A DNA stretch of 64,000 nt from Candidatus Gastranaerophilales bacterium. Its GTDB lineage: Bacteria; Cyanobacteriota; Vampirovibrionia; Gastranaerophilales; Gastranaerophilaceae. Below the pieces are notes generated by a model. That model did not search any database. It was not told the origin of the DNA and saw nothing but the letters and a program-made list of their open reading frames with translations. Shown one piece after another: positions 1-64,000 of the stretch (its first letter is position 1; each line of letters opens with the position of its first letter). Where the stretch lies: the NCBI GenBank assembly GCA_016282705.1, contig JAEELO010000001.1, forward strand, positions 1 through 64,000, written 5' to 3'. Position numbers and translations under genes: made by a program.

Positions 1-2
1 GA

Positions 3-170
3 CATTCAACAGAAGATGAACCGTTCAGCGCTTTGGCATTTAAAATTATGAAAGAATAAAATGAAGATCGTTTAACCCTATTGAGAGTTTATTAAGGTAA
101 ATTATCATCAGGTTCTTATGTATTAAATGCTACAAACGGCAAAAAAGAACGTATTTCAAGATTAGTTCAA
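3..170 (+). pseudogene. fusA: fusA upstream portion, interrupted by two in-frame TAA codons
   Basis: Read in the frame of the downstream EF-G segment, this stretch encodes recognisable EF-G domain II sequence (HSTEDEPFSALAFKIMK, then [19 protein letters not shown]). It carries TAA at 57-59 and 93-95. The segment between is degraded relative to the family: where EF-G has roughly DPFVGRLTFFRVYSG, this reads E-stop-NEDRLTLLRVY-stop-G. The changes are base substitutions without a frame shift and cluster in about 40 bases beside the window edge. Sequence on both sides looks normal. Either the gene is truly broken here, or the end of the assembled sequence is faulty. I favour the latter because the rest of the gene is well conserved. 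Confidence 0.6.
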
Positions 171-1190
171 ATGTATGCTGATCAAAGAAACGAAATTACC
201 GATGTATATGCAGGTGATATATGTGCAGCCGTCGGTTTAAAAGATACAACAACAGGTGATACTCTTTGTGATGAAAATGCACCTATTATCTTAGAAAAAA
301 TGGAATTTCCTGATCCGGTTATTTCGGTTGCTATTGAACCAAAAACAAAAGCAGACCAAGATAAAATGGGTATCGCTCTTCAAAAACTTGCAGAAGAAGA
401 TCCTTCTTTCCAAGTTAAATCTGATACAGAAACAGGTCAAACTATTATTTCAGGTATGGGCGAACTTCACTTAGATATTATCGTTGACCGTTTATTAAGA
501 GAATTCAAAGTAGATGCTAACGTTGGTAAACCTCAGGTTGCATACCGTGAAACAATTCTCGGTACAGCAGACCAAGACTCTAAGTTTATCCGTCAGTCAG
601 GTGGTAAAGGTCAATATGGTCACGTTAAAATCAGAATTGCTCCTGCAGGCGAAAACGAAGGATTCGTATTTGAAAACAAAATCGTCGGTGGTGCTATTCC
701 GAAAGAATACATCGAACCAGCAAGAAAAGGTATGGAAGAAGCTCTTGAAGGCGGTATCTTAGCAGGATATCCTATGATTGACGTTAAAGTTGAACTTTAC
801 GACGGTTCATACCACGAAGTTGACTCTTCAGAAATGGCATTTAAGATTGCCGGTTCTATGGCTATCAAAGACGGTTGTAAGAAAGCAAGACCTTGTATCT
901 TAGAACCTATGATGAAAGTAGAAATTGAAATTCCTGATGAATATACAGGTACAATTATCGGTGATATTTCCAGAAGAAGAGGACGTATTGAAGGTCAAGA
1001 ACCTTTAGGAAATACAGGTAACGTAATTGTTAGAGCAACAGTACCGTTAGGTAACATGTTCGGTTATGCTACGGACTTACGTTCAAATACTCAAGGCAGA
1101 GGTACATTCTCTATGGAATTCTTGAAGTATGAACAAGTTCCTGCTAATGTTCAGGAAGAAATTATTTCTAAATCAGGCGCTAATGCTTAA
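171..1190 (+). CDS. fusA: Elongation factor G, C-terminal part
   Basis: EF-G is the ribosomal translocase GTPase. This reading frame covers the end of domain II through domains III, IV and V. The GTPase domain lies outside the window. Diagnostic stretches are [20 protein letters not shown] (end of domain II), [16 protein letters not shown] (domain III), [11 protein letters not shown] (domain IV) and [12 protein letters not shown] followed by [14 protein letters not shown] (domain V). The Met at 171 is internal to the family alignment (RLVQMYADQ), so it is not a natural start; it is simply the first Met after two upstream in-frame stops. The gene is followed by a strong hairpin terminator. Its codon use resembles that of a highly expressed gene. 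Confidence 0.95.
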
Positions 1191-1204
1191 TAAGAAATAT
1201 ATAC

Positions 1205-1240
1205 AAAAAAGAGAGAAGTTTTTAAACTTCTCTCTTTTTT
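1205..1240. terminator. Bidirectional rho-independent terminator between fusA and the HNH-like gene
   Basis: The inverted repeat GAGAGAAGTTT / AAACTTCTCTC (1211-1221 with 1224-1234) is extended by an A-run on the left and a T-run on the right. It can therefore stop transcription from either side. It lies between the convergent fusA end (1190) and the minus-strand gene ending at 1273. Confidence 0.85.
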
Positions 1241-1272
1241 ATTATTAATATTATACATTTATATAAATTTTA

Positions 1273-2400
1273 TTACGAAGGTAACTCATCATTATCCGAG
1301 AATAATTTTAATTGACCTTTTGATGCTTCATAAATTGTTTCTGTTGCCAACGCAACATAATTTCTGTATTTCTTTTTCTTTATTCTTCTATGGTCTATCA
1401 ACTCTTGTACTTTAGTAAAATAGTCTTGCATGTGTCTTATTCTGCTTATTTTATCTTCATTTAACCACTGTAAAAACGGTTTATTACCTTTCTGAGAGTT
1501 ACAAGCACTATGCATTGACATATAATTAGAAATGTCATCGTGATTATTTTCGATATCATATGCAATTATATGGTCAGTATTTGCTACAGATGTTGAGAAA
1601 AATCTAAGTGCAATATCATATGAATTCCAATTTTCATTGTATTTATTTTTTCCGGAATACTTAACAATCCAAGCGGAATTCATATCTGCTGAAGTAGGGA
1701 AAGTTTTAGCTATTTTTTGTAATTTTTCATATTTATAAGGATTTCTTATTTTGATTTTGCTTATTCTATCTAAAACAATTTTACGACGGAAAGGAGCTTC
1801 AGAGTTATTACGTTTAATTAATGCTACCAATTTACATATTTTTTTATTTAATACTTTTTGTTCATCAGCCGGTAATGTTCTTGCCAAAGCACGCATTTTA
1901 TTAACAGTTTTCATCTGTGCCTTTTGCAAAACAGGGAGTTTTTTATCTCTTAATTGAACAACCAAAGTTCTTATATCTTTTGAATTCCCAGGTGTTTTAG
2001 ACAGATTTACCAGTTCATTATAAACACTTTCTTCAACAGGACGCATATATTCTGTATACTGACCTATATAATCAAGATACTCTTCCGGATTTAATACATA
2101 CAAATCATTTGCAATTTGATTATATCTGTTAAGATTAATCATCTTTTTACCGCATGCAGGACATGGTATATCATTAAATCTGGATACTTGAAAATCTCCT
2201 GATTTTTCTTTCAATCTTTTTAAATCGGAAGAATAAGTTCTTCGCTTTGAAGAAGTAAAGTTTAAAGGATAATAAAAAGCATTACTAAACTGCACGCAAT
2301 CCTTATTTTCTGCAATATTGCGTACATTGCTTACTTCCTTTTCATTCTTCTGGATACGGTTATTTACTATCGGTAAATAACCCACTTTCGATATTTGCAT
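1273..2400 (-). CDS. HNH-nuclease-like protein with N-terminal leader and a long insertion
   Basis: This 375-residue protein shows an HNH/zinc-finger nuclease signature. A CPAC pair (C80, C83) is followed far downstream by NTDHIIAYD (D276-H277), N292 and then MHSACNSQKGNKPF (H297, C300, N301, K304). The second part matches the C-terminal half of an HNH domain (DH, then Asn, then H/C-x-x-CN-x-x-K). In ordinary HNH proteins the first Cys pair lies a few tens of residues before the DH; here about 190 mostly helical, Lys/Arg-rich residues intervene. The N-terminus is an Asn-rich leader beginning MQISKVG and reaching NFTS at 47-50, similar in style to leaders on other proteins in this window. There is no signal peptide or membrane segment. 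The gene converges with fusA and is divergent from the gene at 2728. Fold assignment is moderately sure; substrate and role are unknown. Confidence 0.65.
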   Translation of the reverse strand: MQISKVGYLPIVNNRIQKNEKEVSNVRNIAENKDCVQFSNAFYYPLNFTSSKRRTYSSDLKRLKEKSGDFQVSRFNDIPCPACGKKMINLNRYNQIANDLYVLNPEEYLDYIGQYTEYMRPVEESVYNELVNLSKTPGNSKDIRTLVVQLRDKKLPVLQKAQMKTVNKMRALARTLPADEQKVLNKKICKLVALIKRNNSEAPFRRKIVLDRISKIKIRNPYKYEKLQKIAKTFPTSADMNSAWIVKYSGKNKYNENWNSYDIALRFFSTSVANTDHIIAYDIENNHDDISNYMSMHSACNSQKGNKPFLQWLNEDKISRIRHMQDYFTKVQELIDHRRIKKKKYRNYVALATETIYEASKGQLKLFSDNDELPS

Positions 2401-2727
2401 GTTTTTCTTTTGTTATCTGTCATATATTAAAAACCTCACAACTGTATTTTTTGCCTTTTCTGATTAACAATTGTAAACTTGAAATTTTTGATATGTTTTT
2501 TTTGCTATTTGCAAAAAAAAATTGCATTTTTTCATAAAAAAGGGGTATTTTTACAAAAAATGCAATAAAAAATTGCGAAAAATGCATTTTTTTGATAACA
2601 ATGCATTTTATTTTTATACATTAATGCGCAAATAAATTTGTTTTTATACGTTAACTTGATATTATTGCTAATAGGGCATGTAAAATATCAGCGCTACATA
2701 AAGTCGAAATTAAAGGTACCTTAACAA
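2401..2727. promoter_or_regulatory. Divergent intergenic region with repeated TGCATTTT boxes
   Basis: This 327-base very AT-rich spacer separates the divergent genes starting at 2400 (minus) and 2728 (plus). It holds no credible ORF. Four TGCA-centred boxes flanked by A or T runs occur at 2523-2532, 2555-2564, 2578-2591 (a perfect AAAAATGCATTTTT palindrome) and 2601-2610. The last lies inside the spacer of the promoter proposed for the plus-strand gene. The arrangement suggests a bent, protein-bound control region, but the base composition makes chance similarity possible. Confidence 0.45.
2592..2620 (+). promoter_or_regulatory. Putative sigma70-type promoter for the gene at 2728
   Basis: TTGATA (2592-2597), a 17-base spacer and TATACA (2615-2620). 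The resulting 5' leader would be roughly 100 bases. The spacer contains one of the TGCATTTT boxes. Confidence 0.45.
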
Positions 2728-4419
2728 GTGAAAATATCTCCAGTAGATAGACAAATAAATCAAAATAACAATATGAATAAATCTCAGTCCCGTTCCTTTA
2801 ACGGTGCTGGTGATGCTGCTTTTAACATGCTTGATAAAGCATTTGGAGTTCTTGATAAAAATGCAATGATTCAGGTTTCTTTTGTAGATACGGTTTCGAC
2901 TAATATACCAAGAACTCTGGTAGACCTAAAAACAGGGTTGGCTGCCGCATTTGAAACTTGCCGTCGTGAATTTTCCGGTCTGTTTGTAAACTGTTTAATG
3001 CCCGGTCTTGTAGTAAAAGCAATTGCGACTCTATTACCAAAATCAAAAGAATTAAAAGATACAAATGTTGCGGGTTCATGGGCAAACGGAGCATCAATAG
3101 AAAGATTGGGTGTATTATATAAAGAAGCTCAAAAATCCGGTACCGGCAATGTCATGAGAAATTATATAGAAAGCGCTGTAGGTTCTCTTGAAGGACTAGA
3201 CGGTACAACATGGGTTAGATATGCAGATAGGGCTGCAGATTCCAGATACAAAGAGGCTATTACAAATTTAACAAATGCAGTTTCTGCTACAGGAAAAAAC
3301 AAAAAATTATTGTTAAAAAAGGCACAATCTCAGCTTGCCAGTGTTACAAAAGCAGAAAGTGTATTAAGAGCCGGTAAAAAACCTCAGGCTAATTTGGAAG
3401 AAACTCTTAGAGACATTGTTGATATGGGTTCAAAATATTCAACTGTCAGAGAACAAACTCTTTCAAAGCTTGGCAAGGCCGGACAGAAAGATGTCAAAAA
3501 TAAAGTATCTGAAGCCATTGATAAATACGGTTCTTCTTTGAAGAAATTTGTAAATATGAAAAGTCTTATTGGTATGGGACTTGTAATAGGTATTGCAGTT
3601 AGTGTACAGACAATTAACAGAGCAATTACAAGAAAGCAGTTTAAAGCCGAAGGCGCACCAATATATAAGGATTTTGGTAAAAAAGATACAACCCAAAAAA
3701 TGGACGAAAATCAAAAAAAGAAATTCTGGGCCAAAAAGATTTTATCGGCAGCAGGCATGTACGGTCTTGCTGCTACATCAATGATGAAAAAACCGTCATT
3801 AGGCATGTTCCAGTTCTCGGGAATTTTCCCGACAATGGATCAATGCCGATGGATTGCAGCATCAACTTTTGCAAGCAGAATGCTTGGTGCGGAAGATGAT
3901 AATGAACTTAGAGAAACAACGGTTCGTGATTTGGCTTCATTCTCCGGCTTATATTTCCTTGGAGATTATGTAAAAAAAGGTGTGGCATCAGGAATTGAGA
4001 AACTTTCAAGAACAAAGAAAGGTGCTAAACTCCTCGGTGAAAACGTAGTATTATTAAATCGTAAAAAAGTAATTGAAAAACCTGTAATAGAAAAAGGTGC
4101 ATCGTTTGCTAAAAAAGCGGCTGCAACAATAGGATACAAATCAAAACAATTCGGTAATTGGATAAAAAATACCGATTTAAAATCTGCAGCGGAAGTTTCG
4201 AGTACTAAAGTAAGAAATATGAGAAATCTTTGCCGTGTTGCAGATATTGCATTCTCGGTTATGATGCTTGGTGTATTGCTTCCGAAATACAATCGTTCAG
4301 TTACTGAGAAAAAAGTAGCAGCAGCCAAATTAAAAGAAGAACAAGAAAAACAAGCCAATCTTTCATTATTCCGAAAAAATAATATCTCGGAAATATTTAA
4401 AAATATGATTAATATTTAA
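2728..4419 (+). CDS. Lineage-type membrane protein with SFNG leader (paralogue of 54573-56243)
   Basis: A 563-residue protein of unknown function, starting at GTG (2728) with AAAGG about 11 bases upstream. The N-terminus is MKISPVDRQ followed by an Asn/Gln/Ser-rich stretch and SFNG at 23-26; there is no Sec signal. Hydrophobic stretches include LFVNCLMPGLVVKAIATLL (about 92-110), LIGMGLVIGIAVSVQTI (about 281-297) and a C-terminal segment around VMMLGVLLP. The latter is followed by a charged Lys/Glu-rich tail. It shares collinear blocks with the protein at 54573-56243: IPRT near residue 60, GLDGxxW near 154, GMGxxxxxxxSVQxINR near 285 and ASRxxxAxDxNELRE at 381-396. I recognise no enzyme motif. 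It is probably an inner-membrane or envelope protein restricted to this lineage. Confidence 0.75.
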   Translation: MKISPVDRQINQNNNMNKSQSRSFNGAGDAAFNMLDKAFGVLDKNAMIQVSFVDTVSTNIPRTLVDLKTGLAAAFETCRREFSGLFVNCLMPGLVVKAIATLLPKSKELKDTNVAGSWANGASIERLGVLYKEAQKSGTGNVMRNYIESAVGSLEGLDGTTWVRYADRAADSRYKEAITNLTNAVSATGKNKKLLLKKAQSQLASVTKAESVLRAGKKPQANLEETLRDIVDMGSKYSTVREQTLSKLGKAGQKDVKNKVSEAIDKYGSSLKKFVNMKSLIGMGLVIGIAVSVQTINRAITRKQFKAEGAPIYKDFGKKDTTQKMDENQKKKFWAKKILSAAGMYGLAATSMMKKPSLGMFQFSGIFPTMDQCRWIAASTFASRMLGAEDDNELRETTVRDLASFSGLYFLGDYVKKGVASGIEKLSRTKKGAKLLGENVVLLNRKKVIEKPVIEKGASFAKKAAATIGYKSKQFGNWIKNTDLKSAAEVSSTKVRNMRNLCRVADIAFSVMMLGVLLPKYNRSVTEKKVAAAKLKEEQEKQANLSLFRKNNISEIFKNMINI

Positions 4420-4422
4420 TTA

Positions 4423-6147
4423 TTAAATTATAAATTTTTTAAGAACTTCATCCGGAGTAATTGTTGAAACTTCGTTAGTAGCACGAGTTTTGAATTCAAC
4501 CAATCCGTCTTGTATTGTTTTCCCAACTGTTACACGATACGGAATACCTATTAAATCGGCATCTTTTAATTTAACACCTGCTCTTTCGCTTCTGTCATCA
4601 AGTATAACTTCCACACCTGCTGAAAGAAGTTTATTATACAAGTCTTCTGCTACTTTCATTTGAGTTTCATCCTGATCACTGACCGGAACGATTATTACCG
4701 TATATGGTGCAATTGCTTCAGGCCATTTAATACCAAACTCATCGTGATGTCTTTCTACTGCAGCAGCAGCTGTTCTCGAAATACCTATTCCGTAACAACC
4801 CATAATAAACGGTTTTTCTTGTCCGTCTTTATCAGTAAATGTTGCATTCATTGCTTTTGAATATTTTGTACCGAGTTTAAATATATTACCTACTTCAATA
4901 CCTTTAGTAACTTTTAAACTGCTTCCGCAGTCAACACATTTATCGCCTTCTTCAACAAGACAAATATCTGCAATTTTTTCGGGGAGTTCTGCATCGACAC
5001 TCCAATTAGCACCAACTAAATGTTTATCTGTCTGATTACATCCTATTACAAAATTCTTTAATTCAGTAACTGTTTTATCTGCTACAATTTCAACATTTTT
5101 TAATCCTTTAGGACCTATAAATCCGGCAATAGCATTAAAACCGCTTGCGTTCATTATCTCTTCAATTTCGTCATTTCTTGCAATTCTTATATCATTTCCT
5201 TCAAAAACATTCATTAATTTTGTTTCTTCAACGGTTCTGTCACCTCTTATCAAAGCAACTACATATTTCCCGTCAACAACGTATATTAATGATTTACATA
5301 TTACGCTTGAAGGTATTTTTAAAAATTCTGCCAGTTCTTCTATCGAGTGAGTATTCGGAGTATCAATAATTTCAGCTTTATTGAATTTCCCATCTGTTTC
5401 AGCAGGATTTAAAACAGATACCGCATGATTAGAATTTGCACTATATCCGCACTTTGTACAATAGAATACATCATTTTCACCTGCATTATTTTCCGCTTCT
5501 TCATTTACAAGTACCATAAATTCATGTGAAACACTTCCGCCGATAGCACCTGAATCTGATTGAACCATTTTAGTTTCCAGTCCGCATCGTTCAAAAATTT
5601 TTCTGTAAGCTTCTGCCATTATTTCATATGATTTATCAAGACCTTGTTCATCAACATCAAAACTGTATGCATCCTTCATAATAAATTCACGTCCGCGAAG
5701 TAGTCCGAAACGAGGTCTTATTTCATCACGGAATTTAGATTGTATTTGATATAAATTTACAGGTAATTGTTTATATGAACGAATGCCTTCTCTTGCAATA
5801 GAAGTTATAACTTCTTCATGTGTCGGGCCTAAGCACATTTCACGGGAATGTCTGTCTTTTAAACGCATAAGTTCTTTACCGTATACATCCCATCTTCCTG
5901 ATTCTTCCCATAATTCAGCAGGCTGTACAAAAGGCATCAGCAATTCTTGCGCCCCTGCCGCATCCATTTCTTCACGAACTATATTTTCGACTTTTTTTAA
6001 AACACGCCACATTAACGGTAAATAATTATATACCCCATTGGTTAATTTCCTTATATATCCTGCTCTTACCAATAATTTATGGCTCATTACCTCTGCATCG
6101 GCAGGGAATTCTCTTAGTGTTTGTACAAAAAGTTTTGACATTCTCAT
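4423..6147 (-). CDS. proS: Prolyl-tRNA synthetase (bacterial type)
   Basis: Charges tRNA-Pro with proline in the cytoplasm. At 574 residues it has the usual length of the bacterial form with an editing insertion. It begins MRMSKLFVQTLREFPADAEV. Class II motif 2 is FRDEIRPRFGLLRGREF near residue 140, and motif 3 is GCYGIGISRTAAAAVE near 440. The YbaK-like editing insertion lies between, flanked by two CxxC pairs (FYCTKCGYS and KCVDCGSS). A C-terminal anticodon-binding domain follows. The gene converges with the membrane protein gene ending at 4419 with only 3 bases between, and no separate terminator is visible there. Confidence 0.96.
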   Translation of the reverse strand: MRMSKLFVQTLREFPADAEVMSHKLLVRAGYIRKLTNGVYNYLPLMWRVLKKVENIVREEMDAAGAQELLMPFVQPAELWEESGRWDVYGKELMRLKDRHSREMCLGPTHEEVITSIAREGIRSYKQLPVNLYQIQSKFRDEIRPRFGLLRGREFIMKDAYSFDVDEQGLDKSYEIMAEAYRKIFERCGLETKMVQSDSGAIGGSVSHEFMVLVNEEAENNAGENDVFYCTKCGYSANSNHAVSVLNPAETDGKFNKAEIIDTPNTHSIEELAEFLKIPSSVICKSLIYVVDGKYVVALIRGDRTVEETKLMNVFEGNDIRIARNDEIEEIMNASGFNAIAGFIGPKGLKNVEIVADKTVTELKNFVIGCNQTDKHLVGANWSVDAELPEKIADICLVEEGDKCVDCGSSLKVTKGIEVGNIFKLGTKYSKAMNATFTDKDGQEKPFIMGCYGIGISRTAAAAVERHHDEFGIKWPEAIAPYTVIIVPVSDQDETQMKVAEDLYNKLLSAGVEVILDDRSERAGVKLKDADLIGIPYRVTVGKTIQDGLVEFKTRATNEVSTITPDEVLKKFII

Positions 6148-6217
6148 ATAAAATAGTTCCTATTTTCATTGTAACTATCTTATATTATCACAAAATGGAT
6201 TTCTTCTGAATTACATA

Positions 6218-6964
6218 TTAAAATTTTGCATAAACCAAACTTAAACTATCGGCTGAATTCAATAATTCATTTTTGTCTACGGTAATTTCTTTTGAAGTGT
6301 TCCAAGGGTCTATCAGTGTCACCGTATTTTCATCTACATTCTTTATTGTATAACCGTGATTTTCTCTTAAACCGCATATTGAATTATCCAGAACACCTAA
6401 TGTCATTGCATATTTATCGGGAAATCTTTCAAATTCTTTAAAGGCACAAATAATCTCTTCAGGAGTTTTAGAAACCGTTATAAAATCGGCATTGAACATT
6501 TTAAATATATAATATGGATTTCCGCCATCTTTTATACTGTATTTCGTTATTCCTTGAGCTTGAATTAGCTTTTCGGTTGCAAGTTCTAACGCAAGCATAT
6601 CATCATCTCCGACGGAATAATCATAATTTTTGCTATTTATACTTAAATTATTTTTTTCAAATTCATCTTGCGGAATATTATACGTTTCGCAAGCATACGG
6701 GAAAGTAACATCTATGCTTCCGTCCGTACGAGCTTTTATACTGTCTTTTATTATATCTGCTCCGGCATCGGTATAGGACATAGCAAGAACACCTGAAATT
6801 AACCAGCAATCTTCATAATTTCCCTGATATACTGTTTCATCTATAATCCCGTTAATTCCTTTTTCTTTGACTTTGCCAAGATTTGGATAATTTTGATTTG
6901 AATTATTTTCTATATTTTCTATTTTTGATTTTATTGATTTAATGCTGTCCAGAAAATTTAACAT
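6218..6964 (-). CDS. Calpain-like (family C2-type) cysteine protease
   Basis: A 248-residue protein carrying the hallmarks of a compact calpain catalytic domain. YQGNYEDCWLISGVLAM (C53) corresponds to the QGxxGDCWLL nucleophile motif. ENHGYTIKNV (H203) corresponds to the calpain HAYxV motif. TLIDPWNTSKEITV (219-232) corresponds to the NPWG segment that supplies the third catalytic residue; here Asp replaces the usual Asn and Asn replaces the Gly. The first 45 residues are a polar, Lys/Asn-rich stretch with no signal peptide. It stands alone, between proS and the terminator of the two-component operon. Calpain-like proteases are sporadic in bacteria and their substrates are mostly unknown. The family call rests on three correctly ordered motifs. 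Confidence 0.72.
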   Translation of the reverse strand: MLNFLDSIKSIKSKIENIENNSNQNYPNLGKVKEKGINGIIDETVYQGNYEDCWLISGVLAMSYTDAGADIIKDSIKARTDGSIDVTFPYACETYNIPQDEFEKNNLSINSKNYDYSVGDDDMLALELATEKLIQAQGITKYSIKDGGNPYYIFKMFNADFITVSKTPEEIICAFKEFERFPDKYAMTLGVLDNSICGLRENHGYTIKNVDENTVTLIDPWNTSKEITVDKNELLNSADSLSLVYAKF

Positions 6965-6978
6965 ACTAAGTTTCTCTT

Positions 6979-7025
6979 AAAAAATTCCCCTATGTATATA
7001 TAAAGTATTTTCGGGGGATTTTTTT
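6979..7025 (-). terminator. Terminator of the HD-GYP/kinase transcription unit
   Basis: On the minus strand a CCCC arm (from the GGGGG at 7012-7016) pairs with a GGGG arm (from the CCCC at 6987-6990). Flanking A/T runs extend the stem, and a T-run follows on the minus strand. It lies just downstream of the gene ending at 7061 and ahead of the calpain-like gene. Confidence 0.6.
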
Positions 7026-7060
7026 AATTAGAACATCTGTTAAATTAACAATAAGTTACA

Positions 7061-8062
7061 TTATATGAATGTTTTTTCAAGCTCTTTTATTTCATGTAAA
7101 GCTTCTGGCAGTATTTGTTCAAAAATATCAACTACTACCGGATCGAACTGTGTTCCTGAATGACTTTTTATTTCATTCATTGCTACAGATGGTAATACTT
7201 GATTTCTGTATACTTTAGGAGTTACCATACTGTCAAAAGCATCTGCAACAGCAATAATTCTTGAACCTATAGGAATTTCTTCTCCTTTTAAACCATACGG
7301 ATAGCCGTTTCCGTCAAAATATTCGTGATGATATTTAATTATTTCAACTACATCTTTTAACTGCTTAATGTCATCAAGTATACGTACACTATGTGTTACG
7401 TGTTGTTTTATTTCTTCATAATCACTTTGAGATAATTTTTCAACCTTTGCAAGAACATCATCCGAAACACCAATCATACCGATATCATGTAATAATCCTG
7501 CAAGTTCTATTTTCCCTGTTGTAACTTCGCTTAAATGTAATGATTTTGCAATTTTTACGGCATAAAATGTAACTCTGCGGCTTCTTCCCAATGTATATGA
7601 ATCTTTTGCATCAAGAGCTTCAACAATAGCAGTAATTGTTCCTGAAAATAAATCTTTTAAATCATTTACTAATGCATTGTTATCATACTTTAATTGCCAG
7701 TAATCAAGCGCACCTTGAACAACAAGAAGAAGTTCATCAGGATTATACGGCTTTTTAATGTATCTGTATATTTTTGCATAGTTAATAGCGTCAATTAATA
7801 TACCTGCATCCGTATATGCCGTTACCAGAATACGCATTGTATTAGGTGATATGTCAAAACTTCTTTTTAAGAATTCAACGCCGTCCATTTCGGGCATTTT
7901 GTGGTCCGATAGAATGCAATGAAAATTTTCTGTTTTCATCATCTGTAATGCCATTAACGGCGAAGTGGATTTTGCTATATCATATTTCCCGCGTAATGTT
8001 CTGTATAATAATGCTAAGTTATCAGGCTCGTCATCAACTATTAATATTTTGTATTTTTCCAT
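7061..8062 (-). CDS. Response regulator with HD-GYP output domain (c-di-GMP phosphodiesterase)
   Basis: A 333-residue RpfG-type regulator. The N-terminal receiver domain begins KILIVDDEPDN and has the phosphoacceptor Asp in LSDHKMPEMDG (D53). The C-terminal HD-GYP domain shows LLHDIGMIGV and HHEYFDGNGYPYGLKGEEI, followed by SRIIAVADAFDSM. The metal-binding HD and the GYP motif are intact, so hydrolysis of cyclic di-GMP is expected. Its start overlaps the stop of the upstream histidine kinase by one base (TAATG), which implies translational coupling and a cognate pair. Confidence 0.92.
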   Translation of the reverse strand: MEKYKILIVDDEPDNLALLYRTLRGKYDIAKSTSPLMALQMMKTENFHCILSDHKMPEMDGVEFLKRSFDISPNTMRILVTAYTDAGILIDAINYAKIYRYIKKPYNPDELLLVVQGALDYWQLKYDNNALVNDLKDLFSGTITAIVEALDAKDSYTLGRSRRVTFYAVKIAKSLHLSEVTTGKIELAGLLHDIGMIGVSDDVLAKVEKLSQSDYEEIKQHVTHSVRILDDIKQLKDVVEIIKYHHEYFDGNGYPYGLKGEEIPIGSRIIAVADAFDSMVTPKVYRNQVLPSVAMNEIKSHSGTQFDPVVVDIFEQILPEALHEIKELEKTFI

Positions 8063-9801
8063 TATGCTTCTCCATCTTTAACGGCTGCGCTTAATAAATC
8101 TCTGTTTATATTAAGCGGTAATGTTACTATAAATTTAGTTCCCACATCCGGTGTAGATTCAACCTTTATATCTCCCTGATGATTTTTTATAATTTTATAT
8201 GTTATGGACATACCTAAACCGGTACCTTGACCTACGGGTTTTGTTGTAAAGAAAGGATTAAATACTTTATCCATTGTATCTGAATCCATACCTACCCCGT
8301 TATCTTCGATTTCAATAATAAGATTCTTCTGGCTTTTATCTTTATTAATTCTTATCCAAATATCACCGTGTTCTTTTATTGCACCGACAGCATTATCCAG
8401 AATATTCATAAATACTTGATTTAACTGTCCGCCAAATGCTTCAACACTCGGAACATTGTCCATATATTCTTTATGGACATCAGCTTTATTTTTAATTTTA
8501 TTATGAAGGATATTTAAAACGGTATCAATTTCTCTCGGGATATCAACATCCGTAATAGCAACTTCTTCCATTCTTGAGAAGCTCTTTAAATCTTGAATAA
8601 TATTCTTTGCTCTGTCAGCACCTTCTTTACAGCTCTTAATCAAATCAGGAAGGTCTGTTTTTAAGAATTCGTAGTCTATTTCTTGTTTTAAATTTGTAAC
8701 ATCTGTTTTTTCTTCGGGTTTTAAAGAATCATCGTATTTTGAATATTCGTCTATAATCTGCATTAGGTCATTGGAATAATTGCTTAAATGAGTCATATTA
8801 CCGTATATAAAGTTAATAGGATTATTGATTTCGTGCATAATGCCGGCAACCAATTCACCTAAAGATTTCATTTTTTCAGAGTGTACCATCATTGCTTGAG
8901 TGCTTTGAAGTTCAGCATATGCACTTTTCAATTCTTGAGTTCTGTCTTGCACCTGTTTTTCTAAGGTTGAATACAATTTCTGTAAAGTATCCGCCATAGA
9001 GTTATATGAATTAACCAGTTGATTTATTTCATTATAATTTGTATATTCCAAACGTCCGGATAAATCACCATCTGAAATTTTTGAAATTGTTTTTTCCATA
9101 TTAATTAAAGGACGAGAAATACTTCTTGCCAAAAAATATGAAAAAATAAGAGCAAGAACTAACATAATAATCGCTATTTGAAGCATTGCATTATTTGTTT
9201 CAGTGGCATTATTTTGAATATCAATCAGGTAAACTATAGAATACCTTGGTATCTCCATAATAACGTATGTTCTTTTTATATTTACAAGTTTTATATCATT
9301 TCTTGTATTTGCCTGCTTGTATGCTTGCCACAAATCTTTACTAGAAGCACCAACCAATTCTATTTTGTCATTACTTTTTGTTTTAAATATAATAATACCG
9401 CTGATTTTATAATCAATATCATTACTAAATAATGCATTATTAATTTGATTTACTTCTTCTTGCATTACATTATTGTTGCCGTATTCAATTTTGCCATTAT
9501 CTTCTTTAACAATATAATTATTAAACGGTTCATCAATTTTTTCTTGTATACTTTGAACTTGATTATTTATTTCTTTTAAATTTTTAAAAACACTGCATAT
9601 GGCATTTTTTCTTGTATTATCAAAAGTAGTCTTTACCATTAAATTTTGAAGACCCAAAAAGGCCGCAATAAAAATAAGTATACCCAATAAAAGAGTTGAC
9701 ATAATTGTATTTTTAAACTTAATTTGGGGAATTTTTTCTTCGTTATGTCTGTGTCTTCTTTTTAGTCTTTTTTTATCTAATGCCATATTTTTTTCCATCA
9801 T
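8062..9801 (-). CDS. Membrane sensor histidine kinase
   Basis: A 579-residue sensor kinase. Order: a Lys/Arg-rich cytoplasmic start; transmembrane helix 1 (TLLLGILIFIAAFLGL, about 36-51); an extracytoplasmic sensor region of about 150 residues; helix 2 (IAIIMLVLALIFSYFLA, about 209-225); a HAMP linker (SRPLINMEKTISKISDGDLS); a coiled coil; HisKA with the phosphorylated His in AGIMHEINNPINF; and HATPase_c (QVFMNILDNAVGAI, DNGVGM, GQGTGLGMSI). The HEINNPIN box is typical of kinases partnered with RpfG-like or NtrC-like regulators. It lies 46 bases downstream of the PilZ gene and is coupled to the HD-GYP regulator. Confidence 0.93.
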   Translation of the reverse strand: MMEKNMALDKKRLKRRHRHNEEKIPQIKFKNTIMSTLLLGILIFIAAFLGLQNLMVKTTFDNTRKNAICSVFKNLKEINNQVQSIQEKIDEPFNNYIVKEDNGKIEYGNNNVMQEEVNQINNALFSNDIDYKISGIIIFKTKSNDKIELVGASSKDLWQAYKQANTRNDIKLVNIKRTYVIMEIPRYSIVYLIDIQNNATETNNAMLQIAIIMLVLALIFSYFLARSISRPLINMEKTISKISDGDLSGRLEYTNYNEINQLVNSYNSMADTLQKLYSTLEKQVQDRTQELKSAYAELQSTQAMMVHSEKMKSLGELVAGIMHEINNPINFIYGNMTHLSNYSNDLMQIIDEYSKYDDSLKPEEKTDVTNLKQEIDYEFLKTDLPDLIKSCKEGADRAKNIIQDLKSFSRMEEVAITDVDIPREIDTVLNILHNKIKNKADVHKEYMDNVPSVEAFGGQLNQVFMNILDNAVGAIKEHGDIWIRINKDKSQKNLIIEIEDNGVGMDSDTMDKVFNPFFTTKPVGQGTGLGMSITYKIIKNHQGDIKVESTPDVGTKFIVTLPLNINRDLLSAAVKDGEA

Positions 9802-9847
9802 ATAATATCTTAATAATATTTAACAATATTTTTTAAGCTTTTACAAG

Positions 9848-10429
9848 TTATTTATTGCTCATTTCTATTTGTTTTCTGAAGCAATATTGAACAAGGGCAA
9901 TTCTGTCATAATTATCAAGATTTTTAAAACGGCCCGAAGAAAAGAAAACATTAGGAAGTGCTTCTATTCTTATAGGCTCAAATATTGTGTTGATTTTTTG
10001 ATTTTCCAATGTAAAAGAGGTTTTATATTCTTTTTGCAGCATTAACTGTTGTTTTGTTGCAACCTTTAAGCCACCTGCACTTATATCAATAATTCCTGCA
10101 GTAATATGATTATCTCCGTCTATTAATTCAATATCTTTATTTAAAGGTATTCTTGAATATTCTCGGCGCTGCAAATATTTATATGTTATTGGGAACCATA
10201 TAGAAATAACATCGTCCTCTACATCTTTAATAATTGTTTCAAAATACAACTGTCCTTTATCTGTCATAGTAAACATTTCAATTGTTTCATCCATTTCATA
10301 TTTTCTTGGATGATTTAATTTGATTTTAAAACAATCCTCCAATACGTCTATGACTTTGCATTTTTCAGCATTATCAACACTTCTTGATATGATGTAAAAT
10401 TCTTTATTTTCAGTTATTTGATTTCTCAT
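9848..10429 (-). CDS. PilZ-domain protein (YcgR-like c-di-GMP effector)
   Basis: From the ATG at 10429 the protein is 193 residues. The C-terminal half has both c-di-GMP-binding signatures: RREYSR (RxxxR) and IIDISAGGLKV (D/NxSxxG). The N-terminal half resembles the YcgR-N/flagellar-brake type beta domain. I chose the ATG preceded by AAGTGGGA. A TTG at 10480 would add 17 residues and overlap the end of the M16 gene by 14 bases. It sits directly ahead of a histidine kinase and HD-GYP regulator, so it may read the c-di-GMP pool that they control. Confidence 0.88.
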   Translation of the reverse strand: MRNQITENKEFYIISRSVDNAEKCKVIDVLEDCFKIKLNHPRKYEMDETIEMFTMTDKGQLYFETIIKDVEDDVISIWFPITYKYLQRREYSRIPLNKDIELIDGDNHITAGIIDISAGGLKVATKQQLMLQKEYKTSFTLENQKINTIFEPIRIEALPNVFFSSGRFKNLDNYDRIALVQYCFRKQIEMSNK

Positions 10430-10466
10430 AATTCCCACTTTCTTATGTTCTACTGTAAAGTATATT

Positions 10467-13082
10467 TCAGATTTTTTCAATAGATTGTTTAGTACCTACA
10501 ACAGTAAGTACATATGGTTGATTAAAATATTTATTTGCCGTTCTTATAATATCTTGAACAGTTACCGATTTAATTATCTGCGGATATCTGTCAATAAAAT
10601 CATAATTTCTTCCGCTTATTTCCAAAGCATTTATCATAGCTGCTTTATCCATATTTGTTTCCATAGATAATACAAAATTTCCCAATAATTTATCTTTAGC
10701 TTCCGATAATTCTTTATAGGTAACAAATTCTTTTTTTAATTTTTCAATTTCCTGCATCATTCCCTTTTTTGCGACTTCTGCATTTTTCGGATTAGTTGCA
10801 ATATATATGCCAAATACTCCTTTATTAACATTTGCCGTAAAAGCAGAACCGATTTGATATGCAAGTCCTTGTTCATCACGTAAATGAGTAAATAATCTTG
10901 AACTCATACCTGAACCAAGAATAGAATCAATGATTTGCAATGATGCCCAATCTTTTTCATTTGTTACACCGTCAGTCAGCCAGCCGAAAAGTATCCAATC
11001 AGCTTGAGAATCTTTTGCAACTTTTACAGTTTTGTTTTTTTGAAGTGATTTATACTTATATTTGTAGTCAGAAAGTTGAATTTTTTCTTTATTGCTGTTT
11101 GTTAATATTTTTGAAAAATAATCTATAAATTCCTGACTGTTTACATTGCCGTTAATAGATATTACTACATTCTCGGCAGGAAAAATATTTTTATAGAAGT
11201 TTACAACATCTTCTTGAGTTATTAACGGAACTGTTTTTTCGAGGACTTTACCGGTATTTCCGTATGGAGTTCCTTCCCATAATGCTGTTTTAAACTCGTC
11301 AAAAGCAATGCCTTCCGGAGTATTTTTTATATTTTTTATGGAATGCATTTTGTCTGCTTTGACTCTTTCTATATCAAAAGGGTCTAATGATGCTTTTTTT
11401 GCAACTTCTTCAAATATATCAAGTGCTAAATCTTTTTCATTCTTTGTAAACTTAGCAGCTAATCCGAAAGAATCTCCTTTTGAAAACGGAACTATGCGAA
11501 TTCCGTTTTCCTCTATAAGTAAGGAAAGCTCCTGATTTTTATATTTATGAGTCCCTTTTAACATTGTTTGAGCTGTTATATCAGCTGTTCCGGGAATTTT
11601 TTCAAGATTATTACCGCCTCTTGATGCCATTTCCATAGCAATTATATCGTTAGCAGTATTATTTGTGATTATTAATGTTGCGCCATTTTCAAGTTCATAT
11701 TCAACAGTATCTTTATTCTTACTTACAACTTTTGCTTGATGTTTTTGTGGTTCTTCTTTTTTCTCTATTTTTGATTTTCCTTTATCAGAAGGCATTACTA
11801 TGGATATTACAGCTGAATCTTTATTCAAATAATCTCTTATAACACGTTTTATATCATTTATAGTAACTTTATTTATATTTTCAAGGTAATTTTTATAATA
11901 ATCCGTGCTGTTTGTTATTGTTGCTGTATATCCTATTTCCGCTGCAATATTCGAAATTGACTCTCTTGAATAAAAAGTATCTCTTTCAATTATATTTTTA
12001 GCTTTTTTTAATTCATCTTCCGTTAAACCGTTTTTATATAAATTATCAATTTCATCAAATATAGCATTTTTAAGTTTTTCTAAATCTTCTGTTGTATAAT
12101 TTGCAGATATATAGAAGATAGAATCATCTTTCATTGAGGAATGAGAAGCGGATACAGTATGAACTAATTGCTTTTGTTCTTTTAAACTTTTATATAGACG
12201 AGAAGATTTACCTTCTCCCAATATTGTTGCAAGTACATCCAATACATATGAATCTTTATTTGTTACAGGGTGGCATCCTTTAAAACCAACCAAAATGAAG
12301 CCTGTTTCCACATTTAAACTGACTTTCTTTTCAATTTGAGATGAAGGTTTTTTATCTAATTTATATTCCGGAATAAGTTTTCTGTCCTTGACATCAACAT
12401 GTTTATTAAATTTGCTTTTTACGGCTTCCAAAGCTTTTTGAGTATTAACATCCCCTATGATTACAGTTGTCATATTTTGCGGCACATACCAGTTATCATA
12501 AAAATCAAGAATCTGTTCTCTGCTAATGGTTTCTATTACATCATTTGTACCTATTACATCACGTTTATACGGGTGAATGCTGTAAAAACTTTTAATCATA
12601 TTTCTGTATAAAGTAGTAGAAGGTCTGTCATTATTTTTGGCAATTTCTTCTATTACGACTTTGCGTTCTTTTTCAAGTTCTTTTCTTGGAATTAAAGGAT
12701 TTTGAAGCATATCTGAATGATATTCCAATGCTAAATCAAAGTATTGAGAAGGAATTAAAATGTAATAATGCGTGAAATCTTTGCTTGTAGCTGCATTAGT
12801 AATTGCACCTTTTGATTCCAATACTTGATCAAACTCATTTGCAGGATGTTTTGTAGTTCCTTTAAAAAATAAATGTTCCAAGAAATGAGCAACACCGTTA
12901 TTTTCATCGGTTTCATTAATTGAGCCTGTTTTAATCCAGGTATCTATAATAACAATCGGATTATCATGTACTTCTTTTATAATAACGCTTTGACCGTTAT
13001 CCAATTTATAACTTGAACAGTCAGCAGCATAAGATACTAAGCCTGTAAAAAGTATAATAACGGCTAAAAAAATTTTTTGCAT
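10467..13082 (-). CDS. Secreted or periplasmic M16 (pitrilysin-type) zinc peptidase, double domain
   Basis: An 871-residue member of peptidase family M16 with two M16 repeats. Residues 1-20 form a Sec signal peptide (MQKIFLAVIILFTGLVSYAA). The active-site motif HFLEH (H66, E69, H70) is intact. The third ligand is probably in VVIEEIAKNND, about 76 residues on. The second half (from about residue 450) is the inactive partner domain with the R/Y region LGSGMSSRLFTHLRDEQGLAY. A second M16 protein at 58273-61116 lacks the signal peptide. The gene is first in a minus-strand run with pilZ, kinase and HD-GYP genes. A TATAAT on the minus strand (13117-13122) lies upstream. Confidence 0.92.
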   Translation of the reverse strand: MQKIFLAVIILFTGLVSYAADCSSYKLDNGQSVIIKEVHDNPIVIIDTWIKTGSINETDENNGVAHFLEHLFFKGTTKHPANEFDQVLESKGAITNAATSKDFTHYYILIPSQYFDLALEYHSDMLQNPLIPRKELEKERKVVIEEIAKNNDRPSTTLYRNMIKSFYSIHPYKRDVIGTNDVIETISREQILDFYDNWYVPQNMTTVIIGDVNTQKALEAVKSKFNKHVDVKDRKLIPEYKLDKKPSSQIEKKVSLNVETGFILVGFKGCHPVTNKDSYVLDVLATILGEGKSSRLYKSLKEQKQLVHTVSASHSSMKDDSIFYISANYTTEDLEKLKNAIFDEIDNLYKNGLTEDELKKAKNIIERDTFYSRESISNIAAEIGYTATITNSTDYYKNYLENINKVTINDIKRVIRDYLNKDSAVISIVMPSDKGKSKIEKKEEPQKHQAKVVSKNKDTVEYELENGATLIITNNTANDIIAMEMASRGGNNLEKIPGTADITAQTMLKGTHKYKNQELSLLIEENGIRIVPFSKGDSFGLAAKFTKNEKDLALDIFEEVAKKASLDPFDIERVKADKMHSIKNIKNTPEGIAFDEFKTALWEGTPYGNTGKVLEKTVPLITQEDVVNFYKNIFPAENVVISINGNVNSQEFIDYFSKILTNSNKEKIQLSDYKYKYKSLQKNKTVKVAKDSQADWILFGWLTDGVTNEKDWASLQIIDSILGSGMSSRLFTHLRDEQGLAYQIGSAFTANVNKGVFGIYIATNPKNAEVAKKGMMQEIEKLKKEFVTYKELSEAKDKLLGNFVLSMETNMDKAAMINALEISGRNYDFIDRYPQIIKSVTVQDIIRTANKYFNQPYVLTVVGTKQSIEKI

Positions 13083-13173
13083 TTTCTACCTCAAAAATTC
13101 CCCTAATCAACATATATTATACTATAAATTTTGAAGTAATAAAACTATAGACAGATGGATAATTCTTACAATA

Positions 13174-13581
13174 TCAACTTTTAGAAGCTGCTTTTAATCT
13201 TGCCATTGCTCTTGCCAGAGCAGCATTTGCAATTTGTATTTCTTTTTTTGTTTCTGCCGAACCCAATTTAGCTTCTGCTCTTTCTTTTGCCAGTTGAGCT
13301 CTGGCTGTATCAATATCACTGCCTGCTTCTGCTGCTTCTGTTAAAATTATTGCTTCATTATTTTTAAATTGTAATGCACCGCCCATTACCGAAAATGATT
13401 TCTCATCGCCGTCTTTTTCAATTTTTGCAATTCCTATAGCAAGAACAGACATAAAAGGAATATGATTTGGTAAAATACCGAAACTTCCTGATATACCCTG
13501 TGCATATACAGCATTTATATCATCTTCATAAACAATCTTTTCGGGAGTTATTATTTTTATATGAATTGTTTTATCTGCCAT
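13174..13581 (-). CDS. atpC: ATP synthase F1 epsilon subunit
   Basis: A 135-residue protein of standard length. An N-terminal beta-sandwich (IHIKIITPEKIVYEDDI, ISGSFGILPNHIPFMSVLAIG) is followed by the two-helix C-terminal hairpin rich in Ala, Lys and Glu. It is part of the rotor stalk and inhibits ATP hydrolysis. It lies 9 bases downstream of atpD and forms a two-gene unit with it. No gamma, alpha or delta gene is adjacent. Confidence 0.95.
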   Translation of the reverse strand: MADKTIHIKIITPEKIVYEDDINAVYAQGISGSFGILPNHIPFMSVLAIGIAKIEKDGDEKSFSVMGGALQFKNNEAIILTEAAEAGSDIDTARAQLAKERAEAKLGSAETKKEIQIANAALARAMARLKAASKS

Positions 13582-13590
13582 ATATTATTC

Positions 13591-15015
<1,425 letters not shown>

Positions 15016-15028
15016 TTACTATAAAACT

Positions 15029-15057
15029 ATTATACAATCATAAATAATTTTTGTAAA
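15029..15057 (-). promoter_or_regulatory. Promoter of atpD-atpC
   Basis: On the minus strand: TTTACA (15057-15052), a 17-base spacer and TATAAT (15034-15029). The -10 is perfect, and the leader to the atpD ATG would be about 25 bases and contains GGAG. This is the best-matching promoter I found in the window. Confidence 0.7.
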
Positions 15058-15121
15058 AAGGCTTATAGAGTAATTTAATTTTTATTTATGATATTATTAT
15101 TTTTAAGTTGGGAGATTTTGA

Positions 15122-15727
15122 ATGAAAGAAATTTTTATATCTATGACACAATACTTTCAACAGTACGGTGAAACAGGACTTGCGTTGAATTCTTTTATAG
15201 AAAGTTTCTTTTTGGTTCCGCCTCCTGATTTTCTGTTAATTGCAATGGACTTGGCAACACCTGCTAAAGCATTGTATTATGCATTAATATGTACAATAGC
15301 TTCAGCGTTTGGTGGTGCTATAGGGTACGGCATTGGATACTGGGGAGGCAGACCGGCTTTTAACTGGTTTTTTAGAAAAGGCGGTAAAGAAAAATTTGAA
15401 GCTGTAGAAAAATTATACAATCAGTACGGTTCTATTGCTGTTTTCTTTTCTGCATTTACCCCGTTGCCATATAAAGTTTTTACAATTGCAAGCGGTATTT
15501 TAAGCATGAATTTCTGGAAATTCATGGTTGCAAGTTTCTTTGGCAGAGGTGCAAGATTCTTTATTGTAAGTATTGTTTTAATGCTTTTCGGAGAAGCAAT
15601 AAAGCAGTATATTGAGCTTGTAATTATTGCTGTAACAGTCGTTATAGTTCTTTTCTTTATAATTCTTTATAAAAAAAGACATTCTTTAATAAAAAAATCT
15701 GACACGGAAGAACCCAAAGAAGAATAA
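15122..15727 (+). CDS. DedA/VTT-family membrane protein (YqaA-like)
   Basis: A 201-residue integral membrane protein of the DedA (SNARE-associated/VTT) superfamily. It has the re-entrant region NSFIESFFLVPPPDFLL near the N-terminus, a Gly-rich segment FGGAIGYGIGYWGGRP, and SAFTPLPYKVFTIASGI followed by FFGRGARFFIVS near residues 110-150. It ends in a hydrophobic helix and a Lys/Glu tail. Family members act as lipid transporters or scramblases, including undecaprenyl-phosphate recycling, and support envelope homeostasis. The precise substrate cannot be read from sequence. GGGAG precedes the ATG. It ends 1 base before the convergent macB permease gene. Confidence 0.85.
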   Translation: MKEIFISMTQYFQQYGETGLALNSFIESFFLVPPPDFLLIAMDLATPAKALYYALICTIASAFGGAIGYGIGYWGGRPAFNWFFRKGGKEKFEAVEKLYNQYGSIAVFFSAFTPLPYKVFTIASGILSMNFWKFMVASFFGRGARFFIVSIVLMLFGEAIKQYIELVIIAVTVVIVLFFIILYKKRHSLIKKSDTEEPKEE

Positions 15728-15728
15728 T

Positions 15729-16958
15729 CTATTCGTATCTCAATGCTTCAATAGGATTCAATAATGATGCTTTATATGCAGGATAGTACCCGAAGGCAAC
15801 ACCGACAAGTCCTGAAAAACCGAGTGAAAGAAATATTGAAAATAACGAGATTGATACACTCATTCCTTCGGAAAAGATTTCTACCGCTTTTGCCCCCAAA
15901 ACACCCGTTATAACACCTATTAATCCGCCAATTATTGATAACATAAAAGATTCTATTAAGAACTGCCACCTTATATCGGATGCTCTTGCGCCAATAGCCA
16001 TTCTTATACCTATTTCTTTTGTTCTCTCAGTTACCGATACAAGCATAATGTTCATAATGCCTATACCGCCTACAAGCAATGAAACGGAAGCAATAGATGC
16101 CAATAAAATTGCGAATGTTTGAACTGTAGATTTCATTTTTTCTTGAAATTCGGCAGAATTTCTGATTTCAAAATCTTTAGTTTGATTTTTACCTATATTA
16201 TGTCTTTGCATAAGTAATTCATCTATATCTTTTTCTGCTTGTGTTAAAGTATCTGCATCAGTACCTTTAACTACAATCATTTGAACCGTTCCGGGGAATG
16301 ATACACCGAAAAGCTTTTTCTGAGCCGTTGTTATAGGTATAAAAATAAGATTATCCTGATCCATAGGACCGACTGACCCTTTTGTTTTCAATGTACCGAG
16401 TACTTTAAACGGAACATTTCCTACCCTAATTATTTTGTTAACGGGAGAAACATCCCCAAATAATTCTGTTGCAACCGTAGAACCTATAACTGCAACTTTT
16501 GCGCTGTTTTTAATATCATCAAAAGTAAAACATCTTCCTTCATCAATATCATAGCTTTTTACACGTAAATATTGAGGTGTTGTACCATATACGGTTGATT
16601 GCCAGTTTTGATTGCCGTACATAAGCTGTTTATTTTCGCTTGAAACAGGTGCAACTGCATCTATATTTGCAACTGTTTTTTGTATGGCTATTGCATCTTT
16701 AAGAGTTAATGACGGTTTTGTTCCTATTCCCATACTTACACCGCCGGTTTTTGCGGAAGCACTTCTGAGTGTAAGCATATTGCTTCCCATTGACTCCATA
16801 TTTGCCTGAACTTTGTTACTTGCACCAGTACCTATTGCAAGCATTATAATTACGGCACTAACCCCGATAATTATACCAAGACTTGTAAGGGCAGACCGAA
16901 GTTTATTAACTTTCAATGACGTCATTGCCATTTTTAATGTTGATTTAAAATCTATCAT
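15729..16958 (-). CDS. macB: ABC transporter permease, MacB/FtsX type
   Basis: A 409-residue permease with the MacB topology: one N-terminal helix (LTSLGIIIGVSAVIIMLAIG), a large extracytoplasmic MacB_PCD domain, then three C-terminal helices containing GGIGIMNIMLVSVTERTKEI and ending PIEALRYE. In E. coli MacB the ATPase is fused to the permease; here they are separate genes overlapping by 4 bases. It is the last gene of the tolC-macA-ATPase-permease operon. The substrate (peptide, lipid or toxin) is not deducible. Confidence 0.9.
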   Translation of the reverse strand: MIDFKSTLKMAMTSLKVNKLRSALTSLGIIIGVSAVIIMLAIGTGASNKVQANMESMGSNMLTLRSASAKTGGVSMGIGTKPSLTLKDAIAIQKTVANIDAVAPVSSENKQLMYGNQNWQSTVYGTTPQYLRVKSYDIDEGRCFTFDDIKNSAKVAVIGSTVATELFGDVSPVNKIIRVGNVPFKVLGTLKTKGSVGPMDQDNLIFIPITTAQKKLFGVSFPGTVQMIVVKGTDADTLTQAEKDIDELLMQRHNIGKNQTKDFEIRNSAEFQEKMKSTVQTFAILLASIASVSLLVGGIGIMNIMLVSVTERTKEIGIRMAIGARASDIRWQFLIESFMLSIIGGLIGVITGVLGAKAVEIFSEGMSVSISLFSIFLSLGFSGLVGVAFGYYPAYKASLLNPIEALRYE

Positions 16959-17671
16959 GTCTGCTTAGTCCTTGTTTTCATCCAGTCTTCTTTTGATTGG
17001 TCGGATACAATCTTCCCGTCTTTAAATCGAACTACTCTTTTGCAATATTCCGCTATATCAGGTTCATGTGTTACCAGTACTATTGTTTTACCGGTTTCTT
17101 TGTTTAAATTTACAAAAAATTCCATAATCTCAATACTTGTTTTGGTATCAAGATTACCGGTAGGTTCATCTGCAAGTATTAAAGGAGCATCATTTACTAT
17201 TGCACGTGCAATTGCAACTCTCTGCTGTTGTCCGCCTGACATTTGGTTGGGCATGTGGTCTTCTCTTTTTTCTAAACCGACTATTTTTAAGGCTTCTCTT
17301 GCTCTTTTATGCCGTTCTTCTTCCGGAATTCCCTTATATATCATTGGTAATTCAACATTATCCAATGCCGATGTCCTCGAAATAAGATTAAACCCTTGAA
17401 ATACAAAACCGATTTTTAAATTTCTGATATCGGAAAGTTCATTGGAGGACAATTTAAAAACATCAACACCTTCAAGGTGATAACTTCCGGAATTCGGTTT
17501 GTCTAATGTCCCGAGCATATTCATAAAAGTGGATTTTCCCGAACCGGATGCACCCATAATTGCCACAAATTCGCCTTTTTCAACGCACAGAGAAACATCA
17601 TCAAGAGCATTAAAACTTTCTTCTCCTGTTTGATATGTTTTTATAGCATGTTCTACTTCAATTAAGCTCAT
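16955..17671 (-). CDS. ABC transporter ATP-binding protein, MacB/LolD type
   Basis: A 238-residue ATPase of the MacB/LolD/FtsE class. It has Walker A GASGSGKST, signature MSGGQQQRVAIARAI, Walker B LILADEPTGNLD and switch His in LVTHEPD. It couples ATP hydrolysis to the mechanotransmission-type permease encoded next to it (4-base overlap). The start lies 9 bases after the adaptor gene. Confidence 0.93.
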   Translation of the reverse strand: MSLIEVEHAIKTYQTGEESFNALDDVSLCVEKGEFVAIMGASGSGKSTFMNMLGTLDKPNSGSYHLEGVDVFKLSSNELSDIRNLKIGFVFQGFNLISRTSALDNVELPMIYKGIPEEERHKRAREALKIVGLEKREDHMPNQMSGGQQQRVAIARAIVNDAPLILADEPTGNLDTKTSIEIMEFFVNLNKETGKTIVLVTHEPDIAEYCKRVVRFKDGKIVSDQSKEDWMKTRTKQT

Positions 17672-17680
17672 TTTTTCATC

Positions 17681-18835
17681 CTATAATCTCGGAGGCATTC
17701 CGGCTCTTGGATTTCCCTGCTGTTTCTTTTTGCCGTTATGTTTTATTCCCGTATATACCAAATCACCATCTTTTACATCATCAGTTATGATTTGTGTATA
17801 CATATCATCACTTAAACCTGTTTCGATATTAACTCTTTCGGGTTTTCCGTTTTTATTAATCCAGATTCCTTTTTGTTCATATTTTTGGGTATTATCTTTA
17901 AGTGTGAATTTTAAAGCACTGTTAGGAACAGTGAGTACATCTTCCGCTTTGCTTGTTATTATTGATACATTTGCTGTCATTCCAGGCATTAATTTGCCGT
18001 CCTCGTTTTCAACCGAAATAATTACGGTGTATGTAACAACGTTTGATTCTGTTTTAGGCGATAATCTTACCTGTGATACCTTTCCATTGAATACACTATC
18101 GGGATATCCGTCAAGAGTATATTCAACATTTTGTCCTTCTTTTACTTTACCTATATCGGCTTCAGAGACACTGGTTTCTATCTTCATTTGAGTTAAATCT
18201 TCCGCTACGGTAAATAAAGTCGGAGTTTGGAAACTTGCAGCAACAGTTTGACCAACCTCAACCTCTTTTGAAATAACTATTCCGTCCACGGGTGATACTA
18301 TTTTTGTATATCCCATATTAGCTGAAGCTGTTTTATAATTAGCTTGAGCCTGCAATATAGAAGCCTTTGATGCCTGAACTTTTGCTATATCGGAACGATA
18401 AGAGGATTCGGCAGAATCCAAATCATTTTTTGATACAAGATTTCTGTCATACAGGTTTTTATATCTTTTATATGTTTTTGTATCATAATCCAATATTGCT
18501 TTATTTTGTGCCAAGGAAGCTTGTGCACTGTTTATATTGGCAAGTGATTGCTGTAATTGAGCTTCAAATAACGAAGTATCTATTTGTGCAAGAAGCTGAC
18601 CTTTTTTTACTTCGGAATTATAATCCACATATATTTCTTCAATTCTGCCGGAAACCTGCGAACCTATTTCTACCGTATTCAACGGTTGTATAGTTCCTGT
18701 TGCTTCAACAATTTGTGTAATTGTCCTCTTTTGTACAGGTTCTGAAATATATTCAACCTTATTTTTTTGTTTGTTAAATATAAACGGACAAACAATCAAT
18801 AACAGTAAAATTATTATAATTATTATTTTTTTCAT
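17681..18835 (-). CDS. macA: Periplasmic adaptor (MacA/HlyD-type membrane-fusion protein)
   Basis: A 384-residue adaptor linking the inner-membrane ABC exporter to TolC. An N-terminal membrane anchor (IIIIIILLLLIVCPFIF) precedes a lipoyl half (ATGTIQPLNTVEIGSQVSGR), a long alpha-helical hairpin (about 95-175), the second lipoyl half (YTKIVSPVDGIVISKEVEVG), then beta-barrel and membrane-proximal domains. It overlaps the tolC stop by one base and lies 9 bases before the ATPase gene. Confidence 0.93.
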   Translation of the reverse strand: MKKIIIIIILLLLIVCPFIFNKQKNKVEYISEPVQKRTITQIVEATGTIQPLNTVEIGSQVSGRIEEIYVDYNSEVKKGQLLAQIDTSLFEAQLQQSLANINSAQASLAQNKAILDYDTKTYKRYKNLYDRNLVSKNDLDSAESSYRSDIAKVQASKASILQAQANYKTASANMGYTKIVSPVDGIVISKEVEVGQTVAASFQTPTLFTVAEDLTQMKIETSVSEADIGKVKEGQNVEYTLDGYPDSVFNGKVSQVRLSPKTESNVVTYTVIISVENEDGKLMPGMTANVSIITSKAEDVLTVPNSALKFTLKDNTQKYEQKGIWINKNGKPERVNIETGLSDDMYTQIITDDVKDGDLVYTGIKHNGKKKQQGNPRAGMPPRL

Positions 18836-20247
18836 TATTTTTCTCCCATTGCTGTTTGAAGATTTGTCAAAGCCACATTATATTTATAGATTGTTTGAAC
18901 GTAATCCATTTGAGCTTTGTTATAATTTTCTTTTGCATCCTGAAGTTCAATAAAATTTCCAAGTCCTACTTCATATCTTGCATCTGCAAGTTCATAGTTT
19001 TCAAGAGTTTGTTTAACTTTTGTTTGCATTAACGGAATATTTTTTTCCAGTTGAACCATATTTACATATGCTGTTTGAACTTGAAAATATATACTTTGTT
19101 TAACTAATTCAACATTTTTTTTAGCTATTTCAAGCTGAGCTTTATTTTCTTTTATTTTTAATTTTGTATCCATTAAATTTAAATTATTTGTGGATAAATA
19201 CGCTCCCATTGTTACACCGTTAGTATTGTAGTGGGTATTATTATTCCAATTATATCCTACAGAACCGGTTAAATCCGGTAATAATGAACGTTTTGTATAA
19301 TTTAAAGCTTCTTTAACTGCATCTTGAGTAGCCAGCATAGAATGCAAATCCGGACGATTTTTATATGCTATTTCCACAGATTGTTTCATTGTATACGGAT
19401 AAGGCTCAAATTTATAATTTTCAAGAATATCCGTTTTTTCAACCTGCGTTGTTAAAACGGCACTTTGGGGATTAACCGTTCCGTCTTCATTTGTTGTGGT
19501 ATTAGCTATATTTATTAAATTAACTTCCGCATAATTATTTTTAAAATTAAATGTTTCGGTATTTTCTATTTGATATTCGGGTGCATCCGTTATATACATA
19601 GCACTATTTAATTGTAAAATAGCTTGTTCATAGAGATTTTCGGCATTAACAAGACCTATTTTTGCATCACTCAAATAAACTTCTTCATTAACCAAATCAA
19701 TTTTAGAAACAAGACCTTCTTCATAAAAAGCTTTTGTTCTGTCATATTGTCGTTCGTTAACATAAACATTTGCTTTTTGTATATCAACATTTGCTTTAGC
19801 GGCAAGAACTCCGTAATATGCAGACTTAACATTATTTGATGTGCTTAAAATAGCATTATCCAAATCATATTGAGCTGCTATTTTATAAAATTTCTGCATC
19901 TTAACCTTAGATAAAACTTTACCGAAACTGTATATCAACTGGTTTAATGCAACTCTGGCTGTTGTATTATTACTGTGAGTTGAAACATATTTATTATCGG
20001 TATTTGCAAAATCATATCCTACGCTTGCTCCTACCGTAGGGAAATAACTTGCCTTACTTTGACCGACTCTTGCATCATTTACAATAACATTTTGCTTATA
20101 TATTTCAATCTCCGGACTGTTTTTAATCGCCAGTTCAATACAATCGTTTATTGATAATGTAGCTCCCTGTTCAATTTCTTCAATTGCTTCCGCTTTAATT
20201 GAAAATATAACCATTAATACTGCTAATATATATAATATTTTTTTCAT
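18835..20247 (-). CDS. tolC: TolC-family outer membrane efflux protein
   Basis: A 470-residue outer-membrane channel. Residues 1-21 are a signal peptide (MKKILYILAVLMVIFSIKAEA). The mature protein has the duplicated TolC helical pattern. The first repeat contains SINDCIELAIKNSPEI and the second SVEIAYKNRPDLHSML, each followed by long heptad helices. It ends with the YxVGLGNFxELQDAxENYNKAQ-type equatorial helix. It heads the export operon. Its presence shows a diderm envelope. Confidence 0.92.
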   Translation of the reverse strand: MKKILYILAVLMVIFSIKAEAIEEIEQGATLSINDCIELAIKNSPEIEIYKQNVIVNDARVGQSKASYFPTVGASVGYDFANTDNKYVSTHSNNTTARVALNQLIYSFGKVLSKVKMQKFYKIAAQYDLDNAILSTSNNVKSAYYGVLAAKANVDIQKANVYVNERQYDRTKAFYEEGLVSKIDLVNEEVYLSDAKIGLVNAENLYEQAILQLNSAMYITDAPEYQIENTETFNFKNNYAEVNLINIANTTTNEDGTVNPQSAVLTTQVEKTDILENYKFEPYPYTMKQSVEIAYKNRPDLHSMLATQDAVKEALNYTKRSLLPDLTGSVGYNWNNNTHYNTNGVTMGAYLSTNNLNLMDTKLKIKENKAQLEIAKKNVELVKQSIYFQVQTAYVNMVQLEKNIPLMQTKVKQTLENYELADARYEVGLGNFIELQDAKENYNKAQMDYVQTIYKYNVALTNLQTAMGEK

Positions 20248-20377
20248 ATTATTCTCTCTGATTAATTATTTAACATTATACATTACATACAACGACAGGG
20301 GAAATTGATAGTTCATTTATTACAGCAGTACTATTTTTCAAGACAAAAAACTAATTATGTAATATTATTTAATGTTT

Positions 20378-20406
20378 TTGACTATTACGTGTATTTGTTG
20401 TGTAAT
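20378..20406 (+). promoter_or_regulatory. Putative promoter of smc
   Basis: TTGACT (20378-20383), a 17-base spacer and TGTAAT (20401-20406). The smc ATG is at 20441, giving a leader of about 28 bases. Confidence 0.5.
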
Positions 20407-20440
20407 ATAAAATGTCTAGACATAGGTATCATCAAAAATA

Positions 20441-23400
20441 ATGCACATAAAAGAACTTGAAGTCGATAACTTTAAATCTTTTGCCAATGAAATAAAAATC
20501 CCGTTTCTTAAAGGCTTTACTGCCGTAGCAGGCCCGAACGGTTCAGGGAAGAGTAATATCATTGACAGTATTTTATTTGCATTGGGATTGGCAAATGCAA
20601 GGAACTTGCGTACCGAACAAATTACAGACTTTATTTCTACATATACCAAAAAGAATGAAGCTTTTGTAAAAGTTACATTTGAACCCGATAATAATACAGA
20701 AGAACCAATTACCGTTTCAAGAAAATTAAGGAAATCATCACAAGGCTATACCAGTGTGTATTATCTTAACGAAAAAGTCTCTACCCTGACTGATATTCAT
20801 ACAAAACTTGAAAAATATTGTATTACTCCGAACAGTTACAATGTAATTATGCAAAGTGACGTTATGAGTATTGTCAATTGCTCTAATGTTGAAAGACGAA
20901 AGATTATTGATGAAATTGCAGGTGTTGCGGATTTCAACAGAAGAATAGAAAAAGCGCAAAATGAGCTTTTGACTGTTGAAGAACGTGTAGAAAATACTAA
21001 TTTGATTCTTAATGAAATAAGTTCTTCCATTGAGCGTTTGGCACAAGAAAAAGAAACCGCTTTAAAATATCAAAAATTAAAAACGGAAAAATTCCAATTG
21101 GAAAGCCAAATTACAACCGTAAAATATTTTGATATAAAAAGAAATCTGGAGCTTGCACATCAAAATATACTTGAATTTAACAAAAAGAAAAAAGAAGAAG
21201 AAGGTAATTTAAAAAAGCTTGAAGAAAGCCTTGCTGATATTAAAAAAAGATATAACGAGATTTCCGAACTTGTAAAAAACAATGGTGAAGCTGAACAAAT
21301 CGATACTAAAAAGCAGCTTGAAGAATTGAAAGGTCAAATCGAGCGTAAAAATTTTGCCATAAATTCCGTTGAAAAAACAATTCACGATAACCTTAAAACC
21401 ATTGAGAATTCAAAAAACGGTATTGAAAACCACAAAAAGAACATAGAAAAGTTTACAAATGAAATTGAAGCAAAGAAAAAAGAAATAGAAGAAATTGAAA
21501 ATCTTATAAAAGTTCAGGAGGCTGAATTATCAAGAATACTTGAAGAAGTATCGGGACTTAACAAGAATGCAGATAAACAGCTTGAAGAAAGAAATAATTT
21601 AAAAAAAGAACTTGAAAAATTAAAAGAAGAAGAATGGAATATAAAATCAGATACTATTCCTTTAGAAACAGAATTGGCAACTTCGAAAAAAGATGTTGAA
21701 AATGCAAAAAAATCTTTAGCAGAATTAACCGAGTTTAAAAATAATTTTAAGGGTAATAAAGATAAGCTGGCAGTTCAGGTAGAAGAGCTTACAAAAGAAT
21801 TGAACGATTATAAACTTGCACAAGAAAACGTTGTGTACAGTTTAGACAAAAATAAAAATGAATTATCCGATTTAATGTATGATATACAGGCAGCACAAAG
21901 AAAAATACTTACCATAGAAGCACAAAAAAATGCATATGAAGAAGTAAATCTCGGTCGTGCAATTGATTCAATTCTCAAAGCCAAAATAAGAGGGGTACAT
22001 GCACCATTACTTCAATTAGGAAGTGTTGATAAACAATACGCAACAGCCTTAGAAATTGCAATGGGCGGAAGAATGAAGAACATTGTAGTAGATGATGAAG
22101 ATGTTGCAAGAACTTGTGTTGATTATTTAAAATCCGCAAGAGCAGGAAGGGCAACTTTCTTACCTCTTACAAAAATGAAGAAAGCGCCAAGCAGCCTTAA
22201 AATACCTAAAGAAAAAGGTGTTATTGATTTTGCAATAAATTTAATTGATTTTGATGATAAATATTTAGACTCATTTTTCTATGCACTCGGCGAAACATTA
22301 ATTGTTGAGGATTTTGACTGTGCTAAAAAATTGATAGGTAAATATCGTATAGTTACCCTTGACGGAAGTCTTTTTGAAAAATCAGGTGCTATAACAGGCG
22401 GTGACAAACAGGAAACAGGATTAAAATTCAGCCAAAATCAAGACGAAGAATTAAAAAATTATAAAGCTCGCTTTGAAGAATTGAAAAAGCAGCAATCTTC
22501 TTTGGAAAATAAACAAAAAGAACTTGAGGAAAAACAAGAGAAAATAAGAACTAATTATTCAAATACCATGACAGCACTTAACGGTGCAAAAATTGAATTA
22601 AAAAATTTAAACGATAATTCTCAAAATAACGAACAGAAAATTGAAGAATATAACAAAACTATTAAAGAAAATGAACCTAAAATTCAAAATTTAGAAAAGA
22701 AACTTGAAAAATTTGAAGAAAAACTTGTTAATTTAAATGACAAAATGCTGGTTCTTCAAGATAAAATAACCGAAATTGAAAGTAAGATGACAGAAGGCGA
22801 ACTTAAAAAATTAAAAGAAATGACTTCTGCTATTGAAAATCAAATAAAAGAATATCAAAATAAAATATTAAAATGTAATAGTCAAATTAATGAATTCAAC
22901 AGAGAAATAGTTTTCAACAACGATTTAATCCGCTCAAAAGAAGACCAAATAAAAACTCTGTTAAAAGATAATGAAATTGCAAAAGAAGATAAATTAAAAT
23001 TTGCTGAAGAAATTAAAGAAATAGAAGTACAAACAACGGCACTAGAAGAAAAAATCAAAACTTTAGGTGAAAAACTTAAACAATTACAAAGTCAAAGAGA
23101 TTTAGTTCAGGAAGAATTGTTAGAAGCAGAAAACAATAAAAATAAAATTAATAATGAAATAGAAAGAATCGGAGAGCAAGTTGAAGCCTTTAAGGCAAGA
23201 AGACGAGAACTTGAACCTCAACTTGAAGAAATAACATCAGAATTGAAGAATAATGAAATAGATATTAATTCTTTGGTTCCGACAGAAATTTCTACGGAAG
23301 AAATAACAGGAAAAATCCAGCGTTTACAAAAAAGAATGGAGGATATGGAGCCTGTTAATATGCTTGCTATTCAAGCATATGATGAAGTTAAAGCAAGGCA

Positions 23401-23932
23401 TGATGAGTTAAAAGAGCAAATAGAAACCTTGAGTAAAGAAAGAAAAGAAATTCTTGAAAAAATGAGCGGTTTTGAACAAAAGAAAAAAGAAAACTTCATG
23501 ACCACATATAATAATATAGACAAGAATTTTAAAGAAGTATTTGCTCAGTTATCAGAGGGAGAAGGGAATTTGGTTCTTGAAAATCCCGAAAATCCTTTTG
23601 AGGGCGGTTTAACAATTAATGCTCAAATCAGAGATAAAATGAAACAAAAACTTGTTTCAATGTCAGGCGGTGAAAAATCTCTGACAGCACTTGCTTTTGT
23701 ATTTGCAATACAAAAATACATGCCGGCACCATTTTATGCGCTTGATGAGGTAGATGCAAGCTTAGATGAAATAAATCTTGATAAATTATCTGACATGATA
23801 AAAGAGCAGGCAAAAAATACGCAATTTATAGTAGTTACTCACAAACAAAATATGATAAAATCAGCAGATAGGACGATAGGTGTAACTCAAAAAGAAAAAG
23901 GAAAAACTCTCGTCACGGGTATCAAAAATTAG
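20441..23932 (+). CDS. smc: Chromosome partition/condensin protein SMC
   Basis: A 1163-residue SMC ATPase. Walker A GPNGSGKS is at 31-38. Two long coiled coils flank a hinge domain (about 505-655), whose sequence includes KIRGVHAPLLQLGSVDK and ends near GAITGG. The C-terminal head has the signature LVSMSGGEKSLTALAF and Walker B FYALDEVDASLD. It forms the bacterial condensin with ScpA and ScpB, which follow at 10-base spacings. The promoter lies in the region shared with the divergent tolC operon. Confidence 0.98.
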   Translation: MHIKELEVDNFKSFANEIKIPFLKGFTAVAGPNGSGKSNIIDSILFALGLANARNLRTEQITDFISTYTKKNEAFVKVTFEPDNNTEEPITVSRKLRKSSQGYTSVYYLNEKVSTLTDIHTKLEKYCITPNSYNVIMQSDVMSIVNCSNVERRKIIDEIAGVADFNRRIEKAQNELLTVEERVENTNLILNEISSSIERLAQEKETALKYQKLKTEKFQLESQITTVKYFDIKRNLELAHQNILEFNKKKKEEEGNLKKLEESLADIKKRYNEISELVKNNGEAEQIDTKKQLEELKGQIERKNFAINSVEKTIHDNLKTIENSKNGIENHKKNIEKFTNEIEAKKKEIEEIENLIKVQEAELSRILEEVSGLNKNADKQLEERNNLKKELEKLKEEEWNIKSDTIPLETELATSKKDVENAKKSLAELTEFKNNFKGNKDKLAVQVEELTKELNDYKLAQENVVYSLDKNKNELSDLMYDIQAAQRKILTIEAQKNAYEEVNLGRAIDSILKAKIRGVHAPLLQLGSVDKQYATALEIAMGGRMKNIVVDDEDVARTCVDYLKSARAGRATFLPLTKMKKAPSSLKIPKEKGVIDFAINLIDFDDKYLDSFFYALGETLIVEDFDCAKKLIGKYRIVTLDGSLFEKSGAITGGDKQETGLKFSQNQDEELKNYKARFEELKKQQSSLENKQKELEEKQEKIRTNYSNTMTALNGAKIELKNLNDNSQNNEQKIEEYNKTIKENEPKIQNLEKKLEKFEEKLVNLNDKMLVLQDKITEIESKMTEGELKKLKEMTSAIENQIKEYQNKILKCNSQINEFNREIVFNNDLIRSKEDQIKTLLKDNEIAKEDKLKFAEEIKEIEVQTTALEEKIKTLGEKLKQLQSQRDLVQEELLEAENNKNKINNEIERIGEQVEAFKARRRELEPQLEEITSELKNNEIDINSLVPTEISTEEITGKIQRLQKRMEDMEPVNMLAIQAYDEVKARHDELKEQIETLSKERKEILEKMSGFEQKKKENFMTTYNNIDKNFKEVFAQLSEGEGNLVLENPENPFEGGLTINAQIRDKMKQKLVSMSGGEKSLTALAFVFAIQKYMPAPFYALDEVDASLDEINLDKLSDMIKEQAKNTQFIVVTHKQNMIKSADRTIGVTQKEKGKTLVTGIKN

Positions 23933-23942
23933 GGAATAGTTA

Positions 23943-24818
23943 ATGTTAAATCCAAAGAATCAAGAAAATTTTTATATAAACAGCACAGCCGAATTTTATG
24001 AACAAACAATGGGTTTTAACCCTAATTCTATTATGGAAAAACCTGCCGATGAACTGGATGGTATTGAAGTGCTTGTTCAAATGGCTAAACAAGGTAAAAT
24101 TGACCCGTGGAATATTGATATAGCAGATATTGCAGATAAATACATGCTTCATATTTCGGAAAGTAAATCCAATAATTTAAGATTGAGCGGAAGAGCATTA
24201 TTTTTTCTTGCTGTTCTTCTTAAATTAAAGTCAAATATTCTTGTCGGCATTGATCCAATGCAATTTGAAGTTCAAGAAAATCCTGTTGATGCGGAATATG
24301 ATGATAATGATGATTCAAGATTTAATGATGATATGTATTATCAAAATTATTTTCCTGATAATGTTATACCTATTGAAGATATTATTCAAAGAAGAACGAG
24401 TGTAAAACAAAACAGAAAAAGATTGGTAACACTCAAAGACTTAATTCGCCAATTGGAATTTTATGAAAAATTAGACAAAAAAGAGTCTATTGAAAGTTCA
24501 TTGGAACGTGCAAAAAGAAGAGTAAGAAGCTATAAAAATCTTTCAAATGAAGATATTATTAATCTTGCTCAGGAAGAATATATAGAAAGCAGTGTTAAAA
24601 TTCTTCAAGAAAATCTTACCAAAATTTTTGAGACAGAAGAAAAAGTGGAATTAAATACATTAACATTATTGGGACTTGATAAAACAACCGCATATATAGC
24701 ACTGTTGTTTTTATCGGTTAAAACGGATTTTGAATTGCAGCAAGATGAGTTTTATTCTGATTTATATGTTGTCAAAGCCGAAAAAACTGATATAATACAA
24801 GAAGAGCAGACGGCATAG
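23943..24818 (+). CDS. scpA: Segregation and condensation protein A (kleisin)
   Basis: A 291-residue kleisin. The N-terminal SMC-binding part contains DELDGIEVLVQMAKQGKIDP and the typical WNIDIADIADKYM, followed by LRLSGRALFFLAVLLKLKS. An acidic linker (about 110-150) is followed by the C-terminal winged helix. It bridges SMC heads. The gene follows smc by 10 bases and precedes scpB by 9. Confidence 0.93.
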   Translation: MLNPKNQENFYINSTAEFYEQTMGFNPNSIMEKPADELDGIEVLVQMAKQGKIDPWNIDIADIADKYMLHISESKSNNLRLSGRALFFLAVLLKLKSNILVGIDPMQFEVQENPVDAEYDDNDDSRFNDDMYYQNYFPDNVIPIEDIIQRRTSVKQNRKRLVTLKDLIRQLEFYEKLDKKESIESSLERAKRRVRSYKNLSNEDIINLAQEEYIESSVKILQENLTKIFETEEKVELNTLTLLGLDKTTAYIALLFLSVKTDFELQQDEFYSDLYVVKAEKTDIIQEEQTA

Positions 24819-24827
24819 GCAGAAAAT

Positions 24828-25343
24828 ATGGATTTAAAATCAAGAATAGAAGCTGTATTATTTGTTACCGGTAAAGCTGTTGAATTGAAAGAAATTGCTG
24901 AAATTCTTGGTGCGGAAGAAACTGAAGTTGAAGAAGCAATCTTAGAATTAATAATGGATTATTCCGCTCGTGACGGCGCTTTGGAGATAGATGACGAGAA
25001 CGGATATATATTACAAGTGAAAACTGACTATATGGATATAGTGGAAAAGATGTGTCCTGTTGATATATCAAATGCCGTATTAAAAACTTTAGCCGTTATA
25101 TATCTGAAACAACCAATCAGACAGGCAGAACTTAAAGAAATAAGAGGAACTAATGCATATGATCATATACAGGAACTCTTGAATTTAGGGCTTATTAACC
25201 GCAAAAAAGATAAAAACGGTCGTTCATATAACTTAAAAACTACGCCAAAATTTACAGAATATTTTAAAATAAAAGGTAACTCCGAAATTTTATCCAAAAT
25301 GGGTACGGAAAGATTAACGGAATTATTGGAACTAAATAAATAA
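24828..25343 (+). CDS. scpB: Segregation and condensation protein B
   Basis: A 171-residue protein with two winged-helix domains. It begins with LKSRIEAVLFVTGKAVELKEIAEILG. The second domain carries LKTLAVIYLKQPIRQAELKEIRG and LLNLGLINRKKDKNGRSYNLKTTPKF. It is the non-kleisin condensin partner, encoded directly after scpA. It lies 10 bases before the next gene, which has its own GGAG. Confidence 0.93.
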   Translation: MDLKSRIEAVLFVTGKAVELKEIAEILGAEETEVEEAILELIMDYSARDGALEIDDENGYILQVKTDYMDIVEKMCPVDISNAVLKTLAVIYLKQPIRQAELKEIRGTNAYDHIQELLNLGLINRKKDKNGRSYNLKTTPKFTEYFKIKGNSEILSKMGTERLTELLELNK

Positions 25344-25353
25344 AGGAGAATAT

Positions 25354-26907
25354 ATGGAAGAACAAAACTACAACAATGAAGAAAAAAGAAGAGGTTCTAA
25401 AATTACTTTAATAGTAATCATAATTATTCTGGTATTACTGTTAATAGTATATTTCTTCTTACAACGTTTATGGCCTGATTATGTATTTAATCAAGGTAAA
25501 CGTCTTTACGATGCAGGACAATATGAAAGAGCGCTGCAAAAGTTTGATCAGGCAGCTAACGGTAAACCATACGATAACGAGCCTGTTTATTATCAGGCAT
25601 TGACTTTATCCAAATTACCGCCTACATATGAAAATCAAAAGAAATTATTTGATATTTCACAACTTGAAGATTGCGACGAAGCAAGTAAATATGCTGAAGA
25701 TGCTCTTTTGAGAATACGTTCAAATATAATAAATCAATTTGGTTCAAACTATGCTGATAATATTCTTTTTGATGATTTATTAATCAGATGGAACAATAAA
25801 CAACCTATTACATATTCAATTAATAATCTTGTAAATGTTCCTCAAGAATATATTGATACTGTTAGAGATGCATTTATGCAATGGCAGAATGTAACAAACG
25901 GTGAAATCACATTTAAAGAAACAATGGGTAATTTAAACTCAAATATTAACATCAATTTTGTTGATGATATTGCTACAAACGGAGAATATGATCCGAAAGT
26001 TACAGGAAAAACAGTTCCTGTATTTGATGACAAAAATATTCTCAGAAAAATGGATGTTTCAATAAAGAAAACCGATGCAAGAGGCAATATATATGATACA
26101 GATAAATTACATACACTTGCTTTACATGAAATAGGTCATGCATTAGGTTTAGGTTCTCACAGTTTTGATAATAATGATATTATGTACTACACAGGTGATA
26201 TAATTGATGATGAAACATACAGAAAAGATATCACTGAAAGAGACTTAAACACTGTAAGAATTTTATATAAGTTAATTCCTGATGTAATTGATATTCCTAT
26301 TAATCCTTCAGAATATAATAATTACTATTATCATTATGTTATCACAGCATTTCCTGATGAAAACTACGAAAGAGAAATTGAAAGATTAATAAACGAATTA
26401 AGAAATGACAGAAAGAATATTATTACATGGGTTGATTTAGCAATCACTTATGCATACAAACGTCAATATGCTCGTTCTAATTATATCTTAGAACATATTA
26501 TTCCGCTTGTAACAACTGATTTACCAAATCAGCAGGTTGTTCTTTATAACTTAGCTGCAAATCATTACAAGTTAAAAAATTATGATACTGCATCAAAATA
26601 CTTACGTATGGCAGAAAGTGTACAATCAGATTTCGATACACAATTACTTGATGCTTTCCTTGATGTAAGACATAATAAGCTTGAATTAGCAAAAATGAAA
26701 TTAGATGCATTGTTCAAAAAATATCCGGATAATATTGATATTGCTTTAAAAATTGCTGAAATTTATCACATACAAAAGGATACAAAAACAGAACACGAAT
26801 TTATTGAAAATTTTATCAAGAAATATCCGAAAGTAAAACGAGACAGAAGAATTCAAAAATATCTTGCTAAAAAGAAATCATATTTAACTTTAGCAGATGC
26901 TAAATAA
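25354..26907 (+). CDS. Membrane-anchored metzincin-type zinc protease with TPR repeats
   Basis: A 517-residue protein, with AAAGGAG before its ATG. One N-terminal helix (ITLIVIIIILVLLLIVYFFL, 17-36) places the rest outside the cytoplasm. A short TPR-like unit (about 44-120) is followed by a protease domain with HEIGHALGLGSHS (H258, E259, H262, H269) and a Met-turn DIMYY (275-279). The C-terminal 200 residues are further TPR-like helices. The third His sits one residue later than in classical HExxHxxGxxH metzincins, as I recall for several cyanobacterial and proteobacterial M10-like proteases. It is probably cotranscribed with smc-scpAB. The last 8 bases overlap the convergent rimO end. Confidence 0.8.
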   Translation: MEEQNYNNEEKRRGSKITLIVIIIILVLLLIVYFFLQRLWPDYVFNQGKRLYDAGQYERALQKFDQAANGKPYDNEPVYYQALTLSKLPPTYENQKKLFDISQLEDCDEASKYAEDALLRIRSNIINQFGSNYADNILFDDLLIRWNNKQPITYSINNLVNVPQEYIDTVRDAFMQWQNVTNGEITFKETMGNLNSNININFVDDIATNGEYDPKVTGKTVPVFDDKNILRKMDVSIKKTDARGNIYDTDKLHTLALHEIGHALGLGSHSFDNNDIMYYTGDIIDDETYRKDITERDLNTVRILYKLIPDVIDIPINPSEYNNYYYHYVITAFPDENYEREIERLINELRNDRKNIITWVDLAITYAYKRQYARSNYILEHIIPLVTTDLPNQQVVLYNLAANHYKLKNYDTASKYLRMAESVQSDFDTQLLDAFLDVRHNKLELAKMKLDALFKKYPDNIDIALKIAEIYHIQKDTKTEHEFIENFIKKYPKVKRDRRIQKYLAKKKSYLTLADAK

Positions 26908-28204
26908 TTCCGATTAAATCGTATTCAACAGCTCCTGTTATTTTAGCGGTTACAATATCGCCCGGATTAACAGGAGTTGTTGTATTTATATATATTAAAC
27001 CGTCTACCTCAGGAGCATCCTTATAAGTACGTGCGATAATATCACCGTTTTCGTTAATTGCTTCAACAATACAATCAATCTTTTTTCCTATTAGTTTTTT
27101 ATTTATTTCTGATGAAACAGCTTGTTGAAGTGTCATTAACTGTTTTCTGCGCTGTTTTTTTATCGATGCTTTAACTTGGGGTTTTAATTTATCTGCCTTT
27201 GTATTTTTTTCTCTTGAAAATTCAAAAACACCAAGTTTATCAATTTTCATTTCTTTTATAAAATCATATAATTCTTTAAAATCTTCTTCTGTTTCAGTCG
27301 GATATCCCACAATAAATGTTGTTCTTATTGCAACATTCGGAATAATCTTTCTTATTTTTTTTATTAGTTTTTTATTATCTATAATAGGTCTATTCATAGC
27401 TTCAAGTATATTTTTACTTACATGTTGAAGCGGAACATCTATATATTTAACAACTTTATCAAGTTTGTTGATTGTTTCAAGCAAGTCGTCAGTTAATAAT
27501 GAAGGATATGTATACATTATCCTAATCCAATTGAGTTCATTTATTTTATTCAATTCAATTAAAAGCTTTTTTAATGACGGTTTACCGTATATATCTTTAC
27601 CGTAACTTGTAGTATCCTGTGCAATTAAAACAATTTCACTTACGCCTTTTTTTGCTAAATCTTTTGCTTCTTTAACAATATTTTCAATTTTTCTTGATTT
27701 ATAATGTCCTCTTAATTGCGGAATAATACAGTAACCGCAATTAAAATCGCATCCGTCGGCAATTTTTATATAAGAGCTTGCACCCATTGTAATTTGCTGG
27801 CGTTCTATATCTTCAGGATATTTATATTCCGGATTTTCGTTTACCTCATATCTCGTTTCTTTTGTTTTTGTGACTTTTTTAACAATATCAACTATTTTAT
27901 CAATGTCTGATGTTCCTACAAAGCCTATTGCTTCAGGAATTAGTTTCTGCAATTCTTTTTTATGCTTTTGAGGAAGACAACCGGCAATAATAACCTTTTT
28001 CCCTGCATTTATCATTTCAAATATTGAAGCAACAGATTCTTTTTCCGCATCATGAATAAAAGAACATGTATTTATAATTACTATATCTGCTTTTGTTTCA
28101 TCCAGTGTTATTTTATAACCGTTTGCTGCGAGTTTACCCAGCATAAGCTCGGAATCTATCAAATTTTTTGCACAACCGTGGTTAATTAACGCAATTTGTC
28201 TCAT
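26900..28204 (-). CDS. rimO: Ribosomal protein S12 methylthiotransferase RimO
   Basis: A 434-residue radical-SAM methylthiotransferase that modifies an Asp of ribosomal protein S12. The N-terminal UPF0004 domain has NHGCAKNLIDSE, which favours RimO over MiaB, plus INTCSF and IIAGCLPQ for the auxiliary cluster. The radical-SAM triad is CDFNCGYC. A TRAM domain closes the protein. It overlaps the end of the convergent TPR-protease gene by 8 bases and directly abuts the upstream GT-C-like gene. Confidence 0.93.
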   Translation of the reverse strand: MRQIALINHGCAKNLIDSELMLGKLAANGYKITLDETKADIVIINTCSFIHDAEKESVASIFEMINAGKKVIIAGCLPQKHKKELQKLIPEAIGFVGTSDIDKIVDIVKKVTKTKETRYEVNENPEYKYPEDIERQQITMGASSYIKIADGCDFNCGYCIIPQLRGHYKSRKIENIVKEAKDLAKKGVSEIVLIAQDTTSYGKDIYGKPSLKKLLIELNKINELNWIRIMYTYPSLLTDDLLETINKLDKVVKYIDVPLQHVSKNILEAMNRPIIDNKKLIKKIRKIIPNVAIRTTFIVGYPTETEEDFKELYDFIKEMKIDKLGVFEFSREKNTKADKLKPQVKASIKKQRRKQLMTLQQAVSSEINKKLIGKKIDCIVEAINENGDIIARTYKDAPEVDGLIYINTTTPVNPGDIVTAKITGAVEYDLIGII

Positions 28205-29737
28205 TTATATATTCTTTCTTTTATAAAATTCTATTCCGTTTTTTCTTTCAGATAAGTCATAATTATTTTTAATAATTTTCTCATAAAAATTCTGTGCATA
28301 ATTTTTTCCGAAGAAACTGCTTCCGTATTCTATATTATCTATAGGTAAAATAATTATATTTTCCGGCAGATTTTTATTAAAATCATTTATAATTCTTTCT
28401 TCGCCAAAAACATCGTTATAAAATAAAGGACTTAAATTATAATAAAATTTGTTCAAATAACTATCCGTAAAATGAGCATTATTAGCAAAATAGTTAATAA
28501 TACATCCCTCAGGAAGTACAACATAGCTGCTGTTATTATTTTTTATATATTCTAATGCCGTATTTATAATTTGACCTTCTTTTTGATAGGTATAAACAGT
28601 TCCTTTCGGAGTTTCAAGTTTATAGTTTTTGTATTGCAACGAAGAAAAATCCTCAGCGGCAAATATTAATATGCAGGCAGTCAAAATTATTGCTATAAAT
28701 TTTTCCGTATACTTTGCTGTCAAAATAAGTGCAGCTAATGCACATATCGGGAAAATGAAAAGTCCCATATGATTTATATTTAAGTACAAACAAGATTTTG
28801 CACTTGCTGTTATAGCACAAAGTATAAATACAAATAATGCTTTATTTTCATAAATATCTTTGAATTTAATTCCGAATAAAATTAAATTTAAAATAGGAAT
28901 AACTGCAAATATTGCCATTATCCCGTTATTTTTTATTAACCCGATAAGATATGAAGCACTAAAGAATACACCTACTTTATTAAAAAACAGTTTAACTAAA
29001 GGTGCATTAACAAGATTTTGTGTTAAAACAAAAGTTTCTTTTATATCATGGACTCTTAAACCTGTTATAAATAGTAACCCCAAACTTATTAAAGGAACCA
29101 ATAAAAAACATAAAACAGCTTTTATAGAATTCTTTATTCCTATTGGTTTTAGAAAGCAGAATACATATATTAAAATTAATAAATACAGTAAAAATTCATA
29201 TTTATTTGCGATACTTATACCTGCAAACAGACAAGATAAATATGCCATATTAATATTATTGTTTTTTATATATTTGATTAAAAATAATACCGAAAGTAAA
29301 AATGAAGAAAGAGCATATACTATTGCAAAACAGTATGTAAGATTTGAATTATATAAAAATGTCGGGAATACAAGAGCAAAAATCATTACAACTGCAAACA
29401 GAAAAGAAAATGATTTTTTCAGAAATTCTCTTGATAAAAGATATAAAGTAATAATTATTATAAGTGAATTTAAACATCCCACATTGTATAATACGTTTAT
29501 TTTCTGTCCGAAAAACATCATTAAATACTCATTAATTTGGTATGATAATGCACCGTAAATATTATAAATATCTTTATATATGCAATTTCCGTATAACATT
29601 TGCTCGGGAATAAAAAATTCTCTGCCTGTATCAATCAACAATAAGCCTTGTTTTAAATAAAAAAACGGCAAAATCGCAAAAAACAGCAGAATTAATAAAA
29701 ATATAATTCCTATATCTTTTTTAAAAAAATTCTGCAT
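28205..29737 (-). CDS. Polytopic membrane protein, probable GT-C-fold glycosyltransferase
   Basis: A 510-residue protein with roughly a dozen hydrophobic segments. After the first helix comes LLIDTGREFFIPEQMLYGNC (34-51) and then IYKDIYNIYGALSYQINE. This loop, with an acidic residue, a G-x-x-x-Y-D/K-D pattern and an aromatic-Gly-Leu stretch, is typical of GT-39/DUF2029-like lipid-linked sugar transferases. The C-terminus is a smaller soluble domain. Substrate unknown; a role in cell-surface glycan assembly is inference. It lies between mutS (3-base gap) and rimO. Confidence 0.6.
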   Translation of the reverse strand: MQNFFKKDIGIIFLLILLFFAILPFFYLKQGLLLIDTGREFFIPEQMLYGNCIYKDIYNIYGALSYQINEYLMMFFGQKINVLYNVGCLNSLIIIITLYLLSREFLKKSFSFLFAVVMIFALVFPTFLYNSNLTYCFAIVYALSSFLLSVLFLIKYIKNNNINMAYLSCLFAGISIANKYEFLLYLLILIYVFCFLKPIGIKNSIKAVLCFLLVPLISLGLLFITGLRVHDIKETFVLTQNLVNAPLVKLFFNKVGVFFSASYLIGLIKNNGIMAIFAVIPILNLILFGIKFKDIYENKALFVFILCAITASAKSCLYLNINHMGLFIFPICALAALILTAKYTEKFIAIILTACILIFAAEDFSSLQYKNYKLETPKGTVYTYQKEGQIINTALEYIKNNNSSYVVLPEGCIINYFANNAHFTDSYLNKFYYNLSPLFYNDVFGEERIINDFNKNLPENIIILPIDNIEYGSSFFGKNYAQNFYEKIIKNNYDLSERKNGIEFYKRKNI

Positions 29738-29740
29738 AAT

Positions 29741-32323
29741 TTAGTCCTTTTGTATAAAAGTTAATGTTAATTGCGGAACATCCGGCAATGTTTGTTTTGC
29801 TTTTTTCTTTGAAAGGTCTTTAGAATAATCTTTTTGCATTCTCGTCATAAGACTTTGTGCTTTTGAAACAACACTTTCAGGTAATCCTGCCATCTTCGCT
29901 ACCTGAATACCATAGCTCTTACTTGCGCTGCCGGGAACAACTTTTCTTAAAAACTGAATTTCGCCGTTTTCTTCCGAAAGAGTTATTCTGTAATTTTTTA
30001 TTTGTTCTATAGAATTAGGCATAACATTCAGTTCATGATAATGAGTTGCGAATATAGTTCTTGCCTTAATTTTAGTTGCTATATATTCGGCAACTGACCA
30101 TGCTATTGCAACACCGTCATATGTCGATGTACCTCTGCCTATTTCGTCAAGCAGAATTAAGCTTTTTTCAGTTGCACTGTTTAAAATATATGCCGTTTCA
30201 TTCATCTCGACCATAAAAGTGGATTGACCTAAAGATAAATCATCTACAGCACCGACTCTTGTAAAAATCTTATCTACTATACCTATTCTCGCATATGAAG
30301 CAGGGACATAAGAACCTATTTGAGCAAGAAGAACAATTAAGGCATTTTGTCGCATATATGTTGATTTCCCTGCCATATTAGGTCCTGTTAGTATCATAAA
30401 CTGAGTATCTTCATTGTTTTTTGTATCGGCTATCAGTTTTAAATCATTAGGAACATACTGCCCCATAGGTAAAATCTTTTCAACAACAGGATGTCTTCCG
30501 TCTTTAATAAATATTTCGTTAGTATCCGTTATTTCGGGTTTTGTATAATTTGATTCTGTTGCATTTACCGCAAACGATAATAAAACATCCGCTCTTGCAA
30601 GAAAATGTGCTGTTTCCATTACTGTATCAACAAAACTTTTTGCATATTCGCATAAATCTTCAAAGATTTTTTGTTCGAGTTCTATAGATTTAAATTGAGC
30701 CGATAAAACATCATTTTCATGCTTTTTAAGTTCTTCAGTCATATATCTTTCGGCATTTGTTAAAGTCTGCTTTCTGATATAATTCATCGGAACTTGGCTC
30801 AGATTTGATTTCGTTACTTCTATAAAGAAACCGAAGTTTCTGTTATAACTTACTCTTAGATTTTTAATACCCGTTAATTCTTTTTGTTCTGCCTCAAAGT
30901 TTTTAAGCCATTCTTCTCCGCCTGTTAAAAGACTTCTGAAATAATCCAAATCACTGTTTACGTTATCTTTTATAAATCCGCCGTCTTTAGTGCTTACTGT
31001 TGCATTTTCATCAATTGTTCTGTTAATAATTGAAGCAAATTCGTATAAGTCATTACTCTTTTGAGTGAAACTGTTTAAATATTCGGTTTTAAATGTTTTA
31101 AAAATACTTTCTAAATTTGGGAACAAAGAAAAAGTATCTTTTAGCGCAAGAAAATCTCTTGGGTTTGCACTTCCGTTGCTTAACTTAATACCGAGCCTTT
31201 CTATGTCACAAACCCTATCCATTATATTTATAAGATTTAATCTGCTTTGAGTATTATTTATTAATTCCTCAACAGAATCTAATCTTTTGTTTAGTTCATC
31301 AATATTTTTTACCGGTTGAGTAAGCCAATTTTTTAAAAGCCTTGAACCCATTGGCGTTTTTACTTTATCAATTGCCCAGTATAAACTTCCGTATTTCGAT
31401 TTGTCTCTTGAAGTTTCAATTAATTCCAAATTTCTTCTTGTACTTGCATCTATAGAAACATAATCGGAAATGGAATAAGGCCGGATAACATCAAATTTAG
31501 GCAAAACTCCCTTTTGAGTTTCAACAAGATATTCAAGGATTGCACCTGCAGCCAGAAATGCAATTTTATATTCATTATATCCAAATGCTTCAAGAGAAGT
31601 TACATTAAAAACTTCTTTTATATTTTTTACTGCTTGTTCTTCATTAAAAGAAGTTATTGACATTTTAGTACATGGATACATTGAAGTTATTTCTTCGGGC
31701 AAATCAATTTTTTCATCGGGAACAATCTGAAACGGCTGTATTTTCTGTTTTTTTATCGGGGAAAGTATCTCAGACGGCTTTATTCTCGCCAATTCCGATA
31801 AAATTTCTTCCAAATTGCCTTTTGTAACTTTAAATTCACCTGTTGATATATCTGTATATGCTAATCCGTAATCATTATTTATATTTATAACACTTGCAAG
31901 AAAATTGTTTCCGGTCGGTTCTAATAAATTAAGCTCTGTTACCGTACCTGCGGTTATAGTTTTAACAATATCTCGTTTTACAAGACCTTTTGCCTCTTTT
32001 GGATTTTCCAATTGCTCGCAAATAGCAACTTTGTAGTTTTTATTTAAAAGTTTGGGAATATATGTATTCAATGACTTTACCGGTATTCCGGCCATTGGAA
32101 CTTTACCTATAGCACCGCCGTCTTTATGTGTTAAAGTTAAACCTAATTCTTTTGAAAATAAAACTGCATCTTCAAAAAAGCCTTCGTAAAAATCACCCAT
32201 TCTGTAGAGCAAAACAACTTCCTGATATTTCCTTTTTACATCAAGAAATTGTTTAAACATAGGCGTTGCCTGTTCATAATCAACTTCTAAACTATTATAA
32301 TTCTTGATTTCTTCGTTCATCAT
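29741..32323 (-). CDS. mutS: DNA mismatch repair protein MutS
   Basis: An 860-residue MutS1. The mismatch-binding N-terminus has TPMFKQFLDVKRKY and VVLLYRMGDFYE (the Phe-x-Glu wedge). The core and clamp domains follow. The ATPase domain has GPNMAGKSTYMRQ, the ST-rich LSLGQSTFMVEM, LILLDEIGRGTSTYDG and FATHYHEL. Length is normal. The next Met after the start is also possible. It is followed by two genes in the same direction with minimal spacing. Confidence 0.97.
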   Translation of the reverse strand: MMNEEIKNYNSLEVDYEQATPMFKQFLDVKRKYQEVVLLYRMGDFYEGFFEDAVLFSKELGLTLTHKDGGAIGKVPMAGIPVKSLNTYIPKLLNKNYKVAICEQLENPKEAKGLVKRDIVKTITAGTVTELNLLEPTGNNFLASVININNDYGLAYTDISTGEFKVTKGNLEEILSELARIKPSEILSPIKKQKIQPFQIVPDEKIDLPEEITSMYPCTKMSITSFNEEQAVKNIKEVFNVTSLEAFGYNEYKIAFLAAGAILEYLVETQKGVLPKFDVIRPYSISDYVSIDASTRRNLELIETSRDKSKYGSLYWAIDKVKTPMGSRLLKNWLTQPVKNIDELNKRLDSVEELINNTQSRLNLINIMDRVCDIERLGIKLSNGSANPRDFLALKDTFSLFPNLESIFKTFKTEYLNSFTQKSNDLYEFASIINRTIDENATVSTKDGGFIKDNVNSDLDYFRSLLTGGEEWLKNFEAEQKELTGIKNLRVSYNRNFGFFIEVTKSNLSQVPMNYIRKQTLTNAERYMTEELKKHENDVLSAQFKSIELEQKIFEDLCEYAKSFVDTVMETAHFLARADVLLSFAVNATESNYTKPEITDTNEIFIKDGRHPVVEKILPMGQYVPNDLKLIADTKNNEDTQFMILTGPNMAGKSTYMRQNALIVLLAQIGSYVPASYARIGIVDKIFTRVGAVDDLSLGQSTFMVEMNETAYILNSATEKSLILLDEIGRGTSTYDGVAIAWSVAEYIATKIKARTIFATHYHELNVMPNSIEQIKNYRITLSEENGEIQFLRKVVPGSASKSYGIQVAKMAGLPESVVSKAQSLMTRMQKDYSKDLSKKKAKQTLPDVPQLTLTFIQKD

Positions 32324-32392
32324 AGCTATACTTAATGTAATACAAATTCAGGTATATTTCAACGAAATACATATTTTAGTAAAGGAGTATTA

Positions 32393-32992
32393 ATGAAGGG
32401 TTGTTTCAGTATCATAATAAAGACTGTTATTGCGGTTTTGGTATTTTTTGGACTAGTACATCTCGGCGTTGTAGATTTTATAAAAGAAAAACTCAGTGAG
32501 CATAATTTGGGTTTTCAACAGGAAATTAAAAGTGAAAAAGAAATTGTTGATTTATCCCAAATAGATGATGAATATGCTGTTGATAAAGATTTAAAAGTAT
32601 TAAAAAACAGAATGATTATAGCTGAGCATAAAGCAACTGGTCAAAAAATGATTATGATAGAACCTTCAAACGGCAGTATTTTAACAAAAGAAGATATAAC
32701 TGCAGATAACATACAACAAAAAATTAATGAAATAGTCAATAAATACAAATATAAAGTAGTTAAATTCGATAAAGTTGAAGTCACAAAGCATGGTTCGTTC
32801 GAAGGAATTAATCAAGAAATTCCGTATGTAAAAGTAAATGCGGAAATTTCTAATCTTCCGATTAAAGGTTATGAGGGGATTTTAGGAGTTGCGGAACTTG
32901 AAAACGGGAAAAATTTAATTGTTTTATCCGTAAATCAAAGCGGTAAATATTCACAAATAATAACGGATGCATTCTACGGGAAAGTCGAATAA
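32393..32992 (+). CDS. Unknown protein with N-terminal membrane anchor
   Basis: A 199-residue protein with AAAGGAG 5 bases before its ATG. Residues 4-26 (CFSIIIKTVIAVLVFFGLVHLGV) form a signal anchor. The remainder is a soluble alpha/beta domain with no motif I recognise. It overlaps the ribD start by 1 base (TAATG), so the two are probably translated together. A link to riboflavin metabolism is not implied by anything in the protein itself. Confidence 0.65.
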   Translation: MKGCFSIIIKTVIAVLVFFGLVHLGVVDFIKEKLSEHNLGFQQEIKSEKEIVDLSQIDDEYAVDKDLKVLKNRMIIAEHKATGQKMIMIEPSNGSILTKEDITADNIQQKINEIVNKYKYKVVKFDKVEVTKHGSFEGINQEIPYVKVNAEISNLPIKGYEGILGVAELENGKNLIVLSVNQSGKYSQIITDAFYGKVE

Positions 32993-34074
32993 TGAACGAT
33001 GAATATAAAAAATTAATGCGAAAATGCATTAATCTTGCAAAAAAGAGTGAAGGGCATGTTTCTCCAAACCCATTAGTCGGCGCAATTATATTTGATGATA
33101 AATTTCGGATTATTTCGGAAGGCAGACACGAAAAATGCGGTGAAAATCATGCCGAAAGAAATGCTGTATTTGCTGCAACAGAAAATTTAAAAGGGAAGTC
33201 TATAATTGTTAACTTAGAGCCGTGTTCGCATTTTGGGAAAACTCCACCCTGCGCAGATTTACTTATAGAAAAAGGTTTTAAAAGAGTTATTGTAGGAATG
33301 GTTGACCCTAATCCCATAGTTTCAGGACGTGGTATAAAAAAGTTAAAAGAAAACGGTATTGAAGTTATAACGGGTATTCTTGAAGATGAATGTAAAAAAT
33401 TAAATGAAATCTTTATAAAAAATCAAATGGAGAAAAAACCATATATAACAATAAAAACAGCAACGACTCTTGACGGAAAAATTGCAACAAAAACAGGTTC
33501 TTCAAAATGGATAACGGATGAAACTTCAAGAAAAGAAGTACAAAAATTAAGAAATAAATATGATGCCGTTTTAACAAGCTCCTCAACAGTCATACAGGAT
33601 AATCCTTCTATGACTTGCCGATTAAAAAACGGTAGAAATCCTGTTAGGGTGGTTATAGATACAAATTTATCCACCCCGCCAAACAGTAAAATATACGAAA
33701 ATAACAATGCAAAGGTAATTATTATTACCGGCATTAAACCCGAAAAGAAATATCCAAAAAATGTAGAAATAATAAAATGTAAACTAAAAAACGGGCATGT
33801 TGACTTAAAAGAAGCCGTTTCTATTCTATATAAAAAAGGCATTATGAGTATTCTTATTGAAGCTGGCGGAATATTAACAAATGCCTTTATTCAGGAAAAA
33901 CTTGCGGATAAACTTATTCAATTTGTTGCACCAAAAATTTTGGCCGATAAAAATGCAAAAACATTCGCTGAAGGCTGTAGCAGAAAAGAAATCGCAGAAT
34001 GTAACAATTTAATTATAACCTCGACGAAAAAGCTAAAAAACGATATAATAATTGAAGGCATTTTTGTTAAATAG
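32992..34074 (+). CDS. ribD: Bifunctional riboflavin biosynthesis deaminase/reductase RibD
   Basis: A 360-residue enzyme catalysing the second and third steps of riboflavin synthesis. The deaminase domain has SPNPLVGAII, the zinc motif HAERNAV and EPCSHFGKTPPCADLL. The reductase domain begins near residue 147 with ITIKTATTLDGKIATKTGSSKWIT and contains GGILTNAF near the C-terminus. Both domains are complete. No FMN riboswitch is present upstream, where an unrelated gene overlaps. Confidence 0.95.
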   Translation: MNDEYKKLMRKCINLAKKSEGHVSPNPLVGAIIFDDKFRIISEGRHEKCGENHAERNAVFAATENLKGKSIIVNLEPCSHFGKTPPCADLLIEKGFKRVIVGMVDPNPIVSGRGIKKLKENGIEVITGILEDECKKLNEIFIKNQMEKKPYITIKTATTLDGKIATKTGSSKWITDETSRKEVQKLRNKYDAVLTSSSTVIQDNPSMTCRLKNGRNPVRVVIDTNLSTPPNSKIYENNNAKVIIITGIKPEKKYPKNVEIIKCKLKNGHVDLKEAVSILYKKGIMSILIEAGGILTNAFIQEKLADKLIQFVAPKILADKNAKTFAEGCSRKEIAECNNLIITSTKKLKNDIIIEGIFVK

Positions 34075-34091
34075 CTTGGGAAAGAGATATT

Positions 34092-34409
34092 ATGATAAAC
34101 AAAATAAGTCAATTTAACTGTAATCCTATGTCATTTAAACAGCAAAAGAATAACGAGGTTCAAAATAACTCACTTGGGACAAAAGCCGCTGTTTTTGCGG
34201 ATAGTTTTGCAAAACATACCGTAGATTCCGCACCAATGCTATTTTCTTTGACTACAGTTTGGGCTTTAATGGAAAAATCGGCTAAGAAAATTTCTTTTAC
34301 TAAAGCATTTGCAAATAATATAAAATATTATTTTGTACCGGTAATACTTACTTCTTCTGCAGTATTATCGGCTATTGAGAATAAAGAAAGGTTAAAAAAT
34401 AATACATAA
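34092..34409 (+). CDS. Small membrane protein with SFKQ leader
   Basis: A 105-residue unknown protein. It begins MINKISQFNCNPMSFKQQ, with SFKQ at 14-17, in the style of the leader-bearing proteins elsewhere in the window. Two moderately hydrophobic helices follow (SAPMLFSLTTVWALM and YYFVPVILTSSAVLSAI). A GGGAAAGAG stretch precedes the ATG. It follows ribD by 17 bases. Confidence 0.6.
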   Translation: MINKISQFNCNPMSFKQQKNNEVQNNSLGTKAAVFADSFAKHTVDSAPMLFSLTTVWALMEKSAKKISFTKAFANNIKYYFVPVILTSSAVLSAIENKERLKNNT

Positions 34410-34434
34410 AGTCTATTATCAATAATAGTTTTTA

Positions 34435-36075
34435 ATGTATAATAAAGTTATGGAACAGAACAATATAGCAAACGAACAGAATAACGTAGCAGACACAATT
34501 CATACTCTTCAAAAAAATGTATTGGAATTACATAATCTTTTTGATTTAAATATGGTTGCAAATCAATCACGTACTGTTGAAGACTTGCTTTCTAAAGTGG
34601 CAGATTTGGTTAAAGCATCCATTGGACTTACAAGTATAAGATTTTTTGTTTCTAATAACGGGTTATTTCAAACAAAAAACGTTGTTTCTGATTCTGATTT
34701 AGAGTTTGAATTTGCAGGCGATAATGCTCCATTCTTACAGAATGAAACAGAAGAACTAATAAGAGTTGTTAATCATGATGGCAGTCCTATTTATAAGGCT
34801 TTTTGGACCGCAAACAATCTTAATGAACTTCAAAGTGAATATTTAAAGGTATTTTATAACGAAGGAGTTCCTTTTTGTGTTTGTTCTATAAGCGGAAAAG
34901 AAGATAATTCCGATTTTACGGAAGATGATTATAAATATTTAAATCAAGTCTTCAGTTGTATTGAACCTATTTTAAGAAAATTTATAAAAAATAAAGAACA
35001 AGAAACAAAAATTCTTGAATTAAATAAAACAATACATAATTTATCTATTCTTTATAATATTTCACAAGCTGTGAACTTTATAGATGATTTAAAAAGATTA
35101 ATAAGCGTTATTCTTGATAAGGCTATAGAAACGGTAAATGCAGAAAAAGGCTCATTAATGCTTTATGATCAATCAGATAATACACTACAGGTAAAAGTAG
35201 TATACGGCTTGAAAGATAAAAAGCATGAAGAAGACATAAATAACGGTATTGTTGAATGTAAAAAAATGAAACCGGATTCAGGTATTGCAGGCAAGGTATT
35301 TACCGAAAAGAAATCAATCATAACAAACCTTGGAGGACAAGATCCGAGATTTAAACAATTCTCATCAGATAATAATGTTTCTTCTCTTATTTGTGTTCCC
35401 CTGATTGCAAAAGGTGAATGTATCGGTATTATTAATATTACAAATAAGAAAAACGGAAAGTTGTTCAATAAAAAAGATTTGGAATTTGTTGAAGCACTTG
35501 CAAATCAGGCATCTATCGCTGTAGATAATGCTCAATTATACGAGCTCGCGACTAAAGACGGTTTAACAAAATTATATATACACAGGCATTTCTATAACTT
35601 ACTTGATTCTGAAATTAAAAGAGTTCAAAGATATCACCATGTATTATCTTTGGTTATGATGGATATTGATAATTTCAAACACGTAAATGATACGTACGGT
35701 CACTTGGTTGGTGATATGGTATTAAAAGAAATAGCTGCAACCATTCAAAAAACAGTAAGACATGTTGATATTCCGGCAAGATACGGCGGTGAAGAATTTA
35801 CAATTATTCTTCCCGAGACACCTGCTATTAATGGTGTTACTATTGCTGAACGTTTGAGAAAAAGAATCAGTGAAATTGAAGTCAGAGTTGATGAAAATAC
35901 CGTTGTTCGTCCGACTGTAAGTATAGGACTTGCTGAATATCCTAATGCTGCAGACGATATAAATGATTTAATTGATTGGGCTGATAAAGCTCTATATGTA
36001 TCCAAGGAAAACGGTAAAAACTGTATTCATTTATATTTTGACGGAAACTTTACCAGATATAATCCTCCGCAGTAA
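34435..36075 (+). CDS. GAF-GGDEF diguanylate cyclase
   Basis: A 546-residue soluble c-di-GMP synthase. The N-terminal region (about 30-180) looks like a divergent GAF domain. A clear GAF domain follows (about 205-365; GSLMLYDQ, GIAGKVFTEKKSIIT, SLICVPLIAKGECIGIINI). The GGDEF domain has DGLTKLYIHRHF, MMDIDNFKHVNDTYGHLVGD and RYGGEEF. The active GGEEF is preceded at five residues by RHVD, a canonical product-inhibition I-site. A second in-frame ATG at 34450 is equally possible as start. It could supply the c-di-GMP removed by the HD-GYP protein at 7061-8062. Confidence 0.92.
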   Translation: MYNKVMEQNNIANEQNNVADTIHTLQKNVLELHNLFDLNMVANQSRTVEDLLSKVADLVKASIGLTSIRFFVSNNGLFQTKNVVSDSDLEFEFAGDNAPFLQNETEELIRVVNHDGSPIYKAFWTANNLNELQSEYLKVFYNEGVPFCVCSISGKEDNSDFTEDDYKYLNQVFSCIEPILRKFIKNKEQETKILELNKTIHNLSILYNISQAVNFIDDLKRLISVILDKAIETVNAEKGSLMLYDQSDNTLQVKVVYGLKDKKHEEDINNGIVECKKMKPDSGIAGKVFTEKKSIITNLGGQDPRFKQFSSDNNVSSLICVPLIAKGECIGIINITNKKNGKLFNKKDLEFVEALANQASIAVDNAQLYELATKDGLTKLYIHRHFYNLLDSEIKRVQRYHHVLSLVMMDIDNFKHVNDTYGHLVGDMVLKEIAATIQKTVRHVDIPARYGGEEFTIILPETPAINGVTIAERLRKRISEIEVRVDENTVVRPTVSIGLAEYPNAADDINDLIDWADKALYVSKENGKNCIHLYFDGNFTRYNPPQ

Positions 36076-36127
36076 TTTGTTAAAATTCATAAACATTTTT
36101 AGTCAGTAAATAAACGGAAAAGCATGA

Positions 36128-36149
36128 TTGCAATATAATTATATTGTAA
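36128..36149. promoter_or_regulatory. 22-base imperfect palindrome upstream of coaD
   Basis: TTGCAATATA-AT-TATATTGTAA is a dyad with one mismatch pair and contains TATAAT at 36134-36139. Its place 25 bases before the coaD start suggests an operator overlapping a -10 box. I see no good -35 at standard spacing, so the reading is tentative. Confidence 0.3.
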
Positions 36150-36174
36150 GTATTTTTTGCGGGAAGGAAAAATA

Positions 36175-36657
36175 TTGAAGACAGCTATATATCCGGGAAG
36201 TTTTGATCCAATAACAAAAGGACATTTGGATGTTCTTAAAAGAGCTGCCGATATTTTTGACAAGGTTATTCTTGTTGTATCCGTAAATGTTAATAAAAAA
36301 AGCTTTTTAACATTAGAAGAAAAGTTATCTTTAATAAAAGAATCCTGCAAAGACATACCAAATGTTGAAGTTGACAGTTTTGACGGCTTGACAATTGAAT
36401 ATGCAAAGAAAAGAAATGCAAATGTTCTAATAAGAGGACTAAGGGCTGTATCTGATTTTGAATATGAAATGCAGTTATCACAAGCGAACAGTGCATTATG
36501 TAAGGATATTCATACTGTTTTTCTTATTACAAAACCAAAATATAACTTTATTTCATCGGGCACGGTAAGAGAAATTGCTTTAATGAAAGGCGATGTTTCA
36601 AAGTTTGTACCCGAACCCGTAGCAAAATTTTTAGAATCAAAATATACGAAAGGTTAA
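36175..36657 (+). CDS. coaD: Phosphopantetheine adenylyltransferase
   Basis: Penultimate enzyme of coenzyme A synthesis. The start is TTG at 36175, with the strong Shine-Dalgarno GGGAAGGA at 36161-36168. This gives a 160-residue protein beginning MKTAIYPGSFDPITKGHLD, exactly the family N-terminus; a TTG at 36157 would add six unlikely residues. The nucleotidyltransferase T/HxGH motif is TKGHLD, and the C-terminal ISSGTVREIA matches the ISSTxxR motif. Confidence 0.95.
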   Translation: MKTAIYPGSFDPITKGHLDVLKRAADIFDKVILVVSVNVNKKSFLTLEEKLSLIKESCKDIPNVEVDSFDGLTIEYAKKRNANVLIRGLRAVSDFEYEMQLSQANSALCKDIHTVFLITKPKYNFISSGTVREIALMKGDVSKFVPEPVAKFLESKYTKG

Positions 36658-36660
36658 ACC

Positions 36661-37224
36661 ATGACAGAGTTAAGAGTTAATCAATTAATAGAAGAAGCTG
36701 ATGAACTATTGGATAATAAGTTTCATGTAGGCAGCTATTGCTTATTTATGAATACTGATGATATCCAAGACATATTAAGTAAAATCAGAGCAATCTTACC
36801 TGAAGAAATCAGAACAGCAGAAATGATTTTGAAAAGACGAGACGATATTTATATGGAAGCTCAAAGCAGAGCAGACAGAATTATAAACGAAGCTCAAAAC
36901 ACAGCTGCTAATATTTTAAGTGAATCCGAATTAATTAGAGCAGTAAGAGAAAAAGCATCAAAATTACAAGAACAAGTTAAAGAAAGCTGCGATGAGATGA
37001 AAAATAAAGCTGTTGAAGAAACAGATTCATTACGCAGAACTGCTTATCAAGAAGCTATGGAAATTAAAGAAGGTGCTAAGTCATATGCAGAAAGCCTTTT
37101 AAATGAATTAGAACGTGATATAGATAAAGTACATAAGCATATAAGACACTGCCAAGAATATGTAGCTCAACAAAAAGAAACAACTCGCAGCTATAATCCG
37201 CAGAAAATACCGGCAGAAAAATAA
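36661..37224 (+). CDS. Coiled-coil protein of unknown function
   Basis: A 187-residue, highly charged helical protein. From about residue 55 it is a continuous coiled coil containing repeats such as AQSRADRIINEAQNTAANIL. These recall DivIVA-like or ATP-synthase-b-like stalks, but there is no membrane anchor. The N-terminus (RVNQLIEEADELLDNKFHVG) looks like a short folded head. It sits between coaD (3-base gap) and dnaB. I do not assign a function. Confidence 0.7.
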   Translation: MTELRVNQLIEEADELLDNKFHVGSYCLFMNTDDIQDILSKIRAILPEEIRTAEMILKRRDDIYMEAQSRADRIINEAQNTAANILSESELIRAVREKASKLQEQVKESCDEMKNKAVEETDSLRRTAYQEAMEIKEGAKSYAESLLNELERDIDKVHKHIRHCQEYVAQQKETTRSYNPQKIPAEK

Positions 37225-37259
37225 AGTTAATCAGGAAGGTTAGATAAATAGGAGGAAAA

Positions 37260-38624
37260 ATGCCGGCAAAGGTTGCAAAAAAAGCAGAGTCGGGCATGCT
37301 AAAAATGTTACCGCAAAGTTTAGAAGCTGAAGAAGCGGTATTGGGGGCTGTTCTTGTAAACCCTGTTTCTATTGGGAGAATTGTTGAAACTTTAAAACCC
37401 GAAAGTTTTTATAAACCTGCTCATAAACTTATATATGAAGCAATTCTGGAACTTTATAAAAAAAATGAAGCTATTGATATTGTTACTGTATCAGAACTTT
37501 TACGAAATAAAGAAGAACTGGAAAATGCAGGCGGAAGAGCATATATTAATGACCTTGCACTAAATGTTGTAACCACGGCAAATGTTGAATTTTATTCTAA
37601 AATTATTCAGGAAAAAGAAATAAAACGTGCATTGATAAATGCAGGTTCTGAAATTGTTGCAATGTCATATGAAAATGAAGAAACAGATATTGTTCTAGAT
37701 AACGCACAAAAACTTATATTCAATATTGCAGCTGAAAGAAATACAAGCGACCTTATTCCTATTCAGGATTTGGTTGTAGCAAGTTATGAACAAATAGAAG
37801 ACAGATTTAACAATAAAGATGATTTGGTCGGGGTGACAACCGGATTTTATGATTTAAATGCCTTAACCTCCGGTCTTCAGAAGTCGGACTTGATAATTCT
37901 TGCTGCACGTCCATCAATGGGGAAGACTGCATTTGCATTAAATCTTGCTCGAAATGTTGCAATACAAGGGAAAAAAGGAGTTGCTATATTTTCTTTAGAA
38001 ATGCCTAAGCAGCAGCTCGTAAAACGTATGCTTTGTGCAGAGGCGGAGGTTGATACCCAGCGTATAACTTCAGGCAATATGCAGCCAAAAGACTGGGAAA
38101 AACTGGTAGATGCAATGACAAGATTATCGGATGCCAAAATATATATAGATGATACTCCAAACATTACCGCAATTGATATAAAAGCAAAGTGCAGACGTTT
38201 AATGATGGAAGAAAAAGATTTAGGACTTATAGTTGTCGACTACCTTCAATTAATGGAAGGCGGCGGAAATCCGAACGACAGAAACCAGCAAATTTCTATG
38301 ATTTCCCGTTCTCTAAAAGGACTTGCAAGAGAGCTGGATGTTCCTATTATTGCACTTTCACAGTTATCCAGAGGTGTTGAGCAGCGAAACGATAAACGTC
38401 CTATGTTATCAGATTTAAGAGATTCCGGCGCAATTGAACAGGATGCTGATATTGTAATGTTTATATACAGGGATGAATACTATAATCAAGACAACATTGA
38501 AAATAAAGGTAAGGCAGAAATAATTATTGCAAAGCACAGAAACGGACCTGTCGGAAAAATTGATTTATTGTTCCAATCAAATATTACAAAATTTAAGAAC
38601 CAAACAAAAACAACAGAATTTTAA
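37260..38624 (+). CDS. dnaB: Replicative DNA helicase DnaB
   Basis: A 454-residue hexameric helicase with AGGAGG before its ATG. The N-terminal primase-interaction domain begins LPQSLEAEEAVLGAVLV. The RecA-like domain has Walker A AARPSMGKTAFALN, Walker B LIVVDYLQLM, the arginine-finger region and DLRDSGAIEQDAD near the C-terminus. No intein is present. The last 4 bases overlap the end of convergent folC. Confidence 0.97.
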   Translation: MPAKVAKKAESGMLKMLPQSLEAEEAVLGAVLVNPVSIGRIVETLKPESFYKPAHKLIYEAILELYKKNEAIDIVTVSELLRNKEELENAGGRAYINDLALNVVTTANVEFYSKIIQEKEIKRALINAGSEIVAMSYENEETDIVLDNAQKLIFNIAAERNTSDLIPIQDLVVASYEQIEDRFNNKDDLVGVTTGFYDLNALTSGLQKSDLIILAARPSMGKTAFALNLARNVAIQGKKGVAIFSLEMPKQQLVKRMLCAEAEVDTQRITSGNMQPKDWEKLVDAMTRLSDAKIYIDDTPNITAIDIKAKCRRLMMEEKDLGLIVVDYLQLMEGGGNPNDRNQQISMISRSLKGLARELDVPIIALSQLSRGVEQRNDKRPMLSDLRDSGAIEQDADIVMFIYRDEYYNQDNIENKGKAEIIIAKHRNGPVGKIDLLFQSNITKFKNQTKTTEF

Positions 38625-39844
38625 TCATTTAGTTGATTATAAATTTCGCCAATCATATAAAGACTGCCGGTAATTATTTTTAATTCCGGTCTGTTGATTA
38701 TTTTTTTTAGATTTTCAGCTTTTTTAATATTTAATAACCAAGGAACATTTTTTATATATTCTTCAAACTTAACGGCATTTTTGTATGAAAAATCTATATA
38801 ATATATTTCATCATCAGGTTTAAACAGTATTTTAGCAACTGATTTGTAATCTTTTGTATTAATTGTCGAATAAATATAAATTTTCTTTTCACTGCTGAAA
38901 TAATAATCAAGGCTTTTCTTTAATTCACTTGCGGCATCAGGGTTATGAGCTCCGTCAATAATAATGTTTTTTTCTTTTCTGTATTCCAATCTGGCATTCC
39001 ATTTTACGGTTTTTAAGCCTTCTTTTAAATTTATTTTATAACCGTTAGATGCAATAAATTCTGCCGCTTTTACGGCAAGTTCCAAGTTTTGCTTTTGATA
39101 TGAGCCTAAAAGCGGAAAATCATACGCTTCATTATCTATAACAGCAATATTCTTGCCGTTTGAATATTTGATTTCCAAATTTTTATCCGTAAATAAAACC
39201 TTCGCTTGAACTGCTTTTGCAACTTTTTTTATTGTATCCGTACCTCTATTATCACCAGAAACTATAACAGTAGAGTTTTTCTTTATTATTCCCGCTTTTT
39301 CATAAGCAATTTTATCAATGGTATCACCGAGCCTGTCCGTATGGTCAAGAGATATTGATGTAATTATTTCACAGACAGGCATTGTACAAACATTTGTTGC
39401 ATCATATCTTCCGCCCATGCCTGTTTCTATAACGGCAAAATCAACACAATTATCGGCAAAATATTTAAATGCACAGGCTGTAAGAATTTCAAATTCCGTT
39501 AAATCTATATTATTTTTCTCAGAAATTTCACATATTTCATTTACATATTTCGCAAAATCCTGCTGTGATATTTCGATATTATCTATTTTTATTCTTTCGG
39601 TATATTCTGCAAGGTGAGGGCTTGTATATAAAGCCGTTTTATATTCTGATTTTTTTAAAATATTTGCAAGAATTGCACAAACCGAACCTTTACCGTTAGT
39701 TCCTGCTACATGAATTACTTTTATTTTTTCCTGCGGATTACCAAGTAATTCCAGAACCGACAGCATTCTGTCCAGACCTAAATTTATATAAAACTTTCCT
39801 TGTGAGGTTAAAAGTTCTTTTGCTTGTTTATAATTTAATATCAT
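38621..39844 (-). CDS. folC: Folylpolyglutamate synthase / dihydrofolate synthase
   Basis: A 407-residue Mur-ligase-family enzyme adding glutamate to folates. The P-loop is VAGTNGKGSVCAIL. ETGMGGRYDATN and ISLDHTDRLG are characteristic of FolC rather than of MurC-F, as is DGAHNPDA. It overlaps murG by 4 bases and closes the peptidoglycan gene run. Confidence 0.93.
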   Translation of the reverse strand: MILNYKQAKELLTSQGKFYINLGLDRMLSVLELLGNPQEKIKVIHVAGTNGKGSVCAILANILKKSEYKTALYTSPHLAEYTERIKIDNIEISQQDFAKYVNEICEISEKNNIDLTEFEILTACAFKYFADNCVDFAVIETGMGGRYDATNVCTMPVCEIITSISLDHTDRLGDTIDKIAYEKAGIIKKNSTVIVSGDNRGTDTIKKVAKAVQAKVLFTDKNLEIKYSNGKNIAVIDNEAYDFPLLGSYQKQNLELAVKAAEFIASNGYKINLKEGLKTVKWNARLEYRKEKNIIIDGAHNPDAASELKKSLDYYFSSEKKIYIYSTINTKDYKSVAKILFKPDDEIYYIDFSYKNAVKFEEYIKNVPWLLNIKKAENLKKIINRPELKIITGSLYMIGEIYNQLND

Positions 39845-40956
39845 TTTATTATGCTTTTTAATTGCTTAACGATTTCATCCGTCGGATTGCTTTTTGCAAG
39901 TTCTTCGCAGCATAGCCTCATACGATTTAACGTCTCGTCATCATTCATTTGTTTAACTTTTTCAAGTAAATTTTCACCGTTGCAGTCAGCATCTTCAAGA
40001 TATAAAGAAACTCCTTTTTCACACATTTCTTTTGCATTCTTTCGTTGATGATCTTGTGCAGCGTAAGGATATGGAATTAATATTGAGGCAAGGCGGCATT
40101 GAAGAATTTCAGTTAAACTTAATGAACCTGCTCTTGCAATAACCATATCAGATGCTTTCAAAGGATAAACCATTTCATCAAAATACGGACGAATCATAAT
40201 ATTATTATTTTTTTTGTATTCGGGATACACTGTTTCTAAATCTATAATTACTTCGTCATATTTTTTTTTGCCTGTTTGCAAGATTACATACATTCCCATA
40301 TCTTCACTTAATGTTTTGAGAATATTTACCATTGCGGAATTAATAGTTTTTGCACCCTGAGAACCCCCCATTGCGAAAATAACTTTTTTATCCTGCGGAA
40401 TATTTAATTTATTTCTGGCATCCTGTTTCGTCACGGTAAAAAATGCTTCTCTTACAGGATTTCCGTTACAAATAATATTTTTAGATTTTAATACTTTTTT
40501 TGAACTTTCAAATGCAATTGAAACTATATTTGCTTTAGGCGCAGCCATCTTTGATACAAGACCGGGAACGGAATCACAATCATGAATCATATAGGGTCTT
40601 TTCATTGAAATAGCCGCAGTGACTATAGGTGCCGAAACATATCCGCCTGTTGTAAAAATAGCATCAGGATTATATTTTTTTAAATAAGAACGGGCTTTTA
40701 AAAAAGCAAAGAAAAATTGAACAGCCCATTTTGGCATTGCAAGACTGAGTTTTCGAGGCATACCCGAAACACTTACCGGCAAAAATTCAACTTGAGGATA
40801 ATTCTTGCAAATATCATATTCCAGATTATCGGGATTTCCTATATAATAAATTTTTTCCGTATCTTCTTCTTTCAGAAGTTTTTCAACAACAGTAAATGCC
40901 GGATAGATATGTCCGCCTGTACCGCCGCCTGATATAAAATATTTTTTATTGGACAT
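39841..40956 (-). CDS. murG: UDP-GlcNAc:lipid I transferase MurG
   Basis: A 371-residue GT28 glycosyltransferase making lipid II at the cytoplasmic membrane. It has the N-terminal GGGTGGHIYPAF loop, the second GGSQGAKTIN loop and RAGSLSLTEIL for UDP-GlcNAc binding. It overlaps ftsW by 11 bases and folC by 4. Confidence 0.96.
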   Translation of the reverse strand: MSNKKYFISGGGTGGHIYPAFTVVEKLLKEEDTEKIYYIGNPDNLEYDICKNYPQVEFLPVSVSGMPRKLSLAMPKWAVQFFFAFLKARSYLKKYNPDAIFTTGGYVSAPIVTAAISMKRPYMIHDCDSVPGLVSKMAAPKANIVSIAFESSKKVLKSKNIICNGNPVREAFFTVTKQDARNKLNIPQDKKVIFAMGGSQGAKTINSAMVNILKTLSEDMGMYVILQTGKKKYDEVIIDLETVYPEYKKNNNIMIRPYFDEMVYPLKASDMVIARAGSLSLTEILQCRLASILIPYPYAAQDHQRKNAKEMCEKGVSLYLEDADCNGENLLEKVKQMNDDETLNRMRLCCEELAKSNPTDEIVKQLKSIIK

Positions 40957-42088
40957 TTGTAGGTAACCTTCTTATTCTTTTTTTTGAAATATTTAATAAT
41001 ATACCTATCATACACATTGTTATAAATAAAGATGTACCGCCGTAACTTACAAACGGCATCGGGACACCTGTTGCGGGAAGCATTGAACTTGCAACAGCAA
41101 TATTAATAAATGCCTGAATACAAATTGAAACAGTTATACCTGCTGATAATAATTTACCGAATACATCTTCACATTTTGCAGATACCAATAACCCCCTTTG
41201 CAAGAATGCAAGAAACAAGCCTATAATTAAAAGGCAGCCCAAAAATCCGAATTCTTCCGCCCAAACGGCATATATAAAGTCTGTATGTCCCTCAGGAAGC
41301 CAGCCTAATTTTTGAACGGAACTTCCGTATCCGGTACCGAAAAATCCGCCTGCAACAAACGAAAGCATTGATTGAATAATGTTATATCCTGCACCATAAG
41401 GATCTGCTTCGGGATTTAACCATATCATAATTCTTTGTTTTTGGAAAGAACGTATGGCAAAAAATAACCCGAATACACCAAGTCCTATTGCACTAAATAT
41501 GAGTCTTAGACTTCCTCCTGCAGCAAAATACATAAATAACGAAGAAGCCATTAATATCATTACCATACTTAAGTTTGGCTGTTTGAATATCAATGCTATC
41601 ATTACAATTATAGGAAAATAATATTTATACATTTTTTTATTGGAAAGGCTTATATCTTTTGAGAAAGCACTTGCAAGCAATAATATAACAGCAAGTTTTG
41701 CTGCTTCTGACGGCTGAAACTGTATAGGCCCCATTGTTAACCATCTTGTAGCACCGTTAACCGTTGTACCCCAAAAATGTACCGCAACAAGGAAAAACAC
41801 AATAAGCCATGCAAAAGGAATAGCAATTCCGTTCAATGCTTTATAGTTAAATTTACTGAAGCCGAACATAAAAATACAACCAAGTATAAACCATATAAAT
41901 TGTCTTGCAACAAAAAATGTTGAATGAGTTCCTTGTATTATACATTTAGGAGCTCCGGCTGAAAATATTGCCAGAAATCCTACAATAATTAAAAAAAGTA
42001 CTATAAAGACTAATGTATGGTCGTATGATGACAACATAACATCAGGTACTTTTGTTTGTTGAGTTGTATTATAACTTGGATTTGACAT
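40946..42088 (-). CDS. ftsW: Lipid II polymerase FtsW (SEDS family)
   Basis: About ten transmembrane helices. SEDS signatures include GPIQFQPSEAAKLAVIL, WLNPEADPYGAGYNIIQSM and the C-terminal TGVPMPFVSYGGTS. I place the start at ATG 42088 (MSNPSYNTTQQ), giving 380 residues and a 20-base overlap with murD. The longer frame from 42178 would read far into murD with an atypical hydrophobic start. Its place between murD and murG supports FtsW rather than RodA. Confidence 0.92.
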   Translation of the reverse strand: MSNPSYNTTQQTKVPDVMLSSYDHTLVFIVLFLIIVGFLAIFSAGAPKCIIQGTHSTFFVARQFIWFILGCIFMFGFSKFNYKALNGIAIPFAWLIVFFLVAVHFWGTTVNGATRWLTMGPIQFQPSEAAKLAVILLLASAFSKDISLSNKKMYKYYFPIIVMIALIFKQPNLSMVMILMASSLFMYFAAGGSLRLIFSAIGLGVFGLFFAIRSFQKQRIMIWLNPEADPYGAGYNIIQSMLSFVAGGFFGTGYGSSVQKLGWLPEGHTDFIYAVWAEEFGFLGCLLIIGLFLAFLQRGLLVSAKCEDVFGKLLSAGITVSICIQAFINIAVASSMLPATGVPMPFVSYGGTSLFITMCMIGILLNISKKRIRRLPTNVQ

Positions 42089-43418
42089 ATTCTTTAAACA
42101 CTTCTCCTCTGTGTTCATAGCTGTTAAACATATCATAACTTGCACAAGCAGGTGATAATAAAACAATTTCATTATCAAGAGTTAATGCGGTATCAACTGC
42201 TTCTTCAAGCGAGTTTGATAATATTATATTTGAAAATCCGTTTTTCTCCATATTTTCTTTGAAGCGTTGAGTTGCTTCGCCTATTAAAATAACGGTATTT
42301 ACGTATTTATTAATATATTCTGTACAAAATTCGGTTAAATCGGTATTTTTATCACGACCGCCGGCAATTAAAGTAAGTTTTTTACCTTCAAATGCCTTAA
42401 TTGCAACAAATGAAGCTTCAGGATTTGTTGCCTTGGAATCATTATAAAATGTTTTTCCGTTTACGTTTGCAACATATTCTATTCTGTGTTCAACAGGTTT
42501 AAATGATTTTATTCTTTCCTGTATATGCTCATTTGAAATACCTATTAATTTTGCAATTACTATTGCACACATTATATTTTGATAATTATGTTCTCCGACC
42601 AGTGAAATATCTTTTAATTTTATAATTTCTTCTTCTTCTTTACGTTTAAAAAATATAGCATCATTTTTTATATAGCAGCAATTGCTTTGCAGTTCTTTTG
42701 CATATACGAATTTATCTCCCGTATATTGTTTAGAAAATTCATATATCTTTTCATCGGCACCTGAAAATACCGCATACATGGGCTGTTTGTAATCTTTAAA
42801 CAAACCAGCTTTTGCTTCAAAGTAATTTTCAAGTCCGCCATGCCAGTCAATATGATCAGGAGTAAAAGTTAAGAAGCAGGCAATTTGTGGTCTGAAAGTC
42901 GGTGCAGTTGCCAATTGAAACGAACTGACTTCGCATACAAAAAAGTCGGGCTTTTGTTCCAATAAAGATGTCGGAGGAACTCCAACATTTCCGCAAGCCG
43001 GAGCATTATATTCACTGTTTAAGATATGAGAAGCAAGCAGAGTTGTTGTTGTCTTACCATTTGTACCGGTAATTGCAATAAAAGGAGCATTAGCTTCAAG
43101 ATATGCAAGTTCAACTTCGCCTATTACGGGAATATTTTTTTCTTTTAATCTTTGAAATATCTCACTTTTAGGAGGTATCCCCGGACTTGTGATTGCAATG
43201 TATGCTCCATCAATAAATTCATCACTATGATGCCCTGTTTCGACATTAATACCTTCTAATAAAAGTTCTTGGTACATTTTCTGATTTTTATCTTCTAAAG
43301 GTTTAAATTCAGTCACATAACAGTCAGCACCTTGTTTTGAAAGATATTTTGCAGCTGCGCATCCGCTTTTAGATAATCCCAATATTAATACTTTTTTATC
43401 TATCCATTTTCTTTTCAT
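42069..43418 (-). CDS. murD: UDP-N-acetylmuramoylalanine-D-glutamate ligase
   Basis: A Mur ligase of 449 residues when started at ATG 43418, which has GAGG five bases upstream; an ATG at 43433 is possible but lacks such a site. The N-terminal Rossmann segment is VLILGLSKSGCAAAKYL, the ATP loop ITGTNGKTTTTLL, then TFTPDHIDWHG and YNDSKATNP. It adds D-glutamate to the nucleotide precursor. Confidence 0.95.
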   Translation of the reverse strand: MKRKWIDKKVLILGLSKSGCAAAKYLSKQGADCYVTEFKPLEDKNQKMYQELLLEGINVETGHHSDEFIDGAYIAITSPGIPPKSEIFQRLKEKNIPVIGEVELAYLEANAPFIAITGTNGKTTTTLLASHILNSEYNAPACGNVGVPPTSLLEQKPDFFVCEVSSFQLATAPTFRPQIACFLTFTPDHIDWHGGLENYFEAKAGLFKDYKQPMYAVFSGADEKIYEFSKQYTGDKFVYAKELQSNCCYIKNDAIFFKRKEEEEIIKLKDISLVGEHNYQNIMCAIVIAKLIGISNEHIQERIKSFKPVEHRIEYVANVNGKTFYNDSKATNPEASFVAIKAFEGKKLTLIAGGRDKNTDLTEFCTEYINKYVNTVILIGEATQRFKENMEKNGFSNIILSNSLEEAVDTALTLDNEIVLLSPACASYDMFNSYEHRGEVFKEYVKSKL

Positions 43419-43426
43419 AACAGCCT

Positions 43427-44401
43427 CTACCATAATATTTTAAATAAAACTACAGCAATCGTGCAGAATATCAATGTTACAAGAGAGAAAACAATAACAA
43501 TTTTATTTTCACTCCAGCCGCAAAGTTCAAAATGATGATGAATAGGACTCATTTTGAAAACACGTTTTCCCGTTAATTTAAAGCTTGTAACTTGAATTAT
43601 TACAGACAAAGTTTCGAGAGCAAAAACAATTGCAATTAATGCCAGCCATAATTCAAATTTGCCCATAACTGCCATTACTCCTAGTAGTCCTCCTAATGCC
43701 AGAGAACCGGTATCACCCATAAATACTTTTGCCGGATGTCTGTTAAAATGCAAAAATGCAACAACAGAACCAACTGTAGCCGCAGAAATAATCGCTAAAT
43801 CAGTTTGTCCGGAAATAATACATATTAATGTGCAAGCAGCCATTGCTACAGCGCAATTGGCAGAAGCAAGTCCGTCCAATCCGTCTGTTAAATTTACAGC
43901 ATTTGATACTCCTGTCATAAATAAAATTACAAAAAACGGATATAAATAAAGTAAATCAATACTGTAATTCCCTATATTTAAATATGTTTGATGTGCAATT
44001 GTCATATATATTGCAGGTAATAAAGAAATTGCTATTTGGAAAAATAATTTATTTCTGGGGGTTAACCCTGCTTTGTTTTCTTTATGCTTAATTTTCCCCA
44101 AATCATCGGTTAAACCTGTGAGCATAAAGAATAAAAAAGTCATTAAAATAATTAATGAACCGTGCGTTAAAGATTGATTCATTGTCAGAGCGGCAAGTGA
44201 TGCTGCTATAATTGAAAGAACAATAAATACACCTCCGGTTGTCGGAGTGCCTGCTTTTTGTGCATGATTTTCAGGTGCATCTTCTAAAATATACTGCGTA
44301 TACATTTTTTTCTTAAGAAATTCAATATATACAACACCGAATAATAATGTCAGTACAAATGCAACAAGCATAGAAACAACAATCAGTATATTAAAATCCA
44401 T
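43427..44401 (-). CDS. mraY: Phospho-N-acetylmuramoyl-pentapeptide transferase MraY
   Basis: A 324-residue membrane enzyme forming lipid I. It has the family motifs KAGTPTTGGVF, TDGLDGLAS, the FMGDTGSLALGG loop and SPIHHHFELCGW. About ten helices are visible. It follows murF by 3 bases. Confidence 0.96.
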   Translation of the reverse strand: MDFNILIVVSMLVAFVLTLLFGVVYIEFLKKKMYTQYILEDAPENHAQKAGTPTTGGVFIVLSIIAASLAALTMNQSLTHGSLIILMTFLFFMLTGLTDDLGKIKHKENKAGLTPRNKLFFQIAISLLPAIYMTIAHQTYLNIGNYSIDLLYLYPFFVILFMTGVSNAVNLTDGLDGLASANCAVAMAACTLICIISGQTDLAIISAATVGSVVAFLHFNRHPAKVFMGDTGSLALGGLLGVMAVMGKFELWLALIAIVFALETLSVIIQVTSFKLTGKRVFKMSPIHHHFELCGWSENKIVIVFSLVTLIFCTIAVVLFKILW

Positions 44402-44404
44402 AGC

Positions 44405-45724
44405 TTATTTCTTTAACTCCTCAATAATTTCTTCAAATTTCATAAATCTTGATGCCTTAAAAAGAATATTTGAATTGGCCGGAACATTATTTCTTATAAA
44501 GTCAGCAAGTTCTTTTTTTGTTCCGAAATGCATTGTTTTACAATTTGCAGGTTTAATATATTTTGCCAAATCACCTATTGTTAGAAGATAATCAAAATTG
44601 AATTGTTCCAAAAACTTACCGGTTTCTTCATGATATTCTTCTTCATTAAGACCAAGTTCACCCATATCCCCGAGTACTACGGTCTTTGGTTGCGGGGTAT
44701 ATGACAAAAATGTTTTTAATGCGGCTTTTACTGACTCAGGATTAGAATTATAGCTGTCATTTATTATTTTAAATCCGTTTATTTCTTGTATATCCCAACG
44801 TTTTTCTATCGGTGAAAATTCTTCAAGTCCTTTTGCTATAAGAGTAGGCGTTAAATTGCAATACAAACCTGTCTCTATTACACTAAGAGCATTTTGTATA
44901 TTATGTTCACCCGCAACATTTAATTTATATGTATTTCCTTTATAATCGAATACACTATTATCGGAGGTCATTTCCTTAATTTCCAAATCCTTGTCATCAA
45001 GGCTGAAATATACGGTTTTATGCTTATTATCATTTATTTCTTTTATAAGTTTATTATCGTGTGCAATAAGTATACCTTCTGAATTTAAATATTTTGTTAT
45101 TTCAAATTTCGCTTTTGCAATATTAAGCAGAGAACCAAGTCTGCCTATATGAGCGCTTCCTGTATTAACAATAACAGCTATATCAGGCTGGGTATATTTT
45201 GAAAGAAGTTCTATTTCTCCAAAACCTCTCATTCCCATTTCAACAATAAGATATTTTGTTGTTGACTTTAGAGCAGAAAGTGTCTGGCAAAGACCTATTT
45301 CATTATTATGATTTAATTCTGATTTTACGGTTTCACCGGCATTTTTAAAAACGCTGTACATCATTTCTTTTACTGTAGTCTTACCGCTGCTGCCGGTTAT
45401 TGCGATAGTAAAAGGTTTAATTTTATTTTTATAATAATTTGCAAGTTTTAAATATGCCTCTTTTGTATCTTCCACATAGAGTATAATTTCAGCATCATTA
45501 AAAACTTTAACTTTATCTGATGTGAAATAACCATTTGCACCTGATTTAACAGCATTCTCAATAAAAGTTTCCCCGTCAAAACTCTCACCTTTTAACGGAA
45601 TATAAATATCACCTTTTTTAATTGTTCTTGTATCAGTAGAAAAACCGTATTCCTGATTTGATTTTATTCCTTTTATTATTTCGGCAGATGTTGCACTTAC
45701 TATTTCTTCCAAATTAAGTTTCAT
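44405..45724 (-). CDS. murF: UDP-MurNAc-tripeptide D-Ala-D-Ala ligase
   Basis: A 439-residue Mur ligase, the first gene of the run. The N-terminal domain has FSTDTRTIKKGDIYIPLKGE. The ATP loop is ITGSSGKTTVKEMM, followed by NNEIGLCQTL, VEMGMRGFGEI and NDSYNSNPESVKAAL. It heads the minus-strand unit murF-mraY-murD-ftsW-murG-folC. Its leader contains GGGGA before the ATG. Confidence 0.95.
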   Translation of the reverse strand: MKLNLEEIVSATSAEIIKGIKSNQEYGFSTDTRTIKKGDIYIPLKGESFDGETFIENAVKSGANGYFTSDKVKVFNDAEIILYVEDTKEAYLKLANYYKNKIKPFTIAITGSSGKTTVKEMMYSVFKNAGETVKSELNHNNEIGLCQTLSALKSTTKYLIVEMGMRGFGEIELLSKYTQPDIAVIVNTGSAHIGRLGSLLNIAKAKFEITKYLNSEGILIAHDNKLIKEINDNKHKTVYFSLDDKDLEIKEMTSDNSVFDYKGNTYKLNVAGEHNIQNALSVIETGLYCNLTPTLIAKGLEEFSPIEKRWDIQEINGFKIINDSYNSNPESVKAALKTFLSYTPQPKTVVLGDMGELGLNEEEYHEETGKFLEQFNFDYLLTIGDLAKYIKPANCKTMHFGTKKELADFIRNNVPANSNILFKASRFMKFEEIIEELKK

Positions 45725-45799
45725 AATATCCCCAGTTCTTCAACAATTTTATCATAAAACTTATGTTTTATTTAAATTGTGACAAAACATGTAGAGCTA

Positions 45800-46684
45800 T
45801 TATTCATAATAATCTTTCAAGTATTTCTCTATCTTTATATTGAGCTTATTAATTTTTTCTAAATCTTTTTTATCCGAATTTATTATTTCATATTTATCAG
45901 TCGAAATTAAAATAATATTTGTTATATCTATTACACGTTTATCAATATTAAAGAAAGCTTTATAATACACTTCATCTGAATAATTACCTTTAAAAATATG
46001 ATTGAACTTAAAATATTTTTGATAAACAGGAAAATATTTTTTAAAGAATATATTTTGGGGATTTTTAATATCCGGACTTGCACACATATTAGAAACAAAA
46101 ATTCCTGCCTTTTTCAAACAATTTTTGATATTTAAAAAATAATCATCACTTAAAAATCTTAAGTCTATACCGTTATTATTTGCCACATCTACTATTATTA
46201 AATCATATTTATTTTTTGAATTTCTCAAATATGTAATACCGTCTTGCAAAATAAAATTAAATTTTTCAGACGGTTTAAATCCAAAGTAATTTTTTGCAAT
46301 ATCTATAGAATTTTCTTCTATATCTACAACATCAATTTTTTTTAACTTTTTAAAAAGAAATTCAAAATCATTAACTATTTTCCCCGAACCAAGACCTATA
46401 ACCAGAATTTTTTCTATATTGGAATTTATTAAATAAGGTATCAGGAAATAATTAATATAAGGAAGATTCCCTTTATAAAATTTAGTATTAATAAATCCTG
46501 CTTGATAAGTATCTCCGTAATGCAGAAATCTGCCGATTTCATTTTCAACAACTTTTATAGTATGAAAATCTGATTCAACTTCAAAAAGGACTTTGTCGTC
46601 AAATATTTTTTCATTTATTATCTTTAACAATTTAGCATCAGGTTTGTGTATTGCCAGTTCTTCAGGAATTAATTCTTCACACAT
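45800..46684 (-). CDS. SpeE-like SAM-fold protein, catalytic residues atypical
   Basis: A 294-residue protein resembling spermidine synthase. An N-terminal beta domain (ESDFHTIKVVENEIGRFLHY) precedes a Rossmann fold with ILVIGLGSGKI (93-103), VDIEENSIDIA (120-130) and LQDGITYL. The usual GGGDG loop reads GLGSG, and the catalytic DxxD segment reads IVDVANNNG, losing the second acidic residue. It may therefore be a methyltransferase-type relative rather than a true aminopropyltransferase. It overlaps the upstream csaB-like gene by 16 bases. Confidence 0.65.
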   Translation of the reverse strand: MCEELIPEELAIHKPDAKLLKIINEKIFDDKVLFEVESDFHTIKVVENEIGRFLHYGDTYQAGFINTKFYKGNLPYINYFLIPYLINSNIEKILVIGLGSGKIVNDFEFLFKKLKKIDVVDIEENSIDIAKNYFGFKPSEKFNFILQDGITYLRNSKNKYDLIIVDVANNNGIDLRFLSDDYFLNIKNCLKKAGIFVSNMCASPDIKNPQNIFFKKYFPVYQKYFKFNHIFKGNYSDEVYYKAFFNIDKRVIDITNIILISTDKYEIINSDKKDLEKINKLNIKIEKYLKDYYE

Positions 46685-47694
46685 ATTTTTTCTTCCAAAA
46701 GTTTAAAATCATAATTCAATGATTTTATCTTGTCTTCATTATATACAATATTATTTTTAACAAATTTCTCAAAAGTTTCCGAAAATTGCTCCGTTAAATT
46801 TATATAATCAAGATTAAATTCTTTTGCAAGAGTTTCAACTTTAATATCATAATTAACAGGTAATAATTTTACTCCTGCTTTTATGGCAATAAGGCAGGCA
46901 TGATAGCGCATAGCAATAATAGCTTCCAAGTTTGAAATATCTTCGGTAACTTTTTCATTTGAAGTATTTTCAATAATTCTAACTTTTATTTCCGGATTTA
47001 TTTCTTTTAGTTTTGAATATAATTTCTTTGCAACAGGCAAATCGAAATTATTCTGGAGAGATAATAGAAGAATTTCTTTATCTTGATAATATTTACATAT
47101 GTTTTCAGCAAGCTCTATTATAAAGTTGTCAGTCATTGTTTTAAAACCGCGAAGTTGTATACCGATTTTCCCTTTATTATTTTGCTTGTTAACAGAAATA
47201 TTCCAAACGGGATCATGGCATTTTACTGCCTTAATACCTATATTCTCAAGTAATTTAAAACTGTTTTCATCTCTAACTGTTATAAATGAAGCAGTTTTAA
47301 GCACTTGAAAAGTAAGATGTTTTAATAAAGTATTGCTAATCGGTCCTATTCCTTGTGCAAAAATTACTGTTTTTTTACCAAATAGTTGAGCAATAACAAG
47401 AATCATTAAATAATATATTAAACTTTTAGCACTTGTTTTATCCTGAAGCAGGCTGCCTCCTCCTGAAATTAAGCAATCACAGTTTATTAACTGCTTTATT
47501 ATTGCTTTTATATCAAAAGAATGTATGCTGTTTACACAGAGATTTTCAGCTGTTTTTTTAGGATTTGATGAAAAAACCGTTATTTCCGGATTATCTGAAA
47601 ATCGTTTTAAATTTTCAACAAGTATTTTTAAGATAGTTTCATCACCGAAATTATCGAACCCGTAATATCCTGAAATACATAATTTCTTAGTCAT
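46669..47694 (-). CDS. csaB: CsaB-like polysaccharide pyruvyl transferase
   Basis: A 341-residue protein beginning MTKKLCISGYYGFDNFGDE, the typical CsaB N-terminus. CDCLISGGGSLLQDKTS and VIFAQGIGP follow, then IAMRYHACLIAIKAGV in the C-terminal GT-B-like domain. CsaB adds pyruvate to cell-wall-bound polysaccharide in Bacillus, and homologues occur in cyanobacteria. I use ATG 47694 with AAAGG five bases upstream; the longer frame from 47754 runs into the kinase gene. It overlaps the kinase gene by 8 bases. Confidence 0.88.
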   Translation of the reverse strand: MTKKLCISGYYGFDNFGDETILKILVENLKRFSDNPEITVFSSNPKKTAENLCVNSIHSFDIKAIIKQLINCDCLISGGGSLLQDKTSAKSLIYYLMILVIAQLFGKKTVIFAQGIGPISNTLLKHLTFQVLKTASFITVRDENSFKLLENIGIKAVKCHDPVWNISVNKQNNKGKIGIQLRGFKTMTDNFIIELAENICKYYQDKEILLLSLQNNFDLPVAKKLYSKLKEINPEIKVRIIENTSNEKVTEDISNLEAIIAMRYHACLIAIKAGVKLLPVNYDIKVETLAKEFNLDYINLTEQFSETFEKFVKNNIVYNEDKIKSLNYDFKLLEEKICVKN

Positions 47695-48634
47695 TTTGAC
47701 CTTTAAAAATTTTATACACTTCTTCTTTCGATGGTATAGATTTAATAGCACCAAAATTTTTAATTTGGAGTCCGGCTACAACAGAACCCAAAGCAGCGGC
47801 CTTAAAAGGCGACATTCCCGAAACAATACCATGTAATACACCGCCGTTAAAAGCATCTCCGGCACCTGTATCATCAGTAACATCTTCATTTATAAATTTA
47901 ATGAATTCAGTTTTACCTTGAGAACCGACATAATAACCTTTATCTGCGGAAGATTTAAGAATTACCGTTGAAATACCTTTGTCCCACATATATTTTATTG
48001 CATTATCTCTTGATTCGGAATCTATTACAACTTTAGAATCATATCTTTCATTTAAGAAAATTATATCAATATAATCAACAATATCGTTAAAGGCTTCTTT
48101 TGCTTCATCTTCCGTCCAAATTTTTGTTGTAAAATTGGGGTCATAAGCAGTTAAAACACCATTTTCTTTTGCTGTCTTAAATGCCTCTTTAACAGCTTCT
48201 CTTGCCGATATTGAAAGCGATTGAGTTATACCTGTTGTATACAGTAAAGATGAATTTTGAATATAATCTGTAGGAACATCTTCTATAGAAAGATTTGTAG
48301 CTGCTGTCTTTTTTCTGTAGAAAGAAAATTCTTTTGATGTATTATCTTTATTTTTTGAAACCATATAAAGACCGTTGATTCCTTGAACAGGTTTAACATG
48401 AGATATATCAAGTCCTTCTTCCTGCCAGCTTTCCATTAAATAATCTTTAAAACAATCCATACCTATTCTGGAAATAAAACCAACTTTAGAACCTAATCTT
48501 AAAGCTGCGATTGCGGTTGTCAAAGTATCACCGCCATAGTATTTATACAAACTTGTTGCAGTTGTTAAATTTTCACTTGTGGAAAGCTCTATCAGGCTTT
48601 CTCCTATTGTTATAATATCAAGTTTATTGCTCAT
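47687..48634 (-). CDS. PfkB-family sugar kinase (2-keto-3-deoxygluconate kinase-like)
   Basis: A 315-residue ribokinase-family enzyme. It begins LDIITIGESLIELS, with YYGGDTLTTAIAALRLG in the substrate region and DDTGAGDAFNGGVLHG (catalytic Asp) near residue 255. The YDPNFTTKIW and FLNERYD stretches resemble KDG kinases more than fructokinases, but the sugar specificity cannot be settled from sequence. It leads a three-gene unit with csaB and the SpeE-like gene. Confidence 0.82.
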   Translation of the reverse strand: MSNKLDIITIGESLIELSTSENLTTATSLYKYYGGDTLTTAIAALRLGSKVGFISRIGMDCFKDYLMESWQEEGLDISHVKPVQGINGLYMVSKNKDNTSKEFSFYRKKTAATNLSIEDVPTDYIQNSSLLYTTGITQSLSISAREAVKEAFKTAKENGVLTAYDPNFTTKIWTEDEAKEAFNDIVDYIDIIFLNERYDSKVVIDSESRDNAIKYMWDKGISTVILKSSADKGYYVGSQGKTEFIKFINEDVTDDTGAGDAFNGGVLHGIVSGMSPFKAAALGSVVAGLQIKNFGAIKSIPSKEEVYKIFKGQND

Positions 48635-48680
48635 AATTTTGCTTCTTTTAATCTGACTTTATCAGAAATTACTTAAATAA

Positions 48681-49436
48681 TCAAATTATTCTCAAGTAGT
48701 TATTAATTGTCTTTGGTGTGTTCATCTTATATATTCTTTTTGAAATTTCATTATAGGTTGGAGTTTCGGAAGAAAAACTCAAATATTTTCTGTAAAATCT
48801 TTTTGCAGCTGAAGTATTTCCGAGTTTTTCATAACAAATACCAAGTGCTAAATAAGCTCTATAATATTCCTTATTCATTTTTATTACTTGTCTGAACAAT
48901 TTTGCACTATTATAATAGTCTTCCAAATACATATATAATGTAGCTTTTTGTATATATGCTCTTATATAATTCGGGTTTGTTTCAATAATTTTTTGATAAA
49001 TCATTAAAGCCATATCCTCTTCTTCAATCATTTCATGAACAAGAGCAAGCTGCATTTGCATATCAACATTTTCGGGCTCCAGTTTAATGGAAACTCTTAA
49101 ATGTTTTATGCCATCCTCAAAATTACCGTTAATAATATTGCACAATGCAAGTTCTTTTTGTACAACAAAATCAGAAGGCAGAATTTTTTCTGCTTTTTGA
49201 AGATTTAAAATTGCTTTATTATAATTTTTTAATTGTTTATATGCTATGGCAATGCCTATATATGATGTGGGGTTATTTTTATTTATGAGTATAGAGTGAA
49301 GATATCTGTCAATTGATTCTTTATATTTGTTATTTTGACGAAGTTCTTCAGCCTGCATAAAATAATCTTTAGCAAGAGAATTGTTTTCTCCGCTGTAATT
49401 AAGATTTTCTATTGTGCTGTTTTTATGCAAAACCAA
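48681..49436 (-). CDS. Tetratricopeptide-repeat protein
   Basis: A 251-residue protein made almost entirely of TPR units (about residues 22-235; for example YLHSILINKNNPTSYIGIAI and YLALGICYEKLGNTSAAKRF). No signal peptide is seen, so it is probably a cytoplasmic scaffold. The start is TTG at 49436, with a strong AAGGGGG about seven bases upstream; a Met 26 residues on is an alternative. The ribosome site lies in the arm of a long hairpin. Confidence 0.75.
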   Translation of the reverse strand: MVLHKNSTIENLNYSGENNSLAKDYFMQAEELRQNNKYKESIDRYLHSILINKNNPTSYIGIAIAYKQLKNYNKAILNLQKAEKILPSDFVVQKELALCNIINGNFEDGIKHLRVSIKLEPENVDMQMQLALVHEMIEEEDMALMIYQKIIETNPNYIRAYIQKATLYMYLEDYYNSAKLFRQVIKMNKEYYRAYLALGICYEKLGNTSAAKRFYRKYLSFSSETPTYNEISKRIYKMNTPKTINNYLRII

Positions 49437-49443
49437 AATATAT

Positions 49444-49486
49444 CCCCTTTTTATATCTTAATTTTAGGAAATAATAAAAAGGGGGA
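49444..49486 (-). promoter_or_regulatory. Hairpin covering the ribosome-binding site of the TPR gene
   Basis: On the minus strand CCCCCTTTTTAT (49486-49475) pairs perfectly with ATAAAAAGGGGG (49455-49444) over a 19-base loop. The right arm is the Shine-Dalgarno of the TTG-initiated TPR gene. Folding would hide that site. Alternatively it is a terminator of the upstream sigma-factor gene, though the following ATATATTTT is a poor T-run. Confidence 0.55.
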
Positions 49487-49533
49487 ATATAGTCTATAGA
49501 TTGAAATTCATTGACCTAAAGATTAATATCGGA

Positions 49534-50442
49534 TTAAATTAAAAATTCTCTTAATTGTTTAATATTATTTTTTGTACGCAGTTTTTTTAGTGCCATCGCT
49601 TCAATTTGTCTTATACGTTCTTTTGAAAATCCCATATCTTTACCCAATTGTTCTAACGTTTTAGGTTTATTCCCATTTATACCAAACCTTTCGGTTATGA
49701 TTTTTCGTTCCTTGTTATTTAATTCTTTTAATAATTTTTCTACATTTTGTTTTAAAAAAGTAAGTTGTACATTAAATTCAGGTGAATTATAATTTTCATC
49801 CGGAATATAATCTTCAAGTGAAAGATTTTCCGCAATAGGAGCATCCAAACTTACAGGCTCAAGTTGAATGGTTTTCATTACAAGGATAACTTGTTTTACC
49901 GGCATTCTTATTTTTTTTGCTATTTCTTCCAGTGACGGTTCTTTACCTGTATAATAAGATAATTCAAAAATAGCTTTCTTTACCAATCTTATTTTATCAA
50001 TCATATGTACGGGAATTCTTATAATTCTTGCATTATTTGCAATTGCTCTTGCTATAGTTTGACGTATCCACCAAGTTGCATAGGTGGAAAATTTAAATCC
50101 TTTAGAATAATCAAATCTGTTGACCGCCTTTATTAGACCAAGAGTTCCTTCTTGGACTAAATCCATAAATAAAACCCCCTGCCCCGTATACTTTTTGGCA
50201 ATACTAACAACTAATCTTAAGTTTGCTTGAATTAGTTTTTTCTTTGCTTCTATTGATTTTTGCTCATCTCCTTCCTGAATAGTTCTCCCAATCTCCGATT
50301 CTTCTGCTTTCTTTAATAATTTTGTTTTTCCGATATCTTTTAAATACATTTGTAAAATATCATCTTTATTAACAATGTTATTAAAGGATGTTATTTCTTC
50401 TTCATCTTCCGCACATATATCATAAATGTATTCCGTTTCCAT
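49534..50442 (-). CDS. RpoD-family sigma factor (group 2-like)
   Basis: A 302-residue sigma70-type factor from ATG 50442, which has GGGGA upstream; a GTG at 50499 would add 19 residues. Region 1.2 is [12 protein letters not shown]. Region 2 contains [34 protein letters not shown] and [14 protein letters not shown]. Region 3 begins [10 protein letters not shown], and region 4 ends [19 protein letters not shown]. It is shorter than a housekeeping RpoD and lacks region 1.1, which fits the alternative group 2/3 factors abundant in the cyanobacterial lineage. Confidence 0.9.
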
Positions 50443-50608
50443 AATTAATCCCCAATCTTTTATAATTTGATTGACGATAAAATAATGTTTTAGTTCCACT
50501 AAATACTATATTAATTTATGTAAATAATTGTTAACATTCATGCAATTTCCAATATAAAAAAAACTTTATATCTATGTAAGGTGTTAGTTTAGTTTTGGGT
50601 ATGGTTTT

Positions 50609-51577
50609 ATGGTAGAAAAATTTAAAGAAAAGCATTCGGATTTTTATGAATCCAGAACATCTTCATTTTATAACAATAGATTATCTTCTGCGTATTCGAG
50701 AAGAAATAATAGAAATGAAGATAAAAGTATTTTTGAAGATCAAGTTAAAGAAGATTCACAGGTATCAATTTTGGAAGAAAAATTGGATTCGGTAAAAGAC
50801 AATCAAGGTATTTTCCAAAAAGGTTTCAATGATATTAAAGAAGGTATTGGTGTAGGAACCAGCGATACAAAATGTGAAGATATAATAGAAAAATATAAAA
50901 AAGGTGAAGTAACCTTTGAAGAAGCTGAAAACGAAATTGATAAATATGATGAGAAACAAAAAAGCGGTCTTAATACATTTGCGAATATCTTGGCAAGTGT
51001 AGCTGCAGTAGCGGCAGGAACAATATTGACCGTGGCAACCGGAGGTGCGGCAGCTCCGCTGGCTGTAATTGCAGTAGGTGCAGCAGCAGGTGCCGTTACG
51101 AAAGCAGGCTCGAAACTTGTAGACAGAGCAACAAATGAAGTTAAAGGCGATGATTTTGATGGTAAAACATTGGCAAAAGATGCGCTGTCAGGTGCGGTAA
51201 CAGGTTCAATAGCAGCGGCTACAATGGGAAGCGGCAGTATTGGAACTCAAACATTGGGAGCAGCCGCTAAATCAAGTGCCAAATCGTTTGCAGTTACAGG
51301 TGCAATAAGCGGTGGTGCAAATTATACTATAGATTGTGCCGTAGACGGAAAAGAATTTAAGACAAAAGAATTTGCAAGTGAGGTTATAGTTAATGCAGCA
51401 GTAGGTGCAGCAACCGGCGGTGTTGTCGGAAGCGTATCTCACGGAGTAAACGCAACAGGTATAATTAAACCATCCGGTTCAGTTACATCATCAACAGCAA
51501 GAACTATTGCAAAAAGAAGTTTTGCAACAACCAGAAGTAAATTGGTAAATAAAGCCATAAGAGATGTTGCAGCATAA
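50609..51577 (+). CDS. Gly/Ala-rich glycine-zipper protein of unknown function
   Basis: A 322-residue protein. Residues 1-125 are hydrophilic and charged, with a tyrosine/serine-rich start (FYESRTSSFYNNRLSSAYSRR). From about 125 it becomes Ala/Gly-rich with glycine-zipper patterns: LASVAAVAAGTILTVATGGA, APLAVIAVGAAAGAVTKAG, then DALSGAVTGSIAAATMG and VNAAVGAATGGVVGSV. Such segments precede toxin tips in polymorphic toxins, but here the protein ends soon afterwards with a basic tail and no recognisable toxin domain. No signal peptide is present. Base composition looks less AT-rich in the Gly/Ala half, as expected from its residues. A terminator follows. Confidence 0.65.
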   Translation: MVEKFKEKHSDFYESRTSSFYNNRLSSAYSRRNNRNEDKSIFEDQVKEDSQVSILEEKLDSVKDNQGIFQKGFNDIKEGIGVGTSDTKCEDIIEKYKKGEVTFEEAENEIDKYDEKQKSGLNTFANILASVAAVAAGTILTVATGGAAAPLAVIAVGAAAGAVTKAGSKLVDRATNEVKGDDFDGKTLAKDALSGAVTGSIAAATMGSGSIGTQTLGAAAKSSAKSFAVTGAISGGANYTIDCAVDGKEFKTKEFASEVIVNAAVGAATGGVVGSVSHGVNATGIIKPSGSVTSSTARTIAKRSFATTRSKLVNKAIRDVAA

Positions 51578-51632
51578 TAAACAAATTTTAACAAATCAAT
51601 CCCTAAAATGCCCCAATAATCTAACCATCACA

Positions 51633-51665
51633 AAGCAGCGAATTAATCATTCGCTGCTTGTTTGA
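51633..51665 (+). terminator. Rho-independent terminator after the glycine-zipper gene
   Basis: AAGCAGCGAA (51633-51642), a seven-base loop and TTCGCTGCTT (51650-51659), followed by a T-rich tail. Confidence 0.75.
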
Positions 51666-51679
51666 TTTAAAATAATATT

Positions 51680-53311
51680 ATGATTAATTTTGATGCATTA
51701 ACTTTAAAATTATTTTATGAAGAATCTGCCGATTTTTTTGAAGGTGCAAAAATACAAAAAATTCAGCAGCCAAGTCGTTCCGAGTTGATTTTTAACATAA
51801 GAAATTTAGGTGAAACCAAAAAATTATACATAAATTTCAATCCCAATATATATCATATTTGTTTTATGTCCGGAGAGAATGAAACAAAAAGAAATTTTCA
51901 AATGCCCCAAAAAGCACCGATGTTTTGCATGCTACTTAGAAAATATATTCAAAACGCAAAAATTTTAAAAATAGATGTGCCTAAATATGAACGTATTTTT
52001 GAAATATATTTTGAATATTATAATGAAATTAATGAAAAATCCCAATTATGTTTGGCGATTGAATTAATGGGTAAATACAGCAATGTTATTTTGTATAACT
52101 ATGATACAAATGTAATTATAGGCTGCGCTCATAATGTAAGCTCCGAAAAGAGCAGAGAACGTGAATTATACGGGATGCTTCCATATGTATATCCTGTAAA
52201 ACAGAAAAAGAAAAATATTCTTAAAACGGATTTTAATACCTTTAAAGAAAATGTTGATAATGATGATATTGCTTCATCTATTGCTTCAAAATACCATTAT
52301 TTAACAATTTCTTTAATACAGGATATTATTAAAATCATACATCCGTTTAGTCTTGAAGATTTATTTTATAAGCTTCAACAAATAGCAAGCAGAAAAGATT
52401 TTTCGCCATGTATTTCTATAGATTATTCAAAATATTATGTTATTGACTATCCGAATACGAATAAAGTTAAAGATATAAACTCAATGATAGATGAGTATTT
52501 TTCGTATCATCAACATAATTTTATTATAGATAATCTAAAATCCAAAATCACAAAACAGGTAAATGCTAAACTTAATAAGCTATACAATTTAAAAACGAAA
52601 CAAGAGCAGCAAATCGGTAAAATTGATAAAGCACAGCAATGGAAAAATAAAGCCGATATAATAATGGCAAACTTATATTATATAAAACAAGGTACTAAAA
52701 AAACCGAATTGACTGACTTTGAAGGAAATAAAATCGAAATAGAACTTGATGAAAATAAAAATCCCACTGAAAATGCAAATAAATATTATGAAATGTATAA
52801 AAAGTCCAAAACGGCAAATGAACATGCAACAGAAATGATAAAAGAAACAAATTCTCAAATATTATATTATGAAGAGCTTTTATATTTTACACAAAATGCG
52901 GAAAATATAGCTGATTTAAATGATATTTTATCTGAAATTGCAGAAACAAAAGATAATAAAAAAGAAATTTTTAACCAAACAATAGATTATATGGAATATG
53001 AAGGATATAGAATTTTTGTAGGAAAAAATAAAAAGCAGAATGATTACATCCTATCAAAACTTTCAACAGGTGAAGATTTATGGTTTCATCCGTTAAATGC
53101 GGCGGGTGCACATGTTATAGTAAAACGAAATAATAAAGAAGAAATTCCGGAAGCAGTTATATTAAAAGCAGCTCAATTAACAAAAGAATATTCTTCTCAA
53201 AAGAATAACTCCAAAACTTCAATAATATATACTAAAAGGAAATATATAAAAAAAGCTAATAATAAACTTGCTTTTGTAACATACAAAAATGAGACGGAAA
53301 TTATTGTATAA
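51680..53311 (+). CDS. rqcH: NFACT-family ribosome quality-control protein (RqcH-like)
   Basis: A 543-residue protein with the NFACT layout. The NFACT-N domain begins MINFDALTLKLFYEESADFFEGAKIQKI, without its first helix being truncated. Helix-hairpin-helix and coiled-coil regions lie at about 250-430. The NFACT-R domain has YILSKLSTGEDLWFHPLNAAGAHVIV. RqcH binds stalled 50S subunits and recruits tRNA-Ala for C-terminal tailing. The family's Asp-Arg pair in the N domain appears as Glu-Arg here (YERIF, E104-R105). Older databases label such proteins fibronectin-binding. Confidence 0.88.
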   Translation: MINFDALTLKLFYEESADFFEGAKIQKIQQPSRSELIFNIRNLGETKKLYINFNPNIYHICFMSGENETKRNFQMPQKAPMFCMLLRKYIQNAKILKIDVPKYERIFEIYFEYYNEINEKSQLCLAIELMGKYSNVILYNYDTNVIIGCAHNVSSEKSRERELYGMLPYVYPVKQKKKNILKTDFNTFKENVDNDDIASSIASKYHYLTISLIQDIIKIIHPFSLEDLFYKLQQIASRKDFSPCISIDYSKYYVIDYPNTNKVKDINSMIDEYFSYHQHNFIIDNLKSKITKQVNAKLNKLYNLKTKQEQQIGKIDKAQQWKNKADIIMANLYYIKQGTKKTELTDFEGNKIEIELDENKNPTENANKYYEMYKKSKTANEHATEMIKETNSQILYYEELLYFTQNAENIADLNDILSEIAETKDNKKEIFNQTIDYMEYEGYRIFVGKNKKQNDYILSKLSTGEDLWFHPLNAAGAHVIVKRNNKEEIPEAVILKAAQLTKEYSSQKNNSKTSIIYTKRKYIKKANNKLAFVTYKNETEIIV

Positions 53312-53325
53312 ATACAAAAATAATA

Positions 53326-54555
53326 TTATGATTTATGTGTAAGGTAGTATATTTTTATATATTCCAATTCCTCGGATTTAGTTATTAGTTTTCCGTCAAG
53401 TTTTTCTCTTAAAATATTTTCAAAAATTTCATTGAATTTGGGAGAGGGCTTAAAGCCGAGATTTATTAAATCATTCCCGTTTGTTTGAATGTGAATATTT
53501 TTAAGTTCTTCTAAAAATTTTATTAAATAATTACTGCCTGTTATAACAAAATATCCTGCAACAGCCAAATTGGTTTTGTCTGTAAATGCTTTATATATGT
53601 CGTAATTATTATTGGGAATTTTATTATAATATAATTCTTTTAAGTCCTGAACTGATTTTTTCTCCGCCGAACTTAAATTCAATCGTTCTATTGCATATTT
53701 TGATTTAAAAATAAGCATTAATACAAATAAAAACCATTTATTATTATTATCAAATAAATTATATTTGGAAATTTCATTATAAAAATCACTGTTAAATTGT
53801 AATATGACATTATCTGAAATTAATTTATAAGCATTGGTTTTTATTACTATATCGTATAATTTTTTTTCATTATCAAGAGAAAAATATTGCTTTAATTCAT
53901 TTTTAATACGCTCAAGAGGCATTGTATCATTTATATCGGTTAAATATTTCTGAATTAATTCATAAGTAGAATTTTCAATATCAAAATCAAATCGAACCAT
54001 AAATTTTAATGCGCGTATTATTCTTGAGGGATCATCAATGAAACTTTTTTCGTGTAATATTTTAATCTGTTTATTTAAGATATCGTTATATCCGTTAAAA
54101 TAATCAATAAGAGAATATTTATCCTCTCCCGTTAAACTCAAAGCCAGAGTATTTATTGTGAAATCACGCCTTTGAACATCAGATTTTAAATCACATCCAA
54201 AGTTATAAGCAATGGGTAAAAATCCTGATTTATCATATTTTTCTTGACGGGTGGATGCAAAATCAATTTCTACCCCGTTAATAAACTGAGCTTTTACTGT
54301 TCTTAAATTATCCTGCACCGAAATAATTTTAAAATCAGCATCTTTTTCCAGTATTTTTGAAAATTCAACGGCATCTGATAGAACAGCAATATCAATATCT
54401 TTTATTTGATGATGCATTATTATGTCTCTAACTATTCCGCCGATTAAAAATATTTTTATATTATTTTTTTCGGCAGCACAAGAAGCCGCATAAATTGCCG
54501 CTTTATATTCATCATTAATTGAACGGTTAAACTCTGTTTCTAATAATATCGCCAT
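53326..54555 (-). CDS. CCA-adding enzyme / tRNA nucleotidyltransferase family
   Basis: A 409-residue class II nucleotidyltransferase. The active-site signature is LIGGIVRDIIM (37-47), then KDIDIAV (catalytic Asp pair, D53 and D55). FASTRQEKYDK and the neck motif DDPSRIIRALKFMVRFDF follow. The C-terminal body is helical. It may add CCA, CC or A, or act as poly(A) polymerase; the bacterial subfamilies are not separable by eye, and cyanobacteria often split the CC and A activities. Confidence 0.88.
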   Translation of the reverse strand: MAILLETEFNRSINDEYKAAIYAASCAAEKNNIKIFLIGGIVRDIIMHHQIKDIDIAVLSDAVEFSKILEKDADFKIISVQDNLRTVKAQFINGVEIDFASTRQEKYDKSGFLPIAYNFGCDLKSDVQRRDFTINTLALSLTGEDKYSLIDYFNGYNDILNKQIKILHEKSFIDDPSRIIRALKFMVRFDFDIENSTYELIQKYLTDINDTMPLERIKNELKQYFSLDNEKKLYDIVIKTNAYKLISDNVILQFNSDFYNEISKYNLFDNNNKWFLFVLMLIFKSKYAIERLNLSSAEKKSVQDLKELYYNKIPNNNYDIYKAFTDKTNLAVAGYFVITGSNYLIKFLEELKNIHIQTNGNDLINLGFKPSPKFNEIFENILREKLDGKLITKSEELEYIKIYYLTHKS

Positions 54556-54572
54556 ATTCGGATTATAACAGA

Positions 54573-56243
54573 TTAGTTAAAATCTTTAAATATAGGATTG
54601 TTATTTTCTAATTTTGATAAAGTTTTATTATTTTTTATAGGACTGTTTTCATCAATTTTATAGTCCATTTGGTCTTGGGCTTTTTTCTTATTGTTTAAAT
54701 ATCTTGTAACTGCGATATTTAATTTTGCTATGCCGACGCCTAATACAAAACCTGAATACAAGTAGCCTGCAAGCTGCGATGCACCTATTTTTAAAACCTT
54801 AGTTTTTGTTGCTGCATCAGCATTCTTAAACAATTGAGAGAACTTCATCATCTTATTTCCCTTCATTATTTCTCCTGCTTTAGGAAGAAGAACTTCATCA
54901 AAGGATTTTACAGATGCTTTTGTTAACCATTGTCCTGCATACTTAAGACCTTTTTTAGCACCGGTTTGTGTAACCGGGTTATTAATTAATTCTTTGCCGC
55001 CGATTCCTCTTGCAACAAGTTTAGATACCATGCCGCCAAGTATGAGCCAGTTAGTAAACCCTAATGTATCTTTTATTACTGATTCTCTGAGTTCGTTTCC
55101 GTCTCTTGCTGACATAAATCTTGAAGCAATAGTTAAACCATACAAGAACTTAAATTGATTAATTGTCGGAACTTTACTGTTAAATTGAATATTAGATAAT
55201 AAATCTGAATATTTGCCGATAGTCCTTAATGCTGCGGCTGGAAAAGCAACGCCTAAAATCATTTTTAAAGGTTTATATAATTGGAATTTCTTTTTATTAC
55301 CTTTTACTTCAGTTTCATTATTTGTTTCTACTCCGACAAATCCGTCTTTACCTGTTCTTAGTTTGGTTAAAAGTCGGTTTATAGGCTGAACAGATATACA
55401 TAACGCAGCACAAATTCCCATCCCAAGAGCTGTAGCAGCTGTCTTATTTTTCTTTAACGCATTGATAAATTTCGGTAAATTTTCTTTTGTTTGAGTAGTA
55501 AAAGAATTTGAAACAGCAACGGCATTATCAACAAGTTCTGAGAAGCTTGCCTTTATTGCTTTATTTGCTTTACAGGGTGCGGGAATTATAAAAGAAGCCT
55601 GTGCACCTGTATCTTTTATTACTCTGCCTACTATTGACGCTTTAAGTGTCTTTATTTCTTTTGCAATAGATTTTTTATTTGCACCTGTAGCTGATGCTAA
55701 TTGTTTTGTTTTTTCTGCAAGTAACACAAGACTGTCAGTGATTTCTTTTTTAGAAGTCTGTGAAATATGTCTCCAATTTGAACCGTCAAGTCCTTGAACA
55801 CGATTTACAAAACTGCTTAAAAATTTCTTTTGCTCTCTGCCTGAACGTCTCCATATTTCAGCCATTGTATCTATTGTGCTTCCGCTTGCAAAAATATTTT
55901 GAGCTTTTATATTAAATTCATTATTAAATTTTTTAGATATTCCTGTTGCGGCACCTAATCCGATAAGTCCTACGCAAGTATGAATAAGATTACTTGTTCC
56001 TTCTCTTATACCGGTTTCAATACCTGATTGAGGACCTCTGTTTTTCCATTCAATACGAGTCCTCGGAATAACCATAGAACACATGTCAACAGCACAAGCA
56101 CCAATAGCCGGACTATCATTTAATGTCCTTAATAGTAAAATACCGGGACCTTTAAACGATGGATTTTCGCTATTATGTTTGGCTTGTAATTGATTAATAT
56201 TGGAATTTTGTATTCTATCTATCATGCGTTTTGTCTTTTCCAT
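54573..56243 (-). CDS. Lineage-type membrane protein with SFKG leader (paralogue of 2728-4419)
   Basis: A 556-residue unknown protein. It begins with an Asn/Gln-rich leader ending SFKG at 29-32, followed by GPGILLL. It matches the protein at 2728-4419 block by block: VDxxSxxIPRT near 55, GLDGSNW near 147, GMGICAALCISVQPINR near 280, VPTINQ and ASRFMSARDGNELRE (373-387). Several hydrophobic segments suggest a membrane protein; the tail is charged and Asn/Lys-rich. The start could be ATG 56243 or ATG 56225. The two paralogues lie about 50 kb apart, so the duplication is dispersed rather than tandem. Confidence 0.75.
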   Translation of the reverse strand: MEKTKRMIDRIQNSNINQLQAKHNSENPSFKGPGILLLRTLNDSPAIGACAVDMCSMVIPRTRIEWKNRGPQSGIETGIREGTSNLIHTCVGLIGLGAATGISKKFNNEFNIKAQNIFASGSTIDTMAEIWRRSGREQKKFLSSFVNRVQGLDGSNWRHISQTSKKEITDSLVLLAEKTKQLASATGANKKSIAKEIKTLKASIVGRVIKDTGAQASFIIPAPCKANKAIKASFSELVDNAVAVSNSFTTQTKENLPKFINALKKNKTAATALGMGICAALCISVQPINRLLTKLRTGKDGFVGVETNNETEVKGNKKKFQLYKPLKMILGVAFPAAALRTIGKYSDLLSNIQFNSKVPTINQFKFLYGLTIASRFMSARDGNELRESVIKDTLGFTNWLILGGMVSKLVARGIGGKELINNPVTQTGAKKGLKYAGQWLTKASVKSFDEVLLPKAGEIMKGNKMMKFSQLFKNADAATKTKVLKIGASQLAGYLYSGFVLGVGIAKLNIAVTRYLNNKKKAQDQMDYKIDENSPIKNNKTLSKLENNNPIFKDFN

Positions 56244-56439
56244 GCCTAATAATGTTCGTACAAAAAAAAAATTGCTATTATTATGGCCGGATTGTAAAAA
56301 TACTGAGTACTATTTTAACAAAATAATTAAATCTTTTTAATAAATGCTTATATTTTCTTTACATTTCAGAAAAAAACATTAAAGTTTAACAAAAGTTATC
56401 CGATAAAAGAAGTAAGGCAAGATAAAAAACAGAGGCAAA

Positions 56440-56706
56440 ATGGAAGAAAACGGCATAATACAAAAACGACCATTCGGTCTGAATATAGCATTCCCTCAAA
56501 AAACTGTTGAAGAAGTTAAAAAAGTAGTTCAACAGGAAGTTGAAGCTATAAAAGAAAATCCCCTTTCAAATTATTTAGATGAAAATTCTAAGGTTTTTGA
56601 CGGAACTGTTGCCAAAGAAATACGAAAATATCAGGCTCAGATATATGCAATGGGTCAAGCAGCCCGAGAAGGTCAGCCTACGACGACCTTTAGAATGGAA
56701 ATGTAA
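56440..56706 (+). CDS. Small hypothetical protein
   Basis: An 88-residue hydrophilic, Glu/Lys-rich protein with AGAGGC six bases before its ATG. It begins MEENGIIQKRPFGLNIAF and continues as probable amphipathic helices. No family recognised. It has its own terminators and is divergent from the membrane protein at 54573. The good ribosome site and terminator make it likely to be real. Confidence 0.65.
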   Translation: MEENGIIQKRPFGLNIAFPQKTVEEVKKVVQQEVEAIKENPLSNYLDENSKVFDGTVAKEIRKYQAQIYAMGQAAREGQPTTTFRMEM

Positions 56707-56720
56707 TATATCAGAGAAAC

Positions 56721-56770
56721 AAAAAGGGATAAAACCCTTTTATAAACACCCCCTATAAAAAGGGGGTTTT
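56721..56770 (+). terminator. Tandem hairpins after the 88-residue gene
   Basis: AAAAGGG/CCCTTTT (56722-56741) is followed by CCCCC/GGGGG (56749-56766) and a TTTT tail. The second is a strong terminator candidate. Confidence 0.7.
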
Positions 56771-56781
56771 ATTTATAATAA

Positions 56782-56816
56782 AATTCGGCAATTATAATTG
56801 CCGAATTATTTTTTAT
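56782..56816. terminator. Perfect-palindrome bidirectional terminator
   Basis: AATTCGGCAATTA-TAATTGCCGAATT (56782-56807) is a perfect inverted repeat flanked by A-rich and T-rich runs. It lies between the convergent genes ending at 56706 and 56813. Confidence 0.75.
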
Positions 56817-57058
56817 GCTTCTATAAATAATCTTCTTCCGACGATATTTGGTTGACCATTGTAATATCCTGCAAAATAACCGCCTTTTACGGGTTTATTT
56901 ACTCCGTAATTTTTTGTTCTTCCTGCGGTCGGTTGTACAATAAAAGGATTTTCAAACGGGTTATTACTTGTTATACTTGTACTTGATACATTTTGCAATG
57001 CATTGGCTGAAGGAGTATATATCACTTGAGATAACATATTTCTTAATCTGTTAATCAT
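56813..57058 (-). CDS. Small hypothetical protein
   Basis: An 81-residue protein beginning MINRLRNMLSQVIYTPSANAL, with GGAAG just before the ATG. The centre is Asn/Ser/Pro-rich (SNNPFENPFIVQPTAGRTKN) and the end contains GGYFAGYYNGQPN. No family recognised. The YFAG tetrapeptide recalls the leader of the M16 protein at 58273-61116 but sits near the C-terminus. It ends within a strong terminator. Confidence 0.55.
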   Translation of the reverse strand: MINRLRNMLSQVIYTPSANALQNVSSTSITSNNPFENPFIVQPTAGRTKNYGVNKPVKGGYFAGYYNGQPNIVGRRLFIEA

Positions 57059-57623
57059 TGCACTTCCTTTTTTTTACATACACATATTCTTTTATAATGA
57101 TTATTTTTATTATGTCATTATTATATCAATTCTTTTTAATAAAAATAAGTAATAATTATTAAAATCATATTATTGAATGATATAAACTTTCGTAATATTT
57201 TTTGTTTAGAAAAATTTCTTTCTGGGAATATAAAACTGTATATCGCAAAAGATAGATAAAAATATAAATTAAAATATAAAAAAATAATAGTAATTTAACA
57301 ATAAAAAAATGCCCGGACTGATTTATCGCGGGAACTTGAAAATGAATTAAAAAGTTATATACTTATTATTCACTTGTATATTTTTGACTGTTTTTATTTA
57401 CAGAATTGCGGTTATAAAACAAGAATATAATATTGTTTTGATAAAAAATAGAACAAAAATTTCCCTTATACTTGCTGGGCATGGGTATAAGATAGATAAC
57501 AACGAAGTGAAATATCATATGACTGTATGTTATTTTTCTTAAAAACTTGACGAAACGCAAAAAAAAATATACAATTAACTGGTATTTGGGAAATACGCAA
57601 AAAATGAAAGGTAACAAAAAAAT
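57059..57623. other. Long AT-rich intergenic region upstream of the pseudopilin gene
   Basis: A 565-base gap without a convincing gene. The first 240 bases are nearly pure A/T. A hairpin CTTATAC/GTATAAG (57465-57471 with 57485-57491), with an inner TGC/GCA pair, lies about 55 bases before the -35 of the pilin promoter and could be an operator or the end of a small RNA. A minus-strand ORF of 83 codons (57366-57617) would overlap the promoter, has no family signal, and I do not accept it. Confidence 0.4.
57547..57575 (+). promoter_or_regulatory. Strong promoter of the pseudopilin gene
   Basis: TTGACG (57547-57552), a 17-base spacer and TACAAT (57570-57575). The leader to the ATG at 57624 is about 42 bases and includes AAAGG. 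Confidence 0.65.
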
Positions 57624-58220
57624 ATGAGAAAATTAGGTTTCACTCTTGCCGAAGTTTTGATTACTTTGGTTATCATTGGTGTAATTGCTGCTATGACAGT
57701 TCCTACATTGATGAACAATACTAATGCACAAGAATTTCGTTCTGCATTAAAGAAAGCTATTTCTGGTGTTAACCAAGCTTTAACATTAAACTATGCGTTA
57801 GAAGGCTTGTCAGCACAAGATTACAATTCTGCAGCAGCTGTTGTTAGAGATGTATTCAAAGTAAGAATGAGCGTTCTTACAACTCCTGGTACTTCTTTAG
57901 ACTCAGTTTGTACAGGTGCTAGCAACGATACGAAATTTACAACAGCAGATGGTATGAACTTCTGTGTAACAGGTTGGTCAACATCTGATGCATCTACTCA
58001 AACAGGTGCTTGTAACTCTTACAACACAAAACCATGTGGTTCTGATACAGCTCCGAACTTATGGATTGACGTAAACGGTGACAGAAAACCAAACAGAGTT
58101 ACAACAAGCTCAAATGCACCAAAAGATATCTACCAAGCACAAATTTATGCTCAAAAGGTTATTCCTTACGGTGGACCATCTCAACAAGTTATGTTTGATA
58201 AAGAAGTTAAAACTAACTAA
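57624..58220 (+). CDS. Type IV pilin / type II pseudopilin-like protein
   Basis: A 198-residue protein with a class III leader MRKLG cleaved before FTLAEVLITLVIIGVIAAM. It has the essential Glu5 and the N-terminal hydrophobic helix. The globular part has four cysteines (about residues 93, 113, 125 and 133) that can form disulfides. LWIDVNGDRKPN near 150 resembles the calcium-site loop of GspG-type pseudopilins. Frequent GGT, AAC and GTT codons suggest high expression, in line with a good promoter. It stands alone, with terminators on each side. Confidence 0.9.
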   Translation: MRKLGFTLAEVLITLVIIGVIAAMTVPTLMNNTNAQEFRSALKKAISGVNQALTLNYALEGLSAQDYNSAAAVVRDVFKVRMSVLTTPGTSLDSVCTGASNDTKFTTADGMNFCVTGWSTSDASTQTGACNSYNTKPCGSDTAPNLWIDVNGDRKPNRVTTSSNAPKDIYQAQIYAQKVIPYGGPSQQVMFDKEVKTN

Positions 58221-58240
58221 TTTGTTGACAGTGTAAATTT

Positions 58241-58276
58241 AAAAGCGGCGTAAATTCGTTTATGCCGCTTTTTTAC
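58241..58276. terminator. Bidirectional terminator with TTCG tetraloop
   Basis: AAAAGCGGCGTAAA-TTCG-TTTATGCCGCTTTT forms a 14-pair stem with one G-U pair. A run of A before it and T after it serves the plus-strand pilin gene and the minus-strand M16 gene, whose stop lies in the T-run. Confidence 0.85.
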
Positions 58277-61116
58277 TGCAAATTTAATGCTTTTAATGTT
58301 TTTGTACTTGCAACAATAGATGTAATCGGCGGATTTTGGAATACATAATTTGCCGTTAATCTTATATCATCAGCTGTTATTTTTTCAATAGCATCAAATA
58401 ACTGCTGATAATAATTAATTCCATATAAAGATGTTTTAGCGGAACCATATGATGTTGTAATATCCGAATTGGTTTCAAGCATATCTAAAATATCAGATTT
58501 ATAACTCATTTTTGCATTTTCAAGTTCTTTTTGTGATACATTCTGTGTTTTTAACAGATTAACATTATGTTCAAATCCTTCAAGTGCTTTTTGTACATTT
58601 TTAGGTGAACCTTCATTCGGATTAGGACTGTCCGTTGTAGTTCCGATATTTAATCTGATAGTTTCACAATCATTTTCGTCGCATATTGATGAACTTACGT
58701 GATATGCCAATTTTTTATTTTCTCGAAGGTCGGAAAATAATCTTGATGACATACTTCCGCCTAATATTTTATTTAAAATATCTATTTTCACTATATCATT
58801 TATGTTTTTGCTTCTTTTATATTTATATGCTTGAATAATTTCAGCTTGTGCTTTTTCATCTGCTGCAGCAAGAATTTTTGTTTCTGTGTTTGGTTTATAG
58901 ATATAGTAATTAGGCGAATGAATTGTATTGAATTCTTTAAATAACGGCAATTTTGATAATTCACTGTTTAAAACGGTTTCATTATATTGATTTTTATCAA
59001 CAGCACCTGTATATATTGCCGAACATTTTGCTGTGGATAATATTAATGAGTATGCATTTCTTATATCTTGAAGAGTTAATGCTTCAAGTTCTTGTAATCG
59101 TTTTTCTTTTGATTCATATATCCTTATTTCCGGATATAATTCTCTGTTTAATTTATCTGCTGCCGAAATTTCTTCACTATTAATATTATCTCTTATAACG
59201 GATTTTGCTCTTTCAAATTCTTGCTCTGAAAAATTAGGATATAAAAGCATTTCATTTATCAATTGTATTACGGTTGAAATATCGGAAGATGTAAAATCAG
59301 CAGAAACACTCATTCCGTTATGGGTTGATATTGTATTAATTCCTATATCATTAGAATTAAGAATTGCATTATATGTATCTTTATTTTTAAATTGTGTACC
59401 TCTGTTCAAAAGTTCATTTAATACCAAAAATGCAGGAGAGGAAATACCTGTTAATTCATCTGACTCCATATTCAACCATAAAGATGCTTTAGCACTTTCA
59501 TTTCCCGAAATAAACATTGTTTTAATATTATTTGCCAATTTATATTGTTTAATATTGCTTGTGATTTCATTAACTGATTTTTTTGCATCTGTAGGAACGG
59601 CACCAAAAGATACTGAATTTGATTTATTTATAACGGTATTATAATTCTGTTTTATACTTGTTTCTGTTGATGTCTTTTCATGTGAAACACACATTGATAC
59701 TTTATTTAAATCTAAGAATTTACGTGCAGTATCAGATATATCTTGCGGGGTAATGTTCCTTATATTATTTAGAGATTCATAAAAATAATTATAATCATTA
59801 TCTAATGCCATCTGCGTTAATGCACCGTTCAGTGCGGAGGATGTTTCAGATATTGAATTAACGGAATTAATTGCACGTTTTTTATAAATATCAACTTCAT
59901 TTTGAGATGGTGGTATATTTGAAATTTTAGTTATTTCATCATATAAAATTTTTATTACGTCTTCTATTTGTTTTTCGGGGGCATCTGCTGTAATTAATAT
60001 TGCACTTGCTCCATCAACTTTATTTTGCATTCTTTCCGTATATATACTTGCTGATAATCCGTACTTATCAAGTCTTTTTGATAAATCGGATCCGCTGGAG
60101 GTTAATACCTCCATTAATGCAGATAATTTATCACATTCAGCTTTCGATGTGCCTTCAGGAACGGCAAAACCCATTGTAACAGATGCTGTCGTCGCATTTT
60201 GCCTTACAATATCTGTTCTGATAGGTTTATCGTTATATTTAATCGGTTCATGATGTCTTTGATTAATTTTTGAATAATCATTTTTCTTATTAAAATATTT
60301 AGAAACCAGTTGTATTGTTTCATTTGTATCAACATCACCCGTTATAACGGTAACGGCATTATCCGGTGTATACCAAGTATTATAATAATCTAAAACCTTA
60401 TCTCTGTTAAAAGAATTTATATTCTCTTTTGTTCCGAGAATAAAATTAGTGGAATTTGTATTAACATTAAATAAATTCTTTAAAACAAGGCTTGTTGCAA
60501 CATCAGACGGTATGTCTTTGTACATATCAATTTCTGATTTTACAGGTTCTTTTTCTTTTTCAATTTGTTCAACAGGGAATGTCGGAAACTGAGTTTGCAG
60601 AGCATTAAGTCTTATTGCTTTCTCCAGTGAATCTTTATTAAGTAATTGCAGACTCAAGAAATAGTCAGTTACACCAAAATTTGTTGAAGCATTTGTATAT
60701 GCACCAATATCCGAGACTTGTTTATCGTATTCTCTTGGTGCTAAATCTTTACTCCCGTTAAATAAATTATGTTCTATAAAATGACTTATTCCTCTGATAT
60801 CCTCAGTTTCATTTAAAGAACCTACATGGTAAGTTGTTTTAACTACAGTGGCACCTTTTTTAGGTGCAATAATTACACGTTGTCCATTGGCAAGTTGAAA
60901 TACACTCGCTTTCTCTTTTAATCCGGGAATTGGTATTTCACCCAATTTTGTATATGAAATAGGTAAGTTTGAATTAATTTGAGATTGTCCCGCAAAATAT
61001 GCAGGTGACATAGCATTTTTTTGCGTGTTAATATTTCCCTGTTCTTTGTTTTTTTCGTTTTTAACTTGAACAGGAATCATCTTAACATTATTTATGTTAA
61101 TTGGTGATATTTTCAT
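58273..61116 (-). CDS. M16 (pitrilysin-type) zinc peptidase with SFxG-type leader
   Basis: A 947-residue double-domain M16 peptidase. The catalytic motif is HFIEH (H112, E115, H116), with the third ligand probably in VKSEIDMYK near 195. The second, inactive repeat runs from about 510 and has LGGSMSSRLFSDLRENKKLAY. Instead of a signal peptide it starts MKISPININ and continues Asn/Lys-rich to SPAYFAG (37-43). A similar tetrapeptide recurs at the domain junction (SNSVSFGAVPTD, about 495-506). Compare the signal-peptide-bearing M16 at 10467-13082. Location and substrate are unknown; a role in processing leader-bearing proteins is speculation. Confidence 0.88.
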   Translation of the reverse strand: MKISPININNVKMIPVQVKNEKNKEQGNINTQKNAMSPAYFAGQSQINSNLPISYTKLGEIPIPGLKEKASVFQLANGQRVIIAPKKGATVVKTTYHVGSLNETEDIRGISHFIEHNLFNGSKDLAPREYDKQVSDIGAYTNASTNFGVTDYFLSLQLLNKDSLEKAIRLNALQTQFPTFPVEQIEKEKEPVKSEIDMYKDIPSDVATSLVLKNLFNVNTNSTNFILGTKENINSFNRDKVLDYYNTWYTPDNAVTVITGDVDTNETIQLVSKYFNKKNDYSKINQRHHEPIKYNDKPIRTDIVRQNATTASVTMGFAVPEGTSKAECDKLSALMEVLTSSGSDLSKRLDKYGLSASIYTERMQNKVDGASAILITADAPEKQIEDVIKILYDEITKISNIPPSQNEVDIYKKRAINSVNSISETSSALNGALTQMALDNDYNYFYESLNNIRNITPQDISDTARKFLDLNKVSMCVSHEKTSTETSIKQNYNTVINKSNSVSFGAVPTDAKKSVNEITSNIKQYKLANNIKTMFISGNESAKASLWLNMESDELTGISSPAFLVLNELLNRGTQFKNKDTYNAILNSNDIGINTISTHNGMSVSADFTSSDISTVIQLINEMLLYPNFSEQEFERAKSVIRDNINSEEISAADKLNRELYPEIRIYESKEKRLQELEALTLQDIRNAYSLILSTAKCSAIYTGAVDKNQYNETVLNSELSKLPLFKEFNTIHSPNYYIYKPNTETKILAAADEKAQAEIIQAYKYKRSKNINDIVKIDILNKILGGSMSSRLFSDLRENKKLAYHVSSSICDENDCETIRLNIGTTTDSPNPNEGSPKNVQKALEGFEHNVNLLKTQNVSQKELENAKMSYKSDILDMLETNSDITTSYGSAKTSLYGINYYQQLFDAIEKITADDIRLTANYVFQNPPITSIVASTKTLKALNLQ

Positions 61117-61150
61117 AATAAATTGTCAACTTACCTTATATATAATAAAA

Positions 61151-61179
61151 TTGTTTAAAATGAAAAATATTGATATAAT
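61151..61179 (+). promoter_or_regulatory. Putative promoter of the gene at 61263
   Basis: TTGTTT (61151-61156), a 17-base spacer and TATAAT (61174-61179). The leader of about 77 bases contains a small CAACAA/TTGTTG hairpin. Confidence 0.55.
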
Positions 61180-61262
61180 AAAAGCCGAATGTAAAGAATA
61201 TTTACATTATTAACAACAAATTTATTGTTGAGTTTTATATAAAACGGAAGAAACATACAATT

Positions 61263-61781
61263 ATGACAAATCTAATAAACTTATATCCGCAATATAGAAT
61301 AAATAAAGACAGAAGACAACAAAATATCCCTGTAGCAGTTGAACGCCGTTCCGGTAAAGACAGAAGAAGTCAGGATAGAGTTGCCTTGGATTCTCAATTA
61401 ACAAAAGATATTTATTCCGTAAAAAGCCAAGTTGCAAAAATAGAATCTATGGCTCCAAGGTTGTTTGCAGACAGAGTTACTACACAAGCTCCGAATTTTG
61501 CATCTATGAATAATTTTACTCAGGATCAACTGGTAAAAGAGTCTAAACCGGATATGTCAGCTATTGCAAGACAAGAAGCTAAGCTTCAAGATAAATCTTC
61601 TACTATATTTACTATTGGTGTATTATCAGCAGCAATTGCTGCTGCGATTGCAGTATCATTTATGGGAACTACAGGTGCTGTTATTGCATTGGGAACCGGT
61701 TTATACATCGGCGGAAGAATTTTAAAAACCATTATTGCAAAAGAAATTAAAGAAGAAGAGCAGGTCAAAAAATCAAAATAA
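61263..61781 (+). CDS. Unknown membrane protein with RRxxxDRR motif
   Basis: A 172-residue protein. The soluble N-terminal part has VERRSGKDRRSQDRV (about 26-40), a basic motif of a kind I associate with short cytoplasmic segments of unknown function. QAPNFASMNNF (about 76-86) recalls the leader tetrapeptides of neighbours. A C-terminal pair of hydrophobic segments (IFTIGVLSAAIAAAIAV and TGAVIALGTGLYIGGRI, about 118-155) precedes a Lys/Glu tail. Function unknown. It ends 1 base before the convergent gene. Confidence 0.65.
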   Translation: MTNLINLYPQYRINKDRRQQNIPVAVERRSGKDRRSQDRVALDSQLTKDIYSVKSQVAKIESMAPRLFADRVTTQAPNFASMNNFTQDQLVKESKPDMSAIARQEAKLQDKSSTIFTIGVLSAAIAAAIAVSFMGTTGAVIALGTGLYIGGRILKTIIAKEIKEEEQVKKSK

Positions 61782-62834
61782 TTATTGCTTTTTCTCTTTA
61801 GTTGTTTTTTCTGCTGCTCTCTCTGCTAAATATGTAGAAATAAATGGTATTATACCGTAATATACAGCTGCGAAGATTAAAGTTGGTCTTAATATGTTTA
61901 TGCCGTCTATATATTTTCCGAGTTTTGGATTATTTTTATGTATTTGTGCAAATTTTTCCGTAATATTTTTTGTGCTGTTTTTAATTATTTTATCAATGCC
62001 ATAACCTGCTGAAATAGAAATTCCTGTTGATATTAAATTATTATATACAAGAGGTTTTTTACGTTGAGAAGCTATTTCTTTATTTTTGAAAGTTCTGTGC
62101 GCAAAAGATAATGAAAGCAGGGCATCTGTTGCTATAGTCATGTTTCTTGCAATATCTTGATTATTAGAGCTGTGTTTTATTGCAAACTTTTGGAAAGAGT
62201 CATTATTTAAAATTTTACCGATACCTTTTGCCGTATAATTTGATAATGAGCCTTTAAATGATGTCTTATTATTTGTATTAAAATCATTTGAGAAAATATT
62301 ATTATATTTATTTTCATGCTGTGGAGTTTTAATTTTATTTTTACTTGTTTTATTAAATAAAAAGTCCATAAATACAGGAATTAAAGCAACTGTCATTATG
62401 GATTTCGGAATAGCGGTGATTAACCCTGTACTGAGCTTTAATAATTGTGAGGCAAATTTATAATTGTTTGATTTTGTAAGGTCTTTTGCACCTGCTTTTA
62501 ATGTATTAATTGTTTTTTTAGACAAAAATTCGGAAGGATTTTTATCAATTTTTTTAATAGCATTTTCAACAGGCAGGGCAACTGCTTCAACCATTGCAAA
62601 TTTAATCAACCCTGACGTTATTGAATTAGTTATTGCATATTCTTTATTTTCTTTTTTAACATCAGGAGTCAGTGCAATAGCTGCCGGTCTTACAATTGAT
62701 GCCATAGCAAGCGAGGTTCCGGCAATAAAACTTGCACCGTGTTCAGAGATTTTTTCCAATCCCTTTAATACGGCTTTATTATTGTATATACTGCCGAAGC
62801 TTTGGGAATTTAGATTATTGCCGTTTATTTTCAT
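61782..62834 (-). CDS. Unknown membrane protein with SFGS leader
   Basis: A 350-residue protein from ATG 62834, which has AGGTG five bases upstream; the longer frame from 62867 lacks such a site. It begins MKINGNNLNSQSFGS, a short form of the leader. Hydrophobic segments include SFIAGTSLAMASIVRPAAIAL, LITAIPKSIMTVALIPVFM and LIFAAVYYGIIPFISTYL near the C-terminus, followed by a Glu/Lys tail. A second leader-like motif (NNKTSFKGSLS, about 198-208) lies in the middle, as if two leader-bearing units were joined. No family recognised. Confidence 0.65.
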   Translation of the reverse strand: MKINGNNLNSQSFGSIYNNKAVLKGLEKISEHGASFIAGTSLAMASIVRPAAIALTPDVKKENKEYAITNSITSGLIKFAMVEAVALPVENAIKKIDKNPSEFLSKKTINTLKAGAKDLTKSNNYKFASQLLKLSTGLITAIPKSIMTVALIPVFMDFLFNKTSKNKIKTPQHENKYNNIFSNDFNTNNKTSFKGSLSNYTAKGIGKILNNDSFQKFAIKHSSNNQDIARNMTIATDALLSLSFAHRTFKNKEIASQRKKPLVYNNLISTGISISAGYGIDKIIKNSTKNITEKFAQIHKNNPKLGKYIDGINILRPTLIFAAVYYGIIPFISTYLAERAAEKTTKEKKQ

Positions 62835-62915
62835 ATTGCACCTATTACAAGAAGACAACAAAAACATACAAAAAGAAATAATATATTAAAACAAATTACA
62901 TTTTATTTTATAATC

Positions 62916-63611
62916 TTGAATATGAATATAAAAGAATTGATAAAACAAGAATTTTCAAATTTTTCAAAAAAAGAACTGATAATTTTTTTATTTATAATTT
63001 GTTTTGTAATTGTAATTTCGATAATTACTCATGATAACAAAATAGCGCTTATTTCTGCAATTTGCGGAATAAGCTATACAATATTAGCAGGTAAAGGCAA
63101 GGTTTCTTGTTATTTTATAGGAATAGCCGGAACTCTTTGTTATTCTTATTTGTCTTTTATTAATGGTTTTTTTGGTCATATGACATTGAATTTATTATAT
63201 TATTTCCCAATGGAAATATTAGGAATTTTTAAATGGAGTCAACATTTAAAAAAAGAAACAAGAGAAATTGTAAAAGCAAAATTAAGTTTAAAAGAAAGAT
63301 ATATATACATAACTGTTGCTTTTATTCTTACATTTGCTGCAGCTTTTATATTGAAAATTTTGGGAGATACAAAACCTTTTATGGATGCCTTCACAACAGT
63401 ATTTTCTGTAATCGGGCAGTTATTAACGGTAAAAAGGTGCATAGAACAATGGTATGTATGGTCATTTGTAAATTTCATATCGTTAATAATGTGGATATAT
63501 GCATATATAAACGGTTCTGAATGCTTTGCTACAATATTAATGTGGTTAATATATTTTATACTCGGTATTTATTTTTTGATATGCTGGAAAAAAGAAATGA
63601 AAGAAGAATAA
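62916..63611 (+). CDS. pnuC: Nicotinamide riboside/mononucleotide transporter PnuC
   Basis: A 231-residue inner-membrane protein with about seven helices. The family-specific segments are GKGKVSCYFIGIAGTLCYSY near residue 60, NLLYYFPMEILGIFKW near 95, and LLTVKRCIEQWYVWSFVNF near 170. It takes up pyridine nucleoside for NAD salvage. No NadR or kinase gene is adjacent within the window. Confidence 0.88.
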   Translation: MNMNIKELIKQEFSNFSKKELIIFLFIICFVIVISIITHDNKIALISAICGISYTILAGKGKVSCYFIGIAGTLCYSYLSFINGFFGHMTLNLLYYFPMEILGIFKWSQHLKKETREIVKAKLSLKERYIYITVAFILTFAAAFILKILGDTKPFMDAFTTVFSVIGQLLTVKRCIEQWYVWSFVNFISLIMWIYAYINGSECFATILMWLIYFILGIYFLICWKKEMKEE

Positions 63612-63643
63612 AAAAGCCCTCTTGTAAAGAGGGCTTTTTATTA
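63611..63643. terminator. Bidirectional terminator between pnuC and cysK
   Basis: AAAAAAGCCCTCTT-GTA-AAGAGGGCTTTTT is a perfect stem with A-run and T-run flanks, between convergent gene ends. Confidence 0.9.
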
Positions 63644-64000
63644 TGAAAACATAGGACTTGATAAGTACCGTTCTCCCGTATCAGGAAGAAGAACAACAAT
63701 AACCTTATCTTTATTTTCCTCTAGAGCTGCAACTATACTTGCAGCATATGCGGCAGCTCCTGAAGAAATTCCGACAAGAAGCCCTTCTTTTTTAGCAAGA
63801 AATCTTCCTGTTTCAAGAGCGTCCTCATTTTCTACAGCTATAATTTCATCATAAATTTGAGTATTTAGTGTTTGCGGAATAAAACCTGCACCAATTCCTT
63901 GAATTTTATGAGCACCTGATGTTCCTTTTGAAAGAACGGGAGATGAAGCAGGTTCAACGGCAATTACTTTGATGTTTGGATTTTTTGATTTTAAGTATTT
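63642..64000 (-). CDS. cysK: Cysteine synthase A, C-terminal part (runs off the window)
   Basis: The minus strand reads without stops from the window edge to TAA at 63642-63644. It encodes the last 118 residues of a PLP-dependent O-acetylserine sulfhydrylase. [43 protein letters not shown] and [14 protein letters not shown] are typical of CysK, the last two including the PLP-phosphate site and the conserved GERYLST-like end. The N-terminal part with the PLP lysine is outside the window. Confidence 0.93.

Follow-up and report, generated by a model that had tools for sequence, protein, structure and literature searches.

A fused M16B peptidase of the Gastranaerophilales with an Asn-rich leader and, at the junction of its halves, a motif common to unrelated proteins of the order

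The window considered here, 64,000 nucleotides of contig JAEELO010000001.1, comes from a genome whose proteins and relatives point to a member of the Gastranaerophilales, gut bacteria with kinship to the Cyanobacteria, and encodes at positions 58273–61116 a fused M16 peptidase. The family of the enzyme is well known, and the enzyme a variant within it; what sets it apart is an invariant motif at its junction, which ties it to unrelated proteins. In our best reading it is a member of a class of leader-bearing proteins, with the domain-entry motif of that class on each of its halves. On balance we lean towards the view that this is a fused M16B enzyme with a leader and a domain-entry motif, the motif being read by a factor of the cell that sorts or processes the class.

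Identity of the peptidase

The following features of the peptidase are referred to below.

58273–61116, minus strand: fused M16B zinc peptidase of the leader class, 947 aa (ORF list, Pfam, structure model)
60970–61116, minus strand: Asn-rich disordered leader, residues 1–49, MKISPININNVK... (pLDDT < 50)
60988–60999, minus strand: YFAG, residues 40–43, unlikely to be the leader motif (lines up with YxxG of the orthologues)
59680–60954, minus strand: N-terminal M16 half, YfmH-like, residues 55–479 (Pfam, NCBIfam, model)
60769–60783, minus strand: HFIEH zinc site, residues 112–116 (orthologue conservation)
60532–60534, minus strand: zinc-ligand Glu195 (invariant in orthologues)
59593–59661, minus strand: disordered junction linker, residues 486–508 (pLDDT < 50)
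59599–59616, minus strand: SVSFGA junction motif, residues 501–506 (orthologue conservation)
58288–59586, minus strand: C-terminal M16 half, YfmF-like, with Arg792/Tyr805, residues 511–943 (alignment, model, NCBIfam)

The ORF holds two M16 plus M16_C repeats (Pfam, E = 5.6e-25 and 4.8e-50). H112, E115 and H116 of the HxxEH site and the distal Glu, E195, are invariant among 30 sequences, and in the orthologue alignment Y805 of the Arg/Tyr pair of the C-terminal half is invariant and R792 nearly so. The ORF is real, and because these residues are so preserved the single-chain M16 enzyme that it encodes can be taken as catalytically complete. The HxxEH...E logic is shared with the YfmH/YfmF (YmfH/YmfF) M16B pairs, which include AlbF/AlbE; unlike those pairs, however, the present enzyme is fused in one chain, carries a leader and a junction motif, and stays below the curated NCBIfam cut-offs (112 bits against 250 for YfmH over the N-terminal half, 114 against 285 for YfmF over the C-terminal half). 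With FusC/PqqL, the fused single-chain exceptions within M16B, it has in common the two halves per polypeptide, and PqqL is among the sequence matches, but FusC/PqqL are periplasmic whereas the present enzyme has no Sec signal and has a conserved SFxG linker. As one chain it departs from the two ~50 kDa chains of M16B, and in the model its disordered linker of ~23 aa differs from the ~70-aa helical hairpin that separates the halves in M16C/PreP. A literature search found no connection of YmfH/YmfF with EF-P. Most simply, the enzyme is a peptide-degrading M16B living alongside the rest of the leader class; judged from its family, short unfolded peptides are likely candidate substrates.

The genome contains three M16 systems: this one, a second fused enzyme, and an adjacent unfused ORF pair on contig C10, outside the window.

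10467–13082, minus strand: second fused M16 with Sec-like signal, without the junction motif; control (Pfam, motif check)

The preliminary description had counted two double-domain M16 peptidases in the window, one of them with a Sec signal, and this count holds, the ORF 10467–13082 beginning MQKIFLAVIILFTGLVSYAA. Both other systems were checked for the junction motif, and it is absent from the Sec-type fused enzyme as well as from the C10 pair. Neither ORF of the C10 pair, which we label cytosolic, has the leader.

Junction motif and leader

A second SVSFGA had been noticed between the two repeats, and it is indeed there, inside the linker; this linker and the leader are the only disordered stretches in the structure model. 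The pattern [VIL][SNAP]F-x-[GASNKR] is found at the junction in every orthologue in which the junction is intact (54/54; ~31–68% identity, several families of the order), and F504 is at least 90% conserved across orthologues in an otherwise unconserved linker. A looser form of the motif occurs in ~2% of shuffled linkers, a figure that is descriptive and not a p-value, since the patterns were fixed after inspection of the sequences and the sequences are related. Model and orthologues agree in placing the junction motif in a disordered chain ahead of a folded domain, the setting that defines the class.

That an Asn-rich leader takes the place of a signal peptide is also borne out: residues 1–49, which begin MKIS, are Asn-rich and predicted to be disordered (pLDDT < 50), and a hydrophobic Sec-type signal is absent from the N-terminus of the 947-aa ORF. 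In the genus, orthologues begin M-[K/N/E/Q]-I, and most of their leaders are rich in Asn, alike in kind and unalignable in sequence. The earlier assignment of YFAG as the leader motif, on the other hand, is probably mistaken. YFAG aligns with a separate YxxG element (VYPAG, TYTTG, VYPTG), where its F replaces another residue; in the nearest orthologue, 68% identical, TTFGEN lies ~16 residues upstream of the YFAG position in the alignment, and an F-G leader motif is present, upstream of the YxxG element, in 33 of 55 orthologues. For these reasons YFAG in the present enzyme is likely a chance match. The copy at the junction is better conserved among the orthologues than the copy in the leader.

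The motif in unrelated families

In the order, three or more families unrelated to one another have the same motif where a folded domain starts. One of these is encoded by the neighbour of the peptidase.

62790–62801, minus strand: N-terminal SFGS of ORF 61782–62867 (motif listing)
62250–62261, minus strand: internal SFKG of the two-repeat, membrane-protein-like ORF 61782–62867 (S192, F193, G195 at least 90% conserved)
2794–2805, plus strand: SFNG just ahead of the first helix-like segment of ORF 2728–4419 (F-x-[GAS]-type motif in nearly all orthologues read)
56148–56159, minus strand: SFKG of ORF 54573–56243, a paralogue of 2728–4419 (motif listing)
2251–2262, minus strand: NFTS within the leader of ORF 1273–2400 (HNH-type), possibly a copy of the motif (sequence reading)

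ORF 61782–62867 consists of two repeats with the motif ahead of each, and across 18 relatives the internal copy is conserved amid a gap-ridden linker. Its model is disordered at residues 1–14 and 164–195, with a helix from 196. In G032 (MNIKAINNQLNTYNTQSSNRICFSGN) and G028 (MQVNRIQPNMSARNKSNVTFAG) the second half of this family also exists as a separate gene with a complete leader and motif, and the start of the G032 gene falls at the place equivalent to the internal motif. An internal copy can thus match the leader of what was formerly a unit in its own right. Between the peptidase and this gene lies a 172-aa ORF (61263–61781) with no Pfam match, whose place is conserved in G013 and G019. The three genes are syntenic in some members of the genus; the neighbourhood differs elsewhere, and we dropped an operon argument for that reason.

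In the 2728–4419 family the motif abuts the domain in nearly all orthologues read, and the leader before it is unalignable. The paralogues 2728–4419 and 54573–56243 occur order-wide and have the motif where the domain starts, together with a conserved IPRT element. Among divergent GlgA-like enzymes, ten out of ten have leader and motif (L287–L296; a second group, L297–L316, mostly 5'-cut, is left out of this count), the motif lying 13–17 residues ahead of a conserved Glu of the domain, whereas the canonical GlgA of the order is leaderless, begins directly at the domain and is without the motif (the start codon of L260 was miscalled by the script).

For the lineage as a whole, we compared a strict form of the motif with shuffled sequences. 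The sample consisted of stretches from six genomes of the order, with 1381 ORFs. Of these, 44 have the motif within their first 80 residues, where 200 shuffles gave a mean of 14.3 and a maximum of 24; in the bodies of proteins of the same sample the count is 15, with 9.7 expected and a maximum of 17. Sister orders have no enrichment (3 of 350 ORFs, 3.6 expected). This comparison was used in place of a loose, composition-based count of leaders (F 62, L 50, K 54, order genomes summed), which was rejected because L or K in the place of F gives similar counts; single leaders are not safely callable by such a filter. Leader calls were made from in-frame translations only, a scan of DNA patterns being mostly noise; start codons were assigned by script, nearly all compared genomes are drafts, and the calls of leader and motif rest partly on patterns written after the data had been viewed. 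The occurrence of the motif across unrelated proteins suggests that the order has a signal for sorting or processing that is as yet undescribed; a literature search found no paper that describes such a leader.

Resident or trimming enzyme

The peptidase had been proposed to be either a resident of the place to which leader-bearing proteins go or the enzyme that trims them. The former half of this proposal has gained indirect support, as the peptidase has its type of leader and, more strongly, its motif in common with many unrelated proteins of the lineage and not with the two other M16 systems of the genome. For the latter the support is coarse. Matches above ~310 bits to this M16 subtype are found only in the order, other orders giving weaker ones of up to 231 bits, so that in the proposed comparison across genomes subtype and leader do coincide in one order; such co-restriction is, however, a single evolutionary coincidence. 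At the level of genomes the coincidence may falter: G345 (98% complete) and G036 (82%) have clear leader ORFs (MKIYAADNQNNKANFTG and MKIPAIQNDNNNYLKQQNFTG; MKISSLKQPLRSFKG), and in these two, as in G301 (near-complete, like G345), the M16s recovered are all Sec-type or split ones, with none of the window type, an absence that is uncertain as these are drafts. No convincing leader was found in G301 with the pattern used. G284 fell below the threshold of the subtype search, yet has a full-length candidate of the window type. Leader-rich genomes without this type of M16, the case that the preliminary description had named as counting against the trimming idea, may therefore exist in G345 and G036, with the same reserve about drafts, and, if the absence holds, leader function does not depend on the window-type M16. 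Mitochondrial and plastid processing peptidases and PreP have the M16 fold in common with the present enzyme and act on N-terminal targeting peptides, which they process or degrade, but the short disordered linker is unlike the long helical hairpin of PreP and the leader is only a putative substrate. Taking these points together, we consider it very improbable that the enzyme trims or destroys leaders in the manner of MPP/SPP or PreP in organelles.

A domain-entry signal and its alternatives

Our preferred explanation would run as follows. Proteins of the order with an Asn-rich disordered leader and the short motif hydrophobic-[S/N]-F-x-[G/A] would form one class, the motif lying in a disordered chain, usually a few residues ahead of a folded domain. 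In the peptidase the motif would precede the second half, and often the first, since the halves behave as separate units, each equipped with an entry signal, as in the 61782–62867 family. A cellular factor might recognise the motif and sort or process the proteins of the class, and the peptidase would then reside where the other members do. More weakly, cleavage at the junction might yield a two-chain enzyme resembling the ordinary M16B heterodimers; processing there is plausible from the sequences, because breaks of the chain are tolerated at both internal sites, that of the peptidase and that of the 61782–62867 family. Two points sit uneasily with this explanation: members of the GlgA-like and RelA/SpoT-like kinds would need cytosolic substrates, so that a location outside the cytosol is not obvious for them, and the better conservation of the junction copy over the leader copy is expected also from a purely structural role.

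This latter point, with an isolated bridge at 504 in the model, is what a structural hinge of the M16 subtype would draw on, its likeness to the leader motifs being coincidental. We regard such a hinge as decidedly unlikely, given the pLDDT below 50 at the motif, its absence from both other M16 systems and the presence of the same motif, with matched conservation, ahead of unrelated folds. If instead the motif served for docking, as a short linear Phe-Gly motif to which a putative scaffold or receptor binds without cleavage, its disordered setting, its tolerance of position and the two copies in some leaders (L220, L173, L075:15660) would be accommodated, but docking would not call for a place so narrowly confined to the vicinity of domain starts; we hold this possible, though doubtful. 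A cleavage site, at which a protease (in one form the enzyme itself) removes the leader and cuts the junction to leave a two-chain M16B-type enzyme, would make sense of a motif that in several families lies within ~3–17 residues of where the domain begins, at a point where the chain can be interrupted: in M16B the two halves are as a rule separate polypeptides (PMC12731061), as in the C10 pair, and the halves of the 61782–62867 family occur as separate genes. Any motif in a linker would, however, fit the same geometry, and the residues flanking F are variable, and cleavage seems to us unlikely.

More broadly, we suggest tentatively, and at somewhat less than even confidence, that this non-photosynthetic sister lineage of the Cyanobacteria has a sorting or processing signal of its own, found throughout the order, in which an Asn-rich leader ending in hydrophobic-Ser-Phe-x-Gly is read at each entry to a folded domain and serves divergent paralogues of housekeeping enzymes, with the peptidase among them and itself dependent on this signal for its maturation or sorting. 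Plastid transit peptides with FGLK are disordered N-terminal extensions, rich in hydroxyl and amide residues, with a Phe-Gly element. The leaders of the order are like them in the disordered extension and the Phe-Gly element, and unlike them in being bacterial and Asn-rich, with the motif at domain boundaries and also internal. If the suggestion is true, the signal would tell where the divergent copies of housekeeping enzymes work in the cell, and, in a lineage related to the Cyanobacteria, would offer a bacterial comparison for N-terminal signals of the organelle type. The invariant motif at the M16 junction makes an otherwise invisible signal testable.

Other leader-bearing proteins

Divergent GlgA-like glycogen synthases with a leader and SFxG are encoded at L075:15660–17921 and in L289–L296; many of the genomes concerned possess a canonical GlgA without leader as well. 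Divergent relatives of FtsH (AAA/M41), TreZ/GlgB (GH13), GlgC (nucleotidyltransferase) and RelA/SpoT, at L207:764–3916, L220:638–2983, L038:7918–9969 and L210:9658–10743, also bear leaders and make up a second set of enzymes of the housekeeping type. Leaders are also found on HNH proteins. Three leader ORFs contain CxxC (1273–2400, L116:1891–3306 and L224:900–2792), the first two of which match HNH in Pfam; L116:902–1855 resembles these ORFs and is without a leader. At L075:4026–5887 there are four small ORFs in tandem, three beginning MLNSINN(S/T)SPSFGA and the fourth MRTESLSFGA, which look, from their sequences, like a recently expanded leader family. The ORF 6218–6964 of the window, with QGNYEDCWLISG, is calpain-like in appearance.
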